From NCBI GenBank assembly GCA_029260345.1, contig JAJDDK010000008.1, forward strand, positions 124,001-188,000: DNA of 64,000 nucleotides, read 5' to 3'. The notes below the pieces were generated by a model. It made no database searches. It saw only the letters and a list, made by a program, of their open reading frames with translations, and was not told the DNA's origin. Each line of letters starts with the position of its first letter. Position 1 is the first letter of the stretch. This DNA is from Phycisphaerales bacterium (GTDB taxonomy: Bacteria > Planctomycetota > Phycisphaerae > Phycisphaerales > UBA1924). The translations under genes and the position numbers were made by a program. This document shows positions 1 to 64,000 of the stretch, piece after piece.

Positions 1-125
1 ATTCCACCAAAGGCCTGCCATCGAAAATCTGCCCGGAGTGTGGCGCCGACACCACTGCCGCGCCGCCACCTGAAGAGTCAGCACACAACGACGCAACGAC
101 AGATTCACCGTCACCCAAAGAGTGA
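1..125 (+). CDS. C-terminal end of a zinc-ribbon protein (5' truncated by window)
   Basis: Reading in frame from base 3, the window opens inside a coding region that ends at a TGA at 123-125. The visible 40 residues contain GLPSKICPECGAD followed by a Pro/Glu/Ser-rich tail. A CPECG half-ribbon after a Gly-Leu is the same arrangement seen at the end of the protein at 22249-23127 (YDLRGL...CPECG), which is a recurring tail in planctomycete membrane proteins. The upstream CxxC half and the rest of the protein lie outside the window, so the function cannot be stated. Its last 15 bases overlap the 3' end of the opposite-strand SRAP gene. Confidence 0.6.
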   Translation, partial: STKGLPSKICPECGADTTAAPPPEESAHNDATTDSPSPKE

Positions 126-782
126 ATCCGGCTCAGGCTCGACAGGTTCAAGGCAGGCTGCGTCATCGTTCTTTGGAGAGTTGATGCGCGTGCCGATCGG
201 TTGCGCCGTCATCTCGTCCGCATCGAACGGGCGCAGCAGATGTTGCAAGTCATCGAGATCCGCCAGGGGATCGAGCCACGCGTCGTACTGATTCCGCGGC
301 AGGATCACCGGCATCCGATCATGAATCGGCGCGACGAGACCATTCGGTTCGGTCGTCAGAATTGCGTACGTTTCAATGTCACCCCATCGCTCCCAGATGC
401 CCGCAAAGCAAAACGGATCGCCGCTGTTCAGCAGAATGTGGAACGGCTGTTTGCGCCCGCGCCCCGGTTTCTTTTGCCATTCAATAAAACCCGTCGCCGG
501 CACGAGGCAGCGCCGCTCGCGAAAAGCATTGCGGAATGACCGTTTTTCGTTCACCGTCTCCGAGCGCGCGTTGATCATCCCCATCCCATCGCGCGAGAAC
601 GACGGAATAAGCCCCCAGCGCAGCATGATGAACTCGCGTTCACCGTCAGTGTCGAGCCGCACCACCGGCGCTGATTGTGAGGGTGCGACATTAAACCGCG
701 GCGCAAACTCCCCCGGCGCGATCAAACCAAAGATCGCCGCGAGCTCTTCCGCTTCGACAATGAGGGCATATCGACCGCACAT
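111..782 (-). CDS. yedK: SRAP/YedK (HMCES) family abasic-site processing protein
   Basis: The 223-residue protein begins MCGRY, so after Met removal Cys2 is the N-terminal nucleophile that forms a thiazolidine crosslink with abasic sites in single-stranded DNA. The other family residues are visible: Asn71 in NARSET, Glu101 in GFIEW and His154 in HDRMPVIL. Length and motif order match the SOS-response-associated peptidase family (PF02586). The role in shielding abasic DNA comes from the YedK/HMCES literature. No LexA-type operator was recognised, and no clear Shine-Dalgarno precedes the ATG, but Cys2 fixes the start. It converges on the partial gene at the window start and overlaps its last 15 bases. 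Confidence 0.93.
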   Translation of the reverse strand: MCGRYALIVEAEELAAIFGLIAPGEFAPRFNVAPSQSAPVVRLDTDGEREFIMLRWGLIPSFSRDGMGMINARSETVNEKRSFRNAFRERRCLVPATGFIEWQKKPGRGRKQPFHILLNSGDPFCFAGIWERWGDIETYAILTTEPNGLVAPIHDRMPVILPRNQYDAWLDPLADLDDLQHLLRPFDADEMTAQPIGTRINSPKNDDAACLEPVEPEPDSLFG

Positions 783-1042
783 GCTGAGACATCATAGTTG
801 TTGGATCCCAGGCGCCGCGGAGGCGCAGCACAATCAGGCGAGCGAACATCATGCGTCAGTGAGTTGTGTGCGTGCACGCGTGCCGACCTCTCGTCTGCGG
901 TCGCCTCGCTCTCGAAGCGTTCGCCCGCGTCCACAGCGAAGGGCCCGTCGGCGGCGAGACGATCAAAATTGGCCTCACAACACTCGTCTGGAGGATGTTC
1001 GGGCGTGTTGGCGGCGCCGGGTGTGACGTGTTTCTCGTCCAT
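722..1042 (-). CDS. Possible leader-type ORF upstream of the SRAP gene
   Basis: An ATG at 1042 with a good Shine-Dalgarno (CCCCGGAG, 9 nt upstream) opens a 106-codon frame beginning MDEKHVTPGAANTPEH and rich in Asp/Glu/Ala. It runs out of frame into the first 60 bases of the SRAP gene. No family is recognised. The reason to list it is that the ribosome-binding site, start codon and first ten codons (MD..HVTPGA) recur at 15314-15394, where the same block leads into a 15-codon ORF overlapping a zinc-protein start. It may be a true small protein, a translated leader, or a chance frame over a conserved nucleotide element. The overlap with SRAP argues against the full length being functional. Confidence 0.25.
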   Translation of the reverse strand: MDEKHVTPGAANTPEHPPDECCEANFDRLAADGPFAVDAGERFESEATADERSARVHAHNSLTHDVRSPDCAAPPRRLGSNNYDVSACAVDMPSLSKRKSSRRSLV

Positions 1043-1096
1043 AAGATGCGGCTCCGGGGAGGAGGGGCCACTTCTCTCTTTGCGCGGGGCGCCACA
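1013..1096 (-). repeat. Leader/RBS repeat, copy 1
   Basis: About 66 bases (1013-1078) match 15314-15379 with roughly five differences by eye; similarity then fades. On the minus strand the block holds AAGTGGCCCCTCCTCCCC, a GGAG ribosome-binding site, an ATG and codons for MD..HVTPGA. Only these two copies were seen in the window, both on the minus strand and both just upstream of minus-strand genes (SRAP here, a small zinc protein at the other copy). Conservation includes bases 5' of the start codon, so it may act as an RNA or translation-initiation element and not only as coding sequence. Confidence 0.7.
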
Positions 1097-1271
1097 AGTA
1101 TTGCAGTTCTGAAATCTCGAAATGCGAAAAATCAAAGTCTCGTCGTCTGTTGGTGAATTCTCTATTGATGATTCGTGGATTCGCGCTTCCCTAAGAACGC
1201 CGATCGGCTAAATTTGCGTTGTAAAAAGGCTGGGGCTGCTGCCCTACGACGACGCGCTGGAGTTCACAGGC

Positions 1272-4200
1272 ATGAAACGAAGAATCGATTCTGGAATCAA
1301 GACCTGGACACTTTGGAGCCTTGTGGCTCTCGTTCTATTCCCGTTGCCTGCCACGACCGCCAACGGCGCGCCGATGTTCGAGAGTGAACTGATCGATATT
1401 GGGAGTCCCACCGAATCAATGGCGGCGGGAGACATCAATGGCGACGGTCTCATTGATTTGGTCGCGGCGCCCGCACAGCCAAACCAATTTTCAACACCCC
1501 ACATCTTGCTCATGTTTGCCGATCCGAACGCGCAGCAGGGCTATGTTTCTGTTCAGTTTGAGTTGGAGTTTGAACAACGTCTCGTCAAACTCGTCGATGT
1601 TGATCTGGATAATGACCTTGATCTCATTGTCGCCGGCCATAGCAATGGCGACCCAGACAATCATGAGGTCCAGGTCTTCTTCAATGACGCCTTTGGCAAC
1701 TTCACCATTGAGCAGACTTTTGACTTCACCAACCCTCCGCAGTTTGTGGAACTCAAAGATGTCAACTACGACAATTGGCCGGACATGGTGTTGCTGTTTG
1801 GCAGCGCCGTCGGTGTCTCGCTCAATCAGGGCGACGGTCACTTTGGCCCAACTACGCTCGAAACGGGTTCAACCTCATTCATGAGCTGGATGGAGGTAGC
1901 TGATATTAATGGCGACGGGTTGCAGGATGTTGTGTTTGCTGATTTTGGCGACCAACGAGTTCTCTATGTTTCGATTGCGCTCGATGGGCTTTCACTCTCG
2001 CCAATTTCCAGTATCGAGGTCGGCGTCGTTGACATTCGCGGCATGACGACCGTCGACGTGAACGGCGATGGCGTTTACGAGATTCCAGTCATCATTGATG
2101 GCCCGCTGCAAAACCAGAGCACGCTCAGGATTGTGACGCACCCGATCAATACAGCGTTTCTGCCGCAACCGGACTTCACAGTCAATGAGTATCTCAACCA
2201 GATCTCCGCGGCCAATATCAATAACGACGGCAAGATTGATCTTGTCGCTGATGGTGAATTTTCGAATTTCTATTTCCCTGGCGCTGCGATTGGATTCGAT
2301 CCGCCAATCCCTGCCACTGCAAGCGCGCTTTTTACAAGATTTATCACGACCGATCTCAATGGTGATCTGCACACAGACCTCGTGTGTTTTCGACATTTTG
2401 GCACCAACTCAGCCATCATGATCGCGTACGGATGTGGCGACGGCGGGTTTTCCTCGCGGCCTCCGCAATACGTTTTCGAAACCACCGCATTTGCATACGG
2501 CGATGTGGATGGCGAAGGCGTGCCCGACTTCATCACAACCGATGCCCAAAGCCTGAAAATTCACCTGGCCGTCGATGGTGAATATCAAACCCCAGTCCCG
2601 CTCGACGTGGATGGGCACCGAATTGCCCATGTCACCGATATGGATCTCGACGGCATTCCTGACATCGTCACCACCGGCAGCGCCGGGGCCATTTCCATTC
2701 ATTACGGCCAAGGCGGAATGCAATTCACAACAGTTGTGCTTCCCGCTGATCTGAGTGTTTCGCTCTTTGACGCAGAATCCGTTGACGTGGACGACGATGG
2801 CATCCTGGATATCGTGGTCGCGTCGCGCACCAACATCGTCGCCATCCGACGAGGACTCGGCAATCGAACTTTTGGACCGTCAGAACTTCTTGATCTCACT
2901 TTCTTGCCGCCAAATACAACGCTCACCGGCATTGGTGTCGGCGAGGGCACAGGCGATGGCTTGGTCGACATTTTTGTGACGACGCAGAATCAGTTCAGTG
3001 ATCGCTCTGTCCTTGTCATGGCCGAGAATGATGGCGCCGGTCAGTTCCATGACATATTTCAGCATTTGTGCGGCGGCCCCCTGACATCTCTGCTGGTGGA
3101 GGATCTTGATCAAGACGACCTGATCGACATCGCGGTGGGCGCAGGACTTGATGATTCCCTGACGGTGCTGTGGTCCGAACCGGGTGAGGGTTTGCGCGGC
3201 CCGCAATACCTCCCGACGCCACCGGATTCGATGGCTGAACCTGAATGGATGTGTGCCGGCGACCTCAACCAGGACGGGCATGTTGACATTGTGATTGCAC
3301 TGGAGTCATCGACTCTTGATGTATGGATGAATGACGGGCGCGGTCGATTCAAGCAAACTGAATCGTTCATCTTTGCACAGCAATACTGGCGGACACAAAC
3401 CATGCAGTTGGTGGACGTCACTGGCGATGACATAATCGATGTGGTCATCGGTTTTGGTGATGGGGACATCGTCACAGTTGCCGAAGGCGCCGGCGATGGA
3501 ACCATTGCCTCCATCATCGAATTGCCGTTGCCGCAGAACAATACTCGCCATTCACTCACTGCGAACTGGGATGACGATCCGGAGGATGAGGTCTTCCTGA
3601 TTGACGGCGGCGACTTGCTGCTCGTCGACTTTGATCAAACGCTGATGACGCCAGTGATTCGATCGCTTGATGCGTTGAGGGCGGCGCTCTTGCCGTACGG
3701 GCCAATCGAATACAACGCCACCGTCGCCATCGACGCCAATGGCGATGGCCTTATGGATCTGACTTTTCTTCCAAACACAACCTCGACGCCGATGGTCACC
3801 GTGCTTCATGACGGCGCCGGACTTTCAGAGCACCTCATTATCGAATCACCCGGCGCGCCGCTCCGTCTACGAACCATCGTGGCGGGCGATCTCAATCAAG
3901 ACGGCGCCGCTGACATTCTTGGATTCAACATTGACACGTCAACCGACGGCCCCGACACCATGTACCCGTTGTTCGGAGACAACAGCGGCGCCTTTGTCGG
4001 ATCTCTGGAGCATGCGACGGCCTTAGGCAACGTCATTCCGCCAACGATGCACGACTCCAAACTCGCTGATATGAATGGTGATGGCCATCTCGATCTCATC
4101 TCCATCATGCGTGAACGAAACATTGGCGTCTGGAATGGTCGAGGCAATGGCGCTTTTGAGCCTGGTCATTTCTTCGAGACGGCCTTGCCAAAAGAGCTCA

Positions 4201-4814
4201 TTGTTGACATTGCCGATTTTAATTCCGATGGCCGGCTCGACGTGGCTCCAATCGTTCGATCCAGCAACGTGCGCATTGGAGTCGAAGTCCATTTTGGAAC
4301 ATCTGGAGATCAGTTTGGTGTCCTCTTTGACGGCGCGTTCGGTGACTATCCATCCGGCATCGGTGTGGTTGACACCAAACCAAGTGGGCCGCCCAGTCTC
4401 GCGGTCAGCTTGCGCAATGAGGCTCGTGTCGCCATTGTGGAACTCAATAAGGACCGGACGTTCGGAGTCCGGCGCGAATCCGCTGTTGGACGCGAGCCTG
4501 CGTTCGTAGCGACCGGAGACATCGACCAAGACGGAGATCGTGATTTGACCATCGGCATGACGGGCGCCGTCGTCGGCCATGGTGTGCTCGATGAATTGTT
4601 TACGCTCATCAAGAATCACCGGGATGGGTCGCTTCCCGGCGACCTCGACATGACCGGTTTGGTTGATGGCGGCGACCTCGCGATCCTGCTCGCCCAATGG
4701 GGCAGCGACGGCCCTGCGGACTTCAACAACGATGGCTTTGTCAATGGCGACGATCTGGCCCAGTTGCTGAGTGTGTGGGGGGCGAAATCGAACGCGTCAA
4801 CGCCGTGCGATTGA
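1272..4814 (+). CDS. Large secreted FG-GAP/VCBS repeat protein with C-terminal dockerin-like tag
   Basis: The 1180-residue protein starts with a signal peptide (KRR, then a hydrophobic stretch ending near ATTANGAPM). Nearly its whole length is repeated calcium-loop units such as DINGDGLIDLV, DVDLDNDLDLIVAG and DLNQDGHVDIVIA, the pattern of FG-GAP/VCBS repeats that fold as integrin-like beta-propellers. The C-terminus carries two dockerin-like EF loops (DLDMTGLVDGGDLAILL and DFNNDGFVNGDDLAQLL, each closing on a WG). In Phycisphaerae such tags sit on many secreted proteins without known cohesins. A GGAG lies about 10 nt before the ATG. A surface or extracellular binding role is inferred; the ligand is unknown. 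Confidence 0.85.
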   Translation: MKRRIDSGIKTWTLWSLVALVLFPLPATTANGAPMFESELIDIGSPTESMAAGDINGDGLIDLVAAPAQPNQFSTPHILLMFADPNAQQGYVSVQFELEFEQRLVKLVDVDLDNDLDLIVAGHSNGDPDNHEVQVFFNDAFGNFTIEQTFDFTNPPQFVELKDVNYDNWPDMVLLFGSAVGVSLNQGDGHFGPTTLETGSTSFMSWMEVADINGDGLQDVVFADFGDQRVLYVSIALDGLSLSPISSIEVGVVDIRGMTTVDVNGDGVYEIPVIIDGPLQNQSTLRIVTHPINTAFLPQPDFTVNEYLNQISAANINNDGKIDLVADGEFSNFYFPGAAIGFDPPIPATASALFTRFITTDLNGDLHTDLVCFRHFGTNSAIMIAYGCGDGGFSSRPPQYVFETTAFAYGDVDGEGVPDFITTDAQSLKIHLAVDGEYQTPVPLDVDGHRIAHVTDMDLDGIPDIVTTGSAGAISIHYGQGGMQFTTVVLPADLSVSLFDAESVDVDDDGILDIVVASRTNIVAIRRGLGNRTFGPSELLDLTFLPPNTTLTGIGVGEGTGDGLVDIFVTTQNQFSDRSVLVMAENDGAGQFHDIFQHLCGGPLTSLLVEDLDQDDLIDIAVGAGLDDSLTVLWSEPGEGLRGPQYLPTPPDSMAEPEWMCAGDLNQDGHVDIVIALESSTLDVWMNDGRGRFKQTESFIFAQQYWRTQTMQLVDVTGDDIIDVVIGFGDGDIVTVAEGAGDGTIASIIELPLPQNNTRHSLTANWDDDPEDEVFLIDGGDLLLVDFDQTLMTPVIRSLDALRAALLPYGPIEYNATVAIDANGDGLMDLTFLPNTTSTPMVTVLHDGAGLSEHLIIESPGAPLRLRTIVAGDLNQDGAADILGFNIDTSTDGPDTMYPLFGDNSGAFVGSLEHATALGNVIPPTMHDSKLADMNGDGHLDLISIMRERNIGVWNGRGNGAFEPGHFFETALPKELIVDIADFNSDGRLDVAPIVRSSNVRIGVEVHFGTSGDQFGVLFDGAFGDYPSGIGVVDTKPSGPPSLAVSLRNEARVAIVELNKDRTFGVRRESAVGREPAFVATGDIDQDGDRDLTIGMTGAVVGHGVLDELFTLIKNHRDGSLPGDLDMTGLVDGGDLAILLAQWGSDGPADFNNDGFVNGDDLAQLLSVWGAKSNASTPCD

Positions 4815-4874
4815 GCGGCTCAAGAGGTCATCGGCTCTGTATCTCGTCGCGACGGTTTATCTCCTTCGCCGAAC

Positions 4875-5235
4875 TGACCTGCCCCCACGTCTTGTGCCAA
4901 GGTCTATGTTAGATCATCGATGTCATTGATTGCCCGTTGAGACGGCGCTAGCGCCGTGGCGAGCATCTCAGAAGGCTTGCCTTAGGCAACGGCGCAGGTG
5001 TCTGATGGCCTCAGGGATTGTGTGGCTGAATCGTGTCGTCGTGGGCCCGCCGCTGCTCGATAATCACCCTCGCTCCTTTCAGCGTGCATATGACTTCCCC
5101 ATTCAAGAGTTCATCGCACTGCTTCCCGTTGAGACTCGCGAGCCACCTGTTCACCTGCGGCGGGCCGGGCTCGATAAATAGTGTCGTCACGGCCACCCGA
5201 TTCAACCATTCGCGCACGACACGGATCGATCGAGC
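4875..5235 (-). mobile_element. Decayed IS3-family insertion sequence remnant
   Basis: The 645 bp between the two giant secreted-protein genes holds no intact gene. At 4875 it begins TGACCTGCCCCCACG, which resembles the terminal inverted repeat of IS3-group elements, and a degraded IS3 orfB 3' end lies next to it on the minus strand. The other terminal repeat, orfA and most of orfB are missing. 5236-5459 shows no recognisable feature except the GAGAGGAG ribosome-binding site of the following gene. Confidence 0.7.
4963..5235 (-). pseudogene. IS3-family transposase (orfB/rve) 3' fragment
   Basis: On the minus strand the frame reads RSIRV-VREWLNRV, then TLFIEPGPPQVNRW, LNGKQCDELLNGEV and HDDTIQPHNP, then a stop at 5011 followed in frame by GHQTPAP. 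This lines up with the conserved end of IS3-group DDE integrases (REWL..V..KTLFIEPGSPWENGY, FNGKLRDELLNGE, YNTVRPHSSLGYRPPAPEA). The segment between SIRV and REWL, which should carry DNGPEFI with a catalytic Asp, is deleted, and the Ser of HSSLGY has become a stop context. The gene is therefore dead. Confidence 0.8.
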
Positions 5236-5459
5236 AGCACGACCGTCGCCGCTCCATTTGAAGAGCTATTCCGCTCTGGAAACCGTCCCGGTCCAATATG
5301 TCTGTCCAATTCTCGAATCAGCCCCTCCCAAGGCAGAGATTTTCCTCTTGCAGCTCCTTCGTCGATGCCATAACTTTGGATCGCAGAGATCGGTTTGAAG
5401 CGACTGGCGTTTGGGGCGGCACACCTCAAATGGCAGGGAATTGAGAGGAGTCGTCGAGA

Positions 5460-8400
5460 ATGCTCACCTTTTGTTTGGGTCGAGGGCTCATAGCCTTGGG
5501 CTTCGCCCTGTCTGTGTGCGCCATCGACGCCTCAGGCCAGGTCAATGTGAACAGTGGCGAAACGCTCACGGAGTCGGACCTGCTGGCAGGCGAGTTCAAT
5601 GGACAGATGTTCTCGTTGGGCGCCGAGACAGTATTCAACGTTCAATCAAATGGGATGTTGGCGCCGCTTGGATTTGAGCCTGACTCATTTCCGACCTTGG
5701 ATGGTGATGAACAATACTTTGATTTCAACGCGAGTGTCATTGACGTCAAGACCTTTGGAAAGATCAGATCTTCGTCGTCGGCGCCGACGTTGTTGCGCAA
5801 TGCCACGATCAATCTGTCACTGCTTGGCCAAATCGAAGACTATGCGTTTCTCAGCGGTGGAACACTGAACATAAATGGTGGCTTCACCGGCGAGCGCATC
5901 CGTGTTCTTGAAGGGAGCACGCTCAATCTCATTGAAGGGTCCATTGGATTTGACATCACCGTAATGGACAGTCTTGTCACAATATCAGGCGGGACAATCG
6001 ATGCGGGGTTCGGCGCCGCGCACAGCAGTGTCAATATGATCGAGGGATCGATTGGGATTTTCGGCGACCTCTACGGCGGCAGCACGATGGTCATGTCCGG
6101 TGGATCAATTGGCCAATTGTTCCGCATAACCGATTCAACATTCTCAATGACTGGTGGCGTCCTTGCAGATCGATTCCAAGCCGATGAAGGGAGTCTCGTC
6201 ACGATTCAATCCGGCGTGATCGGTGACGAGTTCACGACCCGGGCCGGGAGTCACGTGCAGGTATTTGGTGGTCGATTTGGCGAAGAGTTTGAAACGCACG
6301 ATGGCGGAATCTCCGACATCTCAGGTGGATCATTCAGCAATTTTTTTCGTGCGTGGGGCGGGAGCACGGTCAATATTGCCGGCGGTTCATTTGGAGGCGA
6401 GATTCAGCTCGACTCCGGCAGCGACGTGCGCTTGATTGGACAAGATTTCAAGATTGATGGGTCGGCTCTTTCCGGTCTCGACTCTTTCGGCGATCAGTTG
6501 GCGTTTGACCTGCCTGAGGGCTCCACTTTCACTGGATTGCTCTCCGACGGAACACCGTTCGCTTTTTCATCCGCTGATCTTGACCTCATTGCCAATGGTG
6601 TCGTGACGCTCGAAGTCGCCGGATCACTTGATCCGGTCCCGTCAATGATTGTTGCGTCGATCGATCCGGTGCCTTTGGGCGTTCGATCAGGTCAAACCAT
6701 AATCGTTGATGCAGGCAGCGTGATTCCGGACCATTTCAACGCGGGCGAAGGAAGCGTCGTTGAAATCATGGATCAGAGCGTTGTCGGTGCGAACTTTGAA
6801 GCCGCGGGTGCGCAAGTCACCATCAGTGGTGGGCAAATCGCGAACGATTTTGATGCGTTCTATGGCGCTGACGTTCTAATCACGGGGGGCGTGATCGGTC
6901 ATCGTTTTGATGCGCACAAAGGCAGTTTGGTGACAATCTCTGGCGGAGAGGTCAAGACATTATTCCAAGCGCATCCCGACAGTCATGTGATCCTCTCTGG
7001 TGGAACAATCGGCGACGACTTTGTCGCGCATGGCGGCAGCGTTGTCGATGTTACTGGAGGCGTCATTGGAGATAGCTCGGACGCCCTCGCTGGCAGCGTG
7101 ATCACAATTTCCGATGGCGGCATTGGGAATCAATTTCGCGCCTATGAAGGAAGCGTTGTCACACTCACCGGTGGCTTTATCGGGCAGTCATTTCAGGCAA
7201 TGCCCGGCAGCAACGTAATGATTTCAGGCGGTCAGGTTTACGATCACTTTAGAGCGCACGAAAACAGCGTCGTCACGATTTCCGACGGAATCGTCGGCGA
7301 TGACTTTGAGAGTCTTTCGAAGAGCTCCGTCACTGTGACAGGCGGCGAGATTGGCGATTTTTTCCGTGCCCATGAAGGAAGCCATGTCGAAATCGCGGGC
7401 GGGACGTTTGGGCGGAGCTTTCGCGCACTTCTTGGAAGCAATGTGACGATTTCTGGTGGATCGTTCGACGAAGGCTTTGTGGGCATTAATTCGAGCGAAA
7501 TCGCCATTTCAGGCGGAAGCTACGGCGATTTCTTCAATGTGGCGTCCGGCGCCGCATTGACGCTGTCCGGTGCGGATTTCAAACTTGATGGCGTCGCACT
7601 GGCGAGCGATCTGCAGCGACGTCGAGTGTTCAATTTCGATCTTCCGGAGGGCAGAACGCTCACAGGAACATTTCTCGACGGGACGCCCTTCGCGTTCTCA
7701 TCGGCGGATCATGACACGATCGCCGACGGGGTTCTGACGCTCCAGATCGGGACGCTGCCCCCGGTTTCGAATCAAACTTTTGTCGCTTCCATCGATCCAC
7801 TCCCTCTGGGCATTCGTGATGGCCAGTCGCTGATCGTCGATGATGGCGGTGTCGTCAACGACAACTTCAACGCTGGCGCTGGAAGCATTGTTGAGGTTCA
7901 CAACGGCGGCATTGTCGGCGTCAATCTGGAATCCGCCGGCGCCCAGATCGAGATCTTCGGTGGCGATGTTGGTGAAGGATTCGACGCGTTTGCGGGCAGC
8001 ACCGTGCTGATGTCTGACGGCGTGATCGGTCGCGAGTTTGAGGCTCACGCTGGGAGCCAAGTGCACATTTCTGGCGGCTATGTTGGGCGCGATGCGCGGG
8101 CGCTTGGCGGAAGCGAGATATTAGTTTCCGGCGGCGCCATTGATCGAGACTTTGTGGCGCACTCCGGCAGCATGGTGACGCTCACCGGCGGCGAGATCCG
8201 CCGCAACTTCGAGGCATTGAACGCGATCATCAACATTTCCGGCGGTGAGCTTGGCGACGATGCCGAAGCGCGGCAAGGAAGTCAATTCTATATCTCGGGC
8301 GGTGTCGTTGGACGCGAACTGCGTGTGTTTGACGGCAGTGTCGTGAACATCACTGGCGGCGATATTGGAAACGAACTGCAGGCGCTTTCCGGCAGCACGG

Positions 8401-9728
8401 TGAACGTTCATGGTGGGACCATCAACGGCAGTTTCAAGGCGCTGAGCGGGAGCCAAGTTCAAGTTACAGGGGGCTCGATCGGCTCTTTCTTCTCTGCAGG
8501 CAATGGAAGCCAGGTCGACCTCACTGGCGGCGTTTTTGGGCGTCACTTTGAAGTCAGCGCCGGCGCCATCGTGAACACAACGGGCGGTGAATTTGAACTC
8601 AATGGGGCGTCCATCAGTGACCTCACGAGTGGGCTACCAATAGGCTCGATCCTGACAGGAACGCTCGCGGACGGCTCCGTGTTTATTTTCAGTTCGGATG
8701 GTGAGGATTCCATCGCGGCAGGTGCGCTCTCGCTGACAACGGTGGCGTTGACCCCTCCGGATCTCACGCCGCAGCTTATTACGACCGGCGAAGGCCCATT
8801 TGGCGGATTGCGTCAAGGACAAAGCCTCACGATCTCCGGCGATGCGTCGCTGCACAATGACTTCGCAGTGGTCAACGCAACGTTGAACGTTCACGGCGGC
8901 TCGATCGGCGATGGTCTTGAGGGCGCATCAAGTGTGTTCGCCATGACCGGCGGACTGGTGGGCGAGAAGTTTCGTATTCATCGAGGCAGCGAACTGCACG
9001 TCTCTGGCGGCAATATTGGTCATGATCTCGGCATTTTCAGCGGCAGCACACTGACCGTATCAGGTGGGTCGATTGGAATTGGGACGGACGTCGCCGGCGA
9101 AAGTGTTGTGTCTCTCCATGATGGAACGATTGGTGATCACTTAACGGTGTTCGACAACTCGACGGTCAATGTTCACGGTGGCGCCATCGGTGACGACCTG
9201 TATGCCTACGGAGGCGCTGTGATCAATATTCTTGGTGGTTCGATTGAACACTCCGCCAGCATTGGCCACGGTGGTGAACTCAACGTCAGCAGCGGGTCTG
9301 TCGGCAACGGGCTTGGCCTGTACGGTCAATCAACACTCAATGTGTCAGGCGGAACGATTGGTGATTTCATTGAGTTTGACGAATACAGCGTCGCCAACAT
9401 TTCCGGCGGCTCAATCGGTGATCGAATTTACGCCGTCAGTGGCAGCGAGATCAATCTGACGGTGCTCGAACTCTTGATCGATAGCGACTTCATCAGCCTC
9501 ACTCCGGGTGAGTCGATCCTTATCGACCAGCGCGGCGGCGCGCTCTTGGAAGCGACGCTCCTCGACGGATCGTATTTCGATTTCAACTTGAATGAGTTCT
9601 TTGTCTCTGGTCAGGACTTCCTTCATTCAGGAGCGACATTGACGGCGGCTCTTATCCCGACGCCGGGCAGCGCCATCGCATTTCTTCTCGCTGGTGGGCT
9701 AGCACTTCGCCGGCGCACTCGATGTTGA
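5460..9728 (+). CDS. Giant repetitive beta-solenoid surface protein with PEP-CTERM-like sorting tail
   Basis: The 1422-residue protein has an N-terminal signal peptide (RGLIALGFALSVCAIDASG) and then dozens of roughly 20-residue units of the form GSxVxISGGxIGDxFxAHx, a period expected of a right-handed beta-solenoid. Three longer linker blocks interrupt the array (each with LTGTFxDGTPFAFSSAD-like sequence followed by a region with a LRxGQSLxI motif), dividing it into larger modules. The C-terminus, IPTPGSAIAFLLAGGLALR then RRTRC, is a PEP-CTERM-like tail: motif, hydrophobic helix and Arg cluster, predicted to be recognised by an exosortase. No exosortase lies in the window. GAGAGGAG stands 9 nt before the ATG. 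Function is unknown; adhesin or matrix scaffold is an inference. Confidence 0.85.
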   Translation: MLTFCLGRGLIALGFALSVCAIDASGQVNVNSGETLTESDLLAGEFNGQMFSLGAETVFNVQSNGMLAPLGFEPDSFPTLDGDEQYFDFNASVIDVKTFGKIRSSSSAPTLLRNATINLSLLGQIEDYAFLSGGTLNINGGFTGERIRVLEGSTLNLIEGSIGFDITVMDSLVTISGGTIDAGFGAAHSSVNMIEGSIGIFGDLYGGSTMVMSGGSIGQLFRITDSTFSMTGGVLADRFQADEGSLVTIQSGVIGDEFTTRAGSHVQVFGGRFGEEFETHDGGISDISGGSFSNFFRAWGGSTVNIAGGSFGGEIQLDSGSDVRLIGQDFKIDGSALSGLDSFGDQLAFDLPEGSTFTGLLSDGTPFAFSSADLDLIANGVVTLEVAGSLDPVPSMIVASIDPVPLGVRSGQTIIVDAGSVIPDHFNAGEGSVVEIMDQSVVGANFEAAGAQVTISGGQIANDFDAFYGADVLITGGVIGHRFDAHKGSLVTISGGEVKTLFQAHPDSHVILSGGTIGDDFVAHGGSVVDVTGGVIGDSSDALAGSVITISDGGIGNQFRAYEGSVVTLTGGFIGQSFQAMPGSNVMISGGQVYDHFRAHENSVVTISDGIVGDDFESLSKSSVTVTGGEIGDFFRAHEGSHVEIAGGTFGRSFRALLGSNVTISGGSFDEGFVGINSSEIAISGGSYGDFFNVASGAALTLSGADFKLDGVALASDLQRRRVFNFDLPEGRTLTGTFLDGTPFAFSSADHDTIADGVLTLQIGTLPPVSNQTFVASIDPLPLGIRDGQSLIVDDGGVVNDNFNAGAGSIVEVHNGGIVGVNLESAGAQIEIFGGDVGEGFDAFAGSTVLMSDGVIGREFEAHAGSQVHISGGYVGRDARALGGSEILVSGGAIDRDFVAHSGSMVTLTGGEIRRNFEALNAIINISGGELGDDAEARQGSQFYISGGVVGRELRVFDGSVVNITGGDIGNELQALSGSTVNVHGGTINGSFKALSGSQVQVTGGSIGSFFSAGNGSQVDLTGGVFGRHFEVSAGAIVNTTGGEFELNGASISDLTSGLPIGSILTGTLADGSVFIFSSDGEDSIAAGALSLTTVALTPPDLTPQLITTGEGPFGGLRQGQSLTISGDASLHNDFAVVNATLNVHGGSIGDGLEGASSVFAMTGGLVGEKFRIHRGSELHVSGGNIGHDLGIFSGSTLTVSGGSIGIGTDVAGESVVSLHDGTIGDHLTVFDNSTVNVHGGAIGDDLYAYGGAVINILGGSIEHSASIGHGGELNVSSGSVGNGLGLYGQSTLNVSGGTIGDFIEFDEYSVANISGGSIGDRIYAVSGSEINLTVLELLIDSDFISLTPGESILIDQRGGALLEATLLDGSYFDFNLNEFFVSGQDFLHSGATLTAALIPTPGSAIAFLLAGGLALRRRTRC

Positions 9729-10026
9729 TTGAACGCCGGTTGTGAATTGGGATTCGCCTTTGCGGAAGCGAAGGGCAGCTGGCGCCGCGAGAATGTTCGC
9801 TGCAATCCAGATTTCTTTGACTCATGTGCACCAGCTTATCACGCGAAAGCGATCGAATATACAGATGGAATCACGATGACTTTTTCGTATGGCTGCCCGC
9901 GCGTGCAATCGCGTGAAGTGATTGATCTCTTCGCAGCATCAAGGATTGCAATGAAGCCGGTGCTCGATCTGGTTTCGGGCAATTGATCGGGACAAAACGT
10001 GATTGCTTGACCCGACACAAAACATT

Positions 10027-10063
10027 GAGAATGCCGCTTTCGCGACAAAGCGGCACTTTGAAT
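10027..10063. repeat. REP-like hairpin, copy A
   Basis: GCCGCTTT (10033-10040) and AAAGCGGC (10047-10054) form a perfect 8-bp stem around CGCGAC. The core AAAGCGGCACT recurs at 13401-13411 and, with changes, at 15048-15057. This copy lies between the solenoid gene and the PKS operon and lacks a T-run, so it is better described as a dispersed palindrome than a terminator. Confidence 0.55.
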
Positions 10064-10225
10064 GCCTCGTCGAGTTGAACTCCAGTGACTTCGTCTGCAG
10101 CGTCATAGCGGCGTGCCCGATCTCTTTGACGCGGGCGCCAGGACATGGACGATGATGCTCCGCAGCTCGATCCGCTTGAGTGTATCTCTTCGCCAGTTGA
10201 TATGAAGCTGCAGGCTCACGACAGA

Positions 10226-10231
10226 TATACT
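10226..10231 (+). promoter_or_regulatory. Possible -10 box of the PKS operon (leaderless start)
   Basis: TATACT lies 7 bases before the ATG at 10238 and there is no Shine-Dalgarno between them, which is the arrangement of a leaderless transcript. The only TTGATA nearby is about 23 nt upstream, too far for a standard -35. This is an inference from spacing. Confidence 0.3.
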
Positions 10232-10237
10232 TGAACC

Positions 10238-10924
10238 ATGCGAGCACGGGAACTCAGGCCTGAGTTGATGGATGACCCTGCTATCAATCCTGAAGTTCAT
10301 AGACATGCACTGCAGGGGCTCGCAAGGCTCAACAAATTATCCTTCGCCTCTTATCCGCTTCTTCGCGCGCTCACATCCCGCCTTTCCCCCCGCCCGATTG
10401 AAATCCTCGATGTGGCGACGGGGAGTGGAGACGTTGCGCTTGCGTTCGCTCGGGCCGCAATTCATTGCGGGTATAGATGCACAATCACGCTCACGGACAT
10501 CAGTCCGCTGGCACTTAGCGAAGCTCAAGGACGATTCACCCGTGCGGGAATCGAATCGCGTGTCCTTCAGTTAGACGCCACATGTGATCCCTTGCCAGAG
10601 GCGGACATAACGCTTTGCAGCTTGTTTTTGCATCACCTTGATGAACGAGCAACAACCAGTTTGCTGGCGTCTATGGCTGAATCTGCTCGCATTCTCGCGA
10701 TGGCGAATGATCTTCGTCGCACCGTCTTTGGCAACATCCTGGCTCGAACGGCGCCACGACTCGTTACGACTTCTCGAGTCGTTCACACGGATGCACTTCG
10801 TTCGGCCCGTGCTGCGTTTACACGAATGGAACTTGCCGACCTCGCTCACAAAGCAGGGCTTGGGAATGTCGAAATCAAACGAGTGCCACCATCACGAATG
10901 CTCTTGATCTGGGAACGCCCATGA
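10238..10924 (+). CDS. Class I SAM-dependent methyltransferase of a type III PKS operon
   Basis: The 228-residue protein has a SAM-binding motif I LDVATGSGD at residues 57-65, an acidic motif II region (TLTDISPLAL) and a motif SLFLHHLDE typical of small-molecule class I methyltransferases. It is the first gene of a three-gene operon: its stop overlaps the next start (ATGA at 10921-10924), so the FAD oxidoreductase is probably translationally coupled. With a type III polyketide synthase downstream, the likely substrate is the polyketide (O- or C-methylation of a resorcinol, pyrone or quinone), as with SrsB in the Streptomyces srsABC phenolic-lipid operon. The exact substrate cannot be read from the sequence. 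An alternative start is Met11. Confidence 0.85.
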   Translation: MRARELRPELMDDPAINPEVHRHALQGLARLNKLSFASYPLLRALTSRLSPRPIEILDVATGSGDVALAFARAAIHCGYRCTITLTDISPLALSEAQGRFTRAGIESRVLQLDATCDPLPEADITLCSLFLHHLDERATTSLLASMAESARILAMANDLRRTVFGNILARTAPRLVTTSRVVHTDALRSARAAFTRMELADLAHKAGLGNVEIKRVPPSRMLLIWERP

Positions 10925-12075
10925 GGAGCCATTTACCGTCGAAGAAGTATGACGCTGTGGTTATTGGGGCTGGTCCCGCAGGGTCATTTGCTGCTCGAAA
11001 TCTTGCACTGCGCGGCTGGCGCACACTCTTGCTTGAGGCCGACGAGTTCCCCCGATGGAAAGTATGCGGCGCCTGCCTAGGGAGTTCCGGCGCCAAGATT
11101 TTAGATGATGCGGGTCTTGGAGGGATGCTCGATCGGCTTGGCGCCATCCACCTGAGCAGGACAGAAGTGTGTTGCCATGGACGCACCACTCAGATCGATG
11201 GTTGTGGCATACGAGTTATCTCGCGATCCGCACTTGATTATGCCCTGTCAAATGAAGCCGTAAAGGCAGGGGCTGAATTGAGATACAAGGCAATCGCTCG
11301 AGTCGTCGATGCAGGCAATCACGATCGCTTGGCGAAGGTGAAGTGGATCGAACACGGTGAAATGCACGAGGTGATCGCAGAGTCCGTCATCGTTGCATGC
11401 GGGCTCAATACCAGCCGCGCTGGTGTTGCTACGTCAGGTCGAGCCACAAAGCATTCACTCATGGGGCTGGGAACAACTACAGACGAACTACCCGATTGGC
11501 TTCCCAAGGGTACGCTCAGAATGGTGTTCGCCCGCTATGGGTATGTCGGTTGTGTTCAGACTGAGAGAGGTGGAACAGTTTGGGCAGCCGCAGTCCAGCC
11601 AGGATTCCTGAGAAGCATTGCGTCGCCCCACGAGGCCTGCCGGAGAATACTCGTTCATGCGCGCGTTGAAGCGGGTGCGCTCCCGACCGTTGGTTGGCGT
11701 GGCACTCCTTGCCTGACTCGAAGTCTCAACCCAGGTGAGGGGCGCATCGTTCGTGTGGGCGACGCCGCAGGATACGTTGAACCTGTCACCGGCGAGGGCA
11801 TCTCTTGGGCGCTGGAGAGTGGGTCTCTCGCATCACACGTGATTGACCAAGCGCTCGTTGGGAATCGAGGCGACATCGCAGAGCAATGGGCACAGGTACT
11901 GAAACGTGCTCTTCGCGTGAAGCGATTCAGATGTGCTCTCACAGCGAAAGCAGTCCGGCGACCAGTCGTGACGCACCTTTTCAATGCACTAATGGCACGA
12001 AACCCAGCGCTCGGCCAAGCCACTCTGCGTAAGCTCATCGGCGCACGCTCGCTCGGCGAGAGGACGGCGAGATGA
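10921..12075 (+). CDS. FAD-dependent oxidoreductase (geranylgeranyl reductase-like), PKS operon
   Basis: The 384-residue protein has an N-terminal Rossmann FAD-binding motif (GAGPAG, residues 16-21), an acidic residue ending the second strand (LLLEAD), a WKVCGACLG segment, and a second FAD motif GDAAGYVEPVTGEG near residue 280. This is the layout of the geranylgeranyl reductase/flavin hydroxylase group. It overlaps both neighbours by 4 nt. In comparable operons a flavoenzyme oxidises or reduces the type III PKS product (for example SrsC hydroxylates an alkylresorcinol before quinone formation), so a tailoring role is inferred. Whether it hydroxylates the ring or reduces a double bond cannot be decided here. 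Confidence 0.85.
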   Translation: MRSHLPSKKYDAVVIGAGPAGSFAARNLALRGWRTLLLEADEFPRWKVCGACLGSSGAKILDDAGLGGMLDRLGAIHLSRTEVCCHGRTTQIDGCGIRVISRSALDYALSNEAVKAGAELRYKAIARVVDAGNHDRLAKVKWIEHGEMHEVIAESVIVACGLNTSRAGVATSGRATKHSLMGLGTTTDELPDWLPKGTLRMVFARYGYVGCVQTERGGTVWAAAVQPGFLRSIASPHEACRRILVHARVEAGALPTVGWRGTPCLTRSLNPGEGRIVRVGDAAGYVEPVTGEGISWALESGSLASHVIDQALVGNRGDIAEQWAQVLKRALRVKRFRCALTAKAVRRPVVTHLFNALMARNPALGQATLRKLIGARSLGERTAR

Positions 12076-13154
12076 CGAGGATACGATCGATCTCCAGTGC
12101 CTCGCCCCCATACAGCCTGTCACAACACGACGCTGCGGAGATAGCAGCACGACTCATGCGCGCCGATAGCAGGCGTGCTAGTGCGCTCAAACGCTTCTAC
12201 GGCGCCAGTGGTGTGGACGTGCACTGGACATCCATTGATGAAAGCCAAACCGATACAGCGCTCTACGCCCCCGGGACCAAGGAGGCGCCCTTTGGACCAA
12301 CCACTGCAAAGAGACTTGATGCGTACAACCGCCTTGCCCCACCGTTGGCAATTCGGTCAAGTCTTGATGCGCTCGAGCGAGCGCACATTCAAGCCAAGCA
12401 GATTACACATCTTGTCACCGCGTCATGCACCGGATTTAGCGCGCCAGGTGTCGATGTCGCACTTGTCGAATCATTGGGCATGGATCCTACGGTCGCGCGC
12501 ACGCACGTCGGCTTCATGGGTTGCCACGCGGCTATCAATGCGCTGCGCGTCGCGGATGCTCAGATCAACATGAAGTCCGACGCCATTGCTCTGGTGTGCT
12601 GCGTCGAACTCTGTTCTTTGCATTTCCAATACGCTCCTCGAAATGGTGGCGCAACAGCCAATGCTATTTTCAGCGACGGTGCTGCATCGTGTGTGCTGGC
12701 ACATCAAGGCGAAGGTCCTCAACTCGCTGGTTTTGGTTCACATCTCTGGCCAGATACAACGGACAGCATGGGTTGGCGCATTGGCGACCATGGATTCGAG
12801 ATGACATTGTCTCCAAGGGTGCCGAAGATTCTCGAGAGCAGTGTCCGTGATTGGATTGCTTCCTGGCTGCAATGCTCAGAAATGAAGATCGATGAAATTG
12901 AACAATGGATCATCCACCCAGGCGGCCCGAGGATTGTTGAGAGTGTCTTGCGATCATTAATGCTTGAACCAAATCGAGCACACGAAGCACGCGAATTGGC
13001 TACATGCGTGCTGCGTGACTACGGCAACATGTCATCGCCAACAGTGTTGAAAATGCTCGAATCCAAGCTTCATCATGGCCCCTTAGATGGTCCGACAGTT
13101 GTACTTGCCTTCGGCCCCGGGCTCACTGGCGAGGCTTTGCTCTTGATGCCCTGA
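12072..13154 (+). CDS. Type III polyketide synthase (chalcone/stilbene synthase superfamily)
   Basis: The 360-residue protein has the full triad of type III PKSs: Cys119 in the nucleophile elbow SCTGFSAPG, His282 in WIIHPGGP and Asn319 in GNMSSPTV. It ends in the family signature AFGPGLTGEALLL. The length is normal. Such homodimeric enzymes extend an acyl-CoA or acyl-ACP starter with malonyl units and cyclise the product. Bacterial operons with a methyltransferase and a flavoenzyme usually make methylated alkylresorcinols, alkylpyrones or derived quinones. It is the last gene of the operon (ATGA overlap with the oxidoreductase) and is followed by a hairpin at 13380-13415. The starter unit is not predictable from sequence alone. 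Confidence 0.93.
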   Translation: MTRIRSISSASPPYSLSQHDAAEIAARLMRADSRRASALKRFYGASGVDVHWTSIDESQTDTALYAPGTKEAPFGPTTAKRLDAYNRLAPPLAIRSSLDALERAHIQAKQITHLVTASCTGFSAPGVDVALVESLGMDPTVARTHVGFMGCHAAINALRVADAQINMKSDAIALVCCVELCSLHFQYAPRNGGATANAIFSDGAASCVLAHQGEGPQLAGFGSHLWPDTTDSMGWRIGDHGFEMTLSPRVPKILESSVRDWIASWLQCSEMKIDEIEQWIIHPGGPRIVESVLRSLMLEPNRAHEARELATCVLRDYGNMSSPTVLKMLESKLHHGPLDGPTVVLAFGPGLTGEALLLMP

Positions 13155-13468
13155 TAACTTCTCTTAGAGGCGCGGAAGCTCGCAAACTCGAACGCCTCTC
13201 GGGTATTGACGATTGACCTGCGCTGACCGGCGCCGCGTGCTGGGCACACACTCAAAGTCATGAGTGCTTTCTTCGACGAGGCATTCAATTCGGAATCTAG
13301 AACTCCAGACCTGAGCCTTAAGCTCTCGCCGCTCCTCTCTTGGCCAGTCTGGAAAGAGTCTTGAAGATTCCTTGATCATCGAGAGTGCCCTTTTCCACGC
13401 AAAGCGGCACTCTCGATTCCGAACCTGCCAACGGCCAGTTGCACCTGTCCCAAGCACGCCGTTCCGGT
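13155..13468. other. Intergenic region between convergent PKS operon and dockerin protein
   Basis: No gene was recognised. The only marked structure is the hairpin at 13380-13415. The region separates two convergent genes and presumably holds both transcript ends. Confidence 0.5.
13380..13415. repeat. REP-like hairpin, copy B, downstream of the PKS gene
   Basis: CGAGAGTGCC (13380-13389) and GGCACTCTCG (13406-13415) are perfect complements, a 10-bp stem with a partly paired CTTT...AAAG interior. It shares AAAGCGGCACT with copy A at 10027-10063, so the PKS operon is bracketed by related palindromes. It may also end transcription, although no T-run follows. Confidence 0.6.
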
Positions 13469-14800
13469 TTAGAGACACGGCCCCCAGTTCGCCAGCAGTG
13501 TCGCCAGGTCATCGCCATTTACGATGCCATCGCCATTGAAATCCGCCTCAATATCGTCCGTGCCCCACCTGGCGAGAAGCGTCGCGAGATCGTCACCGTT
13601 CACGAGAGCATTGGAGTCGAAATCGCTCTTGCAATTCGGAGGCAAGCCGCCGCCGGAGATTCGAAATGAACCGAAAAAGTAATCTTCAGCGACGAAGAAT
13701 GGATCAGTGATGTCATCCGCAGACATTCCATACTGCACGGTGTCCCAGAGGTTTGCAAAAATTGGAGGCGCTTGTTCGAAATGCCCTGAAGTAAATGCCT
13801 CAACACCTCTCGCATTCAATGCAATCCCAAGGCCCTCTTTGACAAACGTTGTCAACGGGTCGTCCTCGCGGCCGGGATAAATGTTGACCCATGCTGCGGG
13901 TCTACCATCGATAGTTGGCAGCGCTCCATTTGCCAGCCGCGGGTCAATAATGGGAGGACTTGCGGCCAAGGACGACTGCGTTTTGACCCAAAGACTGGTT
14001 CCTTCAACACCAATTTCGTCAACCGTGACGATCATCATCATCGTGAACCATTCGTTCACCGGCGCTGGCAAGTCCGGATTGGGCGGCAACGCATAGAACG
14101 TGCCAACGCCAGCCCCAATCGGTAACCCCAGACTCACGAATCGATCGAGCACGCCATCTTTGTTTAGGAATGATGTCAAAGAGGGGCTTGTGAAATTGGT
14201 CCCGCCGAAGAACACGCGATGCAACACCATAGAGTTGCCGAAATCCACAGGACTCCAGAACAACCCTGTGCGCGCTTCACCCGACTGGGAGGAAAGATAG
14301 ATCTCCTGCGCCACAACGATCGGCAATTCCGGGGTCGGGGCGATGGCGCCATGGTGATAGTTTCCAATCGAGGCGAATCCCGACAGAAAGCCCGATTGCC
14401 CTGTTTCACGTGCTGCGGCAAGAAAGTGGCTCACATCGGCGCCCGTCGTGGACTGCCCACCAGGAACGGAACCGCCGGCAGCCTGCATCACCGCTCCATT
14501 GGCGGCGCCAAACCATGGCGCACTGACCGATGACGTGTAAATGAAACCAAGTGGATTCAACTGCCCGACGATTGGCACGAGCGAGAACGGCACATTCGTG
14601 TAATTCGTCAATTGATAACTTGAATAGTCATCGATAAACGGAACACCTTCCTCGGATGCGTACGGAGCGGAATGGTCGCTACCGGAACCGCTGAGCGGTT
14701 GGATTGAATCCGCCAATCCGGGGTCTGCCAGACATGTCGCAGAAAGACCAAGCATTGCGGCAAACAGGACTACATCGAGATGTATATGAAGTGCGCCCAT
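13469..14800 (-). CDS. Secreted protein of unknown function with C-terminal dockerin-like tag
   Basis: Taking Met12 of the longer frame as start gives 443 residues with a signal peptide (HLDVVLFAAMLGLSATCLAD). The body is not recognised; it is rich in Gly, Pro and aromatic residues, as in secreted beta-rich proteins. The last 55 residues are two dockerin-like loops: DFDSNALVNGDDLATLLARW and DFNGDGIVNGDDLATLLANW, then GPCL. These tags match those of the proteins at 1272-4814 and 51694-53016. It converges on the PKS operon. Starts at Met1 or Met4 of the longer frame (14833, 14824) are possible but lengthen the region before the signal peptide. Confidence 0.75.
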   Translation of the reverse strand: MGALHIHLDVVLFAAMLGLSATCLADPGLADSIQPLSGSGSDHSAPYASEEGVPFIDDYSSYQLTNYTNVPFSLVPIVGQLNPLGFIYTSSVSAPWFGAANGAVMQAAGGSVPGGQSTTGADVSHFLAAARETGQSGFLSGFASIGNYHHGAIAPTPELPIVVAQEIYLSSQSGEARTGLFWSPVDFGNSMVLHRVFFGGTNFTSPSLTSFLNKDGVLDRFVSLGLPIGAGVGTFYALPPNPDLPAPVNEWFTMMMIVTVDEIGVEGTSLWVKTQSSLAASPPIIDPRLANGALPTIDGRPAAWVNIYPGREDDPLTTFVKEGLGIALNARGVEAFTSGHFEQAPPIFANLWDTVQYGMSADDITDPFFVAEDYFFGSFRISGGGLPPNCKSDFDSNALVNGDDLATLLARWGTDDIEADFNGDGIVNGDDLATLLANWGPCL

Positions 14801-15030
14801 ACATTCAATAATAGCCGGATCCATCGCTCTCAAAAGCGCAAAAGCGCCAATTTGCTGCGGCTAATCGACGAAACGAGAAATGCTGGATCAACTCGCGCCA
14901 CATACGAATGGGACTTGCGTGGCCCAAATTGCCGTTGAGATTGCACTCGTTCATTCTCGATCTGCAAACGGCACAGAGTCAATCGCTCTGTATTACTTGA
15001 TTGGCATTGCGCAATCGCCCCACGAGGCCA

Positions 15031-15060
15031 AACTCGCTTTCAACGATAAACGGCACTCTT
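15031..15060. repeat. REP-like element, diverged copy C
   Basis: ACTCGCTTTCAACGATAAAC followed by GGCACTCTTC resembles copies A and B (CTTT, short loop, AAA, CGGCACTCT) but with a weakened stem. It lies directly at the 3' end of the small zinc-protein gene. Assignment rests on eye alignment only. Confidence 0.35.
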
Positions 15061-15299
15061 CATGCTTCCGGCCCTTTGGCGTTCGTCGCGCCGTCGATGA
15101 TGTCCTGGGGCATGGCCACGGCCCGGTAGATCATCTGCTCAGCGCAGACCTCGCAGTGCCGCTCGCCCTTGGCGACGCGCTCTTCCATCGCCTCTCGCTC
15201 TTCGATTGAGACGAGCCAGCGGATGGGACCGCCGCAGTGATGGCAACGCCCCTGCATGGTCTTTGATTCGAGGTCTCGGACGCGGCGCAGAAGGTTCAT
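15060..15299 (-). CDS. Small zinc-binding protein with two CxxC knuckles
   Basis: The 79-residue protein has CHHC at residues 19-22 (in GRCHHCGGPIRWLV) and CEVC at residues 49-52, separated by a charged helix (EEREAMEERVAKGE). Four Cys in CxxC-x26-CxxC make a zinc ribbon or treble-clef-like fold likely. A longer frame upstream exists, but the ATG at 15299 is preferred because it overlaps the stop of a 15-codon leader ORF (ATGA), suggesting translational coupling. No named family is recognised; role in nucleic-acid or protein binding is only a guess from the zinc knuckles. Confidence 0.65.
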   Translation of the reverse strand: MNLLRRVRDLESKTMQGRCHHCGGPIRWLVSIEEREAMEERVAKGERHCEVCAEQMIYRAVAMPQDIIDGATNAKGPEA

Positions 15300-15343
15300 G
15301 CCGCCGAACTCCGGGCGCCGGGTGTGACGTGCTCTACGTCCAT
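15296..15343 (-). CDS. 15-codon leader ORF overlapping the zinc-protein start
   Basis: MDVEHVTPGARSSAA is preceded by CCCCGGAG, 9 nt before its ATG at 15343, and its TGA overlaps the ATG of the zinc-protein gene by 4 nt. It is part of the duplicated block also found at 1013-1096. A short coupled ORF with a strong ribosome-binding site and a weak downstream site is a common way to control translation. Whether the peptide itself matters is not known. Confidence 0.35.
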   Translation of the reverse strand: MDVEHVTPGARSSAA

Positions 15344-15394
15344 GAGATGCGGCTCCGGGGAGGAGGGGCCACTTCTCTATATTTGCGCGCCACA
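15314..15394 (-). repeat. Leader/RBS repeat, copy 2
   Basis: This is the second copy of the block at 1013-1096. The ribosome-binding site, start codon and HVTPGA codons are kept. After GGCGCC the two copies diverge at once, giving a 106-codon frame at copy 1 and a 15-codon frame here. The rest of the gap, 15395-15616, shows no gene. Confidence 0.7.
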
Positions 15395-15616
15395 GCAAGA
15401 GTTTCGCATTCGAAGTTTCGGACTGCTCGATGTCGATCGCATCTCACCTGTTCACAAGTGCGTCCACATTCCGAAGAGAGCGCGAGAGTTCTCAAGCGCT
15501 TTGCGCGACCTGCGCTCTCTCGTTGTGAACACGTGATTGTCGTTCGCGGAGGCCTTTCAAGAGGAACCGAGTTCCAAGCTTGCGAAGGGCTATCAGTTGC
15601 GCGACTTCACCCGCGC

Positions 15617-15650
15617 ACAAAAAACGCCCGAAGCAGATTCGCTTCGGGCG
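15617..15650 (-). terminator. Rho-independent terminator of tRNA-Asn
   Basis: CGCCCGAAGC (15625-15634) pairs perfectly with GCTTCGGGCG (15641-15650) around a 6-nt loop, and the A-run at 15619-15624 gives a U-tract on the minus strand directly 3' of the tRNA. Confidence 0.9.
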
Positions 15651-15655
15651 GGTAG

Positions 15656-15727
15656 CTCCCCGAGCAGGACTCGAACCTGCAACCTAGCGGTTAACAGCCG
15701 CTCGCTCTACCATTGAGCTATCGGGGA
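15656..15727 (-). tRNA. tRNA-Asn (anticodon GTT)
   Basis: The minus strand folds as a full cloverleaf: acceptor TCCCCGA/TCGGGGA, D-arm AGCTCAATGGTAGAGC, anticodon loop CTGTTAA, T-arm with GGTTCGAGTCC, and discriminator G, as expected for Asn. CCA is not encoded. A strong terminator follows within 6 bases. Confidence 0.96.
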
Positions 15728-15877
15728 AAATGGGTTTTTCGCTCGTCCGGCGGACCGCGGGGTCCGTGGGCGAGAGGGGAAAAATAGCCGATCCTCGCTG
15801 ACAATCAAGGCGCGCGGCGGAATCCGGATCGAATCCGCAGAACGGCGAATAAAACGCGGCGGCCTTCATTCCCCCGC

Positions 15878-16387
15878 TTAGATCGGCGCCTTGCCAGCCC
15901 ATTGTTTCACCGTGGCGTGGTGAGGCGCCCATGCCCGCCACACGTCGGTCGCCCAAGCCAGCACTGCCTGCTCGTGTTCGGCCGGCGTCGCGGATAGGGT
16001 CACGTCCAATACGGTCAGCGCTCCGGCAAAGCTTGGCGGGGTAAGCCAGCGGAAGTCATCGGCTTGCCGCACGATGCCGGCGATGCGCCGGGTGGCGTAT
16101 ATCGGGTCCAGACCTTGCTCGAAGATCAAGTGCAGCGACACGAGGTGGACACACACCGATTGAATTGATCGGCGCGACTCGACGCCGGGGTGCTGCACGG
16201 CGTACGCATCGACGGTGAGGCGATGGCACGGCGGGTTGCGGAGTTCGTCATATTCGCGCGCAAGAACATCGCCATAGGCGCGCCAGCAGCCGGGCGAAGC
16301 GCCGATGTATGGGTGCGTTGGGCCGTCGATAGTGGGAACGATGGCGCCGCAGCCGGGGCACGGATGGAGAGACGTCGCGTCGTCCAT
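15878..16387 (-). CDS. DUF5946 family protein
   Basis: The 169-residue protein carries an N-terminal CPGCG zinc-knuckle half, then DGPTHPYIGASPGCW and HRLTVDAYAVQHPG, which are characteristic of DUF5946, and a C-terminal WLTPPSFAGALTV region. The family has no established function. The conserved His/Cys pattern suggests metal binding. The ATG at 16387 is chosen to place the knuckle near the N-terminus; an in-frame GTG at 16417 would add ten residues, and neither has a clear Shine-Dalgarno. Confidence 0.8.
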   Translation of the reverse strand: MDDATSLHPCPGCGAIVPTIDGPTHPYIGASPGCWRAYGDVLAREYDELRNPPCHRLTVDAYAVQHPGVESRRSIQSVCVHLVSLHLIFEQGLDPIYATRRIAGIVRQADDFRWLTPPSFAGALTVLDVTLSATPAEHEQAVLAWATDVWRAWAPHHATVKQWAGKAPI

Positions 16388-16478
16388 TTCGAGAATGTAA
16401 TGAATTAGGGGCGGCACAAGCCGTTATTGTTGTGGTGCTCAATTTCGCCAAGACACCATTGAGACAGGGGCCAAGGAC

Positions 16479-17594
16479 ATGAATACGCCCACTCGTTTGG
16501 AATCCGAGCGTTCAGCGCCAGTCGACTCGGACTCGTTTTCCCGGACGACGATGTACGTCACGCTCGGTGCGGCGGGCTTCATCCTTCTCGTCGGCGTCAT
16601 CTTTGGCGGGCTCGCGATGAAGATTGTCGCGACCGTCATCGCCCTTGCGATTGCATATGGGTGGTGGCTCGGCTTTGCGCGGATCGGCGCTTTCGTCGGT
16701 GGTTTGTTGTTGGCGTTCCTTCTGGCGCCGCTGCTTGGCCGGGCGTTTGAAGGCGTGTTCATCGGGCTATTCGGCACATCAGGCATCGTGAATCGGCTGC
16801 TGAGCATCACGACGATTGGCGTTGTGATCATTGTCGCAGCCACAGTTGGCGGCTCCTTCGGGTTGAAGCGGCTTTTGCGCGGCAAGCCGCACTGGCGGAG
16901 GGTGGATCGTGTGCTCGGTGCGGCGTGCGGCGCCGTTGAGGGCGTTCTCATCTCACTCGCCATTCTTTGGGTTCCAATCGCCTTGCAACCGATCGCCGCG
17001 GCGCAGCTTGAGCAACCAACGGCAAGCGCTCAAACAATTCAATCAGACGACGGCGGGGCCACGGCGCAGGGCGCCCAACTCGCGGCCCGGCAGCGAACGC
17101 GAGCTTCATCCGCGAGCGCATCGAACGAACGATCCGCGTCCAATCCTCTCGCGGCACGGGTGGTGTGGTTCGCCAGCAAAGTGCGCGAAAGCGCGGTGGC
17201 CCGCGCGGTGTCGCCGCTTAATCCGATCGCGGACGCCGATGTCTTCACGATTGTGCAGGAATTTTCCGACATTGCCAACGATGAGATCGCCATGGAACTC
17301 TTCATGGATGACCCGGACGTGCAACGCGTTCGCGAACTGCCGAGCGTTCAGCGCGCCATGGATATTTTGCAGCAGGACAAGGAACTCATTGCTATGCTCA
17401 AAGATGATGGGCTGACGCGAGAAACGTTCCAGCGCATCGTGCGGAGTGACGCCGTGCTGCAGGCCCTGGACCAGACGAGCGTTGTTGACGATGTCTCGGA
17501 TTCAATTGATTCAATCCGTGCGGCGGCGAAACGAGCGAGAGACCAGGTTGAACTTCTCGATAGCCCGTCAAATCCGGAGCGATCGATTCAGTAG
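16479..17594 (+). CDS. CvpA-like membrane protein
   Basis: The 371-residue protein has about four hydrophobic helices between residues 25 and 170 (for example TLGAAGFILLVGVIFGGLA and LLSITTIGVVIIVAATVGGS), with a Gly-rich RVLGAACGAVEGVLIS segment that matches the CvpA/colicin V production family end. The remaining 200 residues are soluble, Ala/Gln/Asp-rich and include a helical stretch (VQRVRELPSVQRAMDIL) resembling the C-terminal region of planctomycete CvpA proteins. An AAGGA precedes the ATG. CvpA-type proteins are linked to envelope homeostasis and secretion; the precise role here is unknown. Confidence 0.65.
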   Translation: MNTPTRLESERSAPVDSDSFSRTTMYVTLGAAGFILLVGVIFGGLAMKIVATVIALAIAYGWWLGFARIGAFVGGLLLAFLLAPLLGRAFEGVFIGLFGTSGIVNRLLSITTIGVVIIVAATVGGSFGLKRLLRGKPHWRRVDRVLGAACGAVEGVLISLAILWVPIALQPIAAAQLEQPTASAQTIQSDDGGATAQGAQLAARQRTRASSASASNERSASNPLAARVVWFASKVRESAVARAVSPLNPIADADVFTIVQEFSDIANDEIAMELFMDDPDVQRVRELPSVQRAMDILQQDKELIAMLKDDGLTRETFQRIVRSDAVLQALDQTSVVDDVSDSIDSIRAAAKRARDQVELLDSPSNPERSIQ

Positions 17595-17666
17595 AGACCG
17601 TAAAGGCCGTTCCAATTGGACTTCAACTCATTGCCGAAGTCATTTCGCTGTTGCACCGGCAAATCC

Positions 17667-19463
17667 TTAAAACGGCCAGATCAATGGGATGAGTAGTCCG
17701 GACACGAGCGCCATGAGCAGATTCATCGGAACGCCGATCTTGAGAAAATCGGTGAATCGATAGCCGCCGGGGCCGTAAACCATGAGATTGGTTTGGTAGC
17801 CGATGGGCGTTGCAAAACTGGCAGAGCCGGCCATCATCAAGGCGAAAATGAACGGCATGACGTCCACGTTGAGTCGTTCGGCGATGCCGAGGGCAATTGG
17901 GAAGAGCAGCGCGACGGCGCCGTTGTTGGTGATGACCTCCGTCAAGATCGAAGTCACCATGTAGAGCGCGATCAGCGCCATCCACGGATCGGCGCCCACG
18001 ACGCCGAGGGCGCCGGTGACGACGGATTGCGCCGCGCCCGATTTTTCCATCGCAGCGCCGACACCGAGCGCGGCGCCGATGACGACGAGGACGGACCAGT
18101 CCACACTGCGGCGGGCTTCGGAAATTCGGCAGCATCGCGTCGCAATCATCAGGCCCGAAGCGACCATCGCCGCGACGAGCATATCGAGGAGGCCGGCGGT
18201 GACGACCGCGACCATGGCGATGAGGATGGCGATGGCGATTGGCGCGCGGGTGTGACGGCGCGGGGCTGAATCTTCGAGCGAGCTGACGAGCAGGAAGTCG
18301 CGCGCATTGCCGTAGCGCTCGGCGAAGTCTTCATCAGCTTCGATGAGCAATGTGTCGCCGGGCTGCAACTCAATGTCGCCGATGCGGCCGATGAGACGCT
18401 CGCCGTTGCGGGCGACGGCGAGGATGGCGCCTTGGTAGCGATTGCGGAAACGGCCCTCGCGGATCGTGCGACCGGCGATGGGGCTGGCGTCGCTCACGAC
18501 GGCTTCGAACAGGCGACGGCGGTAGCGCGGCGAATCGAGTTTGAAGACTTGATCGGTGGCGAGCGTGAGGCCGCGCAGGTTTTGGACATCCTTGATGGCC
18601 TGCACGACGCCGGCGAAGAGGAGCCGGTCATCAGCGCGGAGTGTTTGCGTCGGACTGACGGCGCCGATGGATTCACCGGAGCGCTCGATGTCCACGAGAT
18701 AGCAGCCGGGGAGATTGCGCAGACCGGCTTGTTCGATGGTTTTTCCTGTGAGCACGCTGCCGCTAGGGATGATGAGTTCGAGTGTGTATTCGCGCGGGTT
18801 GGCGAAAGCGCTCTTGGCGGAACTACGATCTGGCAGGAGTCTTGGGCCTGCGATAAGCAAGAAGAGAAAGCCGAGGATCGCGCTGGGGACGCCAATCTTT
18901 GCGATCTCGAACATGCTCAGTGGCGGCAAACCGGCGTCAACGACAAGGCCGTTCACGACGAGATTGGTGCTGGTGCCGATGAGTGTGCATGTGCCGCCGA
19001 GGATCGCGGCGTAGCTCAGAGGTATCAGCAGTTTCGACGACGGAATTTTGAGTCGCTTGGACCAGTCCTGCACGGCAGGGATGAGCATCGCGACGACGGG
19101 CGTGTTATTGAGGAACGCGCTCATGCCCCAGACGGGAAGGAAGAGTCGAACAGTGGCGGAGCGCACGCCGCGAGGACGACCGAGGAAGCGAGTTGCGATC
19201 CAGTCGATGGCGCCGGTTTCACGAAGTCCGGCGACGACAACAAAGAGCACGGCGACGGTCGCGAGGCCGATGTTGCCGAAGCCGGCAAATGCTTCGCGCG
19301 CGGTCAGAACGCCGAAGCGCCAGCCCTGATCCGTAGGAATCGGTGCGACAAGAAGCAGCGTCAAACCACCGACAAGCACGGCGTCCGCCGCGAGTCGGGT
19401 GAAGGCGAGCATCAAGAGGACGAGAACAAGAACACCTAGAACGACGGCAGCGGCGGGATCCAC
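17667..19463 (-). CDS. SLC13/DASS-type anion:Na+ symporter with two RCK_C (TrkA-C) domains
   Basis: The 598-residue protein starts at GTG (GGGAG 8 nt upstream). It has N- and C-terminal membrane halves flanking a central soluble region (about residues 205-385) with two TrkA-C-like domains (ELIIPSGSVLTGKTIEQAGL and ASPIAGRTIREGRFR). Each membrane half has the family hairpin and substrate signature: FLNNTPVVAMLIP in the first and LTEVITNNGAVALLFPIAL in the second. This is the SLC13-permease/RCK architecture used for dicarboxylate or sulfate uptake, with the RCK domains likely binding a regulatory ligand. Substrate is not resolved. It converges on the CvpA-like gene. Confidence 0.88.
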   Translation of the reverse strand: MDPAAAVVLGVLVLVLLMLAFTRLAADAVLVGGLTLLLVAPIPTDQGWRFGVLTAREAFAGFGNIGLATVAVLFVVVAGLRETGAIDWIATRFLGRPRGVRSATVRLFLPVWGMSAFLNNTPVVAMLIPAVQDWSKRLKIPSSKLLIPLSYAAILGGTCTLIGTSTNLVVNGLVVDAGLPPLSMFEIAKIGVPSAILGFLFLLIAGPRLLPDRSSAKSAFANPREYTLELIIPSGSVLTGKTIEQAGLRNLPGCYLVDIERSGESIGAVSPTQTLRADDRLLFAGVVQAIKDVQNLRGLTLATDQVFKLDSPRYRRRLFEAVVSDASPIAGRTIREGRFRNRYQGAILAVARNGERLIGRIGDIELQPGDTLLIEADEDFAERYGNARDFLLVSSLEDSAPRRHTRAPIAIAILIAMVAVVTAGLLDMLVAAMVASGLMIATRCCRISEARRSVDWSVLVVIGAALGVGAAMEKSGAAQSVVTGALGVVGADPWMALIALYMVTSILTEVITNNGAVALLFPIALGIAERLNVDVMPFIFALMMAGSASFATPIGYQTNLMVYGPGGYRFTDFLKIGVPMNLLMALVSGLLIPLIWPF

Positions 19464-19549
19464 GCGAATGCTCCCTGTTGATCGCGAGGCGATCGGATAA
19501 CGCTACGGATCGGCGAACAATCCGGTTCGATGTGGCGCGGGACGCGCGC

Positions 19550-20857
19550 TTAAAGCGCCTTGCGGGGCGGCACAAAGAGGCTCGCGATGAGCAGGCCGGT
19601 GACGATGCTCGCCGCGATGAGGAGCATGTTGAATGCGGTTTCGACACCGGCGAGGGCCTGGTTGTCCATGAGCGCAGCGATGGAGCGATAACCGAACGAA
19701 CCCGGCACCAGCAAAAGAATGCCGGGCGCGGCCATGATCGCGGCGGGTCGATCAAGGAGACGCGCAGTTGAGTTTGCGGCGAGGCCAACAAGCAACGCGC
19801 CGAAACCAGCGCCGATGCCGGGGCCGATCCATTCGGCGCCGAGTCGGGCGCCGGTGAATCCGACCAAGGTCGCCAGCAAAATCCAGATCCAGTCGCGCGG
19901 CGCCGCCTTGAACAGCACCATCAGCGGGAACACCAAAATGGTGAGAGGCAAGACGAGCATCCATTCGGGTGGCGCCGGGCCGAGCACCGCGTTCAATGGT
20001 TGTCCCCATCCGGCGGCGTCAGCAACGCGCTCCCCCACTGCGACGCCGAAACCGAGCATGACGAAGATGACGAGCGCGCCCATGAGTCGTGCGGAGCCCG
20101 CGACGAGGTGTCGCGTGGCCAGTTCATTCATGGCCGTCGTCACGGTCAGGCCGGGCACGAGCACAATGAGGCCCGCGAGAACGACCGTGGCCGGATGAGC
20201 GCCAAGCGCTGTCGCGGCGAGGGCGCCGAGGATGGCGGCAATCGCGCCGGATGCGAATTCGAGGAGGCGGATGGAAGTTTGGCCGAACGCCGCGCCGAGT
20301 GTGACGATGCCGATGATGGCGCCGAGAAGTCCGGACGTGGCGACATCAATCCATGAGCCGCCGAAGAGCATGGCGGCGTTGGCGCTGGTGAGCGAAAAGG
20401 CGAGGAGTGTCGTCGCGGCGCCGTAACGCGCGGGGGCGCGTTCGATCTCACGCACGCGCTCAGCGGCGGCGGGAAGATCGAGATTGCGCAGGACGACGTC
20501 GCTCAGCACTCGGTCGAGGAGGCTGAGGCGTTCGAGGTTCACTTCGGATGAGTTGACCGGGACGATCAGCGTTTGCGCGCCGTCGTCAGAGGCGACGGTG
20601 ACGAAGACGCCGGTTGGCGTCGCGAAAAATTCGGCCTCAACACCGAGAGCGCGGGCGCAGGAGCGGAGCGCATCTTCAAGGCGATTCGCCGAGGCGCCGT
20701 AGACACCGAGAGCATGGGCGGCTTCGCGCAGGAAGCGAACGGCTGCGCGGTTGTCGCTGGGGATGTGCGCGGGAACATCCTGCCCAAGGCGGGATTCCAA
20801 TGTGCTTGCGATGTTGCCGCTGAGGATGGCGGGCAGTGTGGCGGTGTCGGTCGGCAT
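19550..20857 (-). CDS. ThrE-type threonine/serine exporter family protein (DUF1212/ThrE_2)
   Basis: Using Met22 of the longer frame as start gives 435 residues. The N-terminal soluble part (FLREAAHALGVYGASANRLE) and the ten or so following hydrophobic segments match the fused ThrE/DUF1212 plus ThrE_2/DUF3815 layout, in which a conserved N-terminal domain precedes two membrane bundles (FGGSWIDVATSGLLGAIIGI; PGLTVTTAMNELATRHLVAG). Family members export threonine and serine. Its 5' leader contains three consecutive hairpins (20920-20990), which may control expression. It lies just downstream of, and on the same strand as, nothing else; the next gene down is the SLC13 transporter. Confidence 0.82.
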   Translation of the reverse strand: MPTDTATLPAILSGNIASTLESRLGQDVPAHIPSDNRAAVRFLREAAHALGVYGASANRLEDALRSCARALGVEAEFFATPTGVFVTVASDDGAQTLIVPVNSSEVNLERLSLLDRVLSDVVLRNLDLPAAAERVREIERAPARYGAATTLLAFSLTSANAAMLFGGSWIDVATSGLLGAIIGIVTLGAAFGQTSIRLLEFASGAIAAILGALAATALGAHPATVVLAGLIVLVPGLTVTTAMNELATRHLVAGSARLMGALVIFVMLGFGVAVGERVADAAGWGQPLNAVLGPAPPEWMLVLPLTILVFPLMVLFKAAPRDWIWILLATLVGFTGARLGAEWIGPGIGAGFGALLVGLAANSTARLLDRPAAIMAAPGILLLVPGSFGYRSIAALMDNQALAGVETAFNMLLIAASIVTGLLIASLFVPPRKAL

Positions 20858-20919
20858 GACCTGGAACTCACGAAAAGTGGCCGCGGGAACGAACGGGACT
20901 GGCGAAGCCCATACGAACA

Positions 20920-20990
20920 AGGCGCCTCGCCAAACGGGTGGCGGGCGCCTCCTGAATCAGCGATTCACGAGGTCCGGCTCTGGGGCCGGA
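20920..20990 (-). other. Triple-hairpin structured leader upstream of the ThrE-like gene
   Basis: Three perfect inverted repeats occur in 71 bases: TCCGGC/GCCGGA (20973-20978 with 20985-20990), TGAATC/GATTCA (20953-20958 with 20962-20967), and AGGCGCC/GGCGCCT (20920-20926 with 20944-20950) extended by CGCC/GGCG. Read on the minus strand they sit 63-133 nt before the ThrE-like start. None has a T-run. The rest of the 444-bp divergent gap (20991-21301) shows no gene that I can support, and holds the start region of the nucleosidase. Confidence 0.5.
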
Positions 20991-21301
20991 TCATCCTCCA
21001 CCTACGAACGGATTGTGTTGTGGATGAGGCCGGCCGGGGTTGGCGGGCGAAGGCTCATCGCGCGTTTCGTCGGATGCATAGGACAGCGCGCTTGCCAAAA
21101 GTGGCGAAGGATGTCCGCGTGCATTCTGTGATCGACAAAGCGTCGCATGAGGTTGATCCCGAAGGAATGGGCGGGGGATTGTAGACCTGTGTTTGGCCGT
21201 CGCAAACGTTGCGGGCAGCATTCGGATGTGAAATTTTTGTGAACGGCGCGAGGGCAGGGAGAGGCGAAGGCCTCGCGCCCGGAGCCGGTAGACTCGGCGC
21301 C

Positions 21302-22060
21302 ATGACGATTGGGATTTTGGCTGCCATGCCGCAGGAGATTGAGCACGTGGTGCGGGACGTGCGCGCGGACCGCGTGCTGGAACGCGGTATGCGGACGTAC
21401 CACGTTGGCAGTCTTCACGGGCGTGAGTGCGTGGTGACGCTGTCGCGCGTCGGCAAAGTCGCGGCGGCGGCGACGGTAATGCACCTGATCCTGGAGCTTG
21501 GCGTCAGCGAGATCATCTTTACCGGTGTGGCCGGGGCGATGTCGCCGGAGCTGAAGGTTGGGGATGTGGTGATCGCGTCGGAACTGATTCAGCACGACCT
21601 TGATGCGCGGCCGCTGTTTCCGCAGTTTGAGGCGCCGCTGCTAGGCGTGTCGCGGTTTGGGGTTGAGGTGGCGCGCGTGAAAGCGGCGGAGGATGCAGCA
21701 CGGCGGTATTTGGCGGATGACTTTGTTGAGTCGATTCAACAAGCGGATCGGGATCGGTTCAATTTGTTGGCGCCGCGGGTGTGTACGGGGTTGATCGCGA
21801 GCGGGGATCAGTTCATCACGAGCGCGGCGGCGCGCGATGCGATTCGCGCAGCGCTGCCGGATGCGCTGTGTGTGGAGATGGAAGGCGCGGCGGTGGCGCA
21901 GGTGTGCTTTGAACACGACGTGCCGCTGACAGTGATTCGGACGATTTCGGATGCGGCGGATGATTCGGCGCCGGTGGATTTTTCGGCGTTTATTGAGCAA
22001 GTGGCGAGTGAGTATTCAAGGGGGATTGTGAGGCGGTTGTTGGGTGATGCGACTGATTGA
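21302..22060 (+). CDS. mtnN: 5'-methylthioadenosine/S-adenosylhomocysteine nucleosidase
   Basis: The 252-residue protein starts IGILAAMPQEI with the conserved Glu, followed by the nucleosidase core: FTGVAGAMSPELKVGDVVIA, the substrate segment GLIASGDQFI, CVEMEGAAVAQVC with the ribose-binding Met-Glu, and the catalytic Asp in TISDAADD. It cleaves MTA and SAH to free adenine in the methionine/SAM salvage pathway. The ATG at 21302 is chosen because the conserved N-terminus begins there; a longer upstream frame has no family similarity. It is followed by a strong palindrome at 22117-22140. Confidence 0.93.
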   Translation: MTIGILAAMPQEIEHVVRDVRADRVLERGMRTYHVGSLHGRECVVTLSRVGKVAAAATVMHLILELGVSEIIFTGVAGAMSPELKVGDVVIASELIQHDLDARPLFPQFEAPLLGVSRFGVEVARVKAAEDAARRYLADDFVESIQQADRDRFNLLAPRVCTGLIASGDQFITSAAARDAIRAALPDALCVEMEGAAVAQVCFEHDVPLTVIRTISDAADDSAPVDFSAFIEQVASEYSRGIVRRLLGDATD

Positions 22061-22116
22061 GCGCGCACAATTGGGAAGAATGAACGCGGAAGTAGACGGA
22101 GGGGTTGGAGGGGTGG

Positions 22117-22140
22117 CATGCCCACGTCTGCGTGGGCATG
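22117..22140. repeat. GC-rich palindrome CATGCCCACG-TCTG-CGTGGGCATG
   Basis: A perfect 10-bp stem with a TCTG loop lies 57 nt after the nucleosidase stop. Similar CATGCCCACG...CGTGGGCATG palindromes are common intergenic repeats in planctomycete genomes (recalled, not searched). It may also act as a transcript end for mtnN. Confidence 0.65.
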
Positions 22141-22248
22141 GGTGCGCAGCACTTGCCGCGCTTATTGGGGCGTTTGGGGATCCGTTTGATTGCTCGGAAC
22201 GTAAATGTATGCCGCGTGCTCTTTCGTTCCCGGGCCGGATATGCATTC

Positions 22249-23127
22249 ATGGATCAACGCAACACACGTCTTATATGCGGATTGATTTGCCTGTTTATTG
22301 CTCTGCTATGTATTCCTGCAGGTATTCATGCGGGCTTCATGGACTCTACGCCCGGAGGCGCGAATCTTCGTCGCCAAGGAAGCGACTTGAAGCTGCTTTA
22401 CAATTCGATTTTTTCGTACGAGTACTACAAGTCCACTCGACTTCCAACGCTACCTTTGGGCGAGTGGTTCAGAGTTCTCGCGACTGAGGATCCGTCGATC
22501 ACTCAACTAACGCGCTTTGGGCAAAGCACTTCGGGGCTCCCACTCGACATCTATGGTCGCCCTCTCGTATACGACGGTGAGAGCATTCGAAGCATCGGCG
22601 CGAATGGCATTGACGAGTATGGCAAAGGTGATGATTGGGCGTTGATCATGCTTCGCCCGAACGATTCTGACCGTTCCGAGACTTGGAGGTATTTGCCACC
22701 ACTAGGCACATGGCATCTCGCGGACTTTCTGACTGCGCGTTATCGATTTGTTTGGCTCCTCGCTATTGGCGCTCTCGTTGGACTCGCGGCGAACTTTTTC
22801 ATTCGAAGATTGAGTCCGCTGCAACGCGTCGGACTCTTCGGGTTGCCAATCGGACTTGCGATTGCATTTGTCCTTCCGCAGGGATTTGATCGCGGTTGGG
22901 GCAGCTCAAGCGTGAGTGTGGATCCTCACTGGTTAGAACCTACCGTCGGATTTGGTGAACTCGCGGCGATCGCCTCATTCGTGTTGCTGGTCGCGCCAGT
23001 TGCACTTGTTGTATTCCGTAAGAAAGTGCGACCAAAGTATTTGTGTGTGAAGTGCGCCTATGACTTGCGCGGTTTGTCCGAGGACACAAAGAATTGTCCT
23101 GAGTGTGGAGCCCGTTTTCGCGGCTGA
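22249..23127 (+). CDS. Membrane protein with C-terminal zinc ribbon (planctomycete YDLRGL-CPECG type)
   Basis: The 292-residue protein begins with a hydrophobic helix (LICGLICLFIALLCIPAG). Residues around 75-150 hold a GQSTSGLPLDIYGRPLVYDG segment with the look of a pilin-like/type II secretion-like globular domain, then come two or three further helices. It ends with the ribbon CVKCAYDLRGLSEDTKNCPE, CGARFRG. That ribbon recurs at the end of many planctomycete membrane proteins and is echoed at the start of this window. Base composition is slightly more AT-rich than its neighbours. The start is uncertain: the ATG at 22249 places the helix at the N-terminus. Function unknown. Confidence 0.7.
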   Translation: MDQRNTRLICGLICLFIALLCIPAGIHAGFMDSTPGGANLRRQGSDLKLLYNSIFSYEYYKSTRLPTLPLGEWFRVLATEDPSITQLTRFGQSTSGLPLDIYGRPLVYDGESIRSIGANGIDEYGKGDDWALIMLRPNDSDRSETWRYLPPLGTWHLADFLTARYRFVWLLAIGALVGLAANFFIRRLSPLQRVGLFGLPIGLAIAFVLPQGFDRGWGSSSVSVDPHWLEPTVGFGELAAIASFVLLVAPVALVVFRKKVRPKYLCVKCAYDLRGLSEDTKNCPECGARFRG

Positions 23128-23161
23128 GCATGGAAACCGCTTCCTAACGGGCGCGGTTCAG

Positions 23162-23195
23162 AAAAAAAGCCCATGGATTTTCGTCCATGGGCTTT
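23162..23195 (-). terminator. Rho-independent terminator of dnaK
   Basis: AAAGCCCATGGA and TCCATGGGCTTT form a perfect 12-bp stem around TTTTCG, and the A-run at 23162-23168 gives a U-tract on the minus strand. It lies 27 bases after the dnaK stop. Confidence 0.92.
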
Positions 23196-23221
23196 GCGAG
23201 GAAATTGGTTGACAAGATTGG

Positions 23222-25192
<1,971 letters not shown>

Positions 25193-25393
25193 TCATCAGG
25201 GTGCAAGCCGCGCGCCAGTGCCGCCGCGCCCGGACATCTGCGTTGCGGGGGCTGTGGGCGGGCTGATGGGCACCAACTTGTCAACGCGGGACGGCGGTCC
25301 TGCCAGATCGGCAGAGAATTTGTGTGTCCGTCGGTGGATGAAATCTGAGGCGATTGCAGGCCGCAGGACGCTTCTTCCGATAGCCATGGGACG

Positions 25394-26584
25394 GTGCGTC
25401 CCGGCCACTTAGTCATTCTGTGCGCGATTGCCTTGCTCTGTCTGGGCGTGGTCATGGTCCAGTCAACCGGACTGACGATCGGCGCCGGGCAGCCGATTTC
25501 ATTTTCGACGATTGCGCTCTCCAGACCAGCCGCGTACATGGGGCTGGCGCTGTTTGCGATGTTCATTGCGTCGTGGGCGCCGGTGCAGCGGTTCGTTGAA
25601 AGTAAGCGAATCGTGGCGTCGCCGGTGTGGATGATTCCGATGGCGCTTGGCGCGTGTGCTCTGGTGTATGCGCCGGGGATCTCACGTGAAGTCAACGGCG
25701 CAACGCGATGGATTGGCGTCACCGTCCCCGGAATTGGCGCCCTGAGCATTCAGCCGAGCGAAATTGCCAAATGGGGCGCGATTCTTTTCGTCGCGTGGTT
25801 TGCAGTGTGGCGCGGGCCGGAGATCAAACGACTCGTTGGCGGACTGGCGATGGGGCTGGCGCCGGTGGCGCTGATTTCGGGACTCGTGCTGCTTGAAGAC
25901 TTGGGCACCGCCGCGCTGATCGGGGCAGTGGCGGTGATTTTGCTCGTGGCGGGTGGCGCCCGCTGGTCGCATGTCTTCGCGCTGGCGCCCGTCGCAGGGT
26001 TGGTGCTGATTGTCGGTGTGCTTGCTGAGCCGTACCGCATGCGCCGGCTCGCGGCGTTTGTCGATCCATTCGCCGATCCGGCAGGTGCGGGGTACCACGC
26101 GATCCAATCCATGGCGGCCGTCGCGGGCGGCGGCGGATTTGGTCGCGGGCTTGGTTTTGGCTTGCAAAAGTTTGGCTACCTACCGGAAGATCAAACGGAC
26201 TTCATCTTCGCGATCATTTGCGAAGAGCTTGGACTGGTCGGCGCAACGCTCGTGCTGGCGCTGTACATCGGGCTGCTCTGGAGCGGGTGGACGATCGTGC
26301 GTCGTGAACGATCCGCCGCAATGCAACTGGTCGGCCTTGGCGTGCTGGCGACGGTTGGATTTCAGGCGATCATCAACCTCGCGGCGGTCACCGGGCTTGG
26401 CCCGACGAAGGGCATTGCGTTGCCATTGGTGTCATCCGGCGGGACGGGCTGGGTGCTGACGGCGGCGTCGCTTGGCATTCTGGTGGGCATGGACCGGCGC
26501 ATTGCGATGCGCGAAGACGCCGAGCGCGAGAACGAACCGCGACGCATCACGCCATCCATGGATGAATTGTGCGAACCGGCATGA
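25394..26584 (+). CDS. ftsW: FtsW/RodA/SpoVE family peptidoglycan glycosyltransferase
   Basis: The 396-residue protein starts at GTG and has about ten membrane segments. The SEDS signature is clear in the second half: GFGRGLGFGLQKFGYLPEDQ, TDFIFAIICEELGL and LPLVSSGGTGWV. SEDS proteins polymerise lipid II glycan chains. Its stop overlaps the murG start (ATGA at 26581-26584), so the two are coupled, as in the classical division/cell-wall cluster. The rest of that cluster (murC, murB, ddl, ftsQ, ftsA, ftsZ) is absent here. FtsW is preferred over RodA because of the murG coupling, but the distinction is not certain. Confidence 0.9.
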   Translation: MRPGHLVILCAIALLCLGVVMVQSTGLTIGAGQPISFSTIALSRPAAYMGLALFAMFIASWAPVQRFVESKRIVASPVWMIPMALGACALVYAPGISREVNGATRWIGVTVPGIGALSIQPSEIAKWGAILFVAWFAVWRGPEIKRLVGGLAMGLAPVALISGLVLLEDLGTAALIGAVAVILLVAGGARWSHVFALAPVAGLVLIVGVLAEPYRMRRLAAFVDPFADPAGAGYHAIQSMAAVAGGGGFGRGLGFGLQKFGYLPEDQTDFIFAIICEELGLVGATLVLALYIGLLWSGWTIVRRERSAAMQLVGLGVLATVGFQAIINLAAVTGLGPTKGIALPLVSSGGTGWVLTAASLGILVGMDRRIAMREDAERENEPRRITPSMDELCEPA

Positions 26585-27696
26585 CGGCGCGCACGTTTCT
26601 TTTCGCCGGGGGCGGCACGGGCGGGCATCTCTTTCCCGGAATCGCGATCGCCGAAGAAATCGCCAAGCGCGATCCGAATGCAGAATTCATTTTTCTTTGC
26701 TCGACGCGTTCGATTGACGCTGAAATTCTGACGAGTGCGAATCGCGAGTTCGTGACACAGCCGGCGCAGCCATTTGGGGTGAAGCCGCGCCGGTTGATGC
26801 GATTTCTCGCTTCGTGGGGGCCGAGCGTGCGCGCGACGCGGCGGCTCATTCGCGAGAAGCGAAACAACGGGCGGAATGTTCATGTCGTTGCGATGGGCGG
26901 ATTCGTTGCGCCTCCGGCAGCGCAAGCGGCGCGAGCGGCACGCGCGCCTTTGACGATGTTCAACCTGGATGCGACGCCGGGGCTGGCGAATCAGTGGATG
27001 GCCAAGAGGTCGAGCCGCGTTCTGACGACGTACACGATTCCCGCATGGAAACAGGCGACGCGCATTCCGCCGATTGTGCGCGCCGGCGCGCTGCCGCCGG
27101 GCGATGCGGGGATGTGCCGCGCCGTGTTTGGGCTTGATCCGGAGATGGCGACGCTTGTAGTCATGGGCGGGAGCCAAGGCGCGGGGACGATCAATGACGC
27201 GATGGCCGAGTTGGCGATGCAGGAACCTGAATTACTGCGGCGCTGGCAGATCATTCATCAGTGCGGCGCCGGGCGAGATGAATCGTTGGCAGAGGTGTAT
27301 TCAGCAGCGGGCGTTCGTGCGGTGGTGCGGCCATTTATTGATGAGGTCGGCGCGGCGTGGGGCGCGGCGGATCTGGCGATTGCGCGAGCCGGCGCGGGGA
27401 CGGTCGCGGAAGCCTGGGCCAGCGGGACGCCGGCAATCTTCCTCCCTTATCCGTATCACCGGGATTCCCATCAGGCGGCCAATGCGATGCCGCTGGTCGA
27501 TCGGGCCAGCGCGGTGATCGTGAAAGACGCCATCGATGCGGGGGTGAACGCGGAACGACTCTCTGAGACTCTGCAAGGAATGCTGGCGCCGGGGCGGCTC
27601 CAATCGATGCGAAGCGCCATGCAATCACTCGGGCCGGCGGATGGGGCGAATGTCGCGGCCGGCCTGCTGCTGGGTGAAGGCCCGAAAACACATTGA
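26581..27696 (+). CDS. murG: UDP-N-acetylglucosamine--N-acetylmuramyl-(pentapeptide) transferase MurG
   Basis: The 371-residue protein has the N-terminal membrane-associated motif FLFAGGGTGGHLFPGIAIAE, the second Gly-rich loop GGSQGAGTINDAM, and the C-terminal donor-binding segment (DLAIARAGAGTVAEAWASGT, FLPYPYHRDSHQ). It makes lipid II from lipid I on the cytoplasmic face of the membrane. The ATG at 26581 overlaps the ftsW stop; a GTG 12 nt upstream is less likely. Together with ftsW it indicates a conventional peptidoglycan pathway in this organism. Confidence 0.96.
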   Translation: MTARTFLFAGGGTGGHLFPGIAIAEEIAKRDPNAEFIFLCSTRSIDAEILTSANREFVTQPAQPFGVKPRRLMRFLASWGPSVRATRRLIREKRNNGRNVHVVAMGGFVAPPAAQAARAARAPLTMFNLDATPGLANQWMAKRSSRVLTTYTIPAWKQATRIPPIVRAGALPPGDAGMCRAVFGLDPEMATLVVMGGSQGAGTINDAMAELAMQEPELLRRWQIIHQCGAGRDESLAEVYSAAGVRAVVRPFIDEVGAAWGAADLAIARAGAGTVAEAWASGTPAIFLPYPYHRDSHQAANAMPLVDRASAVIVKDAIDAGVNAERLSETLQGMLAPGRLQSMRSAMQSLGPADGANVAAGLLLGEGPKTH

Positions 27697-27759
27697 AATC
27701 CCGGTGATTCGACGGTTGGTTCGCGCCAATGCTGAGGCGAGTGATAGACTCAGCGTGGG

Positions 27760-28437
27760 ATGGAATCCCGAACGAACGAGCCGCGCCCGACGGAGACGAA
27801 GGGCGCCCGGGCGGAGGTCCCGGCCGACGCGTCGCCTGCGGTGCGATGCATCCTCGCCTTACCTGAGTCATCGCCGGTTCCACCGGCGGACTTGGTCGAA
27901 GCGTTCGCCGCCCGAAATCTTGAGGTCCGGGAATGTTTAGGCCCGTTCGAAGCGATGGCGCTGATGGTGTCTTTGGCGCGCGATACGAAACGACCGCTAG
28001 CGCTTGTGGTGGTGGAGCCGTCGCAGTTTTCGGGTGACCGCGCCGCGCAACTGATGCAATCGGCGGCGAAGTACACCGGACGCGCTGCGCGTTGGATGTA
28101 CGAGCGAAAGCGGGCGCCGCGCTTACAGAAATGGATTGAGCCGGAGACGTCGCCCACCAAAGTGAACGGCATCCGTGATGCAATACGGCGCGCTCAAGGC
28201 GCCCCCTCTTTGCGGCTGACTGGATTCGCGGAAACAAATGCATCAGAGGCGCGTCCCGCTGAAAACGGGGGCGAGCCATCGGCGTCCGCGAGCGGCGCCC
28301 TTCTGACGGACGAGGAATTGGCGATGCTGCTCGGGCGTGATGAGCCGGACGCGCCACACCCCGGCGATCCCACTGAATCAATGGATTTCGACGAACCTGA
28401 CGACCACCCGCCTTCGTATGATCGGACGTCGTCATGA
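27760..28437 (+). CDS. Hypothetical protein with a receiver-like N-terminal half, coupled to a diguanylate cyclase
   Basis: The 225-residue protein shows alternating strands and helices in its first 120 residues (VRCILALPES; ALVVVEPSQF), resembling a degenerate receiver or Rossmann-like domain without an obvious phospho-Asp. Its C-terminal half is low-complexity and acidic (ESMDFDEPDDHPP). It overlaps the next gene by 4 nt (ATGA at 28434). No family is recognised. Co-translation suggests a partner or regulator of the diguanylate cyclase. Confidence 0.65.
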   Translation: MESRTNEPRPTETKGARAEVPADASPAVRCILALPESSPVPPADLVEAFAARNLEVRECLGPFEAMALMVSLARDTKRPLALVVVEPSQFSGDRAAQLMQSAAKYTGRAARWMYERKRAPRLQKWIEPETSPTKVNGIRDAIRRAQGAPSLRLTGFAETNASEARPAENGGEPSASASGALLTDEELAMLLGRDEPDAPHPGDPTESMDFDEPDDHPPSYDRTSS

Positions 28438-29705
28438 GTTCTGATCTTCCCCATCCCGAGGACGCCGCGGCGGCAAGTCGCCGGCTGCTGCTGGTCGGGC
28501 GCAGCGAAGCGGAACGCGCCTTACGCGGCCGCGCAGATGTCGAGCTTTTTCGAGCCCGAACCGGCACGGACGCAATTGGCGAATTGGCTCTGGCGCAGGA
28601 CGAAAACGCTCCGATCGACCTGGTGCTGATTGGTGATGATGTCGCGGCGGACGCGGAGCGCCTGCAGCTCGAGAACGCGTTGCGCGCGACGGATTCGCAC
28701 GCGCGAATTCTTGACGTCACGCAACGGGATGCCGCGGCGGTGCTTGATCTGATCGTCGAACCAGCGTCCAAGAATGAACCGGCGCCGGCCGCCTCTTCCC
28801 CATCGAAGCCGGACGCCTGCCGCACGAGCGATGTTGATGAATCGTGCATTGGCGCCTTGCTGGCGGGGCGCAATCCGATTGATTCGTTCATCAAACAGGC
28901 GCAGGCGACCACCGGCGACGCTTCGCTGCGATTTGAAAAAGACCTTGATCCCGATGCGGCGAAGGGTCGCTCGATTCAAATGGCTGATGTCGCTCGACGG
29001 GGCGTGCGGTTTGGCGCGTTGATCTCGGATCGACTTGATGGCGCCGCGCTTGAGCGGCTGAGCGCTGATCTGGCGAATTGGCTGGCGCTGCACGAGCAGC
29101 AGAGGCAGCTTCAGAACGCGGCGTTTACGGATCAACTCACCGGCGCCTGGAATCGCCGGTATTTCGATTACTTCATGCCGCGCTCCATTGAGGAGGCGCG
29201 CCAGCGCCGCCATGACGTCACGTTGATGGTGTACGACATTGATGATTTCAAGACGTACAACGATCGATACGGGCATTCCGCGGGCGACGACATTCTTCGC
29301 GAAACGGTGCGGCTGATGGTGTCGGTGATTCGCCCGACGGATCGTGTGTGCCGCATGGGTGGCGATGAATTCGCGGTGATCTTCGACGATCCAACCGGCC
29401 CGCGTGAAGGCGGCGCTCATCACCCGACTTCCATTGCAGGGGTGGCAGCGCGTTTCCAGCGACAGATTTGTGATCATCGATTCCCAAAACTGGCGGAAGA
29501 AGCGCCTGGAACGCTCACGATTTCGGGCGGCATGGCGACCTTCCCGTGGGATGGCGGCACGGCGGATGAACTGCTCCAGCGAGCGGACCAGCTTGCCTTG
29601 CAATCAAAGCGGCAGGGCAAGAACCTTATTACGTTCGGGCCGGGGGCTCAGCGGGCCTGTGGCGCGGCTGGGCCGCATGGTGACGCCCCGCCACGGACAC
29701 CGTAA
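28434..29705 (+). CDS. Diguanylate cyclase (GGDEF) with degenerate receiver-like N-terminus
   Basis: The 423-residue protein ends in a GGDEF domain: DQLTGAWNRRYFDYF at its start, DIDDFKTYNDRYGHSAGDDI for metal and substrate binding, and the active site RMGGDEFAVIF. An RPTD five residues before GGDEF fits the allosteric I-site (RxxD), so product inhibition by cyclic di-GMP is likely. The first 100 residues look like a receiver that lacks a clear acceptor Asp (LLLVGRSEAERAL; IDLVLIGDD). The catalysed reaction is 2 GTP to c-di-GMP. It is coupled to the upstream hypothetical gene. Confidence 0.9.
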   Translation: MSSDLPHPEDAAAASRRLLLVGRSEAERALRGRADVELFRARTGTDAIGELALAQDENAPIDLVLIGDDVAADAERLQLENALRATDSHARILDVTQRDAAAVLDLIVEPASKNEPAPAASSPSKPDACRTSDVDESCIGALLAGRNPIDSFIKQAQATTGDASLRFEKDLDPDAAKGRSIQMADVARRGVRFGALISDRLDGAALERLSADLANWLALHEQQRQLQNAAFTDQLTGAWNRRYFDYFMPRSIEEARQRRHDVTLMVYDIDDFKTYNDRYGHSAGDDILRETVRLMVSVIRPTDRVCRMGGDEFAVIFDDPTGPREGGAHHPTSIAGVAARFQRQICDHRFPKLAEEAPGTLTISGGMATFPWDGGTADELLQRADQLALQSKRQGKNLITFGPGAQRACGAAGPHGDAPPRTP

Positions 29706-29906
29706 ATTGTTTCTCTGCATATAGTTAGACCAAGTACGTTCTGGCAATGCTGAGGTCTTGTTTGAGGGGTGAAGGCTCGATTTGAGCGTTCTCGCTGGGT
29801 TTGGACCGAGAACTCCGGGTCGGTCTACTTGCCAAAACCGCCCGGATCGGGAAGATATGGGGGTTCTGAGCCAACCAATCCCCCTTAAGAGAATCCGGAG
29901 GCGACC

Positions 29907-30077
29907 GTGGAGGAATACGAACGGCTGAAGCAGGCCGTCATGGAAGTGGACGAGGACTTGAAGAAGGCCGAAGGCGGCAACAAGGCCGCCGGTACTCGCG
30001 TCAGAAAGTCCATGCAGGACATCAAGAATCTCGCGCAGGACATCCGTAAGAAGGTGTTGGAGTTTCGTACCGACTAA
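29907..30077 (+). CDS. Very short histone H1-like (Hc1) protein
   Basis: A GTG start with GGAGG 5 nt upstream opens a 56-residue protein: MEEYERLKQAVMEVDEDL, KKAEGGNKAAGTRVRKSMQD, IKNLAQDIRKKVLEFRTD. The central GNKAAGTRVRKSMQ is the hallmark of the short Hc1-type histone-like proteins of planctomycetes, Bacteroidetes and chlamydiae. These proteins bind DNA and contribute to nucleoid packaging. This version lacks the long Lys/Ala-rich tail seen in many family members. It stands 15 nt before the fabZ-like gene and may share its transcript. It is shorter than the usual annotation cut-off and easily missed. Confidence 0.9.
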   Translation: MEEYERLKQAVMEVDEDLKKAEGGNKAAGTRVRKSMQDIKNLAQDIRKKVLEFRTD

Positions 30078-30092
30078 CCCCACAGGGACGCC

Positions 30093-30605
30093 ATGAGTTC
30101 CGCCGACGCCCTCCAGACACGACCGATCAGATCCGCGCCAAAGCTGATTGTCGACCTTTCCAAGGTTGATCTCAGCGGGCGGATGTTGTCGCGTGAAGAT
30201 CTGGAGAAGTGGATTCCTCATCGCGACAAGATGGCGCTGCTGGATGAAGTGGTCTGGTACCGACCGGACTTTTCACAGGGCGTGGCGCTGAAGCGAGTGC
30301 GCAATGATGAATTCTGGGTGCCGGGGCATTTTCCGGATCGACCGATCCTTCCCGGTGTCCTGATGGTCGAAGCGGGCGCTCAGCTCGCCAGCTTCCTGTT
30401 CCATGGTCGGCGCAACGATGACTGCCTCGCCGGGTTCACGAGAATCGAGAACGCGGTGTTCCGCGGGCAGGTGGTCCCGGGACAGGACCTGCACCTGCTG
30501 GCCCGCGAAGTGAAGTACCAGCCGCGCCGATTTGTCAGTGACATTCAGGGCGTGGTCGATGATCGACTGGTCTTTGAAGCCCGCATCACCGGCATGGTGC
30601 TCTGA
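30093..30605 (+). CDS. fabZ: FabZ-like 3-hydroxyacyl-ACP dehydratase (hotdog fold)
   Basis: The 170-residue protein has PHRDKMALLDEV, in place of the family PHRYPFLLVD, and the active-site segment GHFPDRPILPGVLMVEAGAQ with His79 and Glu93. It would dehydrate 3-hydroxyacyl-ACP in fatty acid synthesis. The N-terminal 35 residues (to MLSREDL) are an extension compared with E. coli FabZ. The upstream Hc1 gene is 15 nt away. A paralogous role, such as in lipid A or polyketide acyl supply, is possible because planctomycetes often have several FabZ-like genes. Confidence 0.85.
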   Translation: MSSADALQTRPIRSAPKLIVDLSKVDLSGRMLSREDLEKWIPHRDKMALLDEVVWYRPDFSQGVALKRVRNDEFWVPGHFPDRPILPGVLMVEAGAQLASFLFHGRRNDDCLAGFTRIENAVFRGQVVPGQDLHLLAREVKYQPRRFVSDIQGVVDDRLVFEARITGMVL

Positions 30606-30631
30606 ATCAAGTGTTTTGCAACGCGATCACG

Positions 30632-30657
30632 CCGGCGTCCCTTGACGCCGGTTTTTT
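30632..30657 (+). terminator. Rho-independent terminator after fabZ
   Basis: CCGGCGTC (30632-30639) pairs with GACGCCGG (30644-30651), followed by six T. It lies 27 bases after the fabZ stop. Confidence 0.93.
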
Positions 30658-30678
30658 CTGCGCCGATGAAGGATGGTG

Positions 30679-31668
30679 ATGAGCACGACCCGCCCGTATC
30701 CATTGCGCTTCGAACCGATCCTCAAGGAGAAAGTCTGGGGTGGGCGACGGCTCGCCGCGCTGGGCAAAGCCATCGGGCCGGAGGCGCTTGTTGGCGAGTC
30801 TTGGGAAATTGCGGACCTGGCGCGCACGAGTGTCTCTGGCGGCGGCGGCGATGCGGCTCGGTCAATCATCCTGAGTGGCCCGCGCGCCGGCGCGACGCTT
30901 CACGAGGTGATGCATGAGTGGGGCGAAGCGCTTCTTGGCGGCGCCGCGCCGGCAGACGACGGCGGTTTTCCCTTGCTGATCAAGTTCCTCGACGCCGGCG
31001 AAAACCTCTCTGTGCAGGTGCATCCGAGCGTTGAATACGCCGCAAAGCACGCCGACGCCTACGTGAAGCACGAAGCCTGGTGCGTCGTGGACGCGGCGCC
31101 CGGCGCCAGCATCTATTGCGGCCTCCAGCCGAAAGAAACCAGAGAAACCCTTACGCAGCGTATTGCCAGCGGCTCCGTCGCTGACGCAATGATCGCCATT
31201 CCCGCGACACCCGGCAATATCATTCACCTTCCCAGTGGCGTGGTGCATGCACTGGGCGCCGGCGTACTCGTCGCGGAAGTGCAGACGCCGAGCGACACGA
31301 CCTACCGGCTTGATGACTGGGGGCGCACCGGGCGCGAACTTCATGTCGATGCAGCGCTCGACAGCGCCTTTGACGAATCCGGCCGGCCGACCATCGCCGC
31401 GTTAGATCTTCCCGCGCCGAGCCGCGATGTGGTTTCGACCGAAGCATTCCGAATCGAACAACACGTGCTGCGCAATGGCGGCGCGGTCGAACTGGAAACG
31501 CGAAACTCACCACTCATTCTCATGGCGCTGCGTGGCGGGGCGAACGTGAACTTCACCGATCACGACGCCATGTCATTAGACGCCGGTGAGACGGTGTTGA
31601 TTCCGGCGGCGCTGGAGCGCTGCACGGCGCGCGGTGACGCCGCGCTCCTCGCAATCACTATTCCCTGA
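30679..31668 (+). CDS. manA: Mannose-6-phosphate isomerase, class I type
   Basis: The 329-residue cupin protein has PILKEKVWGGRRLA at the N-terminus, the zinc-site sequence LIKFLDAGENLSVQVHPS with Gln and His ligands, KHEAWCVVDAAPGASIYCGL with Glu, and the later VVHALGAGVLVAEVQTPSDT. It interconverts mannose-6-P and fructose-6-P. The ATG at 30679 is preferred over 30673 because AAGGA (30669-30673) then has a normal 5-nt spacing. It converges almost end to end with the DegT gene (one base between stops). Confidence 0.93.
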   Translation: MSTTRPYPLRFEPILKEKVWGGRRLAALGKAIGPEALVGESWEIADLARTSVSGGGGDAARSIILSGPRAGATLHEVMHEWGEALLGGAAPADDGGFPLLIKFLDAGENLSVQVHPSVEYAAKHADAYVKHEAWCVVDAAPGASIYCGLQPKETRETLTQRIASGSVADAMIAIPATPGNIIHLPSGVVHALGAGVLVAEVQTPSDTTYRLDDWGRTGRELHVDAALDSAFDESGRPTIAALDLPAPSRDVVSTEAFRIEQHVLRNGGAVELETRNSPLILMALRGGANVNFTDHDAMSLDAGETVLIPAALERCTARGDAALLAITIP

Positions 31669-31669
31669 T

Positions 31670-32845
31670 TCAGCGAGCGTACGCCTCAGCGACTTTCGCC
31701 AGCGCTTCCCCAATTTGGTTGACTTGCGATTGAGTCAGGCCGGGGTGCACAGGGATGCAGAAGAGCGTCTTTGCAAGACGATCCGCGACGGGCAGCTTGA
31801 CGTTGCCGTGCTCACTGAACACGGGCTGGCGGTGAGCCGGCCGCGGGTAATGCACGGCGCACTGAACGCCCTCTGCGCGAAGCGCCTCAAGAAACGCATC
31901 GCGATCGCAGCCGAACGCATCGAGGTCCATGCGAACCACATACAGGTGATACGAGTGTTGAGCGCCTTCGGTGACGCGCGGCGGATGCAAACCGGGAATG
32001 GCCTCAATCATCGCATCGAGGGCCGCGGCGTTGGCGCGGCGTTTAGCCGTCACCGCTTCGATGCGATCAAGCTGGCTCACGCCGATCGCGGCTTCCACAT
32101 CCGTCATGCGATAGTTGTAACCCACGCGCTCGTGCGTGTACTTCGTCGTTTCGCCGTGACTGCGCAACAGGCGGACGTCGCGATCCAGTTCGGTCGCGTT
32201 CACCGTCACCATGCCGCCTTCGCCGGTGGTCATGTTCTTGGTGGGATAAAAGCTGTACGTGACGGCGTCGCCAAAGGCGCCGAGGCCTTCGCCGCGATAC
32301 GTCGCCAGGTGCGCCTGGGCCGCATCGTAAATCACGCTGAGGTTGTGGCGTGTGGCGAGTGATTGAATGGCGTCAATGTCAACGGGATTGCCGTAGAGAT
32401 GCGTGACGGCGATGGCGGTCGTGTTTGGCGTGATGCGCTGTTCGGCGTCTTTGACGTCAATGTTGTACGTGTGCGGGTCGGCGTCGCAGAAGACGGGGTT
32501 GGCGCCGCGCGCCGCGATCATGGATGCGGTTGCGATGTACGTCCAGCTCGGGCACAGAACATCATCACCCGGCTGGATGAGCGGTTCGTACGCGAGTTGA
32601 AGAGCGCAGGTGCCGTTGGCGCACGCAATCGCGTGAGCCGCGCCGGTGAGGTCCGCAAAGCGTTTCTCGAAGGCGCCGACGTTCGCCCCTTGCGCGAGCA
32701 TGCCGCTGCGCAGCGTGCGGACCGCCGCGTCAATGTCCGCGTCGGTGACGTCGACGGAGATCATCGGAATCGGATCGGCCGACACAGGATCGCCGCCGTT
32801 GATGGCGAGTGACTGGGCGGACGCAGGGGCAGCGGGTTGCGGCAT
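31670..32845 (-). CDS. DegT/DnrJ/EryC1/StrS family PLP aminotransferase
   Basis: The 391-residue protein has GTCALQLAYEPLIQPGDDVL, the cofactor-binding YDAAQAH (Asp174), and SFYPTKNMTTGEGGM with the Schiff-base Lys203. The family transaminates nucleotide-linked keto-sugars for O-antigen and other surface glycans, with some members catalysing dehydration. Manno-configured sugar supply from the neighbouring manA is compatible, but no sugar cluster is present. The ATG at 32845 is preferred; a TTG 15 nt upstream is an alternative. Confidence 0.9.
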   Translation of the reverse strand: MPQPAAPASAQSLAINGGDPVSADPIPMISVDVTDADIDAAVRTLRSGMLAQGANVGAFEKRFADLTGAAHAIACANGTCALQLAYEPLIQPGDDVLCPSWTYIATASMIAARGANPVFCDADPHTYNIDVKDAEQRITPNTTAIAVTHLYGNPVDIDAIQSLATRHNLSVIYDAAQAHLATYRGEGLGAFGDAVTYSFYPTKNMTTGEGGMVTVNATELDRDVRLLRSHGETTKYTHERVGYNYRMTDVEAAIGVSQLDRIEAVTAKRRANAAALDAMIEAIPGLHPPRVTEGAQHSYHLYVVRMDLDAFGCDRDAFLEALRAEGVQCAVHYPRPAHRQPVFSEHGNVKLPVADRLAKTLFCIPVHPGLTQSQVNQIGEALAKVAEAYAR

Positions 32846-33083
32846 CGAAGTTTCTTTCAATCGCGAGGGGCGGAAATTCGTCGGAAAAACGCGCCCGACA
32901 TGGTAGCGGCGAGCCGCCCACGGGACCGCCTAAAGACGCATAACTCGGCGGCGACCGCGTGCATCTTCTCCCCAGCCCGCACAACCGGCGCCGTTGACCA
33001 CGTTGACCTGATTGCTCCGGACAGACAGGCCAAGTGAGGGCTGAAGTCGGCCGATATCTGAACGACGCAAGGAGGAGTGAGAC

Positions 33084-33281
33084 ATGGGCATCTCGCGCGA
33101 TTCACTCGGGCAGATCCGAAACATACTTCGCAAGCTGGACAACTCCATCGACTCGGCGCGGGAAAAGCGCCTGAAGGAGAACGAGCACCGGCACAATGAG
33201 GCCGCCGAAAACGGCGCGTCCAATGGTGTTGAGTCCAATGGCGCTGGGGGCGCCAACGGGCTGGGGCGTCGGGCCGGCTGA
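33084..33281 (+). CDS. Small hypothetical protein with Asn/Gly-rich tail
   Basis: The 65-residue frame begins MGISRDSLGQIRNILRKLDN, then a charged helix (AREKRLKENEHRHNEA) and a tail of Asn, Gly and Ala. AAGGAGGAG, 8 nt before the ATG, is one of the strongest ribosome-binding sites in the window, which is the main reason to call it. No family is recognised. It is 63 nt upstream of the STAS gene on the same strand and may share its transcript. Confidence 0.55.
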   Translation: MGISRDSLGQIRNILRKLDNSIDSAREKRLKENEHRHNEAAENGASNGVESNGAGGANGLGRRAG

Positions 33282-33344
33282 CGCAGGCGGTTTCTGGGTG
33301 GGCCATCGACCGGCGTGGTTGGGGCATTGCATCCGGAGGCGATC

Positions 33345-33800
33345 ATGTTGTTTCGATCCACCAAGCGTCCAACATCCACACGCACAGGCGGCTCGGCGAC
33401 GGGTGCGCTGATCGACGCTCCACCGGCGGAATCCAGTTCCGGGGAGGAGCCGCTCGCCACACTCGAGCTTCTGGGCAAGACCGCGATTGCGACGGTCACG
33501 GTCAATGAACTCACCGGCGCCAACGCGTCGCGGCTCGTGGGCGACCTGCTCAATGAGTTCGCCGAAGCGCGGGTCCGCCACTTCGTCTTCGATCTTCAAA
33601 ACGTCACGTACATGGACTCCGCGTGCATCGGCGTGATGGTCGAACTCTTGACACGCATTCAGACCGCCGGCGGGCGCATCGCGCTGGTCAACGCGGGGCA
33701 GAGCGTGTCGTATCTCTTCAAACTGACACGGCTGGATCGGCTCTTTCCGATCTGTCGCGACGTGATGCAGGCGATCTCAGCGGTGGAGCGCGGCGGGTGA
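33345..33800 (+). CDS. STAS-domain protein (anti-sigma factor antagonist type)
   Basis: The 151-residue protein has about 40 unstructured residues and then a STAS domain: ATVTVNELTGANASRLVGDL, VFDLQNVTYMDSACIGVMVE and GGRIALVNAGQSVSYLFKLT. Ser in MDSACIG corresponds to the phosphorylated Ser of SpoIIAA/RsbV. Such proteins sequester an anti-sigma kinase when unphosphorylated. No cognate kinase or phosphatase is adjacent. The ATG at 33345 is chosen for the GGAGG 6 nt upstream; a GTG 30 nt upstream has none. Confidence 0.85.
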   Translation: MLFRSTKRPTSTRTGGSATGALIDAPPAESSSGEEPLATLELLGKTAIATVTVNELTGANASRLVGDLLNEFAEARVRHFVFDLQNVTYMDSACIGVMVELLTRIQTAGGRIALVNAGQSVSYLFKLTRLDRLFPICRDVMQAISAVERGG

Positions 33801-33884
33801 TTTTCACCATCAGGGATGGTGTTTCCGCAACATGATACGGACTTGCCTCCCCCTACCCGCCTGATACGATGGAGTCAGTCAACT

Positions 33885-33955
33885 TGGGGATTGGTGTAAC
33901 GGTAGCACGACTGACTCTGAATCAGTTAGTCCAGGTTCAAATCCTGGATCCCCAG
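33885..33955 (+). tRNA. tRNA-Gln (anticodon CTG)
   Basis: The sequence folds with acceptor TGGGGAT/ATCCCCA, anticodon stem ACTGA/TCAGT around loop CTCTGAA, T-arm GGTTCAAATCC and discriminator G. CCA is not encoded. Confidence 0.95.
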
Positions 33956-33976
33956 TTTCCAACGATGCGATGAATG

Positions 33977-34008
33977 AAAAAAGCCGACCCTCGAAAGGGC
34001 CGGCTTTT
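33977..34008. terminator. Bidirectional terminator between tRNA-Gln and the pseudopilin gene
   Basis: AAAAGCCGACCCT and AGGGCCGGCTTTT form a long stem with one mismatch around a CGAA loop region. Six A on the left give a U-run for the minus-strand pseudopilin transcript, and four T on the right serve the tRNA. Confidence 0.85.
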
Positions 34009-34052
34009 GAATTTCTCATTCACCGGCAATGCGCCGGATCATGTTGAACGGG

Positions 34053-35189
34053 TTAGATGCCGCCGCCAGCGACGGTCTTGCCATCCCACCAGGCAGCGCC
34101 GGTCATCTGGCCGAAGAAGTCTTCGCCCGTGGCGCCCTGTGAGGTGTCAATACCGGTCGCGAAGAGACGCATGTAGCGATTGCCGCGCAGGTGAGAATCA
34201 CCGTTGCCCTCCATGGCCGTCTCGTCGTTCTCGTCAACGAAGAGGCAGTCCGGGGCGGGCATGATTTCATCGGCCTGAGCGTTCGCGAGCGGCGTGTACA
34301 CCAACTGCGCGGGATTGGGCTCATTGAACTGCTCGACGTGGCCGTCAGAGAAGCCAACGTTGCCGCTCCAGCTGCGGCTGGAACCACCGAAGCGCAGCGC
34401 ATCGGACTCAGCGCCTTCACGGCCGACGACCAAACGCCACACACCGCTCGTGGGATGAGGATTGGATTGCATTTGAACGCCACCTGTCGAGGTGGTCTGC
34501 ACATCCGAATACACCGGACCACGATTGCCGATGACGGCAGCCGTGGAGTTGAAGTTGGCGCGCCATCCGTTGACGCGAGCGCCGAAGATGGGGGAGTGCG
34601 CGTAGCTCATGTTGCCTTCGTTGCCGACCGAAGCGGAATTGACGACAGCGCCGTCGGTACCAGCCGTCGGCTGGATGTAGGACGACGGCGAGTTGCGGCC
34701 AGCCGCGAGGGGCGTGCCCTTGAAGCGGGGATCCCACAGGGCGAGCGCCGGCTCGTTGACGATCATGGTTTCGTTGGTGGCGAACGACGTGCGGAAATCC
34801 TTGTCCGGCTGAATGTTCGCGTTCGGCTCGCTCGGGCTCCAGAGGATGTCCGTGCTGATGTTGCCGTTGATGATGAGCACCGCCATCGCGGCGCCGGTGC
34901 GGTCCTTCAGTCGGTACTGCTCGTCGGGCGTACCGGGGTTCTCGATCAGGTTGACGCCTTCGGTGGCGCCGCGGCCGTCGATTTCGGACGGACGGGGATA
35001 CCGATCGCGGTTGCCCTGAGCGAACGTCGTCATACCAGTGAGGATCTGCTTCTGATTGGCGCCGTCCTTGAGCAGGTTCGCCTGACGACGGGCGCGGCCG
35101 AGGGCCGGAAGCAGGATGCCGATGAGCAGCGCGATGATCGAAATGACCACGAGCAGCTCGATGAGGGTGAAGCCTTTTCGCTTCTGCAT
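34053..35189 (-). CDS. Type II/IV pseudopilin-like protein (prepilin N-methylation motif)
   Basis: The 378-residue protein begins MQKRKGFTLIELLVVISIIA, a prepilin peptidase site (KG|FTLIE) followed by the hydrophobic helix. The remaining globular domain ends in a region with VGFSDGHVEQFNEP, close to the DGHV motif common in planctomycete pseudopilin-like proteins. The ATG at 35189 is fixed by the position of the motif, with GGAG about 10 nt upstream; a longer frame would put the signal 27 residues in. It is probably processed and assembled into a secretion-type pseudopilus or simply membrane-anchored. No pilus machinery is adjacent. Confidence 0.88.
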   Translation of the reverse strand: MQKRKGFTLIELLVVISIIALLIGILLPALGRARRQANLLKDGANQKQILTGMTTFAQGNRDRYPRPSEIDGRGATEGVNLIENPGTPDEQYRLKDRTGAAMAVLIINGNISTDILWSPSEPNANIQPDKDFRTSFATNETMIVNEPALALWDPRFKGTPLAAGRNSPSSYIQPTAGTDGAVVNSASVGNEGNMSYAHSPIFGARVNGWRANFNSTAAVIGNRGPVYSDVQTTSTGGVQMQSNPHPTSGVWRLVVGREGAESDALRFGGSSRSWSGNVGFSDGHVEQFNEPNPAQLVYTPLANAQADEIMPAPDCLFVDENDETAMEGNGDSHLRGNRYMRLFATGIDTSQGATGEDFFGQMTGAAWWDGKTVAGGGI

Positions 35190-35618
35190 AACTGATGTCT
35201 CCTGAAGACATGGCCCAACGAACACATGTTCTGTTGAGCGGGTTGATTTGCTCTGTTGTGAATCCACGACAGAGCCGCCGGACCTACGCAGCCATTTGGC
35301 TGCACGACGTGCCGAATCAGCGGCTCAATGGCCTGGCGGGGATTGAATCCGCAGCAGGGGAAACCGGTGACGGCGTCAGGATGTCGGTGCGGCGGAAACC
35401 CTGATCAGAAGAAATCAGGACTGGTGGGAAGCCCACCAAATAAGTGCATGGTTCGGCTGGAAAGCCGCTTGCAGGATCCCCGAAGCACCACTCGCTCGAG
35501 CGAGAACGTATGCTACGAGCCATTCTTCGCCTGTCAACGCGTTGCGGTTCCCCAGACGATGGGAATTTGGGGACACGCAACAGCGGGACAAACACCCCTT
35601 TTGGTCCTGGAGATTGGG
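35190..35618. other. Divergent intergenic region, pseudopilin/RidA
   Basis: The 429 bases between the divergent starts contain both promoters by position. A plus-strand frame runs through them into ridA but does not resemble a protein domain. No clear operator, riboswitch or tRNA was recognised. Confidence 0.4.
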
Positions 35619-36083
35619 ATGCCCACTGCTGAGGAACGGCTCGCCGCACTTGGACTGACTCTTCCTGAAGCGCCGGCGCCGGTGGCGGCGTACGTGCCGG
35701 CTATTCGCACCGGCTCGCTCCTGATCGTGAGCGGGCAGCTCCCCTTCGCGGGCGGCAAACTCATGGCGACAGGCACGGTCGAAAAAGAGGTTGATCTTGA
35801 AACGGCGCAGGCGTGCGCGCGGCAGTGTGTGCTGAATGGCCTCGCCGTCGCCAAAGCGAACCTCGGCGGGCTGGACAAGATCTCGCGCGTCGTGCGCGTC
35901 GGCTGCTTTGTGAACTCCGCGCCGGGGTACGGCGATCAGCCGAAAGTGGCCAACGGCGCGAGCGAGCTCCTGCAGGACATCTTTGGCGAGCGAGGCCGGC
36001 ACGCTCGCGCGGCAGTCGGCTCGGTGGCGCTGCCGCTCAATACGCCGGTTGAAATCGAATTCATGTTTGAAGTGACCGGCTAA
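35619..36083 (+). CDS. RidA/YjgF/YER057c/UK114 family protein
   Basis: The 154-residue protein has LIVSGQLPFAGGKLMATGTV, a middle helix VLNGLAVAKANLGGLDKISR, and the C-terminal HARAAVGSVALPLNTPVEIE with the conserved Arg that binds the substrate carboxylate. It belongs to the longer YjgF_endoribonc-like subgroup with the N-terminal EERLAALGL helix. RidA homologues deaminate reactive enamine/imine intermediates from PLP enzymes; this subgroup is less characterised. The ATG at 35619 has GGAG 8 nt upstream. Confidence 0.9.
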   Translation: MPTAEERLAALGLTLPEAPAPVAAYVPAIRTGSLLIVSGQLPFAGGKLMATGTVEKEVDLETAQACARQCVLNGLAVAKANLGGLDKISRVVRVGCFVNSAPGYGDQPKVANGASELLQDIFGERGRHARAAVGSVALPLNTPVEIEFMFEVTG

Positions 36084-36098
36084 GCCGGGCGTTCAATA

Positions 36099-37448
36099 TC
36101 AACCGAGCCAAAGCACCTGAATCACGTTCAGGACAATGCTCAGAATCACAAGAACGATCAATCCCTGCACCAGCGGGTGTCCGAACACGGACGGCTGACG
36201 CGTCTTGTCTTCGGGTATCTCGCCTTGCGCTGACGCTTCGGCCTGCGCGAGTTGGGTGAGGTCCTGCACTTCGACGGTCGGGCGCGCAATGACGGGCTGC
36301 TCGCCGCGACGAATGTTGCGGAGATCGGTGAGCAAGTCCGTGCAGTTCTGGTACCGCCCCTGCGGTGACTTGGACATCATCAGATCAATGACCTGACCCA
36401 CACCAGCGGACAGCTTCGGATTGACATGGTCCGCGGGAACGAGGTCCGCCTTCAAATGCTTGTGCATTACGGCCGAGGGACTCTTGCCATCAAACGGCAC
36501 GGAGCCGGTGACCATGTGGTACAGCGTGGCGCCGAGGGAATAGATGTCGGCGGACGGACCGATGTTTTTTTCGCCGCGAATCTGCTCGGGGCTGATGTAA
36601 TACGGCGTGCCGTAAGCCTTGCCTGCTTCGGACTCGGCGGCTTCCTTGTCGCTGACGGCGCGTGCGAGGCCCATGTCCGCCAGTTTCGCGACGCCCTGCG
36701 GCGTCATCATGATGTTCTTCGGCTTGACGTCGCGGTGAATCAGGCCCTTGGCGTGCGCGTGTTCGAGCGCCTCGGCGACCTGAATGATGATGTCAATCGC
36801 TTCGGATTCTTTGAATCGTTTGCTGCGCACAATCTGGTCGTAGACCGTGGCGCCTTCCACGTACTCCATCACGAAGTAGTGGAATTCACCGGCCTGACCA
36901 ACGTCGTACGCCTGCACAATATTCGGATGGTTGAGCTGCGCTGCGATGCGTCCTTCGGCGTAAAAGCGCGCGATGAACTCGGCGTTCTGCGAGAACTTGC
37001 GGGGCAGCACCTTGATCGCCACGAGACGATCGAGGCTCAACTGTTTGGCTTTGAAGACCGTCGCCATCGCGCCGGCGCCGAGTTTGCCGAGCACGCGATA
37101 GCCGGGGATCTGCTGACCGGAGCGTTCTGCTTCGAGCTGCGACTTCAGCCGCGTGAGCTGACGCTCAGTGATGTAATCGCTTTCGATGAGCACTTGCGCG
37201 AGCGACTTGCCTTTGGGGTCATCCAGACCACGGCGCTGCTCAATCGCTTTCTGCACTTCATCGTTGGTGGCGAGACCCTGCTCAACCACAAGCCGTCCGA
37301 GAACGGTGTCAAGACTTGAACCTGATTTAGAGCCGCCCTTCGATCCCGACTTTGAATCGTCGTTCGCACCAGGCGTAGCGGTGTCGTCGGGCATCTTGAG
37401 TTTGTCTGCTCCGTCGGCGCCGGCGGGTTGTGCGGGATTGACGCTCAT
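36099..37448 (-). CDS. Membrane-anchored Ser/Thr protein kinase with GspE-N-like domain
   Basis: The 449-residue protein starts with a Ser/Lys/Gly-rich tract, then a GspE/MshE N-terminal-like helical domain (LGRLVVEQGLATNDEVQKAI; LIESDYITERQL). The kinase domain follows: LGKLGAGAMATVFKAKQ, VAIKVLP, the catalytic loop HRDVKPKN, and DMGLA where most kinases have DFG. A single C-terminal helix (VQGLIVLVILSIVLNVI) anchors it, leaving the kinase in the cytoplasm. The ATG at 37448 has GGAGG 4-5 nt upstream. The DMG change at the metal-binding loop is unusual, but the Asp is kept. Upstream, across a 112-bp gap, is a divergent epimerase gene. Confidence 0.9.
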   Translation of the reverse strand: MSVNPAQPAGADGADKLKMPDDTATPGANDDSKSGSKGGSKSGSSLDTVLGRLVVEQGLATNDEVQKAIEQRRGLDDPKGKSLAQVLIESDYITERQLTRLKSQLEAERSGQQIPGYRVLGKLGAGAMATVFKAKQLSLDRLVAIKVLPRKFSQNAEFIARFYAEGRIAAQLNHPNIVQAYDVGQAGEFHYFVMEYVEGATVYDQIVRSKRFKESEAIDIIIQVAEALEHAHAKGLIHRDVKPKNIMMTPQGVAKLADMGLARAVSDKEAAESEAGKAYGTPYYISPEQIRGEKNIGPSADIYSLGATLYHMVTGSVPFDGKSPSAVMHKHLKADLVPADHVNPKLSAGVGQVIDLMMSKSPQGRYQNCTDLLTDLRNIRRGEQPVIARPTVEVQDLTQLAQAEASAQGEIPEDKTRQPSVFGHPLVQGLIVLVILSIVLNVIQVLWLG

Positions 37449-37560
37449 GGACCTCCGGGGCCCCACTGTGCCGGGCGAGCCGGGCAAACTATGACCCTGC
37501 TTCGGCAGTGTCAATGAGGAGGGACGAGGGGAATATCGGGTTGAATCGGTAGGATAGGCC

Positions 37561-38490
37561 ATGATCGTCGCACTCACCGGCGCAAGCGGTTTCATCGGCG
37601 CGGCTGTCGCGGCCCACCTCAACGAGGCCGGGCATCACGTGACAGCCCTTGTACGAACCACCTCAGAAACGGCTCACATCGAACCTGTCGTCCATAGGTT
37701 CGTTCGCGGAGACCAGGCGGATCCCATCGTCTGGAAGGATCTCCTCGACGGGGCGGACGCCATCGTCCATAACTCCTTCGATTGGGAGGCCCTGAAATCG
37801 GGGGATCTGAAACGCCATCTCACATCAAATCTTGATTCAGCCCTGATGCTGCTGGATGCGGCTCACCAGGCCAATGTGAACCGATTCGTCTTCATGTCCA
37901 GCGTCGCCGTCCATCACGGCATCAGCGATCGCTGGGGAGGTGTTCTGGACGAAGATCACCCATTGCGGCCCGGCGGGCTGTACGGCGCGTGCAAAGCCGC
38001 AATCGAAGCACATCTCTGGTCCGCTCATTACTCACGGGGCATGCACACCGTTTCCTTGCGACCATCTGCCGTCTACGGTGTCGAGCCGGTGCGACTGGCG
38101 CGCAGCCACGGTTACAAACAGGTCCGGGAACTCCTGCGAGGCAATCGCATCACGCCGGAGAATTTCCCTGGGGGTGGCAAATGGGTGCATGTGGATGATG
38201 TCGCCCTGGCGACTGTCCGAGCCGTCGAACGCGACGATGCCGCGGGCAAGGCGTTCAATCTCGCGGACTGCTACGCAAAGTTCACACTTCTCGGGAAATA
38301 CGGGGCGGAAGCGCTCGACCTGCCACCGGATCGTGTGGAGCTGGACACCTCCCCACCTGCGAAGAATCGCTTCGATCCCAGCGCAACGAAAGAAATTCTC
38401 GGCGTCGGGCTGGATCGCGGCGAGGCCGGATTGCGGGACTACATGCGAGAGCTCGTCCCGGTCGTTCGCTCCGATTCTGCGGACAAATAA
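37561..38490 (+). CDS. NAD-dependent epimerase/dehydratase family protein
   Basis: The 309-residue protein has the Rossmann motif TGASGFIGAAVAAHL at the N-terminus, FMSSVAVHHGISD near the active site and the catalytic YGACKAAIE (Tyr-x3-Lys). This is the extended short-chain dehydrogenase fold used by sugar-nucleotide epimerases and related reductases. The substrate is unknown. The 112-bp divergent gap to the kinase gene probably contains both promoters. Confidence 0.88.
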   Translation: MIVALTGASGFIGAAVAAHLNEAGHHVTALVRTTSETAHIEPVVHRFVRGDQADPIVWKDLLDGADAIVHNSFDWEALKSGDLKRHLTSNLDSALMLLDAAHQANVNRFVFMSSVAVHHGISDRWGGVLDEDHPLRPGGLYGACKAAIEAHLWSAHYSRGMHTVSLRPSAVYGVEPVRLARSHGYKQVRELLRGNRITPENFPGGGKWVHVDDVALATVRAVERDDAAGKAFNLADCYAKFTLLGKYGAEALDLPPDRVELDTSPPAKNRFDPSATKEILGVGLDRGEAGLRDYMRELVPVVRSDSADK

Positions 38491-38644
38491 GGCTCCCGCA
38501 GCGTTTTCGCTTCGATCCGCCTCCGATCGCCAGTAGACTTTGGACGTGCGCCGTCGGAGGCGGCGCTGGAGAGAAGAGAGAATCACGTCCGCACGCGGCG
38601 AGTGCATTTTTTGCATTCCCTGCGTGCCTGAGGAGAGACCCATC

Positions 38645-39193
38645 GTGAATCGCTGTGTGACCATTGCCGCGCTAGCGGCTGCGTGCTCGAGCGCACCGGC
38701 GCTCGCCGGCTCGCTGGATTTCTTTACCGACTTCGAATTCACCGACACCAGCGGCTTTTTCGAGCTGGGCGTCTCACCGAATTCCGTCGCTTTCATCGAC
38801 GGTGAAGCGAAAAGCATCGGCGCCCCGCTGCTGTACACGTCCGGGCTCAATGCGTGGATGATCAATCCGGGCGACACCGGTGAGATCGTGTTCGAAACGC
38901 ACGCCGGCACGGTGGATCTGTGGTTCCGCGACCAGTCCACGCAAGCGTCGAGCACCCTGACCTTTTTTGCCCCGGATGACTCGGTCATCGCCGAATTCAC
39001 GGGCAGCGCCTTCTCATTCCAGCACATCGTGCTGAGCGGCATGGGGCCGATCGCCCGCATCACGCTGACGAATCCAGCGGAGTTCGGCTACTCGGTCATT
39101 GATGATTTCGGGTTTTCGGCGATCCCCTCGCCCGCCGGCGTGGCGATCTTCGGACTTGCCGGCCTGGCAAGCATTCGACGCCGCCGAGGCTGA
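38645..39193 (+). CDS. Small secreted protein with PEP-CTERM-like tail
   Basis: A GTG start preceded by GAGGAGA opens a 182-residue protein with a signal peptide (RCVTIAALAAACSSAPALAG). The middle is a beta-rich, acidic domain (FFTDFEFTDTSGFFELG). The C-terminus IPSPAGVAIFGLAGLASI plus RRRRG is the Phycisphaerae form of the PEP-CTERM sorting signal, like the giant protein at 5460-9728. It is predicted to be exported and processed by an exosortase-type system. The domain is not identified. A terminator follows at 39232-39262. Confidence 0.8.
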   Translation: MNRCVTIAALAAACSSAPALAGSLDFFTDFEFTDTSGFFELGVSPNSVAFIDGEAKSIGAPLLYTSGLNAWMINPGDTGEIVFETHAGTVDLWFRDQSTQASSTLTFFAPDDSVIAEFTGSAFSFQHIVLSGMGPIARITLTNPAEFGYSVIDDFGFSAIPSPAGVAIFGLAGLASIRRRRG

Positions 39194-39231
39194 TTTTCGG
39201 GTGGGATTCGCCTGATTCGAGTAACTTTCCG

Positions 39232-39262
39232 ACCGCGGGCTGAGAATGTCCGCGGTTTTTTT
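39232..39262 (+). terminator. Rho-independent terminator
   Basis: ACCGCGG (39232-39238) pairs with CCGCGGT (39250-39256) around an 11-nt loop, and seven T follow. It closes the PEP-CTERM protein gene. Confidence 0.9.
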
Positions 39263-39351
39263 AAGCACGGACCGCCACCTCAACCGGGTCGCGGCCGAAT
39301 ACTCTTCCAGACGTACGATTTGCGTCCACAGCGGATTCGGAGGATTGATTG

Positions 39352-40740
39352 ATGATTTCGATGAGCCACAGTCGCCCGCGTTTTCGGACGCGCGGCTTGA
39401 AGCCCTTCTTCGCCCTTGTTGCCGCGGCGATGGTTGCGATTGGCGCCGCGCCAAACGCGACGCGAGCGCAGAACGGCGTTCCCCTGCCACCAATCACAGT
39501 CGAAGGCGGCGCCCAGATCGATCTTGGGCAACTGGCGCCGAAGGAGACGGCCGCACGCGAACTGAAGCTGACCAACAACAGCGACAAGCCAATTCGTCTT
39601 GAGCGCGCCATGGGCAGTTGCTCATGCATCAAGGGCACGGTCTCGACTGACCCGATCGCGCCCGGTGAGTCTGCAACGGTTTCGCTCACCATGCAGGCCA
39701 TCATCAATGACGGCGTGCAGGCCAAAGAACTGTTCGTCTTTGCCGAGGGCTTCAAGCGACCGCTACCGATTCATGTGGAAGCGACGGTCGTGGACCCCAA
39801 CCCGATCGAAAAGATGATCGAGATTGAGCCGCGCGAAGTGAAGGCCGGCTACATGCGCCCGGGCCAAAAAATGGTTCGCGAAGTTCTGCTGAAGAACATC
39901 GGTGATGAGCCGATTCAGTTTGCGCGCGTGTCTTCCACTTGCACGTGCGCCCAAGGTGAACTGCTCGACGACCTCGTGGCGCCCGGTGAAGCGGCGCGGC
40001 TGCGCATCACGATTGAAGGCCGCGACATCGGCCCCCTCAATCAAACCCTGACGGTGTGGTTCATCGGCGCCCGCAAGCCGCTGACCGTGCAGGTGACGGC
40101 GGAAGTGACGCTGCCGATCAAAGCGGAGCCATTCTTCATCATGATGGGCGTGCCGGTGCAAGGACCGAATGGCAACGAATTGCCGGTCACCGGAACAATT
40201 GAATTGCAATCCGTCGATGATCGCCCGTTCAGGGTCATCGCCGCCGGCGGCAAGAAGCCGGTCCTTGCCCCCGGCGACAAGAACGAATCCGCACTGAAGC
40301 ACTCCGTGGTCTGGGATTTCTCAGACGTTGCCGACGAAGACATTCAGCCTTGGTGGATCATTGAAACGGATCACCCTGAAGCGCGCCTCGTCGAAGTGCG
40401 TGTGGTGCATCCGAAATTGATCGAAGAGATGGTGAAGAATCAGGGTCCGTGGACGCTGGCGCCTGATCGCATCGTCGTGCCGGAACTGGCGCCGGGCGAG
40501 TCGTACGAACGCACCATCAAACTGATCAAAACGCGCGGTCAAGAGATTCAATCCGTCCATGTGGATTCACCCATGCTCAAGGTGGAGCTGATTGATCAAA
40601 CCCCGATCGCCGGCGGTCTGGAAGCGACCATTCGCATCACCGCGACGCAGAATGCGAATGGTCTGATTCGATCCAAACTGACGGTGCGTGCGGACAACGT
40701 TGATCAGACCGCGTACATGTTTGTGCGCACCGGCGCCTGA
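39352..40740 (+). CDS. Exported DUF1573 domain protein
   Basis: The 462-residue protein has a signal peptide (FFALVAAAMVAIGAAPNATR) and two or more DUF1573-type immunoglobulin-like repeats, each with the typical Cys pair (AMGSCSCIKG and SSTCTCAQGE) and the pattern LxxxNNSDKPIRLER. DUF1573 proteins are exported and are often encoded beside thioredoxin-like proteins. Here the next gene, 20 nt away, is a MauE/thioredoxin fusion, so a shared redox role in the envelope is inferred. The start at 39352 follows GGAGG by 8 nt. Confidence 0.85.
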   Translation: MISMSHSRPRFRTRGLKPFFALVAAAMVAIGAAPNATRAQNGVPLPPITVEGGAQIDLGQLAPKETAARELKLTNNSDKPIRLERAMGSCSCIKGTVSTDPIAPGESATVSLTMQAIINDGVQAKELFVFAEGFKRPLPIHVEATVVDPNPIEKMIEIEPREVKAGYMRPGQKMVREVLLKNIGDEPIQFARVSSTCTCAQGELLDDLVAPGEAARLRITIEGRDIGPLNQTLTVWFIGARKPLTVQVTAEVTLPIKAEPFFIMMGVPVQGPNGNELPVTGTIELQSVDDRPFRVIAAGGKKPVLAPGDKNESALKHSVVWDFSDVADEDIQPWWIIETDHPEARLVEVRVVHPKLIEEMVKNQGPWTLAPDRIVVPELAPGESYERTIKLIKTRGQEIQSVHVDSPMLKVELIDQTPIAGGLEATIRITATQNANGLIRSKLTVRADNVDQTAYMFVRTGA

Positions 40741-40760
40741 ACTCACGGGAGAGTCGATCC

Positions 40761-42029
40761 ATGACGACAGCGAATACATTCGCTTCGCCGCTTCGGGCCG
40801 ATGATCACACCGCGGCTGGTGTGACGCTGCTGAAGTATGTGGCGCTGGCGCTGGTCGCGGCGGTGCTTGGTTTCGCGGCCATCATGAAGTTTTCCTTTGG
40901 GACCGGCGGCGCTGACTACGTCATCAGCGCGCTGGAACTGGCGTTCATCGCCGGGCTCATTGCGTTTCGCAATCGATGGTGGGCGTGGGTCGGCGCAACG
41001 ACGGTGTTCTCGATGTTCGCCGGATACACCGCGTATCTCATGGTGCGCGGCGAAGGCAGTTGCGGCTGCTTCGGCTCCGTCGAAACGCCCCCGGCACTGA
41101 CATTCTCCATTGACCTATTCATGGCGGCGCTCACCGCGCTGGTCGCGTTGGCGCTGTCGCGCTCGGTGCTGCTGGTCGGCGCACTGCTGACGGTGATGGG
41201 CATTGGCTCGGTCGCGGGCGCCGGTGTCTCCGTGTTAACGGCGACGCCGCTCGCGTCAGACTTTCACGGCGATCGTGTCGCGATGCTTCTGGGCGCTCCT
41301 GCCAATGCGGATGTCGCCGGCGCTGATTACACCGATCCCGACTGGCTGATTTACATCTACGACGAGAAAGCCGCGGATGAGTCTCCACTGCTTGAGACCA
41401 TGCGCCATGACGCGGAAGAGAATGCAAATGACGAAGCGCTGCGCGTCCGTCTCTTCACCGCCGCCGAAGCGGAAGAGGCTTCGGGCGTGCCCGCATGGGC
41501 ATGGGAGAAACTACCGCAAGCGATTCTGTATCGCGGCGGCCACGTGGTGCAGCGCTACATGGGCGAAGACGTGATGGCGCCGCAAGCGCTGCGCGAAACG
41601 CGCCCCGTCGGCCCGATTGCGCAAGTGCTTTCATTCCCTGAATACGCCGACATCGCCTACGCCTCGGCTGATGTGCCTGTGTATCTCCTCTACGTCTACA
41701 ACGAGGAATGCCCGATCTGTATTCAGCACCTCGCATCGCTTGAAGTCTTCATGGAAGAAGTCCCGAACGATCCGAACGTCAAGGTCATTCCGATCTCGAT
41801 GCTCGAACTGCAGGATGAGCACGACATTCAGATCTGGCAGTGGCCGGGCGTTCCCACGAGCTACGTCGTTCGAGGCGGGCGCGTGGTCGCCCAAACGGCC
41901 GGTCCCAATGGCGTCCCCAATCCGTATCAGATTCGCATGGACCTGATGCAGGGACGACCGCTTGTCCTTCCCGGGCCGGATTCCGCTTCACAGTCAGCGC
42001 CGATCGATCACACCGGTCACGACCACTGA
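40761..42029 (+). CDS. MauE-like membrane domain fused to tandem thioredoxin-like domains
   Basis: The 422-residue protein has four hydrophobic helices with CGCFG at residues 101-105, as in MauE/DoxX-like redox membrane proteins. Two thioredoxin-like parts follow. The first (about residues 190-275) has the fold pattern DWLIYIYD...LYRGGHVVQRYMG but no CxxC. The second has CPIC at residues 317-320 and a cis-Pro-type loop (GVPTSYVVRGGRVV). The tail is His/Asp-rich (DHTGHDH). It could pass reducing equivalents across the membrane to the DUF1573 partner or other envelope proteins; that is inference. It ends at a terminator shared with rho. Confidence 0.8.
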   Translation: MTTANTFASPLRADDHTAAGVTLLKYVALALVAAVLGFAAIMKFSFGTGGADYVISALELAFIAGLIAFRNRWWAWVGATTVFSMFAGYTAYLMVRGEGSCGCFGSVETPPALTFSIDLFMAALTALVALALSRSVLLVGALLTVMGIGSVAGAGVSVLTATPLASDFHGDRVAMLLGAPANADVAGADYTDPDWLIYIYDEKAADESPLLETMRHDAEENANDEALRVRLFTAAEAEEASGVPAWAWEKLPQAILYRGGHVVQRYMGEDVMAPQALRETRPVGPIAQVLSFPEYADIAYASADVPVYLLYVYNEECPICIQHLASLEVFMEEVPNDPNVKVIPISMLELQDEHDIQIWQWPGVPTSYVVRGGRVVAQTAGPNGVPNPYQIRMDLMQGRPLVLPGPDSASQSAPIDHTGHDH

Positions 42030-42054
42030 TAGATTTTTCAAGAACAGCGCATAG

Positions 42055-42087
42055 AAAACGCCGGCCACGAGTGACCGGCGTTTTTTT
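42055..42087. terminator. Bidirectional terminator between MauE-type gene and rho
   Basis: AACGCCGGCCAC and GTGACCGGCGTT form a long stem with one mismatch and a 2-nt loop. Seven T on the right serve the plus-strand gene and four A on the left serve rho. Confidence 0.88.
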
Positions 42088-42110
42088 ATTGTGTTTGTTG
42101 GCTCAGCGAA

Positions 42111-43880
42111 TCAGCCGAGATTCATCGTCATCAGGAATTCGGCGTTGGTCTTCGACTTGCCGAGTCGACCCTTCAGAAGCTCCATCGCTTCGACCACGTT
42201 CATATCCGCCAGCACCTTGCGCAAGCGGTAGACGAGATCAAGCTCCTTCGGATCGAGCAGCAGCTCTTCGCGGCGTGTGCCGGAGGCGTTGATGTCGATC
42301 GCCGGCCAGACGCGCTTCTCAACAAGGCGACGGTCAAGGTGAAGCTCGCTGTTGCCCGTGCCCTTGAACTCTTCGAAAATCACTTCGTCCGCCTTGGAGC
42401 CGGTGTCCACCAGCGCCGTCGCAAGGATCGTCAGTGAGCCGCCGTTCTCGATCGCGCGAGCCGCGCCGAAGAACTTCTTCGGCCGCTGCAAAGCGCCGGA
42501 GTCGATGCCGCCCGTCATGATCTTGCCGGAGTGCGGCATTTCGTTGTTGTACGCACGAGCCAGTCGCGTGATGGAGTCGAGCAGGATGATCACGTGCTCG
42601 CCGAATTCGACGGCGCGCTTCGCCTTCTCAATCACCATCTCTGCCACCTGCACGTGGCGCGATGACTTCTCATCAAACGTGCTGGCGACGACTTCAACCG
42701 CCTCCGGTGTGTTGCGACGGAAGTCCGTCACTTCTTCAGGACGTTCGTCGATCAGCAGCACCAGCACCTTGGCTTCCGGGTGGTTCTGGCTGATGGCTCG
42801 CGTCATCTTCTGGAGGAGCACGGTCTTACCGGTGCGCGGCGGAGCGACGATCAGGCCGCGCTGGCCCTTGCCGATCGGCGACACCAGATCAACCACGCGC
42901 ATTTCGATTTCCTGCGGCGCCGTCTCAAGCACCAAACGCTCTTCTGGGTGGAGCGGCGTCAGGTCTTCGAACGTTGCCAGGTTGGCAACCGTCTTGGGAT
43001 CCTGCCCGTTGACGGAATCCACATCAATCAGCGCGAAATATTTCTGCGAATCACGCGGCGCACAGACGGGGCCACGAATGACCATGCCCTTGCGCAGCTT
43101 CAGTCGCCGAATCGTGGATGGCGACACGTAGATGTCATCCGGCCCAGAGAGGTAGCTGCTCTGCGCACTGCGCAGGAAGCCGAACCCTTCGTGCATGATT
43201 TCGAGTGTGCCGTCTGCGATGACCAATCCGCCCGCCTCAGCGCGAGCCTTGGCGATGCGGTAGACCAGCTCTGACTTATGGAGCTGGTGGAAGTCCTCAA
43301 GCTTTTCCTTCTCGGCGAGCTTGTGCAGGTCCGCCAGCGGCATGGCCTGAAGCTCCGCGATCGAAATCGCGTTGGCTCGTTCCTTCTCGCCCTTCTTGCC
43401 TGAGAGCATCTCGCGGAGCACTTCGGCTTCGCGGGCGATGTCCTCATCCGTCGGGACGGCGCCGCTGGGAAGGGACGCCATGCCGCCGCCGCCACCGGGG
43501 CCGCCGGGACGATTCTTCCGCTTCTTGTTCTTTTTGCGTTTGTTGTTGGTGCGTGAAGGCGAGGGGTAATTCGCGTACCGGTTCTGCTGCTGTTGTTGCT
43601 GCGAACTGCCATCTCCGCCACCCGAGCCGCTGGAACGCTGCTCGCGCTGCTCACCGCCGGAGCGGGACGCAGACTCGCCGCCACCCGAAGAGCCAGAGGA
43701 CGGCTCCGCAGGCTTGGACGGCGCACTGGTTGGTTTCGGGCTGGACTCCGCCGAAGTGCTTTCAGCGCCTTCAGACTTGCTGCGGCCGGTCGAAGACGTG
43801 CGCGTCTTCTTTCTGCGCCTGGGCTTCGGGGAGTCACTCGCGGAATCAGAATCCGCGACCACCGAGGTCGACTTCGCCAT
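42111..43880 (-). CDS. rho: Transcription termination factor Rho with long disordered N-terminal insertion
   Basis: The 589-residue protein ends in a complete Rho core: RNA-binding cold-shock domain ([20 protein letters not shown]), Walker [14 protein letters not shown], Walker [14 protein letters not shown] and the Q/R-loop region ([20 protein letters not shown]). Before it, about 150 residues are Ser/Gly/Gln/Arg/Lys-rich and low-complexity ([35 protein letters not shown]). Rho is the hexameric RNA helicase of factor-dependent termination. Such disordered insertions occur in Rho of several phyla; in Bacteroides thetaiotaomicron one drives condensate formation. Start at 43880 puts the Lys/Ser tract at the N-terminus; a longer upstream frame is unlikely. 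Confidence 0.96.
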
Positions 43881-44139
43881 CGTGATCTCGTTGAAAAGGA
43901 AAGGAACCTGCGTTCGCCGCACCGCCCGTGCCAGGGCCGAATGAGACGCCAGGAGTGAGAAAGACTGAACCGAGTCCTCGAAAGGCATTCCAAGGACGCA
44001 ACGGCCGAAAGGGATCATCGCCTGCCAGTGACGCAGCCCCGTTGATGGGTTTGACCGACCACCCCCCTAACGGGGCAATCGGCCTATATCCTCATGCGGG
44101 GAGCGTCCGCGCCGGGCCGATGCCCGCACAGACGAATGC

Positions 44140-44799
44140 TCAAGACTCTATCGAGTTCCGCGAGAGTTTTCCAAGAATCTCACGGAATACGCGGCGGACC
44201 TCGTCACAAAGCTCTTCGGTCGTGCCCGCGTTGACCACTACATAGTCGGCTCTTTCACGCTTTTTTTCAAGCGAGAACTGGGCGGATTCTCGACGATCGA
44301 GCTCTGACGCGTCCCAGGCACGCCCCTCGGACACCCGCCGCAAACGCACGTCCCGTGGGGCATCCACAAAAATCACCGCATCACAATCCGCATCCAGACC
44401 CGCTTCCATCAGGAGCGGCGCATCAATCACCACGCCCGGCGCGCCGGTCGCCGCGGAATCCGCAATCGTCGCCGCCCGATCATCCGTGAGCATCGGATGT
44501 ATGAGCTCTTCAAGCCGCCGGCGCTCCGCAGCATCCTGAAACACGATGGACGCGATCCATTCGCGATCGAGCCGGCCGTCAACGCCAAGCACATCGTCCC
44601 CCCACCACGAGACGAGCTTCGCCTTCACCGCCGGATGATTCAGTTTGGCCTTTGCGCGTGCGTCCGAATCAATCACCACGCACCCCAGCCGCTCCAGGCA
44701 CGCGGCGACGGCGGACTTCCCCGCGCCCACGCCGCCCACCACGCCGATGATCACCGGACGTGCGGACGCATCGTGATTCAAATTCTCTTGCACTGACAT
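44140..44799 (-). CDS. coaE: Dephospho-CoA kinase
   Basis: The 219-residue protein has the P-loop GVVGGVGAGKSAVA, DSDARAKAKLNHP following the first strand, VIDAPLLMEAGLDADCDAVI and the lid Arg region (RLRRVSEGR). It phosphorylates dephospho-CoA in the last step of CoA synthesis. The ATG at 44799 leaves a short N-terminal extension before the P-loop; a longer upstream frame overlaps the divergent DUF1801 gene and is rejected. Confidence 0.95.
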   Translation of the reverse strand: MSVQENLNHDASARPVIIGVVGGVGAGKSAVAACLERLGCVVIDSDARAKAKLNHPAVKAKLVSWWGDDVLGVDGRLDREWIASIVFQDAAERRRLEELIHPMLTDDRAATIADSAATGAPGVVIDAPLLMEAGLDADCDAVIFVDAPRDVRLRRVSEGRAWDASELDRRESAQFSLEKKRERADYVVVNAGTTEELCDEVRRVFREILGKLSRNSIES

Positions 44800-44883
44800 C
44801 GCGAGCCACTGTACTGGCGACGCCGCCCGCGCGCCGCTCAACGCACGCGGCGCCGGCACGCCCTTCCTCCTTATCATTTCACC

Positions 44884-45423
44884 ATGCAAAGCAAAGCCGC
44901 GACGGTGGAGGCATACCTGAAGGAACTTCCGGCCGATCGGCGCGCCGCGATCGAAGCCGTGCGCGCCGTCATCCTGAAGAATCTCCCGAAGGGCTACGCC
45001 GAAGGCATGCAGTACGGCATGATCGGCTACTTCGTGCCGCACGACGTGTACCCGCCCGGTTACCACTGCGATCCGAAACAGCCCCTGCCGTTCGCGGGCC
45101 TTGCCTCGCAGAAAAATTACATGTCGCTGTACGTGATGTGCATCTACGGCGTGCCCGAACACGAATCATGGTTCCGCGACGCCTGGATCAAGAGCGGCAA
45201 GAAACTCGACATGGGCAAAGGCTGCATCCGCTTCAAGATACTTGAAGATTTGCCGCTCGATGTCGTGGGCCAGGCGATCAAACGCGTGCCGGTGAAGAAG
45301 TTCATTGAGCAATACGAATCCGCGCGCAGCGCCGGCGGCGAACGCGCGGCGCTCAGGAGAGAATCGACCTCAAGTAAAAGCGCAAGAAAGAAAAACGCCG
45401 CGAAAGAACACCGCGGAAAGTAG
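44884..45423 (+). CDS. DUF1801 domain protein with basic C-terminal tail
   Basis: The 179-residue protein matches DUF1801 (YdhG/YdeI-like): VEAYLKELPADRRAAIEAVR, the central MQYGMIGYFVPHDVYPPGYH, and a C-terminal VGQAIKRVPVKKFIEQYE. The final 35 residues are Ser/Lys/Ala-rich (SSKSARKKNAAKEHRGK) and may bind nucleic acid. The family function is not established; some members are linked to iron or stress. It is divergent from coaE across 84 bp, with no clear Shine-Dalgarno. Confidence 0.85.
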   Translation: MQSKAATVEAYLKELPADRRAAIEAVRAVILKNLPKGYAEGMQYGMIGYFVPHDVYPPGYHCDPKQPLPFAGLASQKNYMSLYVMCIYGVPEHESWFRDAWIKSGKKLDMGKGCIRFKILEDLPLDVVGQAIKRVPVKKFIEQYESARSAGGERAALRRESTSSKSARKKNAAKEHRGK

Positions 45424-45551
45424 CACGAATGAAGTCGGTAATCGCACGAATCGAGATGATACGCTAGCGGACTCTCGAAACGGCTCGATCTAGGCGAGTG
45501 ACCGCTCCAATTCGCCAAGAATTGCGATAGTTTTTTGTCAGCCTATTGGCA

Positions 45552-45569
45552 CCGAAGAAATTTCTTCGG
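45552..45569. promoter_or_regulatory. Perfect 18-bp palindrome upstream of the AT-rich orphan gene
   Basis: CCGAAGAAATTTCTTCGG is a perfect palindrome 68 nt before the ATG at 45638, in a region preceded by TTTTTTG and short A/T tracts. Its position fits an operator for that gene, but no regulator is encoded beside it. Confidence 0.45.
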
Positions 45570-45637
45570 CAACATTGGTAAACTCATTCAAGCGGCCGAC
45601 AAATCAAGTTTGACGAAATCGAGGCAAGGACGCCCAA

Positions 45638-46339
45638 ATGTCAGTACGCCACATACTGAGAACCGTGACGCTCGATCAATTATTCGAGATTGCCAAAGAA
45701 AACACTGATATTGATTCGTCACGGCTTTTCGCCGAACCAATTGCAGGCAAGTACAACGGACCGGGTACACTAATTTTGCTAGCGGGAACCGACTTCTATT
45801 TCCTTGTCACCGAAGGCGAAGAAGACGTTGTGTTTCCAAGTCATTCCACAATTTTTACGATTACCGCACGCCCTGGCAGACCGGCAGCGGAGTCGCAGTT
45901 GGGTATACGCCTTATCGGCCAACTGAGCTCTGAGTTTTGTCATTGGCTCGAGAGAGTTGTGGAAGACGAAACTTCGCCAGACTACTTTGGAACTTTAGAG
46001 CGTCTAAATCAAGCTTTGTCGATTAATAGCGATTCAGACCTGAACCAACTAAGTGAACATTCAGTGACTGAATTGGCGAAGCGCATTAGCACAATTGAAC
46101 AACGTCTTGAGGCAGTTGATGATGAAATAAATCTCACTTCAGATGTCGCCCTAAGCAATGCTAGTGAAATCGCTGAAGTCCGGGAGATGCTAGACCAACT
46201 CAAAGAAGCGAAGACGTTTGGATTACTAAAGCTGGCGATTCGTGGAGTTGTCCAAGGTGCAACTGCGACTCTTGGCGCCAAAGCTGCAAATCGACTGACG
46301 GACCAACTCATTGAACTCTTCGAGCAGATTGCAGACTGA
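45638..46339 (+). CDS. AT-rich orphan protein with a coiled-coil and amphipathic C-terminus
   Basis: The 233-residue protein (AAGGA upstream) has a beta-rich first half (TLILLAGTDFYFLVTEGEED; TIFTITARPGRPAAE) and a helical second half, probably coiled coil, with EHSVTELAKRISTIEQRLEA, SEIAEVREMLDQLKEAKT and a hydrophobic patch LLKLAIRGVVQGATATLG. Codons are clearly more A/T-ending than in the genes around it, so recent acquisition is likely. No family is recognised. The layout, a ligand-binding-like domain plus a coil and a short amphipathic region, is compatible with a defence effector or sensor, but nothing proves that. Confidence 0.6.
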   Translation: MSVRHILRTVTLDQLFEIAKENTDIDSSRLFAEPIAGKYNGPGTLILLAGTDFYFLVTEGEEDVVFPSHSTIFTITARPGRPAAESQLGIRLIGQLSSEFCHWLERVVEDETSPDYFGTLERLNQALSINSDSDLNQLSEHSVTELAKRISTIEQRLEAVDDEINLTSDVALSNASEIAEVREMLDQLKEAKTFGLLKLAIRGVVQGATATLGAKAANRLTDQLIELFEQIAD

Positions 46340-46672
46340 CCATTGTGCATTCAATAATTGCCGTCGAAGCACTATCTACATTGATCGCTGAGGCCCAATT
46401 CGAATCGAGATAGACGCGAGGAGCTGGGTAATGCCTGCTCTTCCCGGCGCCACTCTGGCAGTTGGCAGGCGTCCGGTTGTCAGTCCGGCAATGACAACCC
46501 GCGTTTTTGGCTTTCCACGGGCTTTGGCACGGCGTCTTCGGTTTGGCGCCGCGCTTGCATCTCTTCCACCGGAACCCACGAAGAACCCCACTGGTGCGCG
46601 GCGTATTCATTTCGTCGAATGCGTCGCGGCCAGTGCCAACACAACGCAACCCTTCGATTGGAGGAACACAAC
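46340..46672. other. 333-bp gap, partly AT-rich
   Basis: Just after the orphan gene this stretch returns to the surrounding composition. No gene can be supported; the frames that cross it do not look like protein domains. The GGAGG of the Hsp20 gene lies at its right end. The 297 bp after the Hsp20 gene (47162-47458) also show no gene, only a pyrimidine-rich tract (47187-47222) and the AAGGAGG of the HtrA gene. Confidence 0.4.
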
Positions 46673-47161
46673 ATGCTCACTCGCACACGACCCATCGCAA
46701 TGGTCGATCCCTTCTCGCGCATGACGCGCGATCTCGACCGACTCTTTGGAACACTTGGCGGCAGCGCGCTGCAACCAAGCAATTCCAACGGGAATTCCAG
46801 CCGTTTCGCCGCGCCGATGAATGTATGGGAAACCGAAGACGCCTTTCATGTGGAGACCGAACTGCCCGGACTTCCGATGGAAAGCATCGACGTGACGGCA
46901 ACGACTGATTCACTCACCATTCGCGGCGAGCGCACCGAACAAGCGCGCGACAACGCAACAACGCATGTGCGCGAACGGCGCGCAGGCGAGTTCGAACGCG
47001 CCCTCACACTGCCGGGCGAGATCAATGTGGACGCCGTCGAAGCGCGTCTTGAGCACGGCGTCCTGCACGTCACGCTGCCCAAGTCCGACGCGGGCCGCCG
47101 GTCAAGAAAAATCCAAATTTTTTCCGGCAACGGTGAACAAACCCCCCCGACTGACTCGTAA
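46673..47161 (+). CDS. Hsp20/alpha-crystallin family small heat-shock protein
   Basis: The 162-residue protein has a short N-terminal region (MVDPFSRMTRDLDRLF), an alpha-crystallin domain (NVWETEDAFHVETELPGL; IDVTATTDSLTIRGERT) and the conserved AVEARLEHGVLHVTLPKSDA motif. It prevents aggregation of unfolded proteins. The ATG at 46673 follows GGAGG by 8 nt. It lies upstream of an HtrA-type protease gene on the same strand, a stress-response neighbourhood. No heat-shock operator was identified. Confidence 0.95.
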   Translation: MLTRTRPIAMVDPFSRMTRDLDRLFGTLGGSALQPSNSNGNSSRFAAPMNVWETEDAFHVETELPGLPMESIDVTATTDSLTIRGERTEQARDNATTHVRERRAGEFERALTLPGEINVDAVEARLEHGVLHVTLPKSDAGRRSRKIQIFSGNGEQTPPTDS

Positions 47162-47458
47162 ATCTACTGACTGCCAACGAACACTCTTCTCTCCTCTCTC
47201 TCCCTTTCCTCCCCTTTCTTCTCTCTGTTTGGACCAAGCGGCGGGGTATACACGGGCAGACGCCGTAACGGTGTCGCCCTCCCCGTCAGCGTGGCGATCC
47301 GGGCGCCCCTCTCGGATCGCCGCATTCCGCCCGGCGCATTGCGCCCCGCAGTGCGTCGGGTTTGACTTCAACTGCGTCATACGAACGAAGTCGTCTCACC
47401 ATCGGCGCTATCAGTGCGCCATGAGCGCGGGCTTCGTGTCAATAGAAGGAGGCGCCAA

Positions 47459-48967
47459 ATGCAGCAGTGGACATCGAATCGTCACAAAGCCATGGCCTGG
47501 ATCGCATCCGCAGGCGCGGCCGTCGCAGTCACTTCACTTACGCTGACCCTTGCGCCAAACGCTTCAGGCTCAGCGACGTACGCCGAACCGGCGGCGTCGC
47601 CCGAAGCGCAAAGCGCACTGAATGTCGCGGAGTCACTTTCAACCGCATTCGAAAACGTCGCCGAAGCGATCGGCCCCGGCGTCGTCAGCATTCGAACCAC
47701 ACAGAAAGTGAAAGCGCGCCAAATGCGGGCGCCGCAGATTCCTGATGAGTTCCGCCGCTTCTTCGGCGATCAGTTGCCATTCAATGGGCCGAACAGCACG
47801 CCCGAGCCTCGTTTTCGTCAAGGCTCCGGCTCCGGATTTGTGTTTTCCGACAACGGTTTGATTGTCACAAACAATCACGTCGTCGAAGACGCCAGCGAAA
47901 TCACCGTGCAATTCACCGACGGGCGCACATATCAAGCGGAACTCATCGGCGCGGACCCGCAAACTGATATCGCGGTGTTGCGCGTGGATGCGACGGATCT
48001 AACCGTCCTGCATCTCGGTGACTCCGACGACCTGCGCGTCGGCGAGTTCGTGGTCGCGGCGGGCAGCCCGTTCGGCCTCACCTCCACCATCACCACCGGC
48101 ATCGTGAGCGCGACCGGTCGCTCGGCCGTCGGCCTCAACGATTACGAGAACTTCATTCAAACGGACGCCGCGATCAATCCCGGCAACTCCGGCGGGCCGC
48201 TCACCAATCTGCGCGGCGAAGTGATCGGCGTAAACAGCGCCATCCTCACGCGCAGCGGCGGCAGCAACGGCATCGGGTTCGCGATTCCGATCAACATGGT
48301 CAAGTCGGTGACGAATGCGCTGGTCGCGGATGGGTATGTGACACGCGGCTACCTCGGCGTGGTCATTCAGGATCTCACGCCTGACATGGCGCAATCGTTC
48401 GGGTACCGCGGAACTGCGGGCGCACTCGTCGCCGACGTTCAGGAAGGCATGCCCGCCGCGGAAGCCGGGCTGCAATCCGGCGACATCATTTCAGAACTGA
48501 ACGGACGACGAATCTCCAACGCATCCGACCTCCGGCTTCGCGTGGCTGACATTCAGCCCGGCGAACCCGCAACGATAAAGGCAATGAGAAATGGCAAGTG
48601 GACCACGATCAACGCGACGATCGGCGCTGCGCCCGGCAAGGCGACCGAAGCGGCACGTCCCGCATCGGATGCGCTCGCAAAATCGTTCGGCGCGGAACTT
48701 TCGACGCTGACGCCCGAAGCCGCTGAGCAGCTTGAACTGCCGACGACCGCCAGCGGCGTGCTCGTGAAGTCCGTCGAACCGATGGGCGCCGCAGCTCGCG
48801 CCGGTCTTCGTCCGGGCGACGTCATTATCGCCGCGAACACAACGACGATTGCATCGCTCCCTGAATTGCAGAAGGCGCTGAAGTCAGAAGACCTGAAGTC
48901 CGGTGTTCGTCTCACCGTTCGCAGCAGCGCCGGAACCCGCTTCGTGTTCCTCCGCGAACGCGGCTAA
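47459..48967 (+). CDS. Do/DegP-type periplasmic serine protease with two PDZ domains
   Basis: The 502-residue protein has a signal or anchor helix (AMAWIASAGAAVAVTSLTLT) and a trypsin-like domain with the triad His140 (TNNHVVEDA), Asp170 (QTDIAVLRVD) and Ser244 (NPGNSGGPLTN). Two PDZ domains follow: one with GYLGVVIQDLTPDMAQSF and one near the C-terminus with GVLVKSVEPMGAAARAGLRP. It degrades or refolds damaged envelope proteins. The ATG at 47459 follows AAGGAGG by 6 nt. It is 297 bp after the Hsp20 gene. Confidence 0.95.
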   Translation: MQQWTSNRHKAMAWIASAGAAVAVTSLTLTLAPNASGSATYAEPAASPEAQSALNVAESLSTAFENVAEAIGPGVVSIRTTQKVKARQMRAPQIPDEFRRFFGDQLPFNGPNSTPEPRFRQGSGSGFVFSDNGLIVTNNHVVEDASEITVQFTDGRTYQAELIGADPQTDIAVLRVDATDLTVLHLGDSDDLRVGEFVVAAGSPFGLTSTITTGIVSATGRSAVGLNDYENFIQTDAAINPGNSGGPLTNLRGEVIGVNSAILTRSGGSNGIGFAIPINMVKSVTNALVADGYVTRGYLGVVIQDLTPDMAQSFGYRGTAGALVADVQEGMPAAEAGLQSGDIISELNGRRISNASDLRLRVADIQPGEPATIKAMRNGKWTTINATIGAAPGKATEAARPASDALAKSFGAELSTLTPEAAEQLELPTTASGVLVKSVEPMGAAARAGLRPGDVIIAANTTTIASLPELQKALKSEDLKSGVRLTVRSSAGTRFVFLRERG

Positions 48968-49083
48968 GAAAAAAGCGGAGAGAAAGGCTCCGCACCACGA
49001 ACCATTCACCGGATGATTCGCACCACCGGTGAAAGCTCGCTCCTCCCTCCCTTGGTTCCCTTGTTCCCTAGCTCCGTATGAGT

Positions 49084-49125
49084 CACAACAGCCCTGACCG
49101 CAAAGGTCAGGGCTGCTGTGTTTTT
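49084..49125 (+). terminator. Rho-independent terminator after the HtrA gene
   Basis: CACAACAGCCCTGACC and GGTCAGGGCTGCTGTG pair around GCAAA (with one bulge), followed by five T. It separates the HtrA gene from the convergent DUF1254 gene. Confidence 0.9.
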
Positions 49126-49177
49126 GGGCTGATTGTCGGTCGAAGCAAGAGTGGCGTCATCCAGACGCGCGGTTGTT

Positions 49178-50803
49178 TCAACTCACCAGTTCAACCTCAC
49201 TCGGCCGCCACTTCTTGTTGAAGAATGGCTCGAGCGGGCTGTACAAACGGAGCGCCGGGAAATAGCTCTTGCCGGGAATCGTTTGAATCCAATTCCCACG
49301 CTTGACGCTTGACGGTTGCTCCGGAGCAAAATAGATCGTCGTCGATCCATCTGCATTCGGTTCCGCTGCCGGTGATGGGAAACTCTGACTGCCGGCGCGC
49401 GGGTATCGCTGCGGCGTTTGCAGCATCGATCGCGTCATGGTGTCGTAGAGGGTGAACGACCAGAACCGTTCCGCCGGCACGTCTTTCGGCAGCGTGACTT
49501 TGTACGTCTTGGCGCCGTCGAAGTAGTTTCCATCCGCGTCGATCATCGTCCACAGATACGTGGATCCAATCCCGGTGAGCCGCATCGCCATGGCTGGCGT
49601 AATCCCCGTGACGCCGTAAAAGAACGCCCGGCGCGCATCAAGCTGGCGGTAGCCCGTCGTCGGAAACGGCTTGACGCCCTGCGGCGTGATCATCGGGATC
49701 GGTGTTTCGAACTCATATCCCGTGGCGAACAACATGTTTTGCCAGTTCGAATTGTCGTAGTAGTACCACGAGCGATCGCGAGGCTTCATGAGAATGCTGC
49801 GCGACGCGGCGTTGGCGACCTTCAGCGCATCAGTCATGATTCGCTTCATGCGAGCATCGGGCGCGAACGGCTTCCCTTTGACGATGCCGATCGCCGCAAT
49901 CGGACCCATCAATTCAGGATCGAGCGAGGTGGCCGGCTCCTGCTGCACCACTTCGTCCAACATTTCGAAGTAGGTCCAGTCGTTCGGTGGAATCGTGTTC
50001 ATGAACTTGCCGCTGCCTTCATGGATCACCGCGGGCGGCGCCGTTTCAAGACGGGCGAGTTTGGATTTGCCGGACAAGAACTCGGCGATTGACGTGCCCA
50101 CGCCACCCGGCTCGTAGCGATAGATCTTCGTGTGCTTCCGAATCCGATCAACCGCCGGCTTGGGATCGTTGTTGTTTTCAAGGAAGGCGCGCGCGAACCA
50201 GGCGCCGTGCATCGTCTTGCAATGCGCGATGTTGAACTCGCCTTGCGGAAGCGGACCGTCATAGCCGGGCGGCACAATGAGATACTTCCCGCCTTCGCCG
50301 CGATCCGGCCCCGGCAGACCAACGTCAATGACCCAGCGGAACCACGCATCCTGCACCGTGCCGAGCACCTGCGGCGGCGCCTCAATCACCAGCGGGCCAT
50401 CAGAAAGGTCAAAGCCGCCGATGACATAAACCGTGTCGGCGTTGGCGGTCAGAAACAGCGAATGAGCGTCCATCAATTCTGAAAAAACGACGACCTCGTT
50501 GTCCTTCACGCCGATGTCCGCCAGTCCTTTGCGAATCGCGTGGATGCTCACCCCTTGAAGGGTGTCGGAAAAGGCGCGCTGCGCATGCATGAAATCAATG
50601 TGGTCGTACACCTTGTCGAGCGTCGCCTTGTTCGGCAGCCCGTCGTCAAATTCGAGCATTCCGATCTTTGACTCAACCCTGTCCGGTGTTGTGATTGATT
50701 CGGGTGTTTTCTCATACCGCTGCGCATTGGCGTGCTGGCACGACATGCACGACGCCATCGCCATCGCGCTGATTCCGAAGACAATTCTCGTTGAAGTGAT
50801 CAC
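49178..50803 (-). CDS. Exported DUF1254/DUF1214 domain protein
   Basis: Starting at the GTG at 50803 (GGAG about 9 nt upstream) gives 541 residues with an N-terminal hydrophobic helix (IVFGISAMAMASC) and a Cys at a position suggestive of a lipobox. The DUF1254 part (FDDGLPNKATLDKVYDHIDF) and the C-terminal DUF1214 part (PKDVPAERFWSFTLYDTMTR; YFAPEQPSSVKRGNWIQTIP) are in their usual order. The family is widespread and of unknown function. The upstream frame to 50953 lacks a ribosome-binding site. No enzyme activity is claimed. Confidence 0.85.
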   Translation of the reverse strand: MITSTRIVFGISAMAMASCMSCQHANAQRYEKTPESITTPDRVESKIGMLEFDDGLPNKATLDKVYDHIDFMHAQRAFSDTLQGVSIHAIRKGLADIGVKDNEVVVFSELMDAHSLFLTANADTVYVIGGFDLSDGPLVIEAPPQVLGTVQDAWFRWVIDVGLPGPDRGEGGKYLIVPPGYDGPLPQGEFNIAHCKTMHGAWFARAFLENNNDPKPAVDRIRKHTKIYRYEPGGVGTSIAEFLSGKSKLARLETAPPAVIHEGSGKFMNTIPPNDWTYFEMLDEVVQQEPATSLDPELMGPIAAIGIVKGKPFAPDARMKRIMTDALKVANAASRSILMKPRDRSWYYYDNSNWQNMLFATGYEFETPIPMITPQGVKPFPTTGYRQLDARRAFFYGVTGITPAMAMRLTGIGSTYLWTMIDADGNYFDGAKTYKVTLPKDVPAERFWSFTLYDTMTRSMLQTPQRYPRAGSQSFPSPAAEPNADGSTTIYFAPEQPSSVKRGNWIQTIPGKSYFPALRLYSPLEPFFNKKWRPSEVELVS

Positions 50804-51060
50804 AGGCCTGAACTCCAAAACAGTGACTCGAGTGCAACGTTCACGAACGGCGGGACGCATCGAGGTATGGCGCAGGACATTCAGGCCCATCACGCCATCC
50901 GGAGCCCTGGAGTTGCCCCTCCTTCGCCAATCTAGTCTTCCTCGCCTTATCACTCAATTCGGGGAATGGGGCTTGCATGTCGCCCTTTCATCATCAGGAG
51001 GCGGCGCCGGAACAATGGATATCGTTGAGGTGTCAAATTGTGACAACGTGAGGGACGATC

Positions 51061-51582
51061 ATGCAGAAACAAGCCATCCGGACATACGAATATCTGGAGT
51101 TATCTCGCGAGCAGGTTCTCATACAGGTGCGGCAGCTCGACAACGCGCAGTACGCTCAGTCGTTCCCCATCGGCTCCGGCAATCTTGGCAAAACCCTCAC
51201 ACACATCATGATCAGCGAGTGGTACTACGTGCAGCGCATGCAGCAGCACGACGTGCCGCCCTATGCCAATTGGCCCGTCAAATACGAAGACCCGCCGCCG
51301 TTCGCGACCATCGAAGATGCGTGGCGAACACAAGCCGCCGCGACGCGTGAAGTGATTGCATCAATCGATGACTGGTATACGAGCTTCGAATACCGCGTCA
51401 CGGACGAGAACGGACAACGACTGAGCGTCACCGCCTCCGTCGCCGACCTCTTCACGCAGCTCGCCCTGCACGAAGTGCACCACCGATCACAAGCCATGGC
51501 CATCCTGCGCCAACTCGGCCATCCTGTTGAAGACATTGACTTCAACGCCATGATGTGGAAACGCACCCCGGCGCCGCAGTGA
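51061..51582 (+). CDS. DinB-family protein
   Basis: The 173-residue protein has the DinB-like four-helix pattern with a metal-site motif: His in LTHIMISEWYYV and two His in ALHEVHHRSQAMAILR. A GAGGGA stands just upstream of the ATG. DinB-like proteins are metal-dependent and include thiol-transferases; the actual reaction here is unknown. It is transcribed divergently from the DUF1254 gene. Confidence 0.88.
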   Translation: MQKQAIRTYEYLELSREQVLIQVRQLDNAQYAQSFPIGSGNLGKTLTHIMISEWYYVQRMQQHDVPPYANWPVKYEDPPPFATIEDAWRTQAAATREVIASIDDWYTSFEYRVTDENGQRLSVTASVADLFTQLALHEVHHRSQAMAILRQLGHPVEDIDFNAMMWKRTPAPQ

Positions 51583-51693
51583 CGAGGCAGCAACAAAGCA
51601 GTGCGGCCCGCGCGCAAGCAAGAGCCGCCAGACGCTTACGCCCCTGACGGCCCTCGGAAAGATAAGTAGAGATGCTGATCGGTATTGATCGAC

Positions 51694-53016
51694 TTACGGG
51701 CACAGACCCCACGCCGCGAGCATCGACGCCAGATCAGAACCGTTGACCTCGCCATCGCCATTCAGATCGCTCGCGCACCCGCCTTCATCGACGCCTCCGG
51801 CCTCGCGTGCAATCGCAAGCACGTGCTCTGCGGGAAGTGAGTAGTTGTACACCTGCATGCGGCCCAAAAGGCCATCCATCGAATCGCTGTTGACCCCGTT
51901 GGGATCCCGTCCAATCCAAATATCGACGACGGCGTTCAGGAATCCCAGCCCGGTCGCGTCATCGGCAGAAACGAGCGCGCCGTTCAGATACCAGCGGGCG
52001 CCATCCACTTCCGATCGATCGCAGGTGAAGGCGAGGTGATTCCAATCATCCGGCGATGAGCCGAGGGAGAGTCCCGGTGAATCGAACTGCATACTCCACC
52101 CAACGGCGTTGAAGCGCACACTGCCGCCGGCCGCAAAGAGCACTTTCCATCCTCCGCTGAGATTGGCGGCGTCGAGAATGGTGTCCTTGTCGCCGGTGTC
52201 GGCCTGCGCTCGCCGAATGGAGAATGCGATCGTGAAGTCGCTGGTGCCAAGCTCGAAGAACTCTGACGCGGGAATGTGAGCGGCGCCGTTTTGACCCGCA
52301 TTCTCCTGAACACGCAGGACCTGCCCCATCTGAAATGGCACCCCGTTGGTGTGATCGCGAAACTCCGTATTGATTCCAATAATCGCATCGGCGCCCGACA
52401 CGTTATCAATGCCGTTACCCTCAAACTGGTACTCATGCACCATCGCTTCAATGGGGTTCGCGACAAGCACGCGCATGCGATCTCGACTGCTCGACGCGGT
52501 CGCATTCACCGTGATCGTGCGGCGATTGGCGGCGATTTCAAACGAATCCGGCATGAGTTCAAGAGCGCCATCAACATCATAAAATGTGCCGCCCGCGCCA
52601 AGCGTGCCATCCGTGTCATTCATCGATTCATTCAGCACCAGGACGCCCAGAATCTCTGCGGTAAAGGTGATGGCGCCCGAGAGCGTGGCGCCTCCCCCGC
52701 CATCGCCGACTGGATCGAGGTGAACGTAGTACGACTTCACACGCTGACCATCCGCGATCTGCGCGGGAACCAAGGCGCCCTCTGAATCGATCAATCCGGC
52801 CGCGGCGTGATCCACATCAAATCCGCCCGAGACCACAAACTGTGACTCAAGGAAAACGCGAAATGAGTCCGAGCTCTCCAAGGCGCCGACGGCCACATCG
52901 GCCGGAGGCGAACTGAGCACTTCAATGCCGCTGCTGAAGGGCCCGAGAATATCGGCGCCACAGGTGGAAGCGGCTGCTGCTGCGAGGAGTGCGATGGCGG
53001 ATCGTGGATGGAACAT
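51694..53016 (-). CDS. Secreted LamG/concanavalin-like protein with C-terminal dockerin-like tag
   Basis: The 440-residue protein has a signal peptide (SAIALLAAAAASTCGA) and a LamG-like jelly-roll region (DFTIAFSIRRAQADTGDKDT; DDWNHLAFTCDR; VVDIWIGRDPNG). The tail has a single clear dockerin-like loop DLNGDGEVNGSDLASMLAAW, ending in GLCP. LamG domains often bind carbohydrate or protein ligands. The ATG at 53016 (GGAG upstream) is preferred over a start 17 codons earlier. It is divergent from the ECF sigma gene across 160 bp. Confidence 0.82.
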   Translation of the reverse strand: MFHPRSAIALLAAAAASTCGADILGPFSSGIEVLSSPPADVAVGALESSDSFRVFLESQFVVSGGFDVDHAAAGLIDSEGALVPAQIADGQRVKSYYVHLDPVGDGGGGATLSGAITFTAEILGVLVLNESMNDTDGTLGAGGTFYDVDGALELMPDSFEIAANRRTITVNATASSSRDRMRVLVANPIEAMVHEYQFEGNGIDNVSGADAIIGINTEFRDHTNGVPFQMGQVLRVQENAGQNGAAHIPASEFFELGTSDFTIAFSIRRAQADTGDKDTILDAANLSGGWKVLFAAGGSVRFNAVGWSMQFDSPGLSLGSSPDDWNHLAFTCDRSEVDGARWYLNGALVSADDATGLGFLNAVVDIWIGRDPNGVNSDSMDGLLGRMQVYNYSLPAEHVLAIAREAGGVDEGGCASDLNGDGEVNGSDLASMLAAWGLCP

Positions 53017-53176
53017 GATGTCTCTCCGAAACTGAATGCTGCGGAGCCGGATGGGCGACTGGCCCAAATCTGTTCAACCGGTGGTCCGCTGCCCAGACCT
53101 CGCCGTCCGCTCCTGATTCGCGCAGAGATTTCTTCAAATTCCTTTTTCGGTGCGTTAGACTCGGGGTGGAGGCCGC

Positions 53177-53749
53177 GTGGACGATTGCACGAAAGACATC
53201 ACTCAACTCGTCAATCTGCAAGGACTTGAGAACAGTGAAGCGGCCGCAGAGCTGCTTCCCGTGATCTATGACGAACTGCGCCGGATCGCCGGTTCGTATT
53301 TGCGGGATCGCTCGCCGGGGCACACGTTGCAGCCGACAGCCCTCGTCCATGAGGCCTATGTGCGGCTCGCCAACAACGAAAAACTTCGCGTCACAGACCG
53401 GGATCACTTCTTTGCCATCGCGGCGAAATCAATGCGCCATGTGCTCGCCGATCATGCGCGCGCCAAGGGACGCCTGAAGCGCGGCGGCGGGCAGGACCGA
53501 GTGACACTCAGCGGTCTCGCCTCCGATCTTGGCGAAGCCGACTTTGACGCGGCCGACATCGACGCGGCTCTGCACGAACTTGCTGAACTCAATGAGCGAC
53601 ATGCGACCATTGTCGAACTGCGCTTCTTCGCCGGCTTCACCATTGAGCAAGTGGCCACCTACCTGAACGTGTCAAAACGAACCGTCGATGACGACTGGAG
53701 TTTCGCGCGGGCGTGGCTTCGCAAACGACTTGCACTGGACGCCGCATGA
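53177..53749 (+). CDS. ECF-type RNA polymerase sigma factor (planctomycete kinase-associated group)
   Basis: The 190-residue protein starts at GTG (GGAGG 4 nt upstream). It has region 2 (YDELRRIAGSYLRDRSPGHT; LVHEAYVRLANNEKLRVTDR) and region 4 (LRFFAGFTIEQVATYLNVSK; RTVDDDWSFARAWLRKRL). The sequence belongs to the TIGR02999/Sig-70_X6 type common in planctomycetes and next to Ser/Thr kinases. It overlaps the kinase gene by 4 nt (ATGA at 53746), so the pair is co-translated. Regulation of the sigma by the kinase is established for similar families and inferred here. Confidence 0.92.
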   Translation: MDDCTKDITQLVNLQGLENSEAAAELLPVIYDELRRIAGSYLRDRSPGHTLQPTALVHEAYVRLANNEKLRVTDRDHFFAIAAKSMRHVLADHARAKGRLKRGGGQDRVTLSGLASDLGEADFDAADIDAALHELAELNERHATIVELRFFAGFTIEQVATYLNVSKRTVDDDWSFARAWLRKRLALDAA

Positions 53750-56328
53750 CCGATCGAGATCGTTACGCGCGCTTGCATTCGCTTTTTCGCGCGGCGCGCG
53801 AATTGCCCATCGATGAGCGGGAAGTGTTTCTTCAAGGCGAATGCGCCGATGACGAGGCGCTCAAACTCGAGATTGAAAGTCTCCTCAACCTCGCCGACCA
53901 AGAGAACGACCCGCTCAGCGATGGCGCCATTTCCAGCGGCGCACAATTCGCGGCGCTCTCGGAGCGACGATCCGCAAATCAGTCACCGGAAAACATGCCC
54001 GATGAAATCGGCGGATGCCGCATTCTGCGGCGGCTCGGCTCGGGCGGCATGGGAATCGTCTGGGAAGCGGAGCAAATTGAGCCGCACCGGCGCGTCGCAG
54101 TCAAAGTGCTCGGCTGGATCACGTCCGAATCCATCGTGCGGCGTTTTCGCCGAGAATCCGAAGCGCTGGCGATGCTCAAGCATCCCGGCGTCGCTCAAAT
54201 CTATGACTTTGGCATTGAAACGCGTTCGGGACAGGACACGCCGTACATCATCATGGAACTCGTCGAAGGGCTTCCGCTGAACGCTTATGCGCGGAAGAAC
54301 GGGCTGGACGCTGATGCGTGTCTCGAGCTCATTGCCACGATTTGTGCAGCCGTGGAGCACGCGCACCAGCGCGGCGTTATTCACCGCGACCTCAAACCCG
54401 ACAACATCCTCGTCGAGCCAACCGGTCAAACCAAAGTTCTTGACTTTGGAATCGCGCGCATCACGCAGGATGACATGAACCTGACGCGCGAGACCGAAGT
54501 CGGTCAGGTCGTTGGCACCGCCGCATACATGAGCCCCGAACAAGCCGCCGGAGATTCGGCGGAGATTGATACACGAAGCGATGTCTACGCGCTCGGCGCT
54601 ATTTTGTATGAATTGCTTTCCGGCAAACCACCGCACTCGGCGCAGGGCGGTTCGCTGCTTGAGCTGCTCAACGCGATTCGAGAGTCGACTCCTGCGCTCC
54701 TCGGGCGCACGGACCCGCGATTGCGGGGCGATGTCGAAACGATCGTCGCCAAAGCGCTTGAGAAGGACAAAGACAGGCGTTACCAATCCGCAGGCGAGCT
54801 TGCCGAGGATATCCGGCGGTATTTGAAAGACCTCCCGATCGCAGCGCATGCGCCAAGCGCGATCTATCAGCTTAAGAAATACGCGAAGCGCAATCGGCTG
54901 CTCATGTCGAGCCTCGCCATTGTGATTCTTTCACTCACTGTCGGATTTGGCGCCACCGGAATCGCGCTTTCGCGTGAATCGCGTCAGCGGGCGCGTGCCG
55001 AAGCCGAACTCCTCCGAGCAAACACGGCTCTTGGATATCTGGAATCAACACTCTTGAGCGTGACGCCAACCGAAGCGGCCGGGCTCGACACCGCGCTGAT
55101 GCGCACCATTCTTGATCGGGCCGCGGCGCGCGTGGATGAACAGCTTCAGGATCAACCCGAGATTCATGCGCAATTGCTATCGCTGTTCGGGCGCGCGTAC
55201 GGGCGCATCAGCGAGTTTGATCTTTCCGTCGAATACCTTGAGCGGTCCATCGCGCTTCTTGAGGAATTGCACGGCGCCGATTCGCCCGATCGGCTTCAAG
55301 CCATGTATGCCCTTGGCGGCACGCTCCGATTGGCTGGAGACTTAGAATCCGCCGCAACAGTGATCGACGACGCGCTGCGCATCCAGGCCGACAATGTGAC
55401 TGAAAGCAAAGACCTCTTTGACTCTCTGCATGAACGAGGCCAGATCTGTATCGGCATGGGCGACTTTGAAGAGGCGTTGAATCACGCCGATGAAGCGATT
55501 GCACTCGTCAACAACGACACCGATGTCGTTGATGAAGGACGGGTGCGGACGCTTCGCGGGCACGCACTGCGGCATCTTGGTCGCCTCGATGATGCTGCGG
55601 CGGAGTACGCCGCGAGCTTTTCTATCTATGAAGATGCCGGCCTCGACAACACGCTCGAATTTGCGGATGTCACCAATTCACTCGCGCTCATTCATCGGCA
55701 GCGAAACGAATTTGCTGAGGCTGAACTTCTCTACAAGCGAGCGCTCGCGATTCGGCAATCCATTGATCCGCGCCCCGATCCCGGCGTCGCGGCGATGCTG
55801 AACAACCTGGGGCGCGCCCTCATCGTTCAGCAGAAAACAGATGAAGCGGCGGACATCGTGCGCCAGTCAGTCGACATGCACATCGCCCTGTTTGGCAAGG
55901 AGCACTTCGGCACGGCCATCGCGATTGTGACGCTCGCAGAAGTACAAGGTCAGCAGGGCCGCGTGGATGAATCGCTCGAGAATTACGACGAAGGGCTGGT
56001 GTTGATGGAGCGGTTGCTGGGCGAAGATCACCCGCATCTCGTGACTCTTGCCAACAACAAGTGCATCGTCCTGTGTCAGGCTGGACGCTTCGAGGAAGCC
56101 CTTCTCATTCTCGACGGCGCATTGCGCACCGTGGAAGAACGCGACCTGCCGCCGGCGACCTACCGGGCGCCGCTGCTCGTGCGCAAAGCACAGGCCACGC
56201 GCGGCTTGGGGCGATTCGACGAAGCCGCACGCCTCGAACAGGATGCGCTTGATTCCTTTCCGCCTGACGATCCCCGCCGCGCCGCCTTGTTCGATTCGAT
56301 CGCTGCGCGAGAGTCGGATTCTGATTAA
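53746..56328 (+). CDS. Ser/Thr protein kinase with TPR domain, partner of the ECF sigma factor
   Basis: The 860-residue protein has an N-terminal helical region, a kinase domain (LGSGGMGIVWEAEQIE, VAVKVLG, HRDLKPDNILVEP, DFGIARI, YMSPEQAAGD), a single membrane helix (LMSSLAIVILSLTVGFGATG) and about ten extracytoplasmic TPR-like repeats (for example ERSIALLEELHGADSPDRLQ; YKRALAIRQSIDPRPDPGV). This layout lets an outside signal act through the TPRs on the kinase inside. The overlap with the sigma gene supports a phospho-switch on the ECF. No other partner protein is nearby. A symmetrical terminator follows at 56329-56375. Confidence 0.93.
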   Translation: MTDRDRYARLHSLFRAARELPIDEREVFLQGECADDEALKLEIESLLNLADQENDPLSDGAISSGAQFAALSERRSANQSPENMPDEIGGCRILRRLGSGGMGIVWEAEQIEPHRRVAVKVLGWITSESIVRRFRRESEALAMLKHPGVAQIYDFGIETRSGQDTPYIIMELVEGLPLNAYARKNGLDADACLELIATICAAVEHAHQRGVIHRDLKPDNILVEPTGQTKVLDFGIARITQDDMNLTRETEVGQVVGTAAYMSPEQAAGDSAEIDTRSDVYALGAILYELLSGKPPHSAQGGSLLELLNAIRESTPALLGRTDPRLRGDVETIVAKALEKDKDRRYQSAGELAEDIRRYLKDLPIAAHAPSAIYQLKKYAKRNRLLMSSLAIVILSLTVGFGATGIALSRESRQRARAEAELLRANTALGYLESTLLSVTPTEAAGLDTALMRTILDRAAARVDEQLQDQPEIHAQLLSLFGRAYGRISEFDLSVEYLERSIALLEELHGADSPDRLQAMYALGGTLRLAGDLESAATVIDDALRIQADNVTESKDLFDSLHERGQICIGMGDFEEALNHADEAIALVNNDTDVVDEGRVRTLRGHALRHLGRLDDAAAEYAASFSIYEDAGLDNTLEFADVTNSLALIHRQRNEFAEAELLYKRALAIRQSIDPRPDPGVAAMLNNLGRALIVQQKTDEAADIVRQSVDMHIALFGKEHFGTAIAIVTLAEVQGQQGRVDESLENYDEGLVLMERLLGEDHPHLVTLANNKCIVLCQAGRFEEALLILDGALRTVEERDLPPATYRAPLLVRKAQATRGLGRFDEAARLEQDALDSFPPDDPRRAALFDSIAARESDSD

Positions 56329-56375
56329 AAGACTGGATGCGACTGTTGATGAGCCGCATCCAGCGCATTGTCTTT
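56329..56375. terminator. Bidirectional terminator between kinase-TPR and sulfatase genes
   Basis: CTGGATGCG (56333-56341) pairs with CGCATCCAG (56355-56363), with AAAAG on the left and GTCTTT on the right, between two convergent genes. The T and A runs are short, so this is a moderate call. Confidence 0.6.
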
Positions 56376-56411
56376 ACTCCACGTATTCGCGGCAATTACG
56401 AATGTTGCTCG

Positions 56412-58070
56412 TTAGTTGCCGGTCGGGATCGGAATATTGACGCCGTCCTTCTCGAGTTGTTCACGAATATGCATGAAGCGGAAGTAGTTTGAAAGCTCGA
56501 TCGGCCCTGTGTACGACTCGCTTTGCATTGGACGGGGCGGGTAGTCGATGTACGTTTTCATCTTCTTCTTGATCGATTCGCTGATGGTCACCATGACCCA
56601 AGTGCGCTCCGTGAAGTTATTCATGAAGATGTCGTAGCGTTCCTGCGGATCCTGCCACAAATCAAAAACTTGCGGCACCGTGGCGGCGTACTTCTCAGCA
56701 CCCTTCCATCCGAGGTTGGAATCAACCGCGAGGCCGCCGGTCGCCTGACCATCGTCGCCGCGCAGATTGAAGAGCGCCTTGTAGTTGCCCACGCGGGCCG
56801 CGCCCGGCGTCAACTCATTCTCGGTGAAATAAAACCACGAGCCGCGCTCGCTCTTGCCAGTGCCAAACAGCACCGGCGACATGTCGTAGCTGTCGAAAAT
56901 GATCGGCTGGCCGTCGCGATCGTTCTCAGGAAGATCCACTCCGGCGACCGACGCAAAGGTGGCCATCAAATCGAGACCGCCGAGGATGTCATGGTTCTTG
57001 GTGTTGGCTTTGATCTTGCCGGGCATCCAGGCGATGGCGGGCACACGGTTGCCGCCTTCGCGAACGGTGCCCTTGGTGCCGCGGAACGGCGTGTAACCGG
57101 CGTCGGGATACACATCCTGCCAGGCGCCGTTGTCCGTCGTGTAAATGACCAGTGTGTTCTTGTCGAGACCCAGCGAACGCACTTTCTCCATGATGCGGCC
57201 GATGCGCGAATCAAGCTCCACGGCCGAGTCGGCATACTTGGACTTGGACATCGACTTGTGCTCGTAATCCGGGTGCGGCATGTTCGGCTGGTGCAGCTTC
57301 ATGAAGTTCACACTCATGAAGAACGGCGCCTTCGACTTCGCCGCAGAGTCGAGATACTCCAGCGCGGCCTTTTCGACGTAGCCATCAAAAAACGGAATGC
57401 CGACGACGCCGATCGGATACTCGGGCGTGCTCTCGTTGGGCTTGTCCACGTACTGGCCGTTGATCTTGAATTCCTCAACCGCCTTTTCGCCCGCCTTTCC
57501 GGACAGAGCGCCAATCGTCACTTTCTTGAACATCGCCCGCAATTCAGGACTCATGTCGGGGAACCACGTCGGGTCCGCATAGGTGTATGCGTTCAGGTGA
57601 TACAGGCCGACGTACTTCATCTCGTCATAGCCCTGCGCGTTAGGGAGCGCGTAATCCGCTTCGCCGAGGTGCCACTTGCCGGTGAAGAACGTGTTGTAGC
57701 CCGCTTTCTTGAGAACAGAGGCGAGCGTCCACTCCGCTGCGGGCAATCCGCCGCCTTGCCCCTGAAAGGCGACGGTGGTCATGCCGCTGCGATTGGGAAT
57801 GCGCCCGGTCTGCATCGCCGCGCGTCCGGGCGTGCAACTCGGCTGCGCATAGAACGAGAAGAAGGTCATGCCTTCTTCAGCGAGCCGATCAATGTTCGGC
57901 GTGGGCATGCCGCGCCCAACGCCGCCGCCGTACGGCCCGAGATCGCCGTAGCCGGTGTCATCAGAAACAATCATGATGATGTTTGGTTTGTCGGTTTGCT
58001 GGGCCATCGCATGCGCGCATGAAACGAGCATCGATGCGACCGCCAGGCAACCTGCGGTGAACATTCGCAT
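56412..58070 (-). CDS. Exported S1-family sulfatase (arylsulfatase type)
   Basis: The 552-residue protein has a signal peptide (FTAGCLAVASMLVSCAHAMA) and the sulfatase core. IIMIVSDDTGYGDLGPYGG supplies metal ligands Asp37-38. The signature PSCTPGRAAMQTGR has Cys79, the site for oxidation to formylglycine. FFTGKWHLGEAD and TDNGAWQDVYPD complete the active site. Such enzymes hydrolyse sulfate esters, consistent with a marine planctomycete degrading sulfated polysaccharides, though the substrate class is not resolved. No formylglycine-generating enzyme is in the window. Start at Met4 of the longer frame has GGAG at good spacing. Confidence 0.92.
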   Translation of the reverse strand: MRMFTAGCLAVASMLVSCAHAMAQQTDKPNIIMIVSDDTGYGDLGPYGGGVGRGMPTPNIDRLAEEGMTFFSFYAQPSCTPGRAAMQTGRIPNRSGMTTVAFQGQGGGLPAAEWTLASVLKKAGYNTFFTGKWHLGEADYALPNAQGYDEMKYVGLYHLNAYTYADPTWFPDMSPELRAMFKKVTIGALSGKAGEKAVEEFKINGQYVDKPNESTPEYPIGVVGIPFFDGYVEKAALEYLDSAAKSKAPFFMSVNFMKLHQPNMPHPDYEHKSMSKSKYADSAVELDSRIGRIMEKVRSLGLDKNTLVIYTTDNGAWQDVYPDAGYTPFRGTKGTVREGGNRVPAIAWMPGKIKANTKNHDILGGLDLMATFASVAGVDLPENDRDGQPIIFDSYDMSPVLFGTGKSERGSWFYFTENELTPGAARVGNYKALFNLRGDDGQATGGLAVDSNLGWKGAEKYAATVPQVFDLWQDPQERYDIFMNNFTERTWVMVTISESIKKKMKTYIDYPPRPMQSESYTGPIELSNYFRFMHIREQLEKDGVNIPIPTGN

Positions 58071-58252
58071 GGTTTCCATCTCCGTGAGGCATTCAGAACG
58101 GCGCGCTCTCCGCCGGGCGTCGCCGTCTGAATCATTCTTGAATCAGACGGCGGCAGTATATGTAGAAAACCACAATCGACGGACTTACAGGGCGGCGGCA
58201 AAGCGCTTGTTCATAAATCCCTGACCGGATTCGGACATGTGAGCTGCGAGCT

Positions 58253-59122
58253 TTACGGCGCTTCGCACCGATCCTCCGGCAGCGGTTCAAAGAGAATGTT
58301 CACGACCGTCCAATCACCATTGACTCTCATGAGCTGCATGTAGTCAAACCACACAGCGCCGGTCAGTTTCGCAATGGCAACGTTGTCGCGAATCTCGTAC
58401 ACCTCAATATCGCACCGCGCTTTGCCCGGATCAAAGCCAAGCACGCGATTGAACGTCTCGCCGAGAATTCGAATCTCTTCCCACGTGATCGGCCGAAAAT
58501 AGTCAAACCCCTCGCCTTCACGCCACTGCTCGACGGTTCGTTTCGAAAGGCTCGGGTGACAGGTCGCCTGCACTTTGTCGCCATCGACCTCGTAGAACCC
58601 GATGCAGTAGTCGCGGACAACCTGACGAATCTCATCTTCGCCTTCTCGCGTCGGCGCCGGCGGCGCAGCGCCATTTTCATCGAGAATGATGACCGCCGAA
58701 TCCGCAATCAGCCAGCGCCCGTCAAAATGCGCGAGGTGAAGGAAATCGACGACATCCTCCATGACGACGACGGCCGCGGCGGACCATTGCTCGACGTCAA
58801 ACACAGTGATGTCGCATCGGCCACTTTCAGGATGGTCACGCTTCGTTTCGTTGAGCCGCGTGCCGTAGAACTGCAACCGATCGTGGTCATACGGGCGCAC
58901 CCATTCGTCACTCGGGCGTCCCCAATAGGTATTCGCCACGGCGCGACGCGCGATGTCGTGATGAGCGCGAGACTGCACCGTTTCCACATCGCCAGCGTAC
59001 TTTGCATCGACGTATTCCCGAATCGCCGACTCAACGGCTTGCTCAGTGATCGGCTCCGATGCCATCGCCGTGGCAGACGACGCCCCGAAAACGATCGCGG
59101 CCAACCAAAACTTTCCATTCAT
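58253..59122 (-). CDS. Exported protein with two NTF2-like (lumazine-binding-like) domains
   Basis: The 289-residue protein has a signal peptide (KFWLAAIVFGASSATAMA) and two similar halves: ESAIREYVDAKYAGDVETVQ then VVMEDVVDFLHLAHFDGRW, and RQVVRDYCIGFYEVDGDKVQ then LTGAVWFDYMQLMRVNGDW. Each resembles the NTF2-like fold of the putative lumazine-binding family, which binds small molecules. It follows the kelch gene by 20 nt and probably belongs to the same operon. The ATG at 59122 has GGAG upstream. Confidence 0.8.
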   Translation of the reverse strand: MNGKFWLAAIVFGASSATAMASEPITEQAVESAIREYVDAKYAGDVETVQSRAHHDIARRAVANTYWGRPSDEWVRPYDHDRLQFYGTRLNETKRDHPESGRCDITVFDVEQWSAAAVVVMEDVVDFLHLAHFDGRWLIADSAVIILDENGAAPPAPTREGEDEIRQVVRDYCIGFYEVDGDKVQATCHPSLSKRTVEQWREGEGFDYFRPITWEEIRILGETFNRVLGFDPGKARCDIEVYEIRDNVAIAKLTGAVWFDYMQLMRVNGDWTVVNILFEPLPEDRCEAP

Positions 59123-59142
59123 TTGAGTGCTCCCGAAGTAAT

Positions 59143-60222
59143 TCAATTCTGTGCGGATGAAAGATCAAGGACGACCCAGTCGGTGTACCGCCCTTCACGC
59201 GAGTTTCCGAAACCCAGATAAAACCGGTTTGAATCCGGATCAGCGAATCCGACGCCCGACGACCGGCGCGGCGGTCCGTTCTCATCAGACTGTTGCGTCA
59301 CCGTCCATGCGCCGGTCTCATCACGAACAACCGTGACAAGTCCCGGCACGTTTGTGCGCGCATCGGCGGTGCCGCACCAGATCACGAGCCGATCGGTTTC
59401 GTCGTCGAATGCGAACATGGCGTTCCGCCGGCCGATTGGGGGATCATCAATCTCAATCAATCTCCATTTCGGAGATTCGCCGCGAACGGAAAGCGCCCAA
59501 AGCTCCTGCGACATGGGCATCGGGTTCTCTGCCGAACCGGGCGTCTGGCCACTCAACATGATCAGTTCACCGCGATCAGAATCGAACCCATATGAGGAGC
59601 CGAACCGCGGGCCGGGTTGCGCTTCGCTTGCAAGCTCAGTCCACGTAACGCGATGTTCATCATCAAACGTTCCGATCCACGTGTCGCTGAGGAATCCGGT
59701 CGGCGCGGCGCCATGGGTGACGATCAACGCGCCGATCTTCGGATCGAACGCGAAGGCGTGCAGCGCTCGAGCCGCCGGCGGGTTGAGTTGCTCAACGCGA
59801 GTGAACGCAAGTATGTCGCCGTCAAGTTCGGCACAAAAAAGCTCGTTGTTCGTCGCGAAATTCGCGCCATAACCACCGAAGAGGTACGCATGGTCGGCGC
59901 CGCGTGCCTGTGCCACGCGCCTTGAACCGGCTGGGCTCGGCACATCACCCTCGAGCGTGAGCGGCTTCCACGCCTTGGACTTGAGATCGAACGCCCATGC
60001 ATCTCCAAGTGGCCCCCCCTGCGGCTCGTAACCAGATCCGCCAAAGATGACCACCTGATCACCGAAGATCATTAAGCTCTGATGTTCGCGTGCCGCAGGA
60101 CCATCGTCAGTCCATTCAATGCGATCCGGCCAAGAGACGGCTTGATCGTTGAACTCGGCGCTGGCGAAGGTGGCAACCGACGCATAGCAAACGATTGCTG
60201 TGAAACATGATCCCTCATTCAT
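59143..60222 (-). CDS. Exported kelch-type beta-propeller protein
   Basis: The 359-residue protein has a signal peptide (FTAIVCYASVATFASA) and repeats with the kelch pattern of hydrophobic strands, double Gly and Trp, such as SLMIFGDQVVIFGGSGYEPQ, DAWAFDLKSKAWKPLTLEGD, AYLFGGYGA and LIMLSGQTPG. Six to seven such units would form a propeller. GGAG lies 8 nt before the ATG. It is 20 nt upstream of the NTF2-like gene, and a wHTH regulator gene is 116 nt further up on the same strand. Function is unknown. Confidence 0.83.
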   Translation of the reverse strand: MNEGSCFTAIVCYASVATFASAEFNDQAVSWPDRIEWTDDGPAAREHQSLMIFGDQVVIFGGSGYEPQGGPLGDAWAFDLKSKAWKPLTLEGDVPSPAGSRRVAQARGADHAYLFGGYGANFATNNELFCAELDGDILAFTRVEQLNPPAARALHAFAFDPKIGALIVTHGAAPTGFLSDTWIGTFDDEHRVTWTELASEAQPGPRFGSSYGFDSDRGELIMLSGQTPGSAENPMPMSQELWALSVRGESPKWRLIEIDDPPIGRRNAMFAFDDETDRLVIWCGTADARTNVPGLVTVVRDETGAWTVTQQSDENGPPRRSSGVGFADPDSNRFYLGFGNSREGRYTDWVVLDLSSAQN

Positions 60223-60338
60223 TCAATTGCTCCGTTTCCATTCGGTCATTGGGATTGCCTCGACTCGCGGGCGAATCAAATCGAATTGTGCAGCCACGAC
60301 GCCGCACCAATGCAACGACTTTCGTCTGCAATCGCCCG

Positions 60339-60929
60339 TCAGCGAGGACCGTGCGACATGATCGTGGTCGCGTGAATCAATTGCGTGCCTGGGCGTCGCT
60401 CGCGCGACATCAGGAAGTCCCGAAGCTCATCGAGTTTGTGGTTGAACGTTTCGAGTTCGTCGTCGTTGAGCCAGCCGCTCTTGGTCACCATGAATGTGTC
60501 GCGCAAGGGTCCGCGTGTAACGGGATTTGATTTTGCGGCGCGCGCGAATGATCGAGCCGCGTTTCGTGCGGCACTGGCCACAAGGTTGTTGATCGCATCG
60601 GTGACGTCTGGGTTCTTCGCGTCGTATACGAATCGCAGATCTGAATCCGCTTCGTAGAGCCGCGCATCCCGGCGCGCGGTTTCAACCGTCCCCGCGCGGG
60701 AGATGAGGCCGAGACTCTCCAGCACATCGAAATGACGGTAGAGCGACCCCGGGCGGCGACCGATGCGGTCGGCGACGTCACGGATGGTGCGGGCCCCGCC
60801 CCACGCGATCGCGCTCAGAATCGCGAACCGGGTCGGGTCGGCAAGGGCGTTGATCGTCGCCGCATCGGTGATCTCGGCCCGAGATGGAGCTGATTGAGGT
60901 TGCCGGGTTTTAATCTGCTGAGATGCCAT
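60339..60929 (-). CDS. ArsR-like winged-helix transcriptional regulator
   Basis: The 196-residue protein has a wHTH at residues 22-95: ATINALADPTRFAILSAIAW, TIRDVADRIGRRPGSLYRH and LGLISRAG, then a helical C-terminal part. It lies just upstream of, and on the same strand as, the kelch and NTF2-like genes, so it may control them and itself. Its start codon lies inside a perfect 8-bp inverted repeat (60911-60940), a likely autoregulatory site. No Shine-Dalgarno precedes the ATG, so a leaderless transcript is possible. Cys ligands for metal are absent from the visible helices. Confidence 0.85.
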   Translation of the reverse strand: MASQQIKTRQPQSAPSRAEITDAATINALADPTRFAILSAIAWGGARTIRDVADRIGRRPGSLYRHFDVLESLGLISRAGTVETARRDARLYEADSDLRFVYDAKNPDVTDAINNLVASAARNAARSFARAAKSNPVTRGPLRDTFMVTKSGWLNDDELETFNHKLDELRDFLMSRERRPGTQLIHATTIMSHGPR

Positions 60930-60940
60930 TGTGCAGATTA
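60911..60940. promoter_or_regulatory. Perfect 8-bp inverted repeat over the regulator start
   Basis: TAATCTGC (60911-60918) and GCAGATTA (60933-60940) are perfect complements separated by 14 bases, and the ATG at 60929 lies between them. The geometry suits a dimeric wHTH operator that blocks its own transcription. Confidence 0.55.
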
Positions 60941-61119
60941 TTGGGAGAACTCGGCCGACGGTTGCAGGCGTTGACGGGAGCTCATCCCGAAATCCACAAA
61001 TGGCCTCATGTTCAAGCGGGAGGCTCGACGGCGATCACATGTCGTCACGGACAAAGGAGCGGCCGCACCGTATATTTTGAAGACAGGCTCGTTGGCATGA
61101 CACGCATGGCGAACTTATT

Positions 61120-61191
61120 GCGGGTGTAGTTCAGTGGTAGAACGTCAGCTTCCCAAGCTGAATGTCGCCGGTTCGAGTCCGGTCACCCGCT
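61120..61191 (+). tRNA. tRNA-Gly (anticodon CCC), element attachment site
   Basis: The sequence has acceptor GCGGGTG/CACCCGC, D-arm AGTTCAGTGGTAGAAC, anticodon stem TCAGC/GCTGA around TTCCCAA, T-arm CCGGTTCGAGTCCGG, and discriminator T. The integrase gene of the adjacent element starts to its right and ends inside it on the opposite strand, so the tRNA 3' half is the likely attachment site. Confidence 0.95.
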
Positions 61192-62537
61192 TTCTGGAAA
61201 CCTCTCGCACCGCGTCGCAAAACATCGCGTTTTGCAGCACGAGAGCGGGGTTTCGAGCCTCCACTTCTCTGCTCGCCGTTTGGCACTGAGTCGCATGCAT
61301 TGGCGTCCGAAGGTGCCCTTACGTGCAGCGACTGCTGGGGCCAGTGCTGGGGTTCTGCTGGGGTTGAATCGGACGGTTGATCGCCAATGTCAGACCCGTC
61401 GGTCTCGCTCAGCGTCTGATCGGTGCGAACAGAGGGCAGCTTCGCTGCGGCCTTGGCCTGGTCGGAGAGTCGCAGGTCGGTGTAGTGGCGGAGGGTGGTG
61501 CTGATGTCCGCGTGCCGCATCTGGCGCTGCGCCTGTTGCGGTGTGACACCCGACTGGGCCAGGAGCGTCCCCGTTGTCGTCCGCAGAGCGTGGCGGTCAA
61601 CGCGTCGGCCGAGCTCGTCATACTCGGCGATGCCCGCTCGTTTCAGGTCGGCGGAGAACGTGCGCGTTGTGGGCGAGGTCTCGAAGACGCGGTCGGCCCG
61701 GGTTGCCCCGATTGGCCGCATCTCGCGAAGTGCCTCAGTGACCTCGGGACTGAGCGCGATCCAGTCATCTCGCTTTGCCTTGCCCTTACTCGCTCGTACA
61801 AGGATCGCCTCATTGACGACGTCAACGTCATCCCAGGTCAAGCTGGCCATTTCGTTCATCCGGAGACCAGTCAGCGCGGCGACCAGGTAGAACGTCGCCC
61901 GCGGTCCTGACGATGCAATGAGTCGCTTGAGCTCCTCCTCGGTCAAGGCACGGCGCTTCACTCGCTTGTCGCGCGATTCATCGACCTTCGGGATGTGCTG
62001 GCAAGGGTTTGAGCCCAACCGCTCGGTGCGAACATTCCAGTTCAGGAACGCGATGACCGCTGCACGGACGGCGTTGATGGTTCGCGGCCCGATCGTACGG
62101 ACTTCTTTGTCCATCTCGTCGGAAGCGCTGTCGCGCAATTGCTTGACCGGCACCGTCCGCAGCGCCCGCAGGTGACGCTGGACGCGCACAGCATCCAAGT
62201 CGCTCAACCGCTTCGCCTCGACATCCTCGAACATACGCTTGAGCTGGCACTCGACGGTCCTGACGTGCCGCGGGTTGCATCCGCGGTGACGAAGATCGTC
62301 CAAGTATTCCTCAAGGAGCACGGCGAGGGGGCACGACGAATGCTCGGCAATCCGGTCGGCGGCCGGGTCGATGATCCCCTCCCGACGGAGCATCACTTCG
62401 CTTTCGAGCTTGTTCGCCAGCCGCTCAGCCGCCCGCTTGTCCGTTGTCCGGCTCGACTTCTCGCGGCGAGCGCCCTCGTGATCAAACCATTGCACGATCC
62501 AATTGCCCTTGCCGTTCCGCTTGAACACAGTCGCCAT
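61131..62537 (-). CDS. Tyrosine-type site-specific integrase
   Basis: The 468-residue protein has an N-terminal arm-type domain (VFKRNGKGNWIVQWFDHEG), a core-binding domain and a catalytic domain with Arg226 (LTGLRMNEMASL), a Lys near 251 (RASKGKAKRD), His316/Arg319 (RHALRTT), His342 (MRHADI) and the nucleophile Tyr352 (LRHYTDL). GGGA precedes the ATG. After residue 360 the protein continues about 105 residues in a low-complexity tail that ends GDRTRTGDIQLGKLTFYH. The last 20 codons are the complement of tRNA-Gly, with the stop at 61131-61133 inside the tRNA. The tail is therefore probably not functional protein. Confidence 0.93.
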   Translation of the reverse strand: MATVFKRNGKGNWIVQWFDHEGARREKSSRTTDKRAAERLANKLESEVMLRREGIIDPAADRIAEHSSCPLAVLLEEYLDDLRHRGCNPRHVRTVECQLKRMFEDVEAKRLSDLDAVRVQRHLRALRTVPVKQLRDSASDEMDKEVRTIGPRTINAVRAAVIAFLNWNVRTERLGSNPCQHIPKVDESRDKRVKRRALTEEELKRLIASSGPRATFYLVAALTGLRMNEMASLTWDDVDVVNEAILVRASKGKAKRDDWIALSPEVTEALREMRPIGATRADRVFETSPTTRTFSADLKRAGIAEYDELGRRVDRHALRTTTGTLLAQSGVTPQQAQRQMRHADISTTLRHYTDLRLSDQAKAAAKLPSVRTDQTLSETDGSDIGDQPSDSTPAEPQHWPQQSLHVRAPSDANACDSVPNGEQRSGGSKPRSRAAKRDVLRRGARGFQKAGDRTRTGDIQLGKLTFYH

Positions 62538-62576
62538 AGCTTGTTCCCTTTCGGCGCGATCCTACACGCCGGGTTG

Positions 62577-62798
62577 TCACCGAGTGTTGTTTCGTGCGTG
62601 GTCTTCGAGCCACCGTCGGAGTTCCTCCACCGGATAGAGCACTCTGGTGCCGATTCGGACGTGTGGAATGGTCTTGGCATTGGTCCAGGTCCACAGGAGC
62701 CGCTCGCTGATGCCGAGCATCGCAGCGGCTTCGCGCCTTCCGACCGCGAGCGGCTCGGGCGTCCCGGATCCGGTCTCCATTTTGTGGTGAGCGGTCAT
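62577..62798 (-). CDS. Excisionase-like/AlpA-type HTH protein
   Basis: The 73-residue protein has an HTH of the MerR/excisionase type (LAVGRREAAAMLGISERLLW) and the following HVRIGTRVLYPVEELRRWLE wing. Its ATG at 62798 overlaps the stop of the upstream HTH gene (ATGA). Such proteins bind attachment-site DNA to direct excision, or regulate the element. It lies 39 nt upstream of the integrase gene. Longer upstream frames in this reading are rejected because they run over the first HTH gene. Confidence 0.82.
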   Translation of the reverse strand: MTAHHKMETGSGTPEPLAVGRREAAAMLGISERLLWTWTNAKTIPHVRIGTRVLYPVEELRRWLEDHARNNTR

Positions 62799-63076
62799 TT
62801 CGGCTCCGATCCATGCGCTGTGAACCGAGGGGCACGCCCAAGCTGACGCGCTCCGTTGAGGCGTTCCCAAGCAGGTCGTGCGGGAGCGCCGGCGGCGAGC
62901 CAAGACTCGATCTCGGTGCGGGACCAGCGGACGGCGCGTCCAAGACGAACTGGCTCCGGGAGCTTGCCGGCCTTGTGCAGCCGCCAAACGTGAGCTCGAC
63001 TCACGCCGAGTAACTGGGCGACTTCTGATGCGGTGAGTGCGAGCGGCCGTGTTCCGGCATCTGGGATGTGGGTCAC
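62795..63076 (-). CDS. Excisionase-like HTH protein
   Basis: The 93-residue protein has an AlpA/excisionase-type HTH (LTASEVAQLLGVSRAHVWRL) and the wing KLPEPVRLGRAVRWSRTEIE. A GTG at 63076 with AAGGAGG 8 nt upstream is preferred over the ATG at 63103, which would place that ribosome-binding site inside the gene. It overlaps the next HTH gene by 4 nt. Two tandem HTH proteins may bind different att or promoter sites. Confidence 0.85.
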   Translation of the reverse strand: MTHIPDAGTRPLALTASEVAQLLGVSRAHVWRLHKAGKLPEPVRLGRAVRWSRTEIESWLAAGAPARPAWERLNGARQLGRAPRFTAHGSEPK

Positions 63077-63094
63077 GAGAATGGCCTCCTTGAG

Positions 63095-63110
63095 TGTACG
63101 CATGTACGCA
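63095..63110. promoter_or_regulatory. 8-bp tandem repeat upstream of the HTH genes
   Basis: TGTACGCA occurs twice in a row (63095-63102 and 63103-63110), 19-34 nt before the GTG at 63076. The unit contains GTAC and is adjacent to the ribosome-binding site, so it may be a binding site for one of the HTH proteins or the upstream regulator. Confidence 0.4.
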
Positions 63111-63140
63111 TGACTGCGAACAGTCGGCAGAAAAAAAGGG

Positions 63141-63905
63141 TCACTGAAAGAGCGCCCGGGAGCTTTGTGGAGCGGACTCGGCTTGGACCTTCCCGGCGAT
63201 CACGCGGAATCGTGGTCGTTCAGAAGCTCTGTGTTGGATGATGCGACGGGCGACGGCACCCGGCAGGAAAGTGGACTTGTCGGTCCGAAATCGGATGTCT
63301 TGGAATCGATTCATCGCGGCTGCGCGCGAGACGCCAAATCGTCGTGTCAGCGCTGGCAGGCACCACGTTCGCCAAAGCCACTCGCTCTCAGGCGTGTCCG
63401 CCATCAGGTGCGAGAAGGCCTCTCCGCGATCAAGTCTCTTTTCATCGCACACTGCAAAGAGCTCTCGCAAGACCAGTTTGATGGGCATCAGTAAGGCCGC
63501 GGCGAAGCGGTCGGCTTGACGCTCAAGTCTGCGATCACCGGCGTCGCGAAGCGAGACCGACTCTTGAAAGCGCCGCCTGGTATCCGCATGCAAAAGCATG
63601 TGCCCGAGTTCGTGAGCAGCAGTGAACCTGAACCGTCCGTCGTGGGAGGTCACGCTCGGATCAACGACGATTCTACGCTCATCAACGTAGGTGGCGCCGA
63701 GCACGCCCGCGCCGAGATGGCTGAGGTCCTCAACGCCGAACTCATAGCCAAGGGGATGTTCAATCCATTCCTCGACCGGAATGGGGAGGGGAACATCGTC
63801 GAGCCCAAGCTCGTTCATGCACCGATCCAACGTACGTAGCGCACATCGTTCGGCACGAGCGGCCGCAGAGACAGGCTGAAGGAATGGGCCGAACTCGAGA
63901 TCCAT
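63141..63905 (-). CDS. ImmA/IrrE-family metallo-endopeptidase
   Basis: The 254-residue protein has the zinc protease motif TAAHELGHMLLH (HELGH at residues 98-102) and the downstream ERQADRFAAALLMP with the third ligand, both typical of ImmA/IrrE/XRE-associated proteases. In ICEBs1 and phages ImmA cleaves the repressor to induce the element, so it probably cuts the product of the gene just upstream. Its ATG at 63905 shares a base with the previous stop (TGATG), and AGGAGG precedes it, so the two genes are translationally coupled. Confidence 0.9.
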   Translation of the reverse strand: MDLEFGPFLQPVSAAARAERCALRTLDRCMNELGLDDVPLPIPVEEWIEHPLGYEFGVEDLSHLGAGVLGATYVDERRIVVDPSVTSHDGRFRFTAAHELGHMLLHADTRRRFQESVSLRDAGDRRLERQADRFAAALLMPIKLVLRELFAVCDEKRLDRGEAFSHLMADTPESEWLWRTWCLPALTRRFGVSRAAAMNRFQDIRFRTDKSTFLPGAVARRIIQHRASERPRFRVIAGKVQAESAPQSSRALFQ

Positions 63906-64000
63906 CAGCGCTTCCTCCTGCCGCCCTTGTTCGACATGGACTTCGCTTGCTCGATGAGCGTGTCCCACTGTTCCGACGTCAGGTCGCGCGCGGTCCGAAG
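63905..64000 (-). CDS. C-terminal end of a gene coupled to ImmA (5' end beyond window)
   Basis: The frame entering from the right edge reads LRTARDLTSEQWDTLIEQAK and then a basic tail SMSNKGGRRKR before TGA. By position it is the probable XRE-family repressor or antitoxin that ImmA cleaves, but no HTH is visible in this fragment. Confidence 0.55.
   Translation of the reverse strand, partial: LRTARDLTSEQWDTLIEQAKSMSNKGGRRKR

What the first reader, a model, noticed from the sequence alone, without database searches (positions are those of the whole stretch)
10238..13154. Compact type III PKS, methyltransferase and flavoenzyme operon in a planctomycete
Three genes with two ATGA overlaps encode an intact type III PKS (Cys119/His282/Asn319), a class I methyltransferase and a geranylgeranyl-reductase-like flavoprotein. 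The layout resembles the srsABC phenolic-lipid logic but with the methyltransferase first and a possible leaderless start. The order and the planctomycete host may mean a different product, such as a methylated alkylpyrone or quinone. No starter-supply gene is in the operon.
Basis: partly seen in the sequence, partly recalled or inferred. Interest (0 to 1): 0.7.

Follow-up and report, generated by a model that had tools for sequence, protein, structure and literature searches.

The report
Alkylresorcinol lipid operon, known type
Three adjacent genes in a planctomycete encode a widespread, already described enzyme set that most likely builds a long-tailed phenolic lipid (an alkylresorcinol) and then methylates and oxidises it; it is an intact but ordinary member of a known group.

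Summary
The operon is real and looks intact: methyltransferase 10238-10924, FAD enzyme 10921-12075, type III PKS 12072-13154, with two ATGA overlaps. One residue was misread: the nucleophile is Cys151, not Cys119; His282 and Asn319 are right.

The methyltransferase-first order is not odd. It is the hidABC order of picocyanobacterial hierridin clusters, reported for 58 of 96 planctomycete type III PKS genes (PMC10896814). I found it strictly in 22 of 30, 30 of 60 and 61 of 80 loci. The PKS lies in one tree clade with Gimesia and picocyanobacterial enzymes. It has Trp235 where Trp versus Gly decides resorcinol versus pyrone in ArsB/ArsC.

Best reading: an acyl-primed 5-alkylresorcinol synthase, then ring methylation and FAD-dependent ring hydroxylation. 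The srsABC likeness is functional only. Pyrone is disfavoured, not excluded. No product was measured; the methylation site and the FAD step are inferred.

In passing: a perfect 16-bp inverted repeat and two related hairpins bracket the operon; exact copies of the repeat, and the hairpin core searched for, occur nowhere else in the held genome. Meaning unknown.

The parts
10238..10924 (+). class I SAM methyltransferase (HidA-like; UbiE/COQ5 superfamily), 228 aa
   Evidence: ORF; PF13649, PF08242, PF01209 and PF08241 above cut-off; PRK06202 family NF004851 156 bits, below its cut-off 243; 50% identical to L032, 40% to Gimesia L150, 41% to Cyanobium-type L209
10921..12075 (+). FAD-dependent oxidoreductase (HidB-like), 384 aa, most likely the ring hydroxylase
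   Evidence: ORF; PF01494; model pLDDT 87.9 matches flavoprotein halogenase, geranylgeranyl-reductase and p-hydroxybenzoate-hydroxylase folds, Z 30.5-36.2 in the 50 rows shown
12072..13154 (+). type III polyketide synthase (HidC-like), 360 aa; triad Cys151, His282, Asn319; Trp235 and Met244 in the cyclisation pocket
   Evidence: ORF; Pfam; alignments; residue table; model pLDDT 92.1, Z 44.7-47.0 to the 50 solved entries shown
12522..12524 (+). codon of nucleophile Cys151
   Evidence: position; aligned with PKS18 Cys175
12774..12776 (+). codon of Trp235, at the ArsB Trp281 / ArsC Gly284 cyclisation switch
   Evidence: aligned; role from PMC6274091
10921..10924 (+). ATGA stop/start overlap, methyltransferase-FAD gene
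   Evidence: a 4-base NTGA overlap at 89 of 121 family junctions, the window's included
12072..12075 (+). ATGA stop/start overlap, FAD gene-PKS
   Evidence: a 4-base NTGA overlap at 71 of 126 family junctions, the window's included

Best explanation
This is a hidABC-type tailored-alkylresorcinol operon. The PKS (HidC-like) loads a long-chain fatty acyl group onto Cys151, extends it with three malonyl-CoA units, and folds the tetraketide by C2-C7 aldol condensation against Trp235 to give a 5-alkylresorcinol. The class I methyltransferase (HidA-like) then adds a methyl group, probably to ring carbon as reported for Gimesia maris. The FAD enzyme (HidB-like) probably hydroxylates the ring, giving a methylated alkyl-hydroquinone-type lipid that could oxidise to a quinone. 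Shown here: operon structure, family membership, co-conservation, and active-site residues. Inferred: chain length, CoA versus ACP starter, C versus O methylation, the FAD reaction and the cellular role.
For: Order and co-conservation: strict MT-FAD-PKS in 22 of 30, 30 of 60 and 61 of 80 loci (looser count for the named set 63 of 80), including Gimesia, Synechococcus/Cyanobium and Halomonas. L032 is the nearest row for the FAD protein and the methyltransferase and the nearest full-length row for the PKS (49%; a partial 288-aa row, L179, has 50%). Tree: window PKS inside a 77-row clade (SH-aLRT 88; inner 75 rows 97) with Gimesia and picocyanobacterial PKSs. Milke et al. 2024: PKSs of G. maris and R. 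baltica from this operon made C17, and for G. maris also C15, alkylresorcinols; G. maris methyltransferase plus oxidoreductase gave one added methyl, probably on carbon (PMC10896814). Trp235 aligns with the one residue at which ArsC wild type and its G284W mutant differ, the Trp that favours resorcinol (PMC6274091); Trp in 144 of 146 HidC-like rows and Met244 in 143 of 146; HidC-clade enzymes are reported to have Met at the CHS Phe265 position (PMC8086630). Hierridin B is hydroxylated at ring position 4 (PMC10896814).
Against: No product data. HidC and the G. maris and R. baltica proteins themselves were not in my tree by name; named Gimesia and cyanobacterial loci stood in. PKS11, a pyrone synthase, also has Trp at this position, so Trp is not sufficient. 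Of the PKS18 tunnel residues, C205 is matched by Cys181 but A209 by bulkier Phe185. Identity is only 40-44% to two named Gimesia PKSs and 41-45% to 11 cyanobacterial ones. In C. glutamicum the G. maris oxidoreductase gave no change that the authors could assign, so the hydroxylation step is unproven. The two planctomycete PKSs tested outside such operons gave no product.
Confidence: 0.75

Rival explanations
1. The PKS lactonises its tetraketide to a long-chain alkylpyrone, which the methyltransferase then methylates.
For: The best sequence matches among solved structures include pyrone synthases PKS18 and PKS11; PKS11 ranks first by fold with Z 47.0 and also carries Trp at the switch.
Against: The 50 fold matches shown lie within 2.3 Z of each other, so fold does not choose. 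The closest tested homologues make resorcinols (PMC10896814). [quoted passage not shown]
Confidence: 0.12
2. The FAD enzyme is not a ring hydroxylase but reduces a double bond (geranylgeranyl-reductase-like), for example in the alkyl chain.
For: TIGR02032 superfamily hit; geranylgeranyl-reductase-like 3oz2 at Z 35.0, above the aromatic hydroxylases (best 31.9).
Against: Score below the curated cut-off. The recalled [YF]xWxFP reductase motif is absent in 125 of 125 family members; 123 of 125 have GYxG. The related hierridin pathway needs ring hydroxylation.
Confidence: 0.2
3. The FAD enzyme is a flavin halogenase that chlorinates or brominates the resorcinol.
For: The best sequence matches in the PDB are halogenases, and halogenases are among the top fold matches, tied with others; hierridin C is chlorinated by an unknown mechanism (PMC8086630).
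Against: The halogenase motif WxWxIP (recalled) is absent in 125 of 125 family members.
Confidence: 0.05

Closest known systems
hidABC (hierridin) cluster of picocyanobacteria, Costa et al. 2019 (not read; seen through passages of PMC8086630 and PMC10896814)
   Same: Gene order methyltransferase-oxidoreductase-PKS; homologous proteins in picocyanobacterial loci of the same layout; Met at the CHS Phe265 position.
   Different: 41-45% PKS identity to the 11 cyanobacterial loci fetched; methylation site and final product unknown here.
Planctomycete alkylresorcinol operon (mtr-fdo-t3pks), Milke et al. 2024, PMC10896814
   Same: Same phylum, order and families; 58 of 96 type III PKS genes in that study sit in it.
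   Different: The host is labelled only 'same phylum' as the Gimesia-like genomes; PKS 40-44% identical to the two named Gimesia loci.
srsABC of Streptomyces griseus
   Same: Functional logic: PKS, methyltransferase, flavin hydroxylase acting on alkylresorcinols (PMC6669644).
   Different: PKS-first order (recalled); SrsB is annotated as an isoprenylcysteine carboxyl methyltransferase type, not class I.
ArsB/ArsC of Azotobacter vinelandii
   Same: Long-chain tetraketide chemistry; Trp at the cyclisation switch as in ArsB.
   Different: ars operon with a fatty acid synthase (PMC6274091); only 92 bits to ArsC G284W and 86 to wild type.

Membership tests
hidABC-type alkylresorcinol operon | gene order methyltransferase-FAD oxidoreductase-type III PKS on one strand | tested here: met
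hidABC-type alkylresorcinol operon | PKS in the clade of HidC/Gimesia-type enzymes | tested here: met
   77-row clade, SH-aLRT 88 (75 rows: 97); named Gimesia and picocyanobacterial loci stand in for the characterised proteins; quick tree, no bootstrap
hidABC-type alkylresorcinol operon | Met at the CHS Phe265 position of the PKS | tested here: met
   Met244 aligned with the equivalent ArsC Met293; 143 of 146 family rows; trait from PMC8086630; CHS numbering equivalence by spacing and recall
hidABC-type alkylresorcinol operon | product is a 5-alkylresorcinol that is methylated and hydroxylated | not testable with these tools
   needs expression and mass spectrometry
srsABC phenolic-lipid operon | isoprenylcysteine-carboxyl-methyltransferase-type SrsB | tested here: not met
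   one search lists only class I methyltransferase families at E 0.001; SrsB type from PMC6669644
alkylpyrone synthase (PKS18/PKS11/ArsC type) | pocket that allows lactonisation (small residue at ArsC Gly284) | tested here: inconclusive
   Trp235 here, but pyrone-making PKS11 also has Trp
3,5-dihydroxyphenylacetyl-CoA synthase DpgA (NF042429) | score above the curated cut-off of 425 bits | tested here: not met
   143 bits
geranylgeranyl reductase family TIGR02032 | score above the curated cut-off of 158.8 bits | tested here: not met
   115.2 bits; fold shared
flavin-dependent halogenase | WxWxIP motif (recalled) | tested here: not met
   absent in the window protein and all 125 family members scanned

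The most novel reading that the evidence does not exclude
The operon is a discrete DNA cassette in this genome, inserted or even invertible, bounded by a perfect 16-bp inverted repeat (10058-10073 / 13273-13288; no other exact copy in the held 3.4 Mb) and a pair of related hairpins whose core pattern was found nowhere else in it. Its end product would be a further-oxidised, C-methylated alkylresorcinol quinone not yet described from this planctomycete lineage.
Probability: 0.07. Interest if true: 0.5.

Novelty: new member of a known kind. Interest (0 to 1): 0.22.

Why it matters
It adds a divergent, intact member from a planctomycete lineage that is not close to the Gimesia-type strains tested by Milke et al. 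It also shows the same operon in two Halomonas-group genomes and in bins labelled Acidobacteria, Gemmatimonadetes, Melainabacteria, Elusimicrobia and others, beyond the planctomycete-cyanobacteria pair discussed in PMC10896814. It links the order to a testable residue prediction (Trp235 gives resorcinol). It does not open a new class of chemistry.

Tried and rejected
Leaderless-start idea: no promoter-like site upstream and no shared upstream DNA seen by eye in the 14 relatives printed; left as unproven. Viral contigs: no relative found in IMG/VR with the single-protein query. DpgA-like product: score far below cut-off. Halogenase and geranylgeranyl-reductase readings of the FAD enzyme: fold neighbours, but recalled motifs absent. 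Fold comparison cannot choose between pyrone and resorcinol: the 50 PKS rows shown lie between Z 44.7 and 47.0, and ArsC is not among them. Recent foreign origin by base composition: operon G+C 56.4% against 59.6 +/- 2.6% for same-size stretches of the window, not striking. Mobile-element explanation for the flanking repeats: no recombinase or transposase among the 10 neighbouring ORFs scanned, 3 of which had no Pfam match at all; the flanks of 23 relatives, two of them (L056, L057) wrongly set by my script, show no inverted repeat above 12 bp. Class Phycisphaerae was not tested. The phylum is supported because a genome marked 'same phylum' has a contig of the same length (92,596) as a named Gemmata record, with an identical PKS row.

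The strict script scores some loci as incomplete (L059, L101, L117, L152, L199) that or 35 show with all three genes; L098 counts as complete there although its FAD hit is doubtful.
Full report
WHAT IS THERE. The window holds three + strand genes, 10238-10924, 10921-12075 and 12072-13154, joined by two ATGA overlaps. They encode a class I methyltransferase, an FAD enzyme of the geranylgeranyl-reductase / aromatic-hydroxylase fold group, and a type III polyketide synthase. The PKS is the only PF00195 match in the held 3.4-Mb host genome. Four-base NTGA overlaps recur in the family, at 89 of 121 MT-FAD and 71 of 126 FAD-PKS junctions, the window's included. The three products keep nearly all family-conserved residues, so the operon looks intact.

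A CORRECTION. Aligned with PKS18, Cys151 in GFMGCHAA matches catalytic Cys175. Cys119 matches Ser143, which the review PMC6274091 lists among acyl-tunnel residues (passages read). Cys151, His282 and Asn319 are present in all 146 HidC-like rows and in all 25 other rows.

WHERE IT BELONGS. Milke et al. 2024 (PMC10896814; abstract, passages, two of the three parts of Results, and the Discussion read) found 96 type III PKS genes in 131 planctomycete genomes. In 58 the PKS is the last gene of a methyltransferase-oxidoreductase-PKS operon, the same order as hidABC of picocyanobacteria. In my own data the PKS has relatives in 29 of 61 nearest genomes (E 1e-5, host included) and in 131 of 294 genomes across the phylum (E 1e-20, host included). 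Strict MT-FAD-PKS order holds in 22 of 30 loci from the first set, 30 of 60 fetched from the second, and 61 of 80 named loci (looser count 63 of 80). The rest are contig ends, other PKS clades, rearranged or partial operons, or PKSs with neither neighbour. Carriers by record title include Gimesia, Synechococcus/Cyanobium-type cyanobacteria and Halomonas, and bins labelled Acidobacteria and Gemmatimonadetes.

In a 96-row tree (quick method, SH-aLRT only) the window PKS pairs with L032 from the same family (98) and sits in a 77-row clade (88; inner 75 rows 97) with the Gimesia and cyanobacterial enzymes. The outgroup chosen was not a single clade, and 38 of 92 inner branches were weak. L032 is also the nearest row for the FAD protein (44%) and the methyltransferase (50%), which fits joint inheritance.

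WHAT IT MAKES. The enzymes of G. maris, R. baltica and Stieleria maiorica gave 5-alkylresorcinols in C. glutamicum. Adding the G. maris methyltransferase and oxidoreductase gave one methyl, probably on carbon, and the oxidoreductase's role stayed open (PMC10896814). Hierridin B itself is a 5-pentadecylresorcinol hydroxylated at position 4 and O-methylated at 1 and 3. The cyclisation choice can be checked at one residue. In Azotobacter, ArsB Trp281 favours aldol closure to resorcinol and ArsC Gly284 favours pyrone (PMC6274091). The window Trp235 aligns with that position: the two ArsC sequences in the PDB set, wild type 3vs8 and mutant 3vs9, differ there as G and W. Met244 aligns with the neighbouring ArsC Met293, and HidC-clade enzymes are reported to have Met there (PMC8086630, passages). 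Trp is present in 144 and Met in 143 of 146 HidC-like rows. Against this, PKS11, a pyrone synthase, also has Trp at the switch, so the residue supports but does not prove resorcinol. The tunnel comparison is mixed too: Cys181 equals PKS18 Cys205, but Phe185 replaces Ala209.

THE TAILORING STEPS. The FAD model (pLDDT 87.9) matches flavoprotein halogenases and geranylgeranyl-reductase-like proteins (Z about 34-36) and, somewhat less well, p-hydroxybenzoate hydroxylases (Z up to 31.9), so the fold does not name the reaction and if anything leans away from the hydroxylases. Two motifs that I recall for halogenases (WxWxIP) and reductases ([YF]xWxFP) are absent from 125 of 125 members, while 123 have GYxG. 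By analogy with hierridin I favour ring hydroxylation. The methyltransferase is about equally far from the Gimesia (40%) and cyanobacterial (41%) proteins, so carbon versus oxygen methylation is open.

THE SRS COMPARISON. It works like srsABC in outline but is not that operon: SrsB is described as an isoprenylcysteine carboxyl methyltransferase type (PMC6669644, passages), a different protein family from the class I enzyme here.

LITERATURE SEARCHES. Searches for type III PKS with Planctomycetota, hierridin with type III PKS and methyltransferase, PKS18 tunnel, ArsB/ArsC, hidA/hidB/hidC, alkylresorcinol with srsB/srsC and Phycisphaer- with alkylresorcinol listed no paper that I could see as characterising this locus; most listed papers were seen as titles and abstract starts only. 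A 2025 review states that the five compound classes reported from planctomycetes all came from class Planctomycetia (PMC12078418, passages). Costa et al. 2019 and Satou et al. 2013 were not read; they are known here only through the papers above.

SIDE OBSERVATION. The operon is bracketed by a perfect 16-bp inverted repeat and by two related hairpins (73% identical over 44 nt). A whole-genome search for the 16-mer gave 8 matches at up to two mismatches, of which only these two are exact and the other six have two mismatches. The hairpin core pattern occurs only at these two places. In 1,941 random pairs of same-size stretches of the window the longest inverted match was 15; in 1,000 shuffles of the two flanks it was 14. 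Flanks of 23 relatives, two of them wrongly set, show none above 12. A stricter pattern was absent from all 294 phylum genomes, but it does not match the host's own hairpins either, so that call says little. Both hairpins lie near gene ends, so duplicated terminators are the plain reading; a cassette boundary is the bold one.

VERDICT. A sound observation with one misassigned residue, describing an intact new member of a known and widespread operon type. The suggested novelty of order and product is not supported.

Noticed in passing
window 10023-10073 and 13273-13420: Perfect 16-bp inverted repeat and two related hairpins bracket the operon; no other exact copy of the 16-mer and no other match to the hairpin core pattern in the held genome. 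RNA folding z-scores are -2.3 upstream and -4.8 / -4.1 (+/- strand) downstream.
   Followed up: partly
L121 and L125 (genomes G180 and G077): HidC-like PKSs with Val instead of Trp at the cyclisation switch and no methyltransferase or FAD neighbour; G077 also carries a normal operon copy (L116). Possible natural pyrone-forming variants.
   Followed up: partly
L056, L057, L058, L061: A second type III PKS clade in host relatives, with an FAD-like gene (195-215 bits) downstream and Pro at the PKS18 Cys205 position; product unknown.
   Followed up: no
L122, L124, L126, L127, L128: Rearranged operons: FAD gene upstream and methyltransferase downstream of the PKS, or PKS-MT-FAD order.
   Followed up: no
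L129-L141: Planctomycete type III PKSs with no MT or FAD neighbour found and Tyr, Trp or Phe at the switch (6, 5 and 2 of 13); the 8 put in the tree do not form one clade.
   Followed up: no
window 5460-9728 (+): 1,422-aa repetitive secreted-looking protein with many SGG-type repeats and a hydrophobic-plus-arginine tail resembling PEP-CTERM (by eye); no Pfam match at E 0.001.
   Followed up: partly
window 13469-14833 (-): Secreted-looking 454-aa protein whose C-terminus has two dockerin-like DxNxD repeats (by eye); no Pfam match at E 0.001.
   Followed up: partly
window 1272-4814 (+): 1,180-aa FG-GAP repeat protein (PF13517, 226.6 bits).
   Followed up: no
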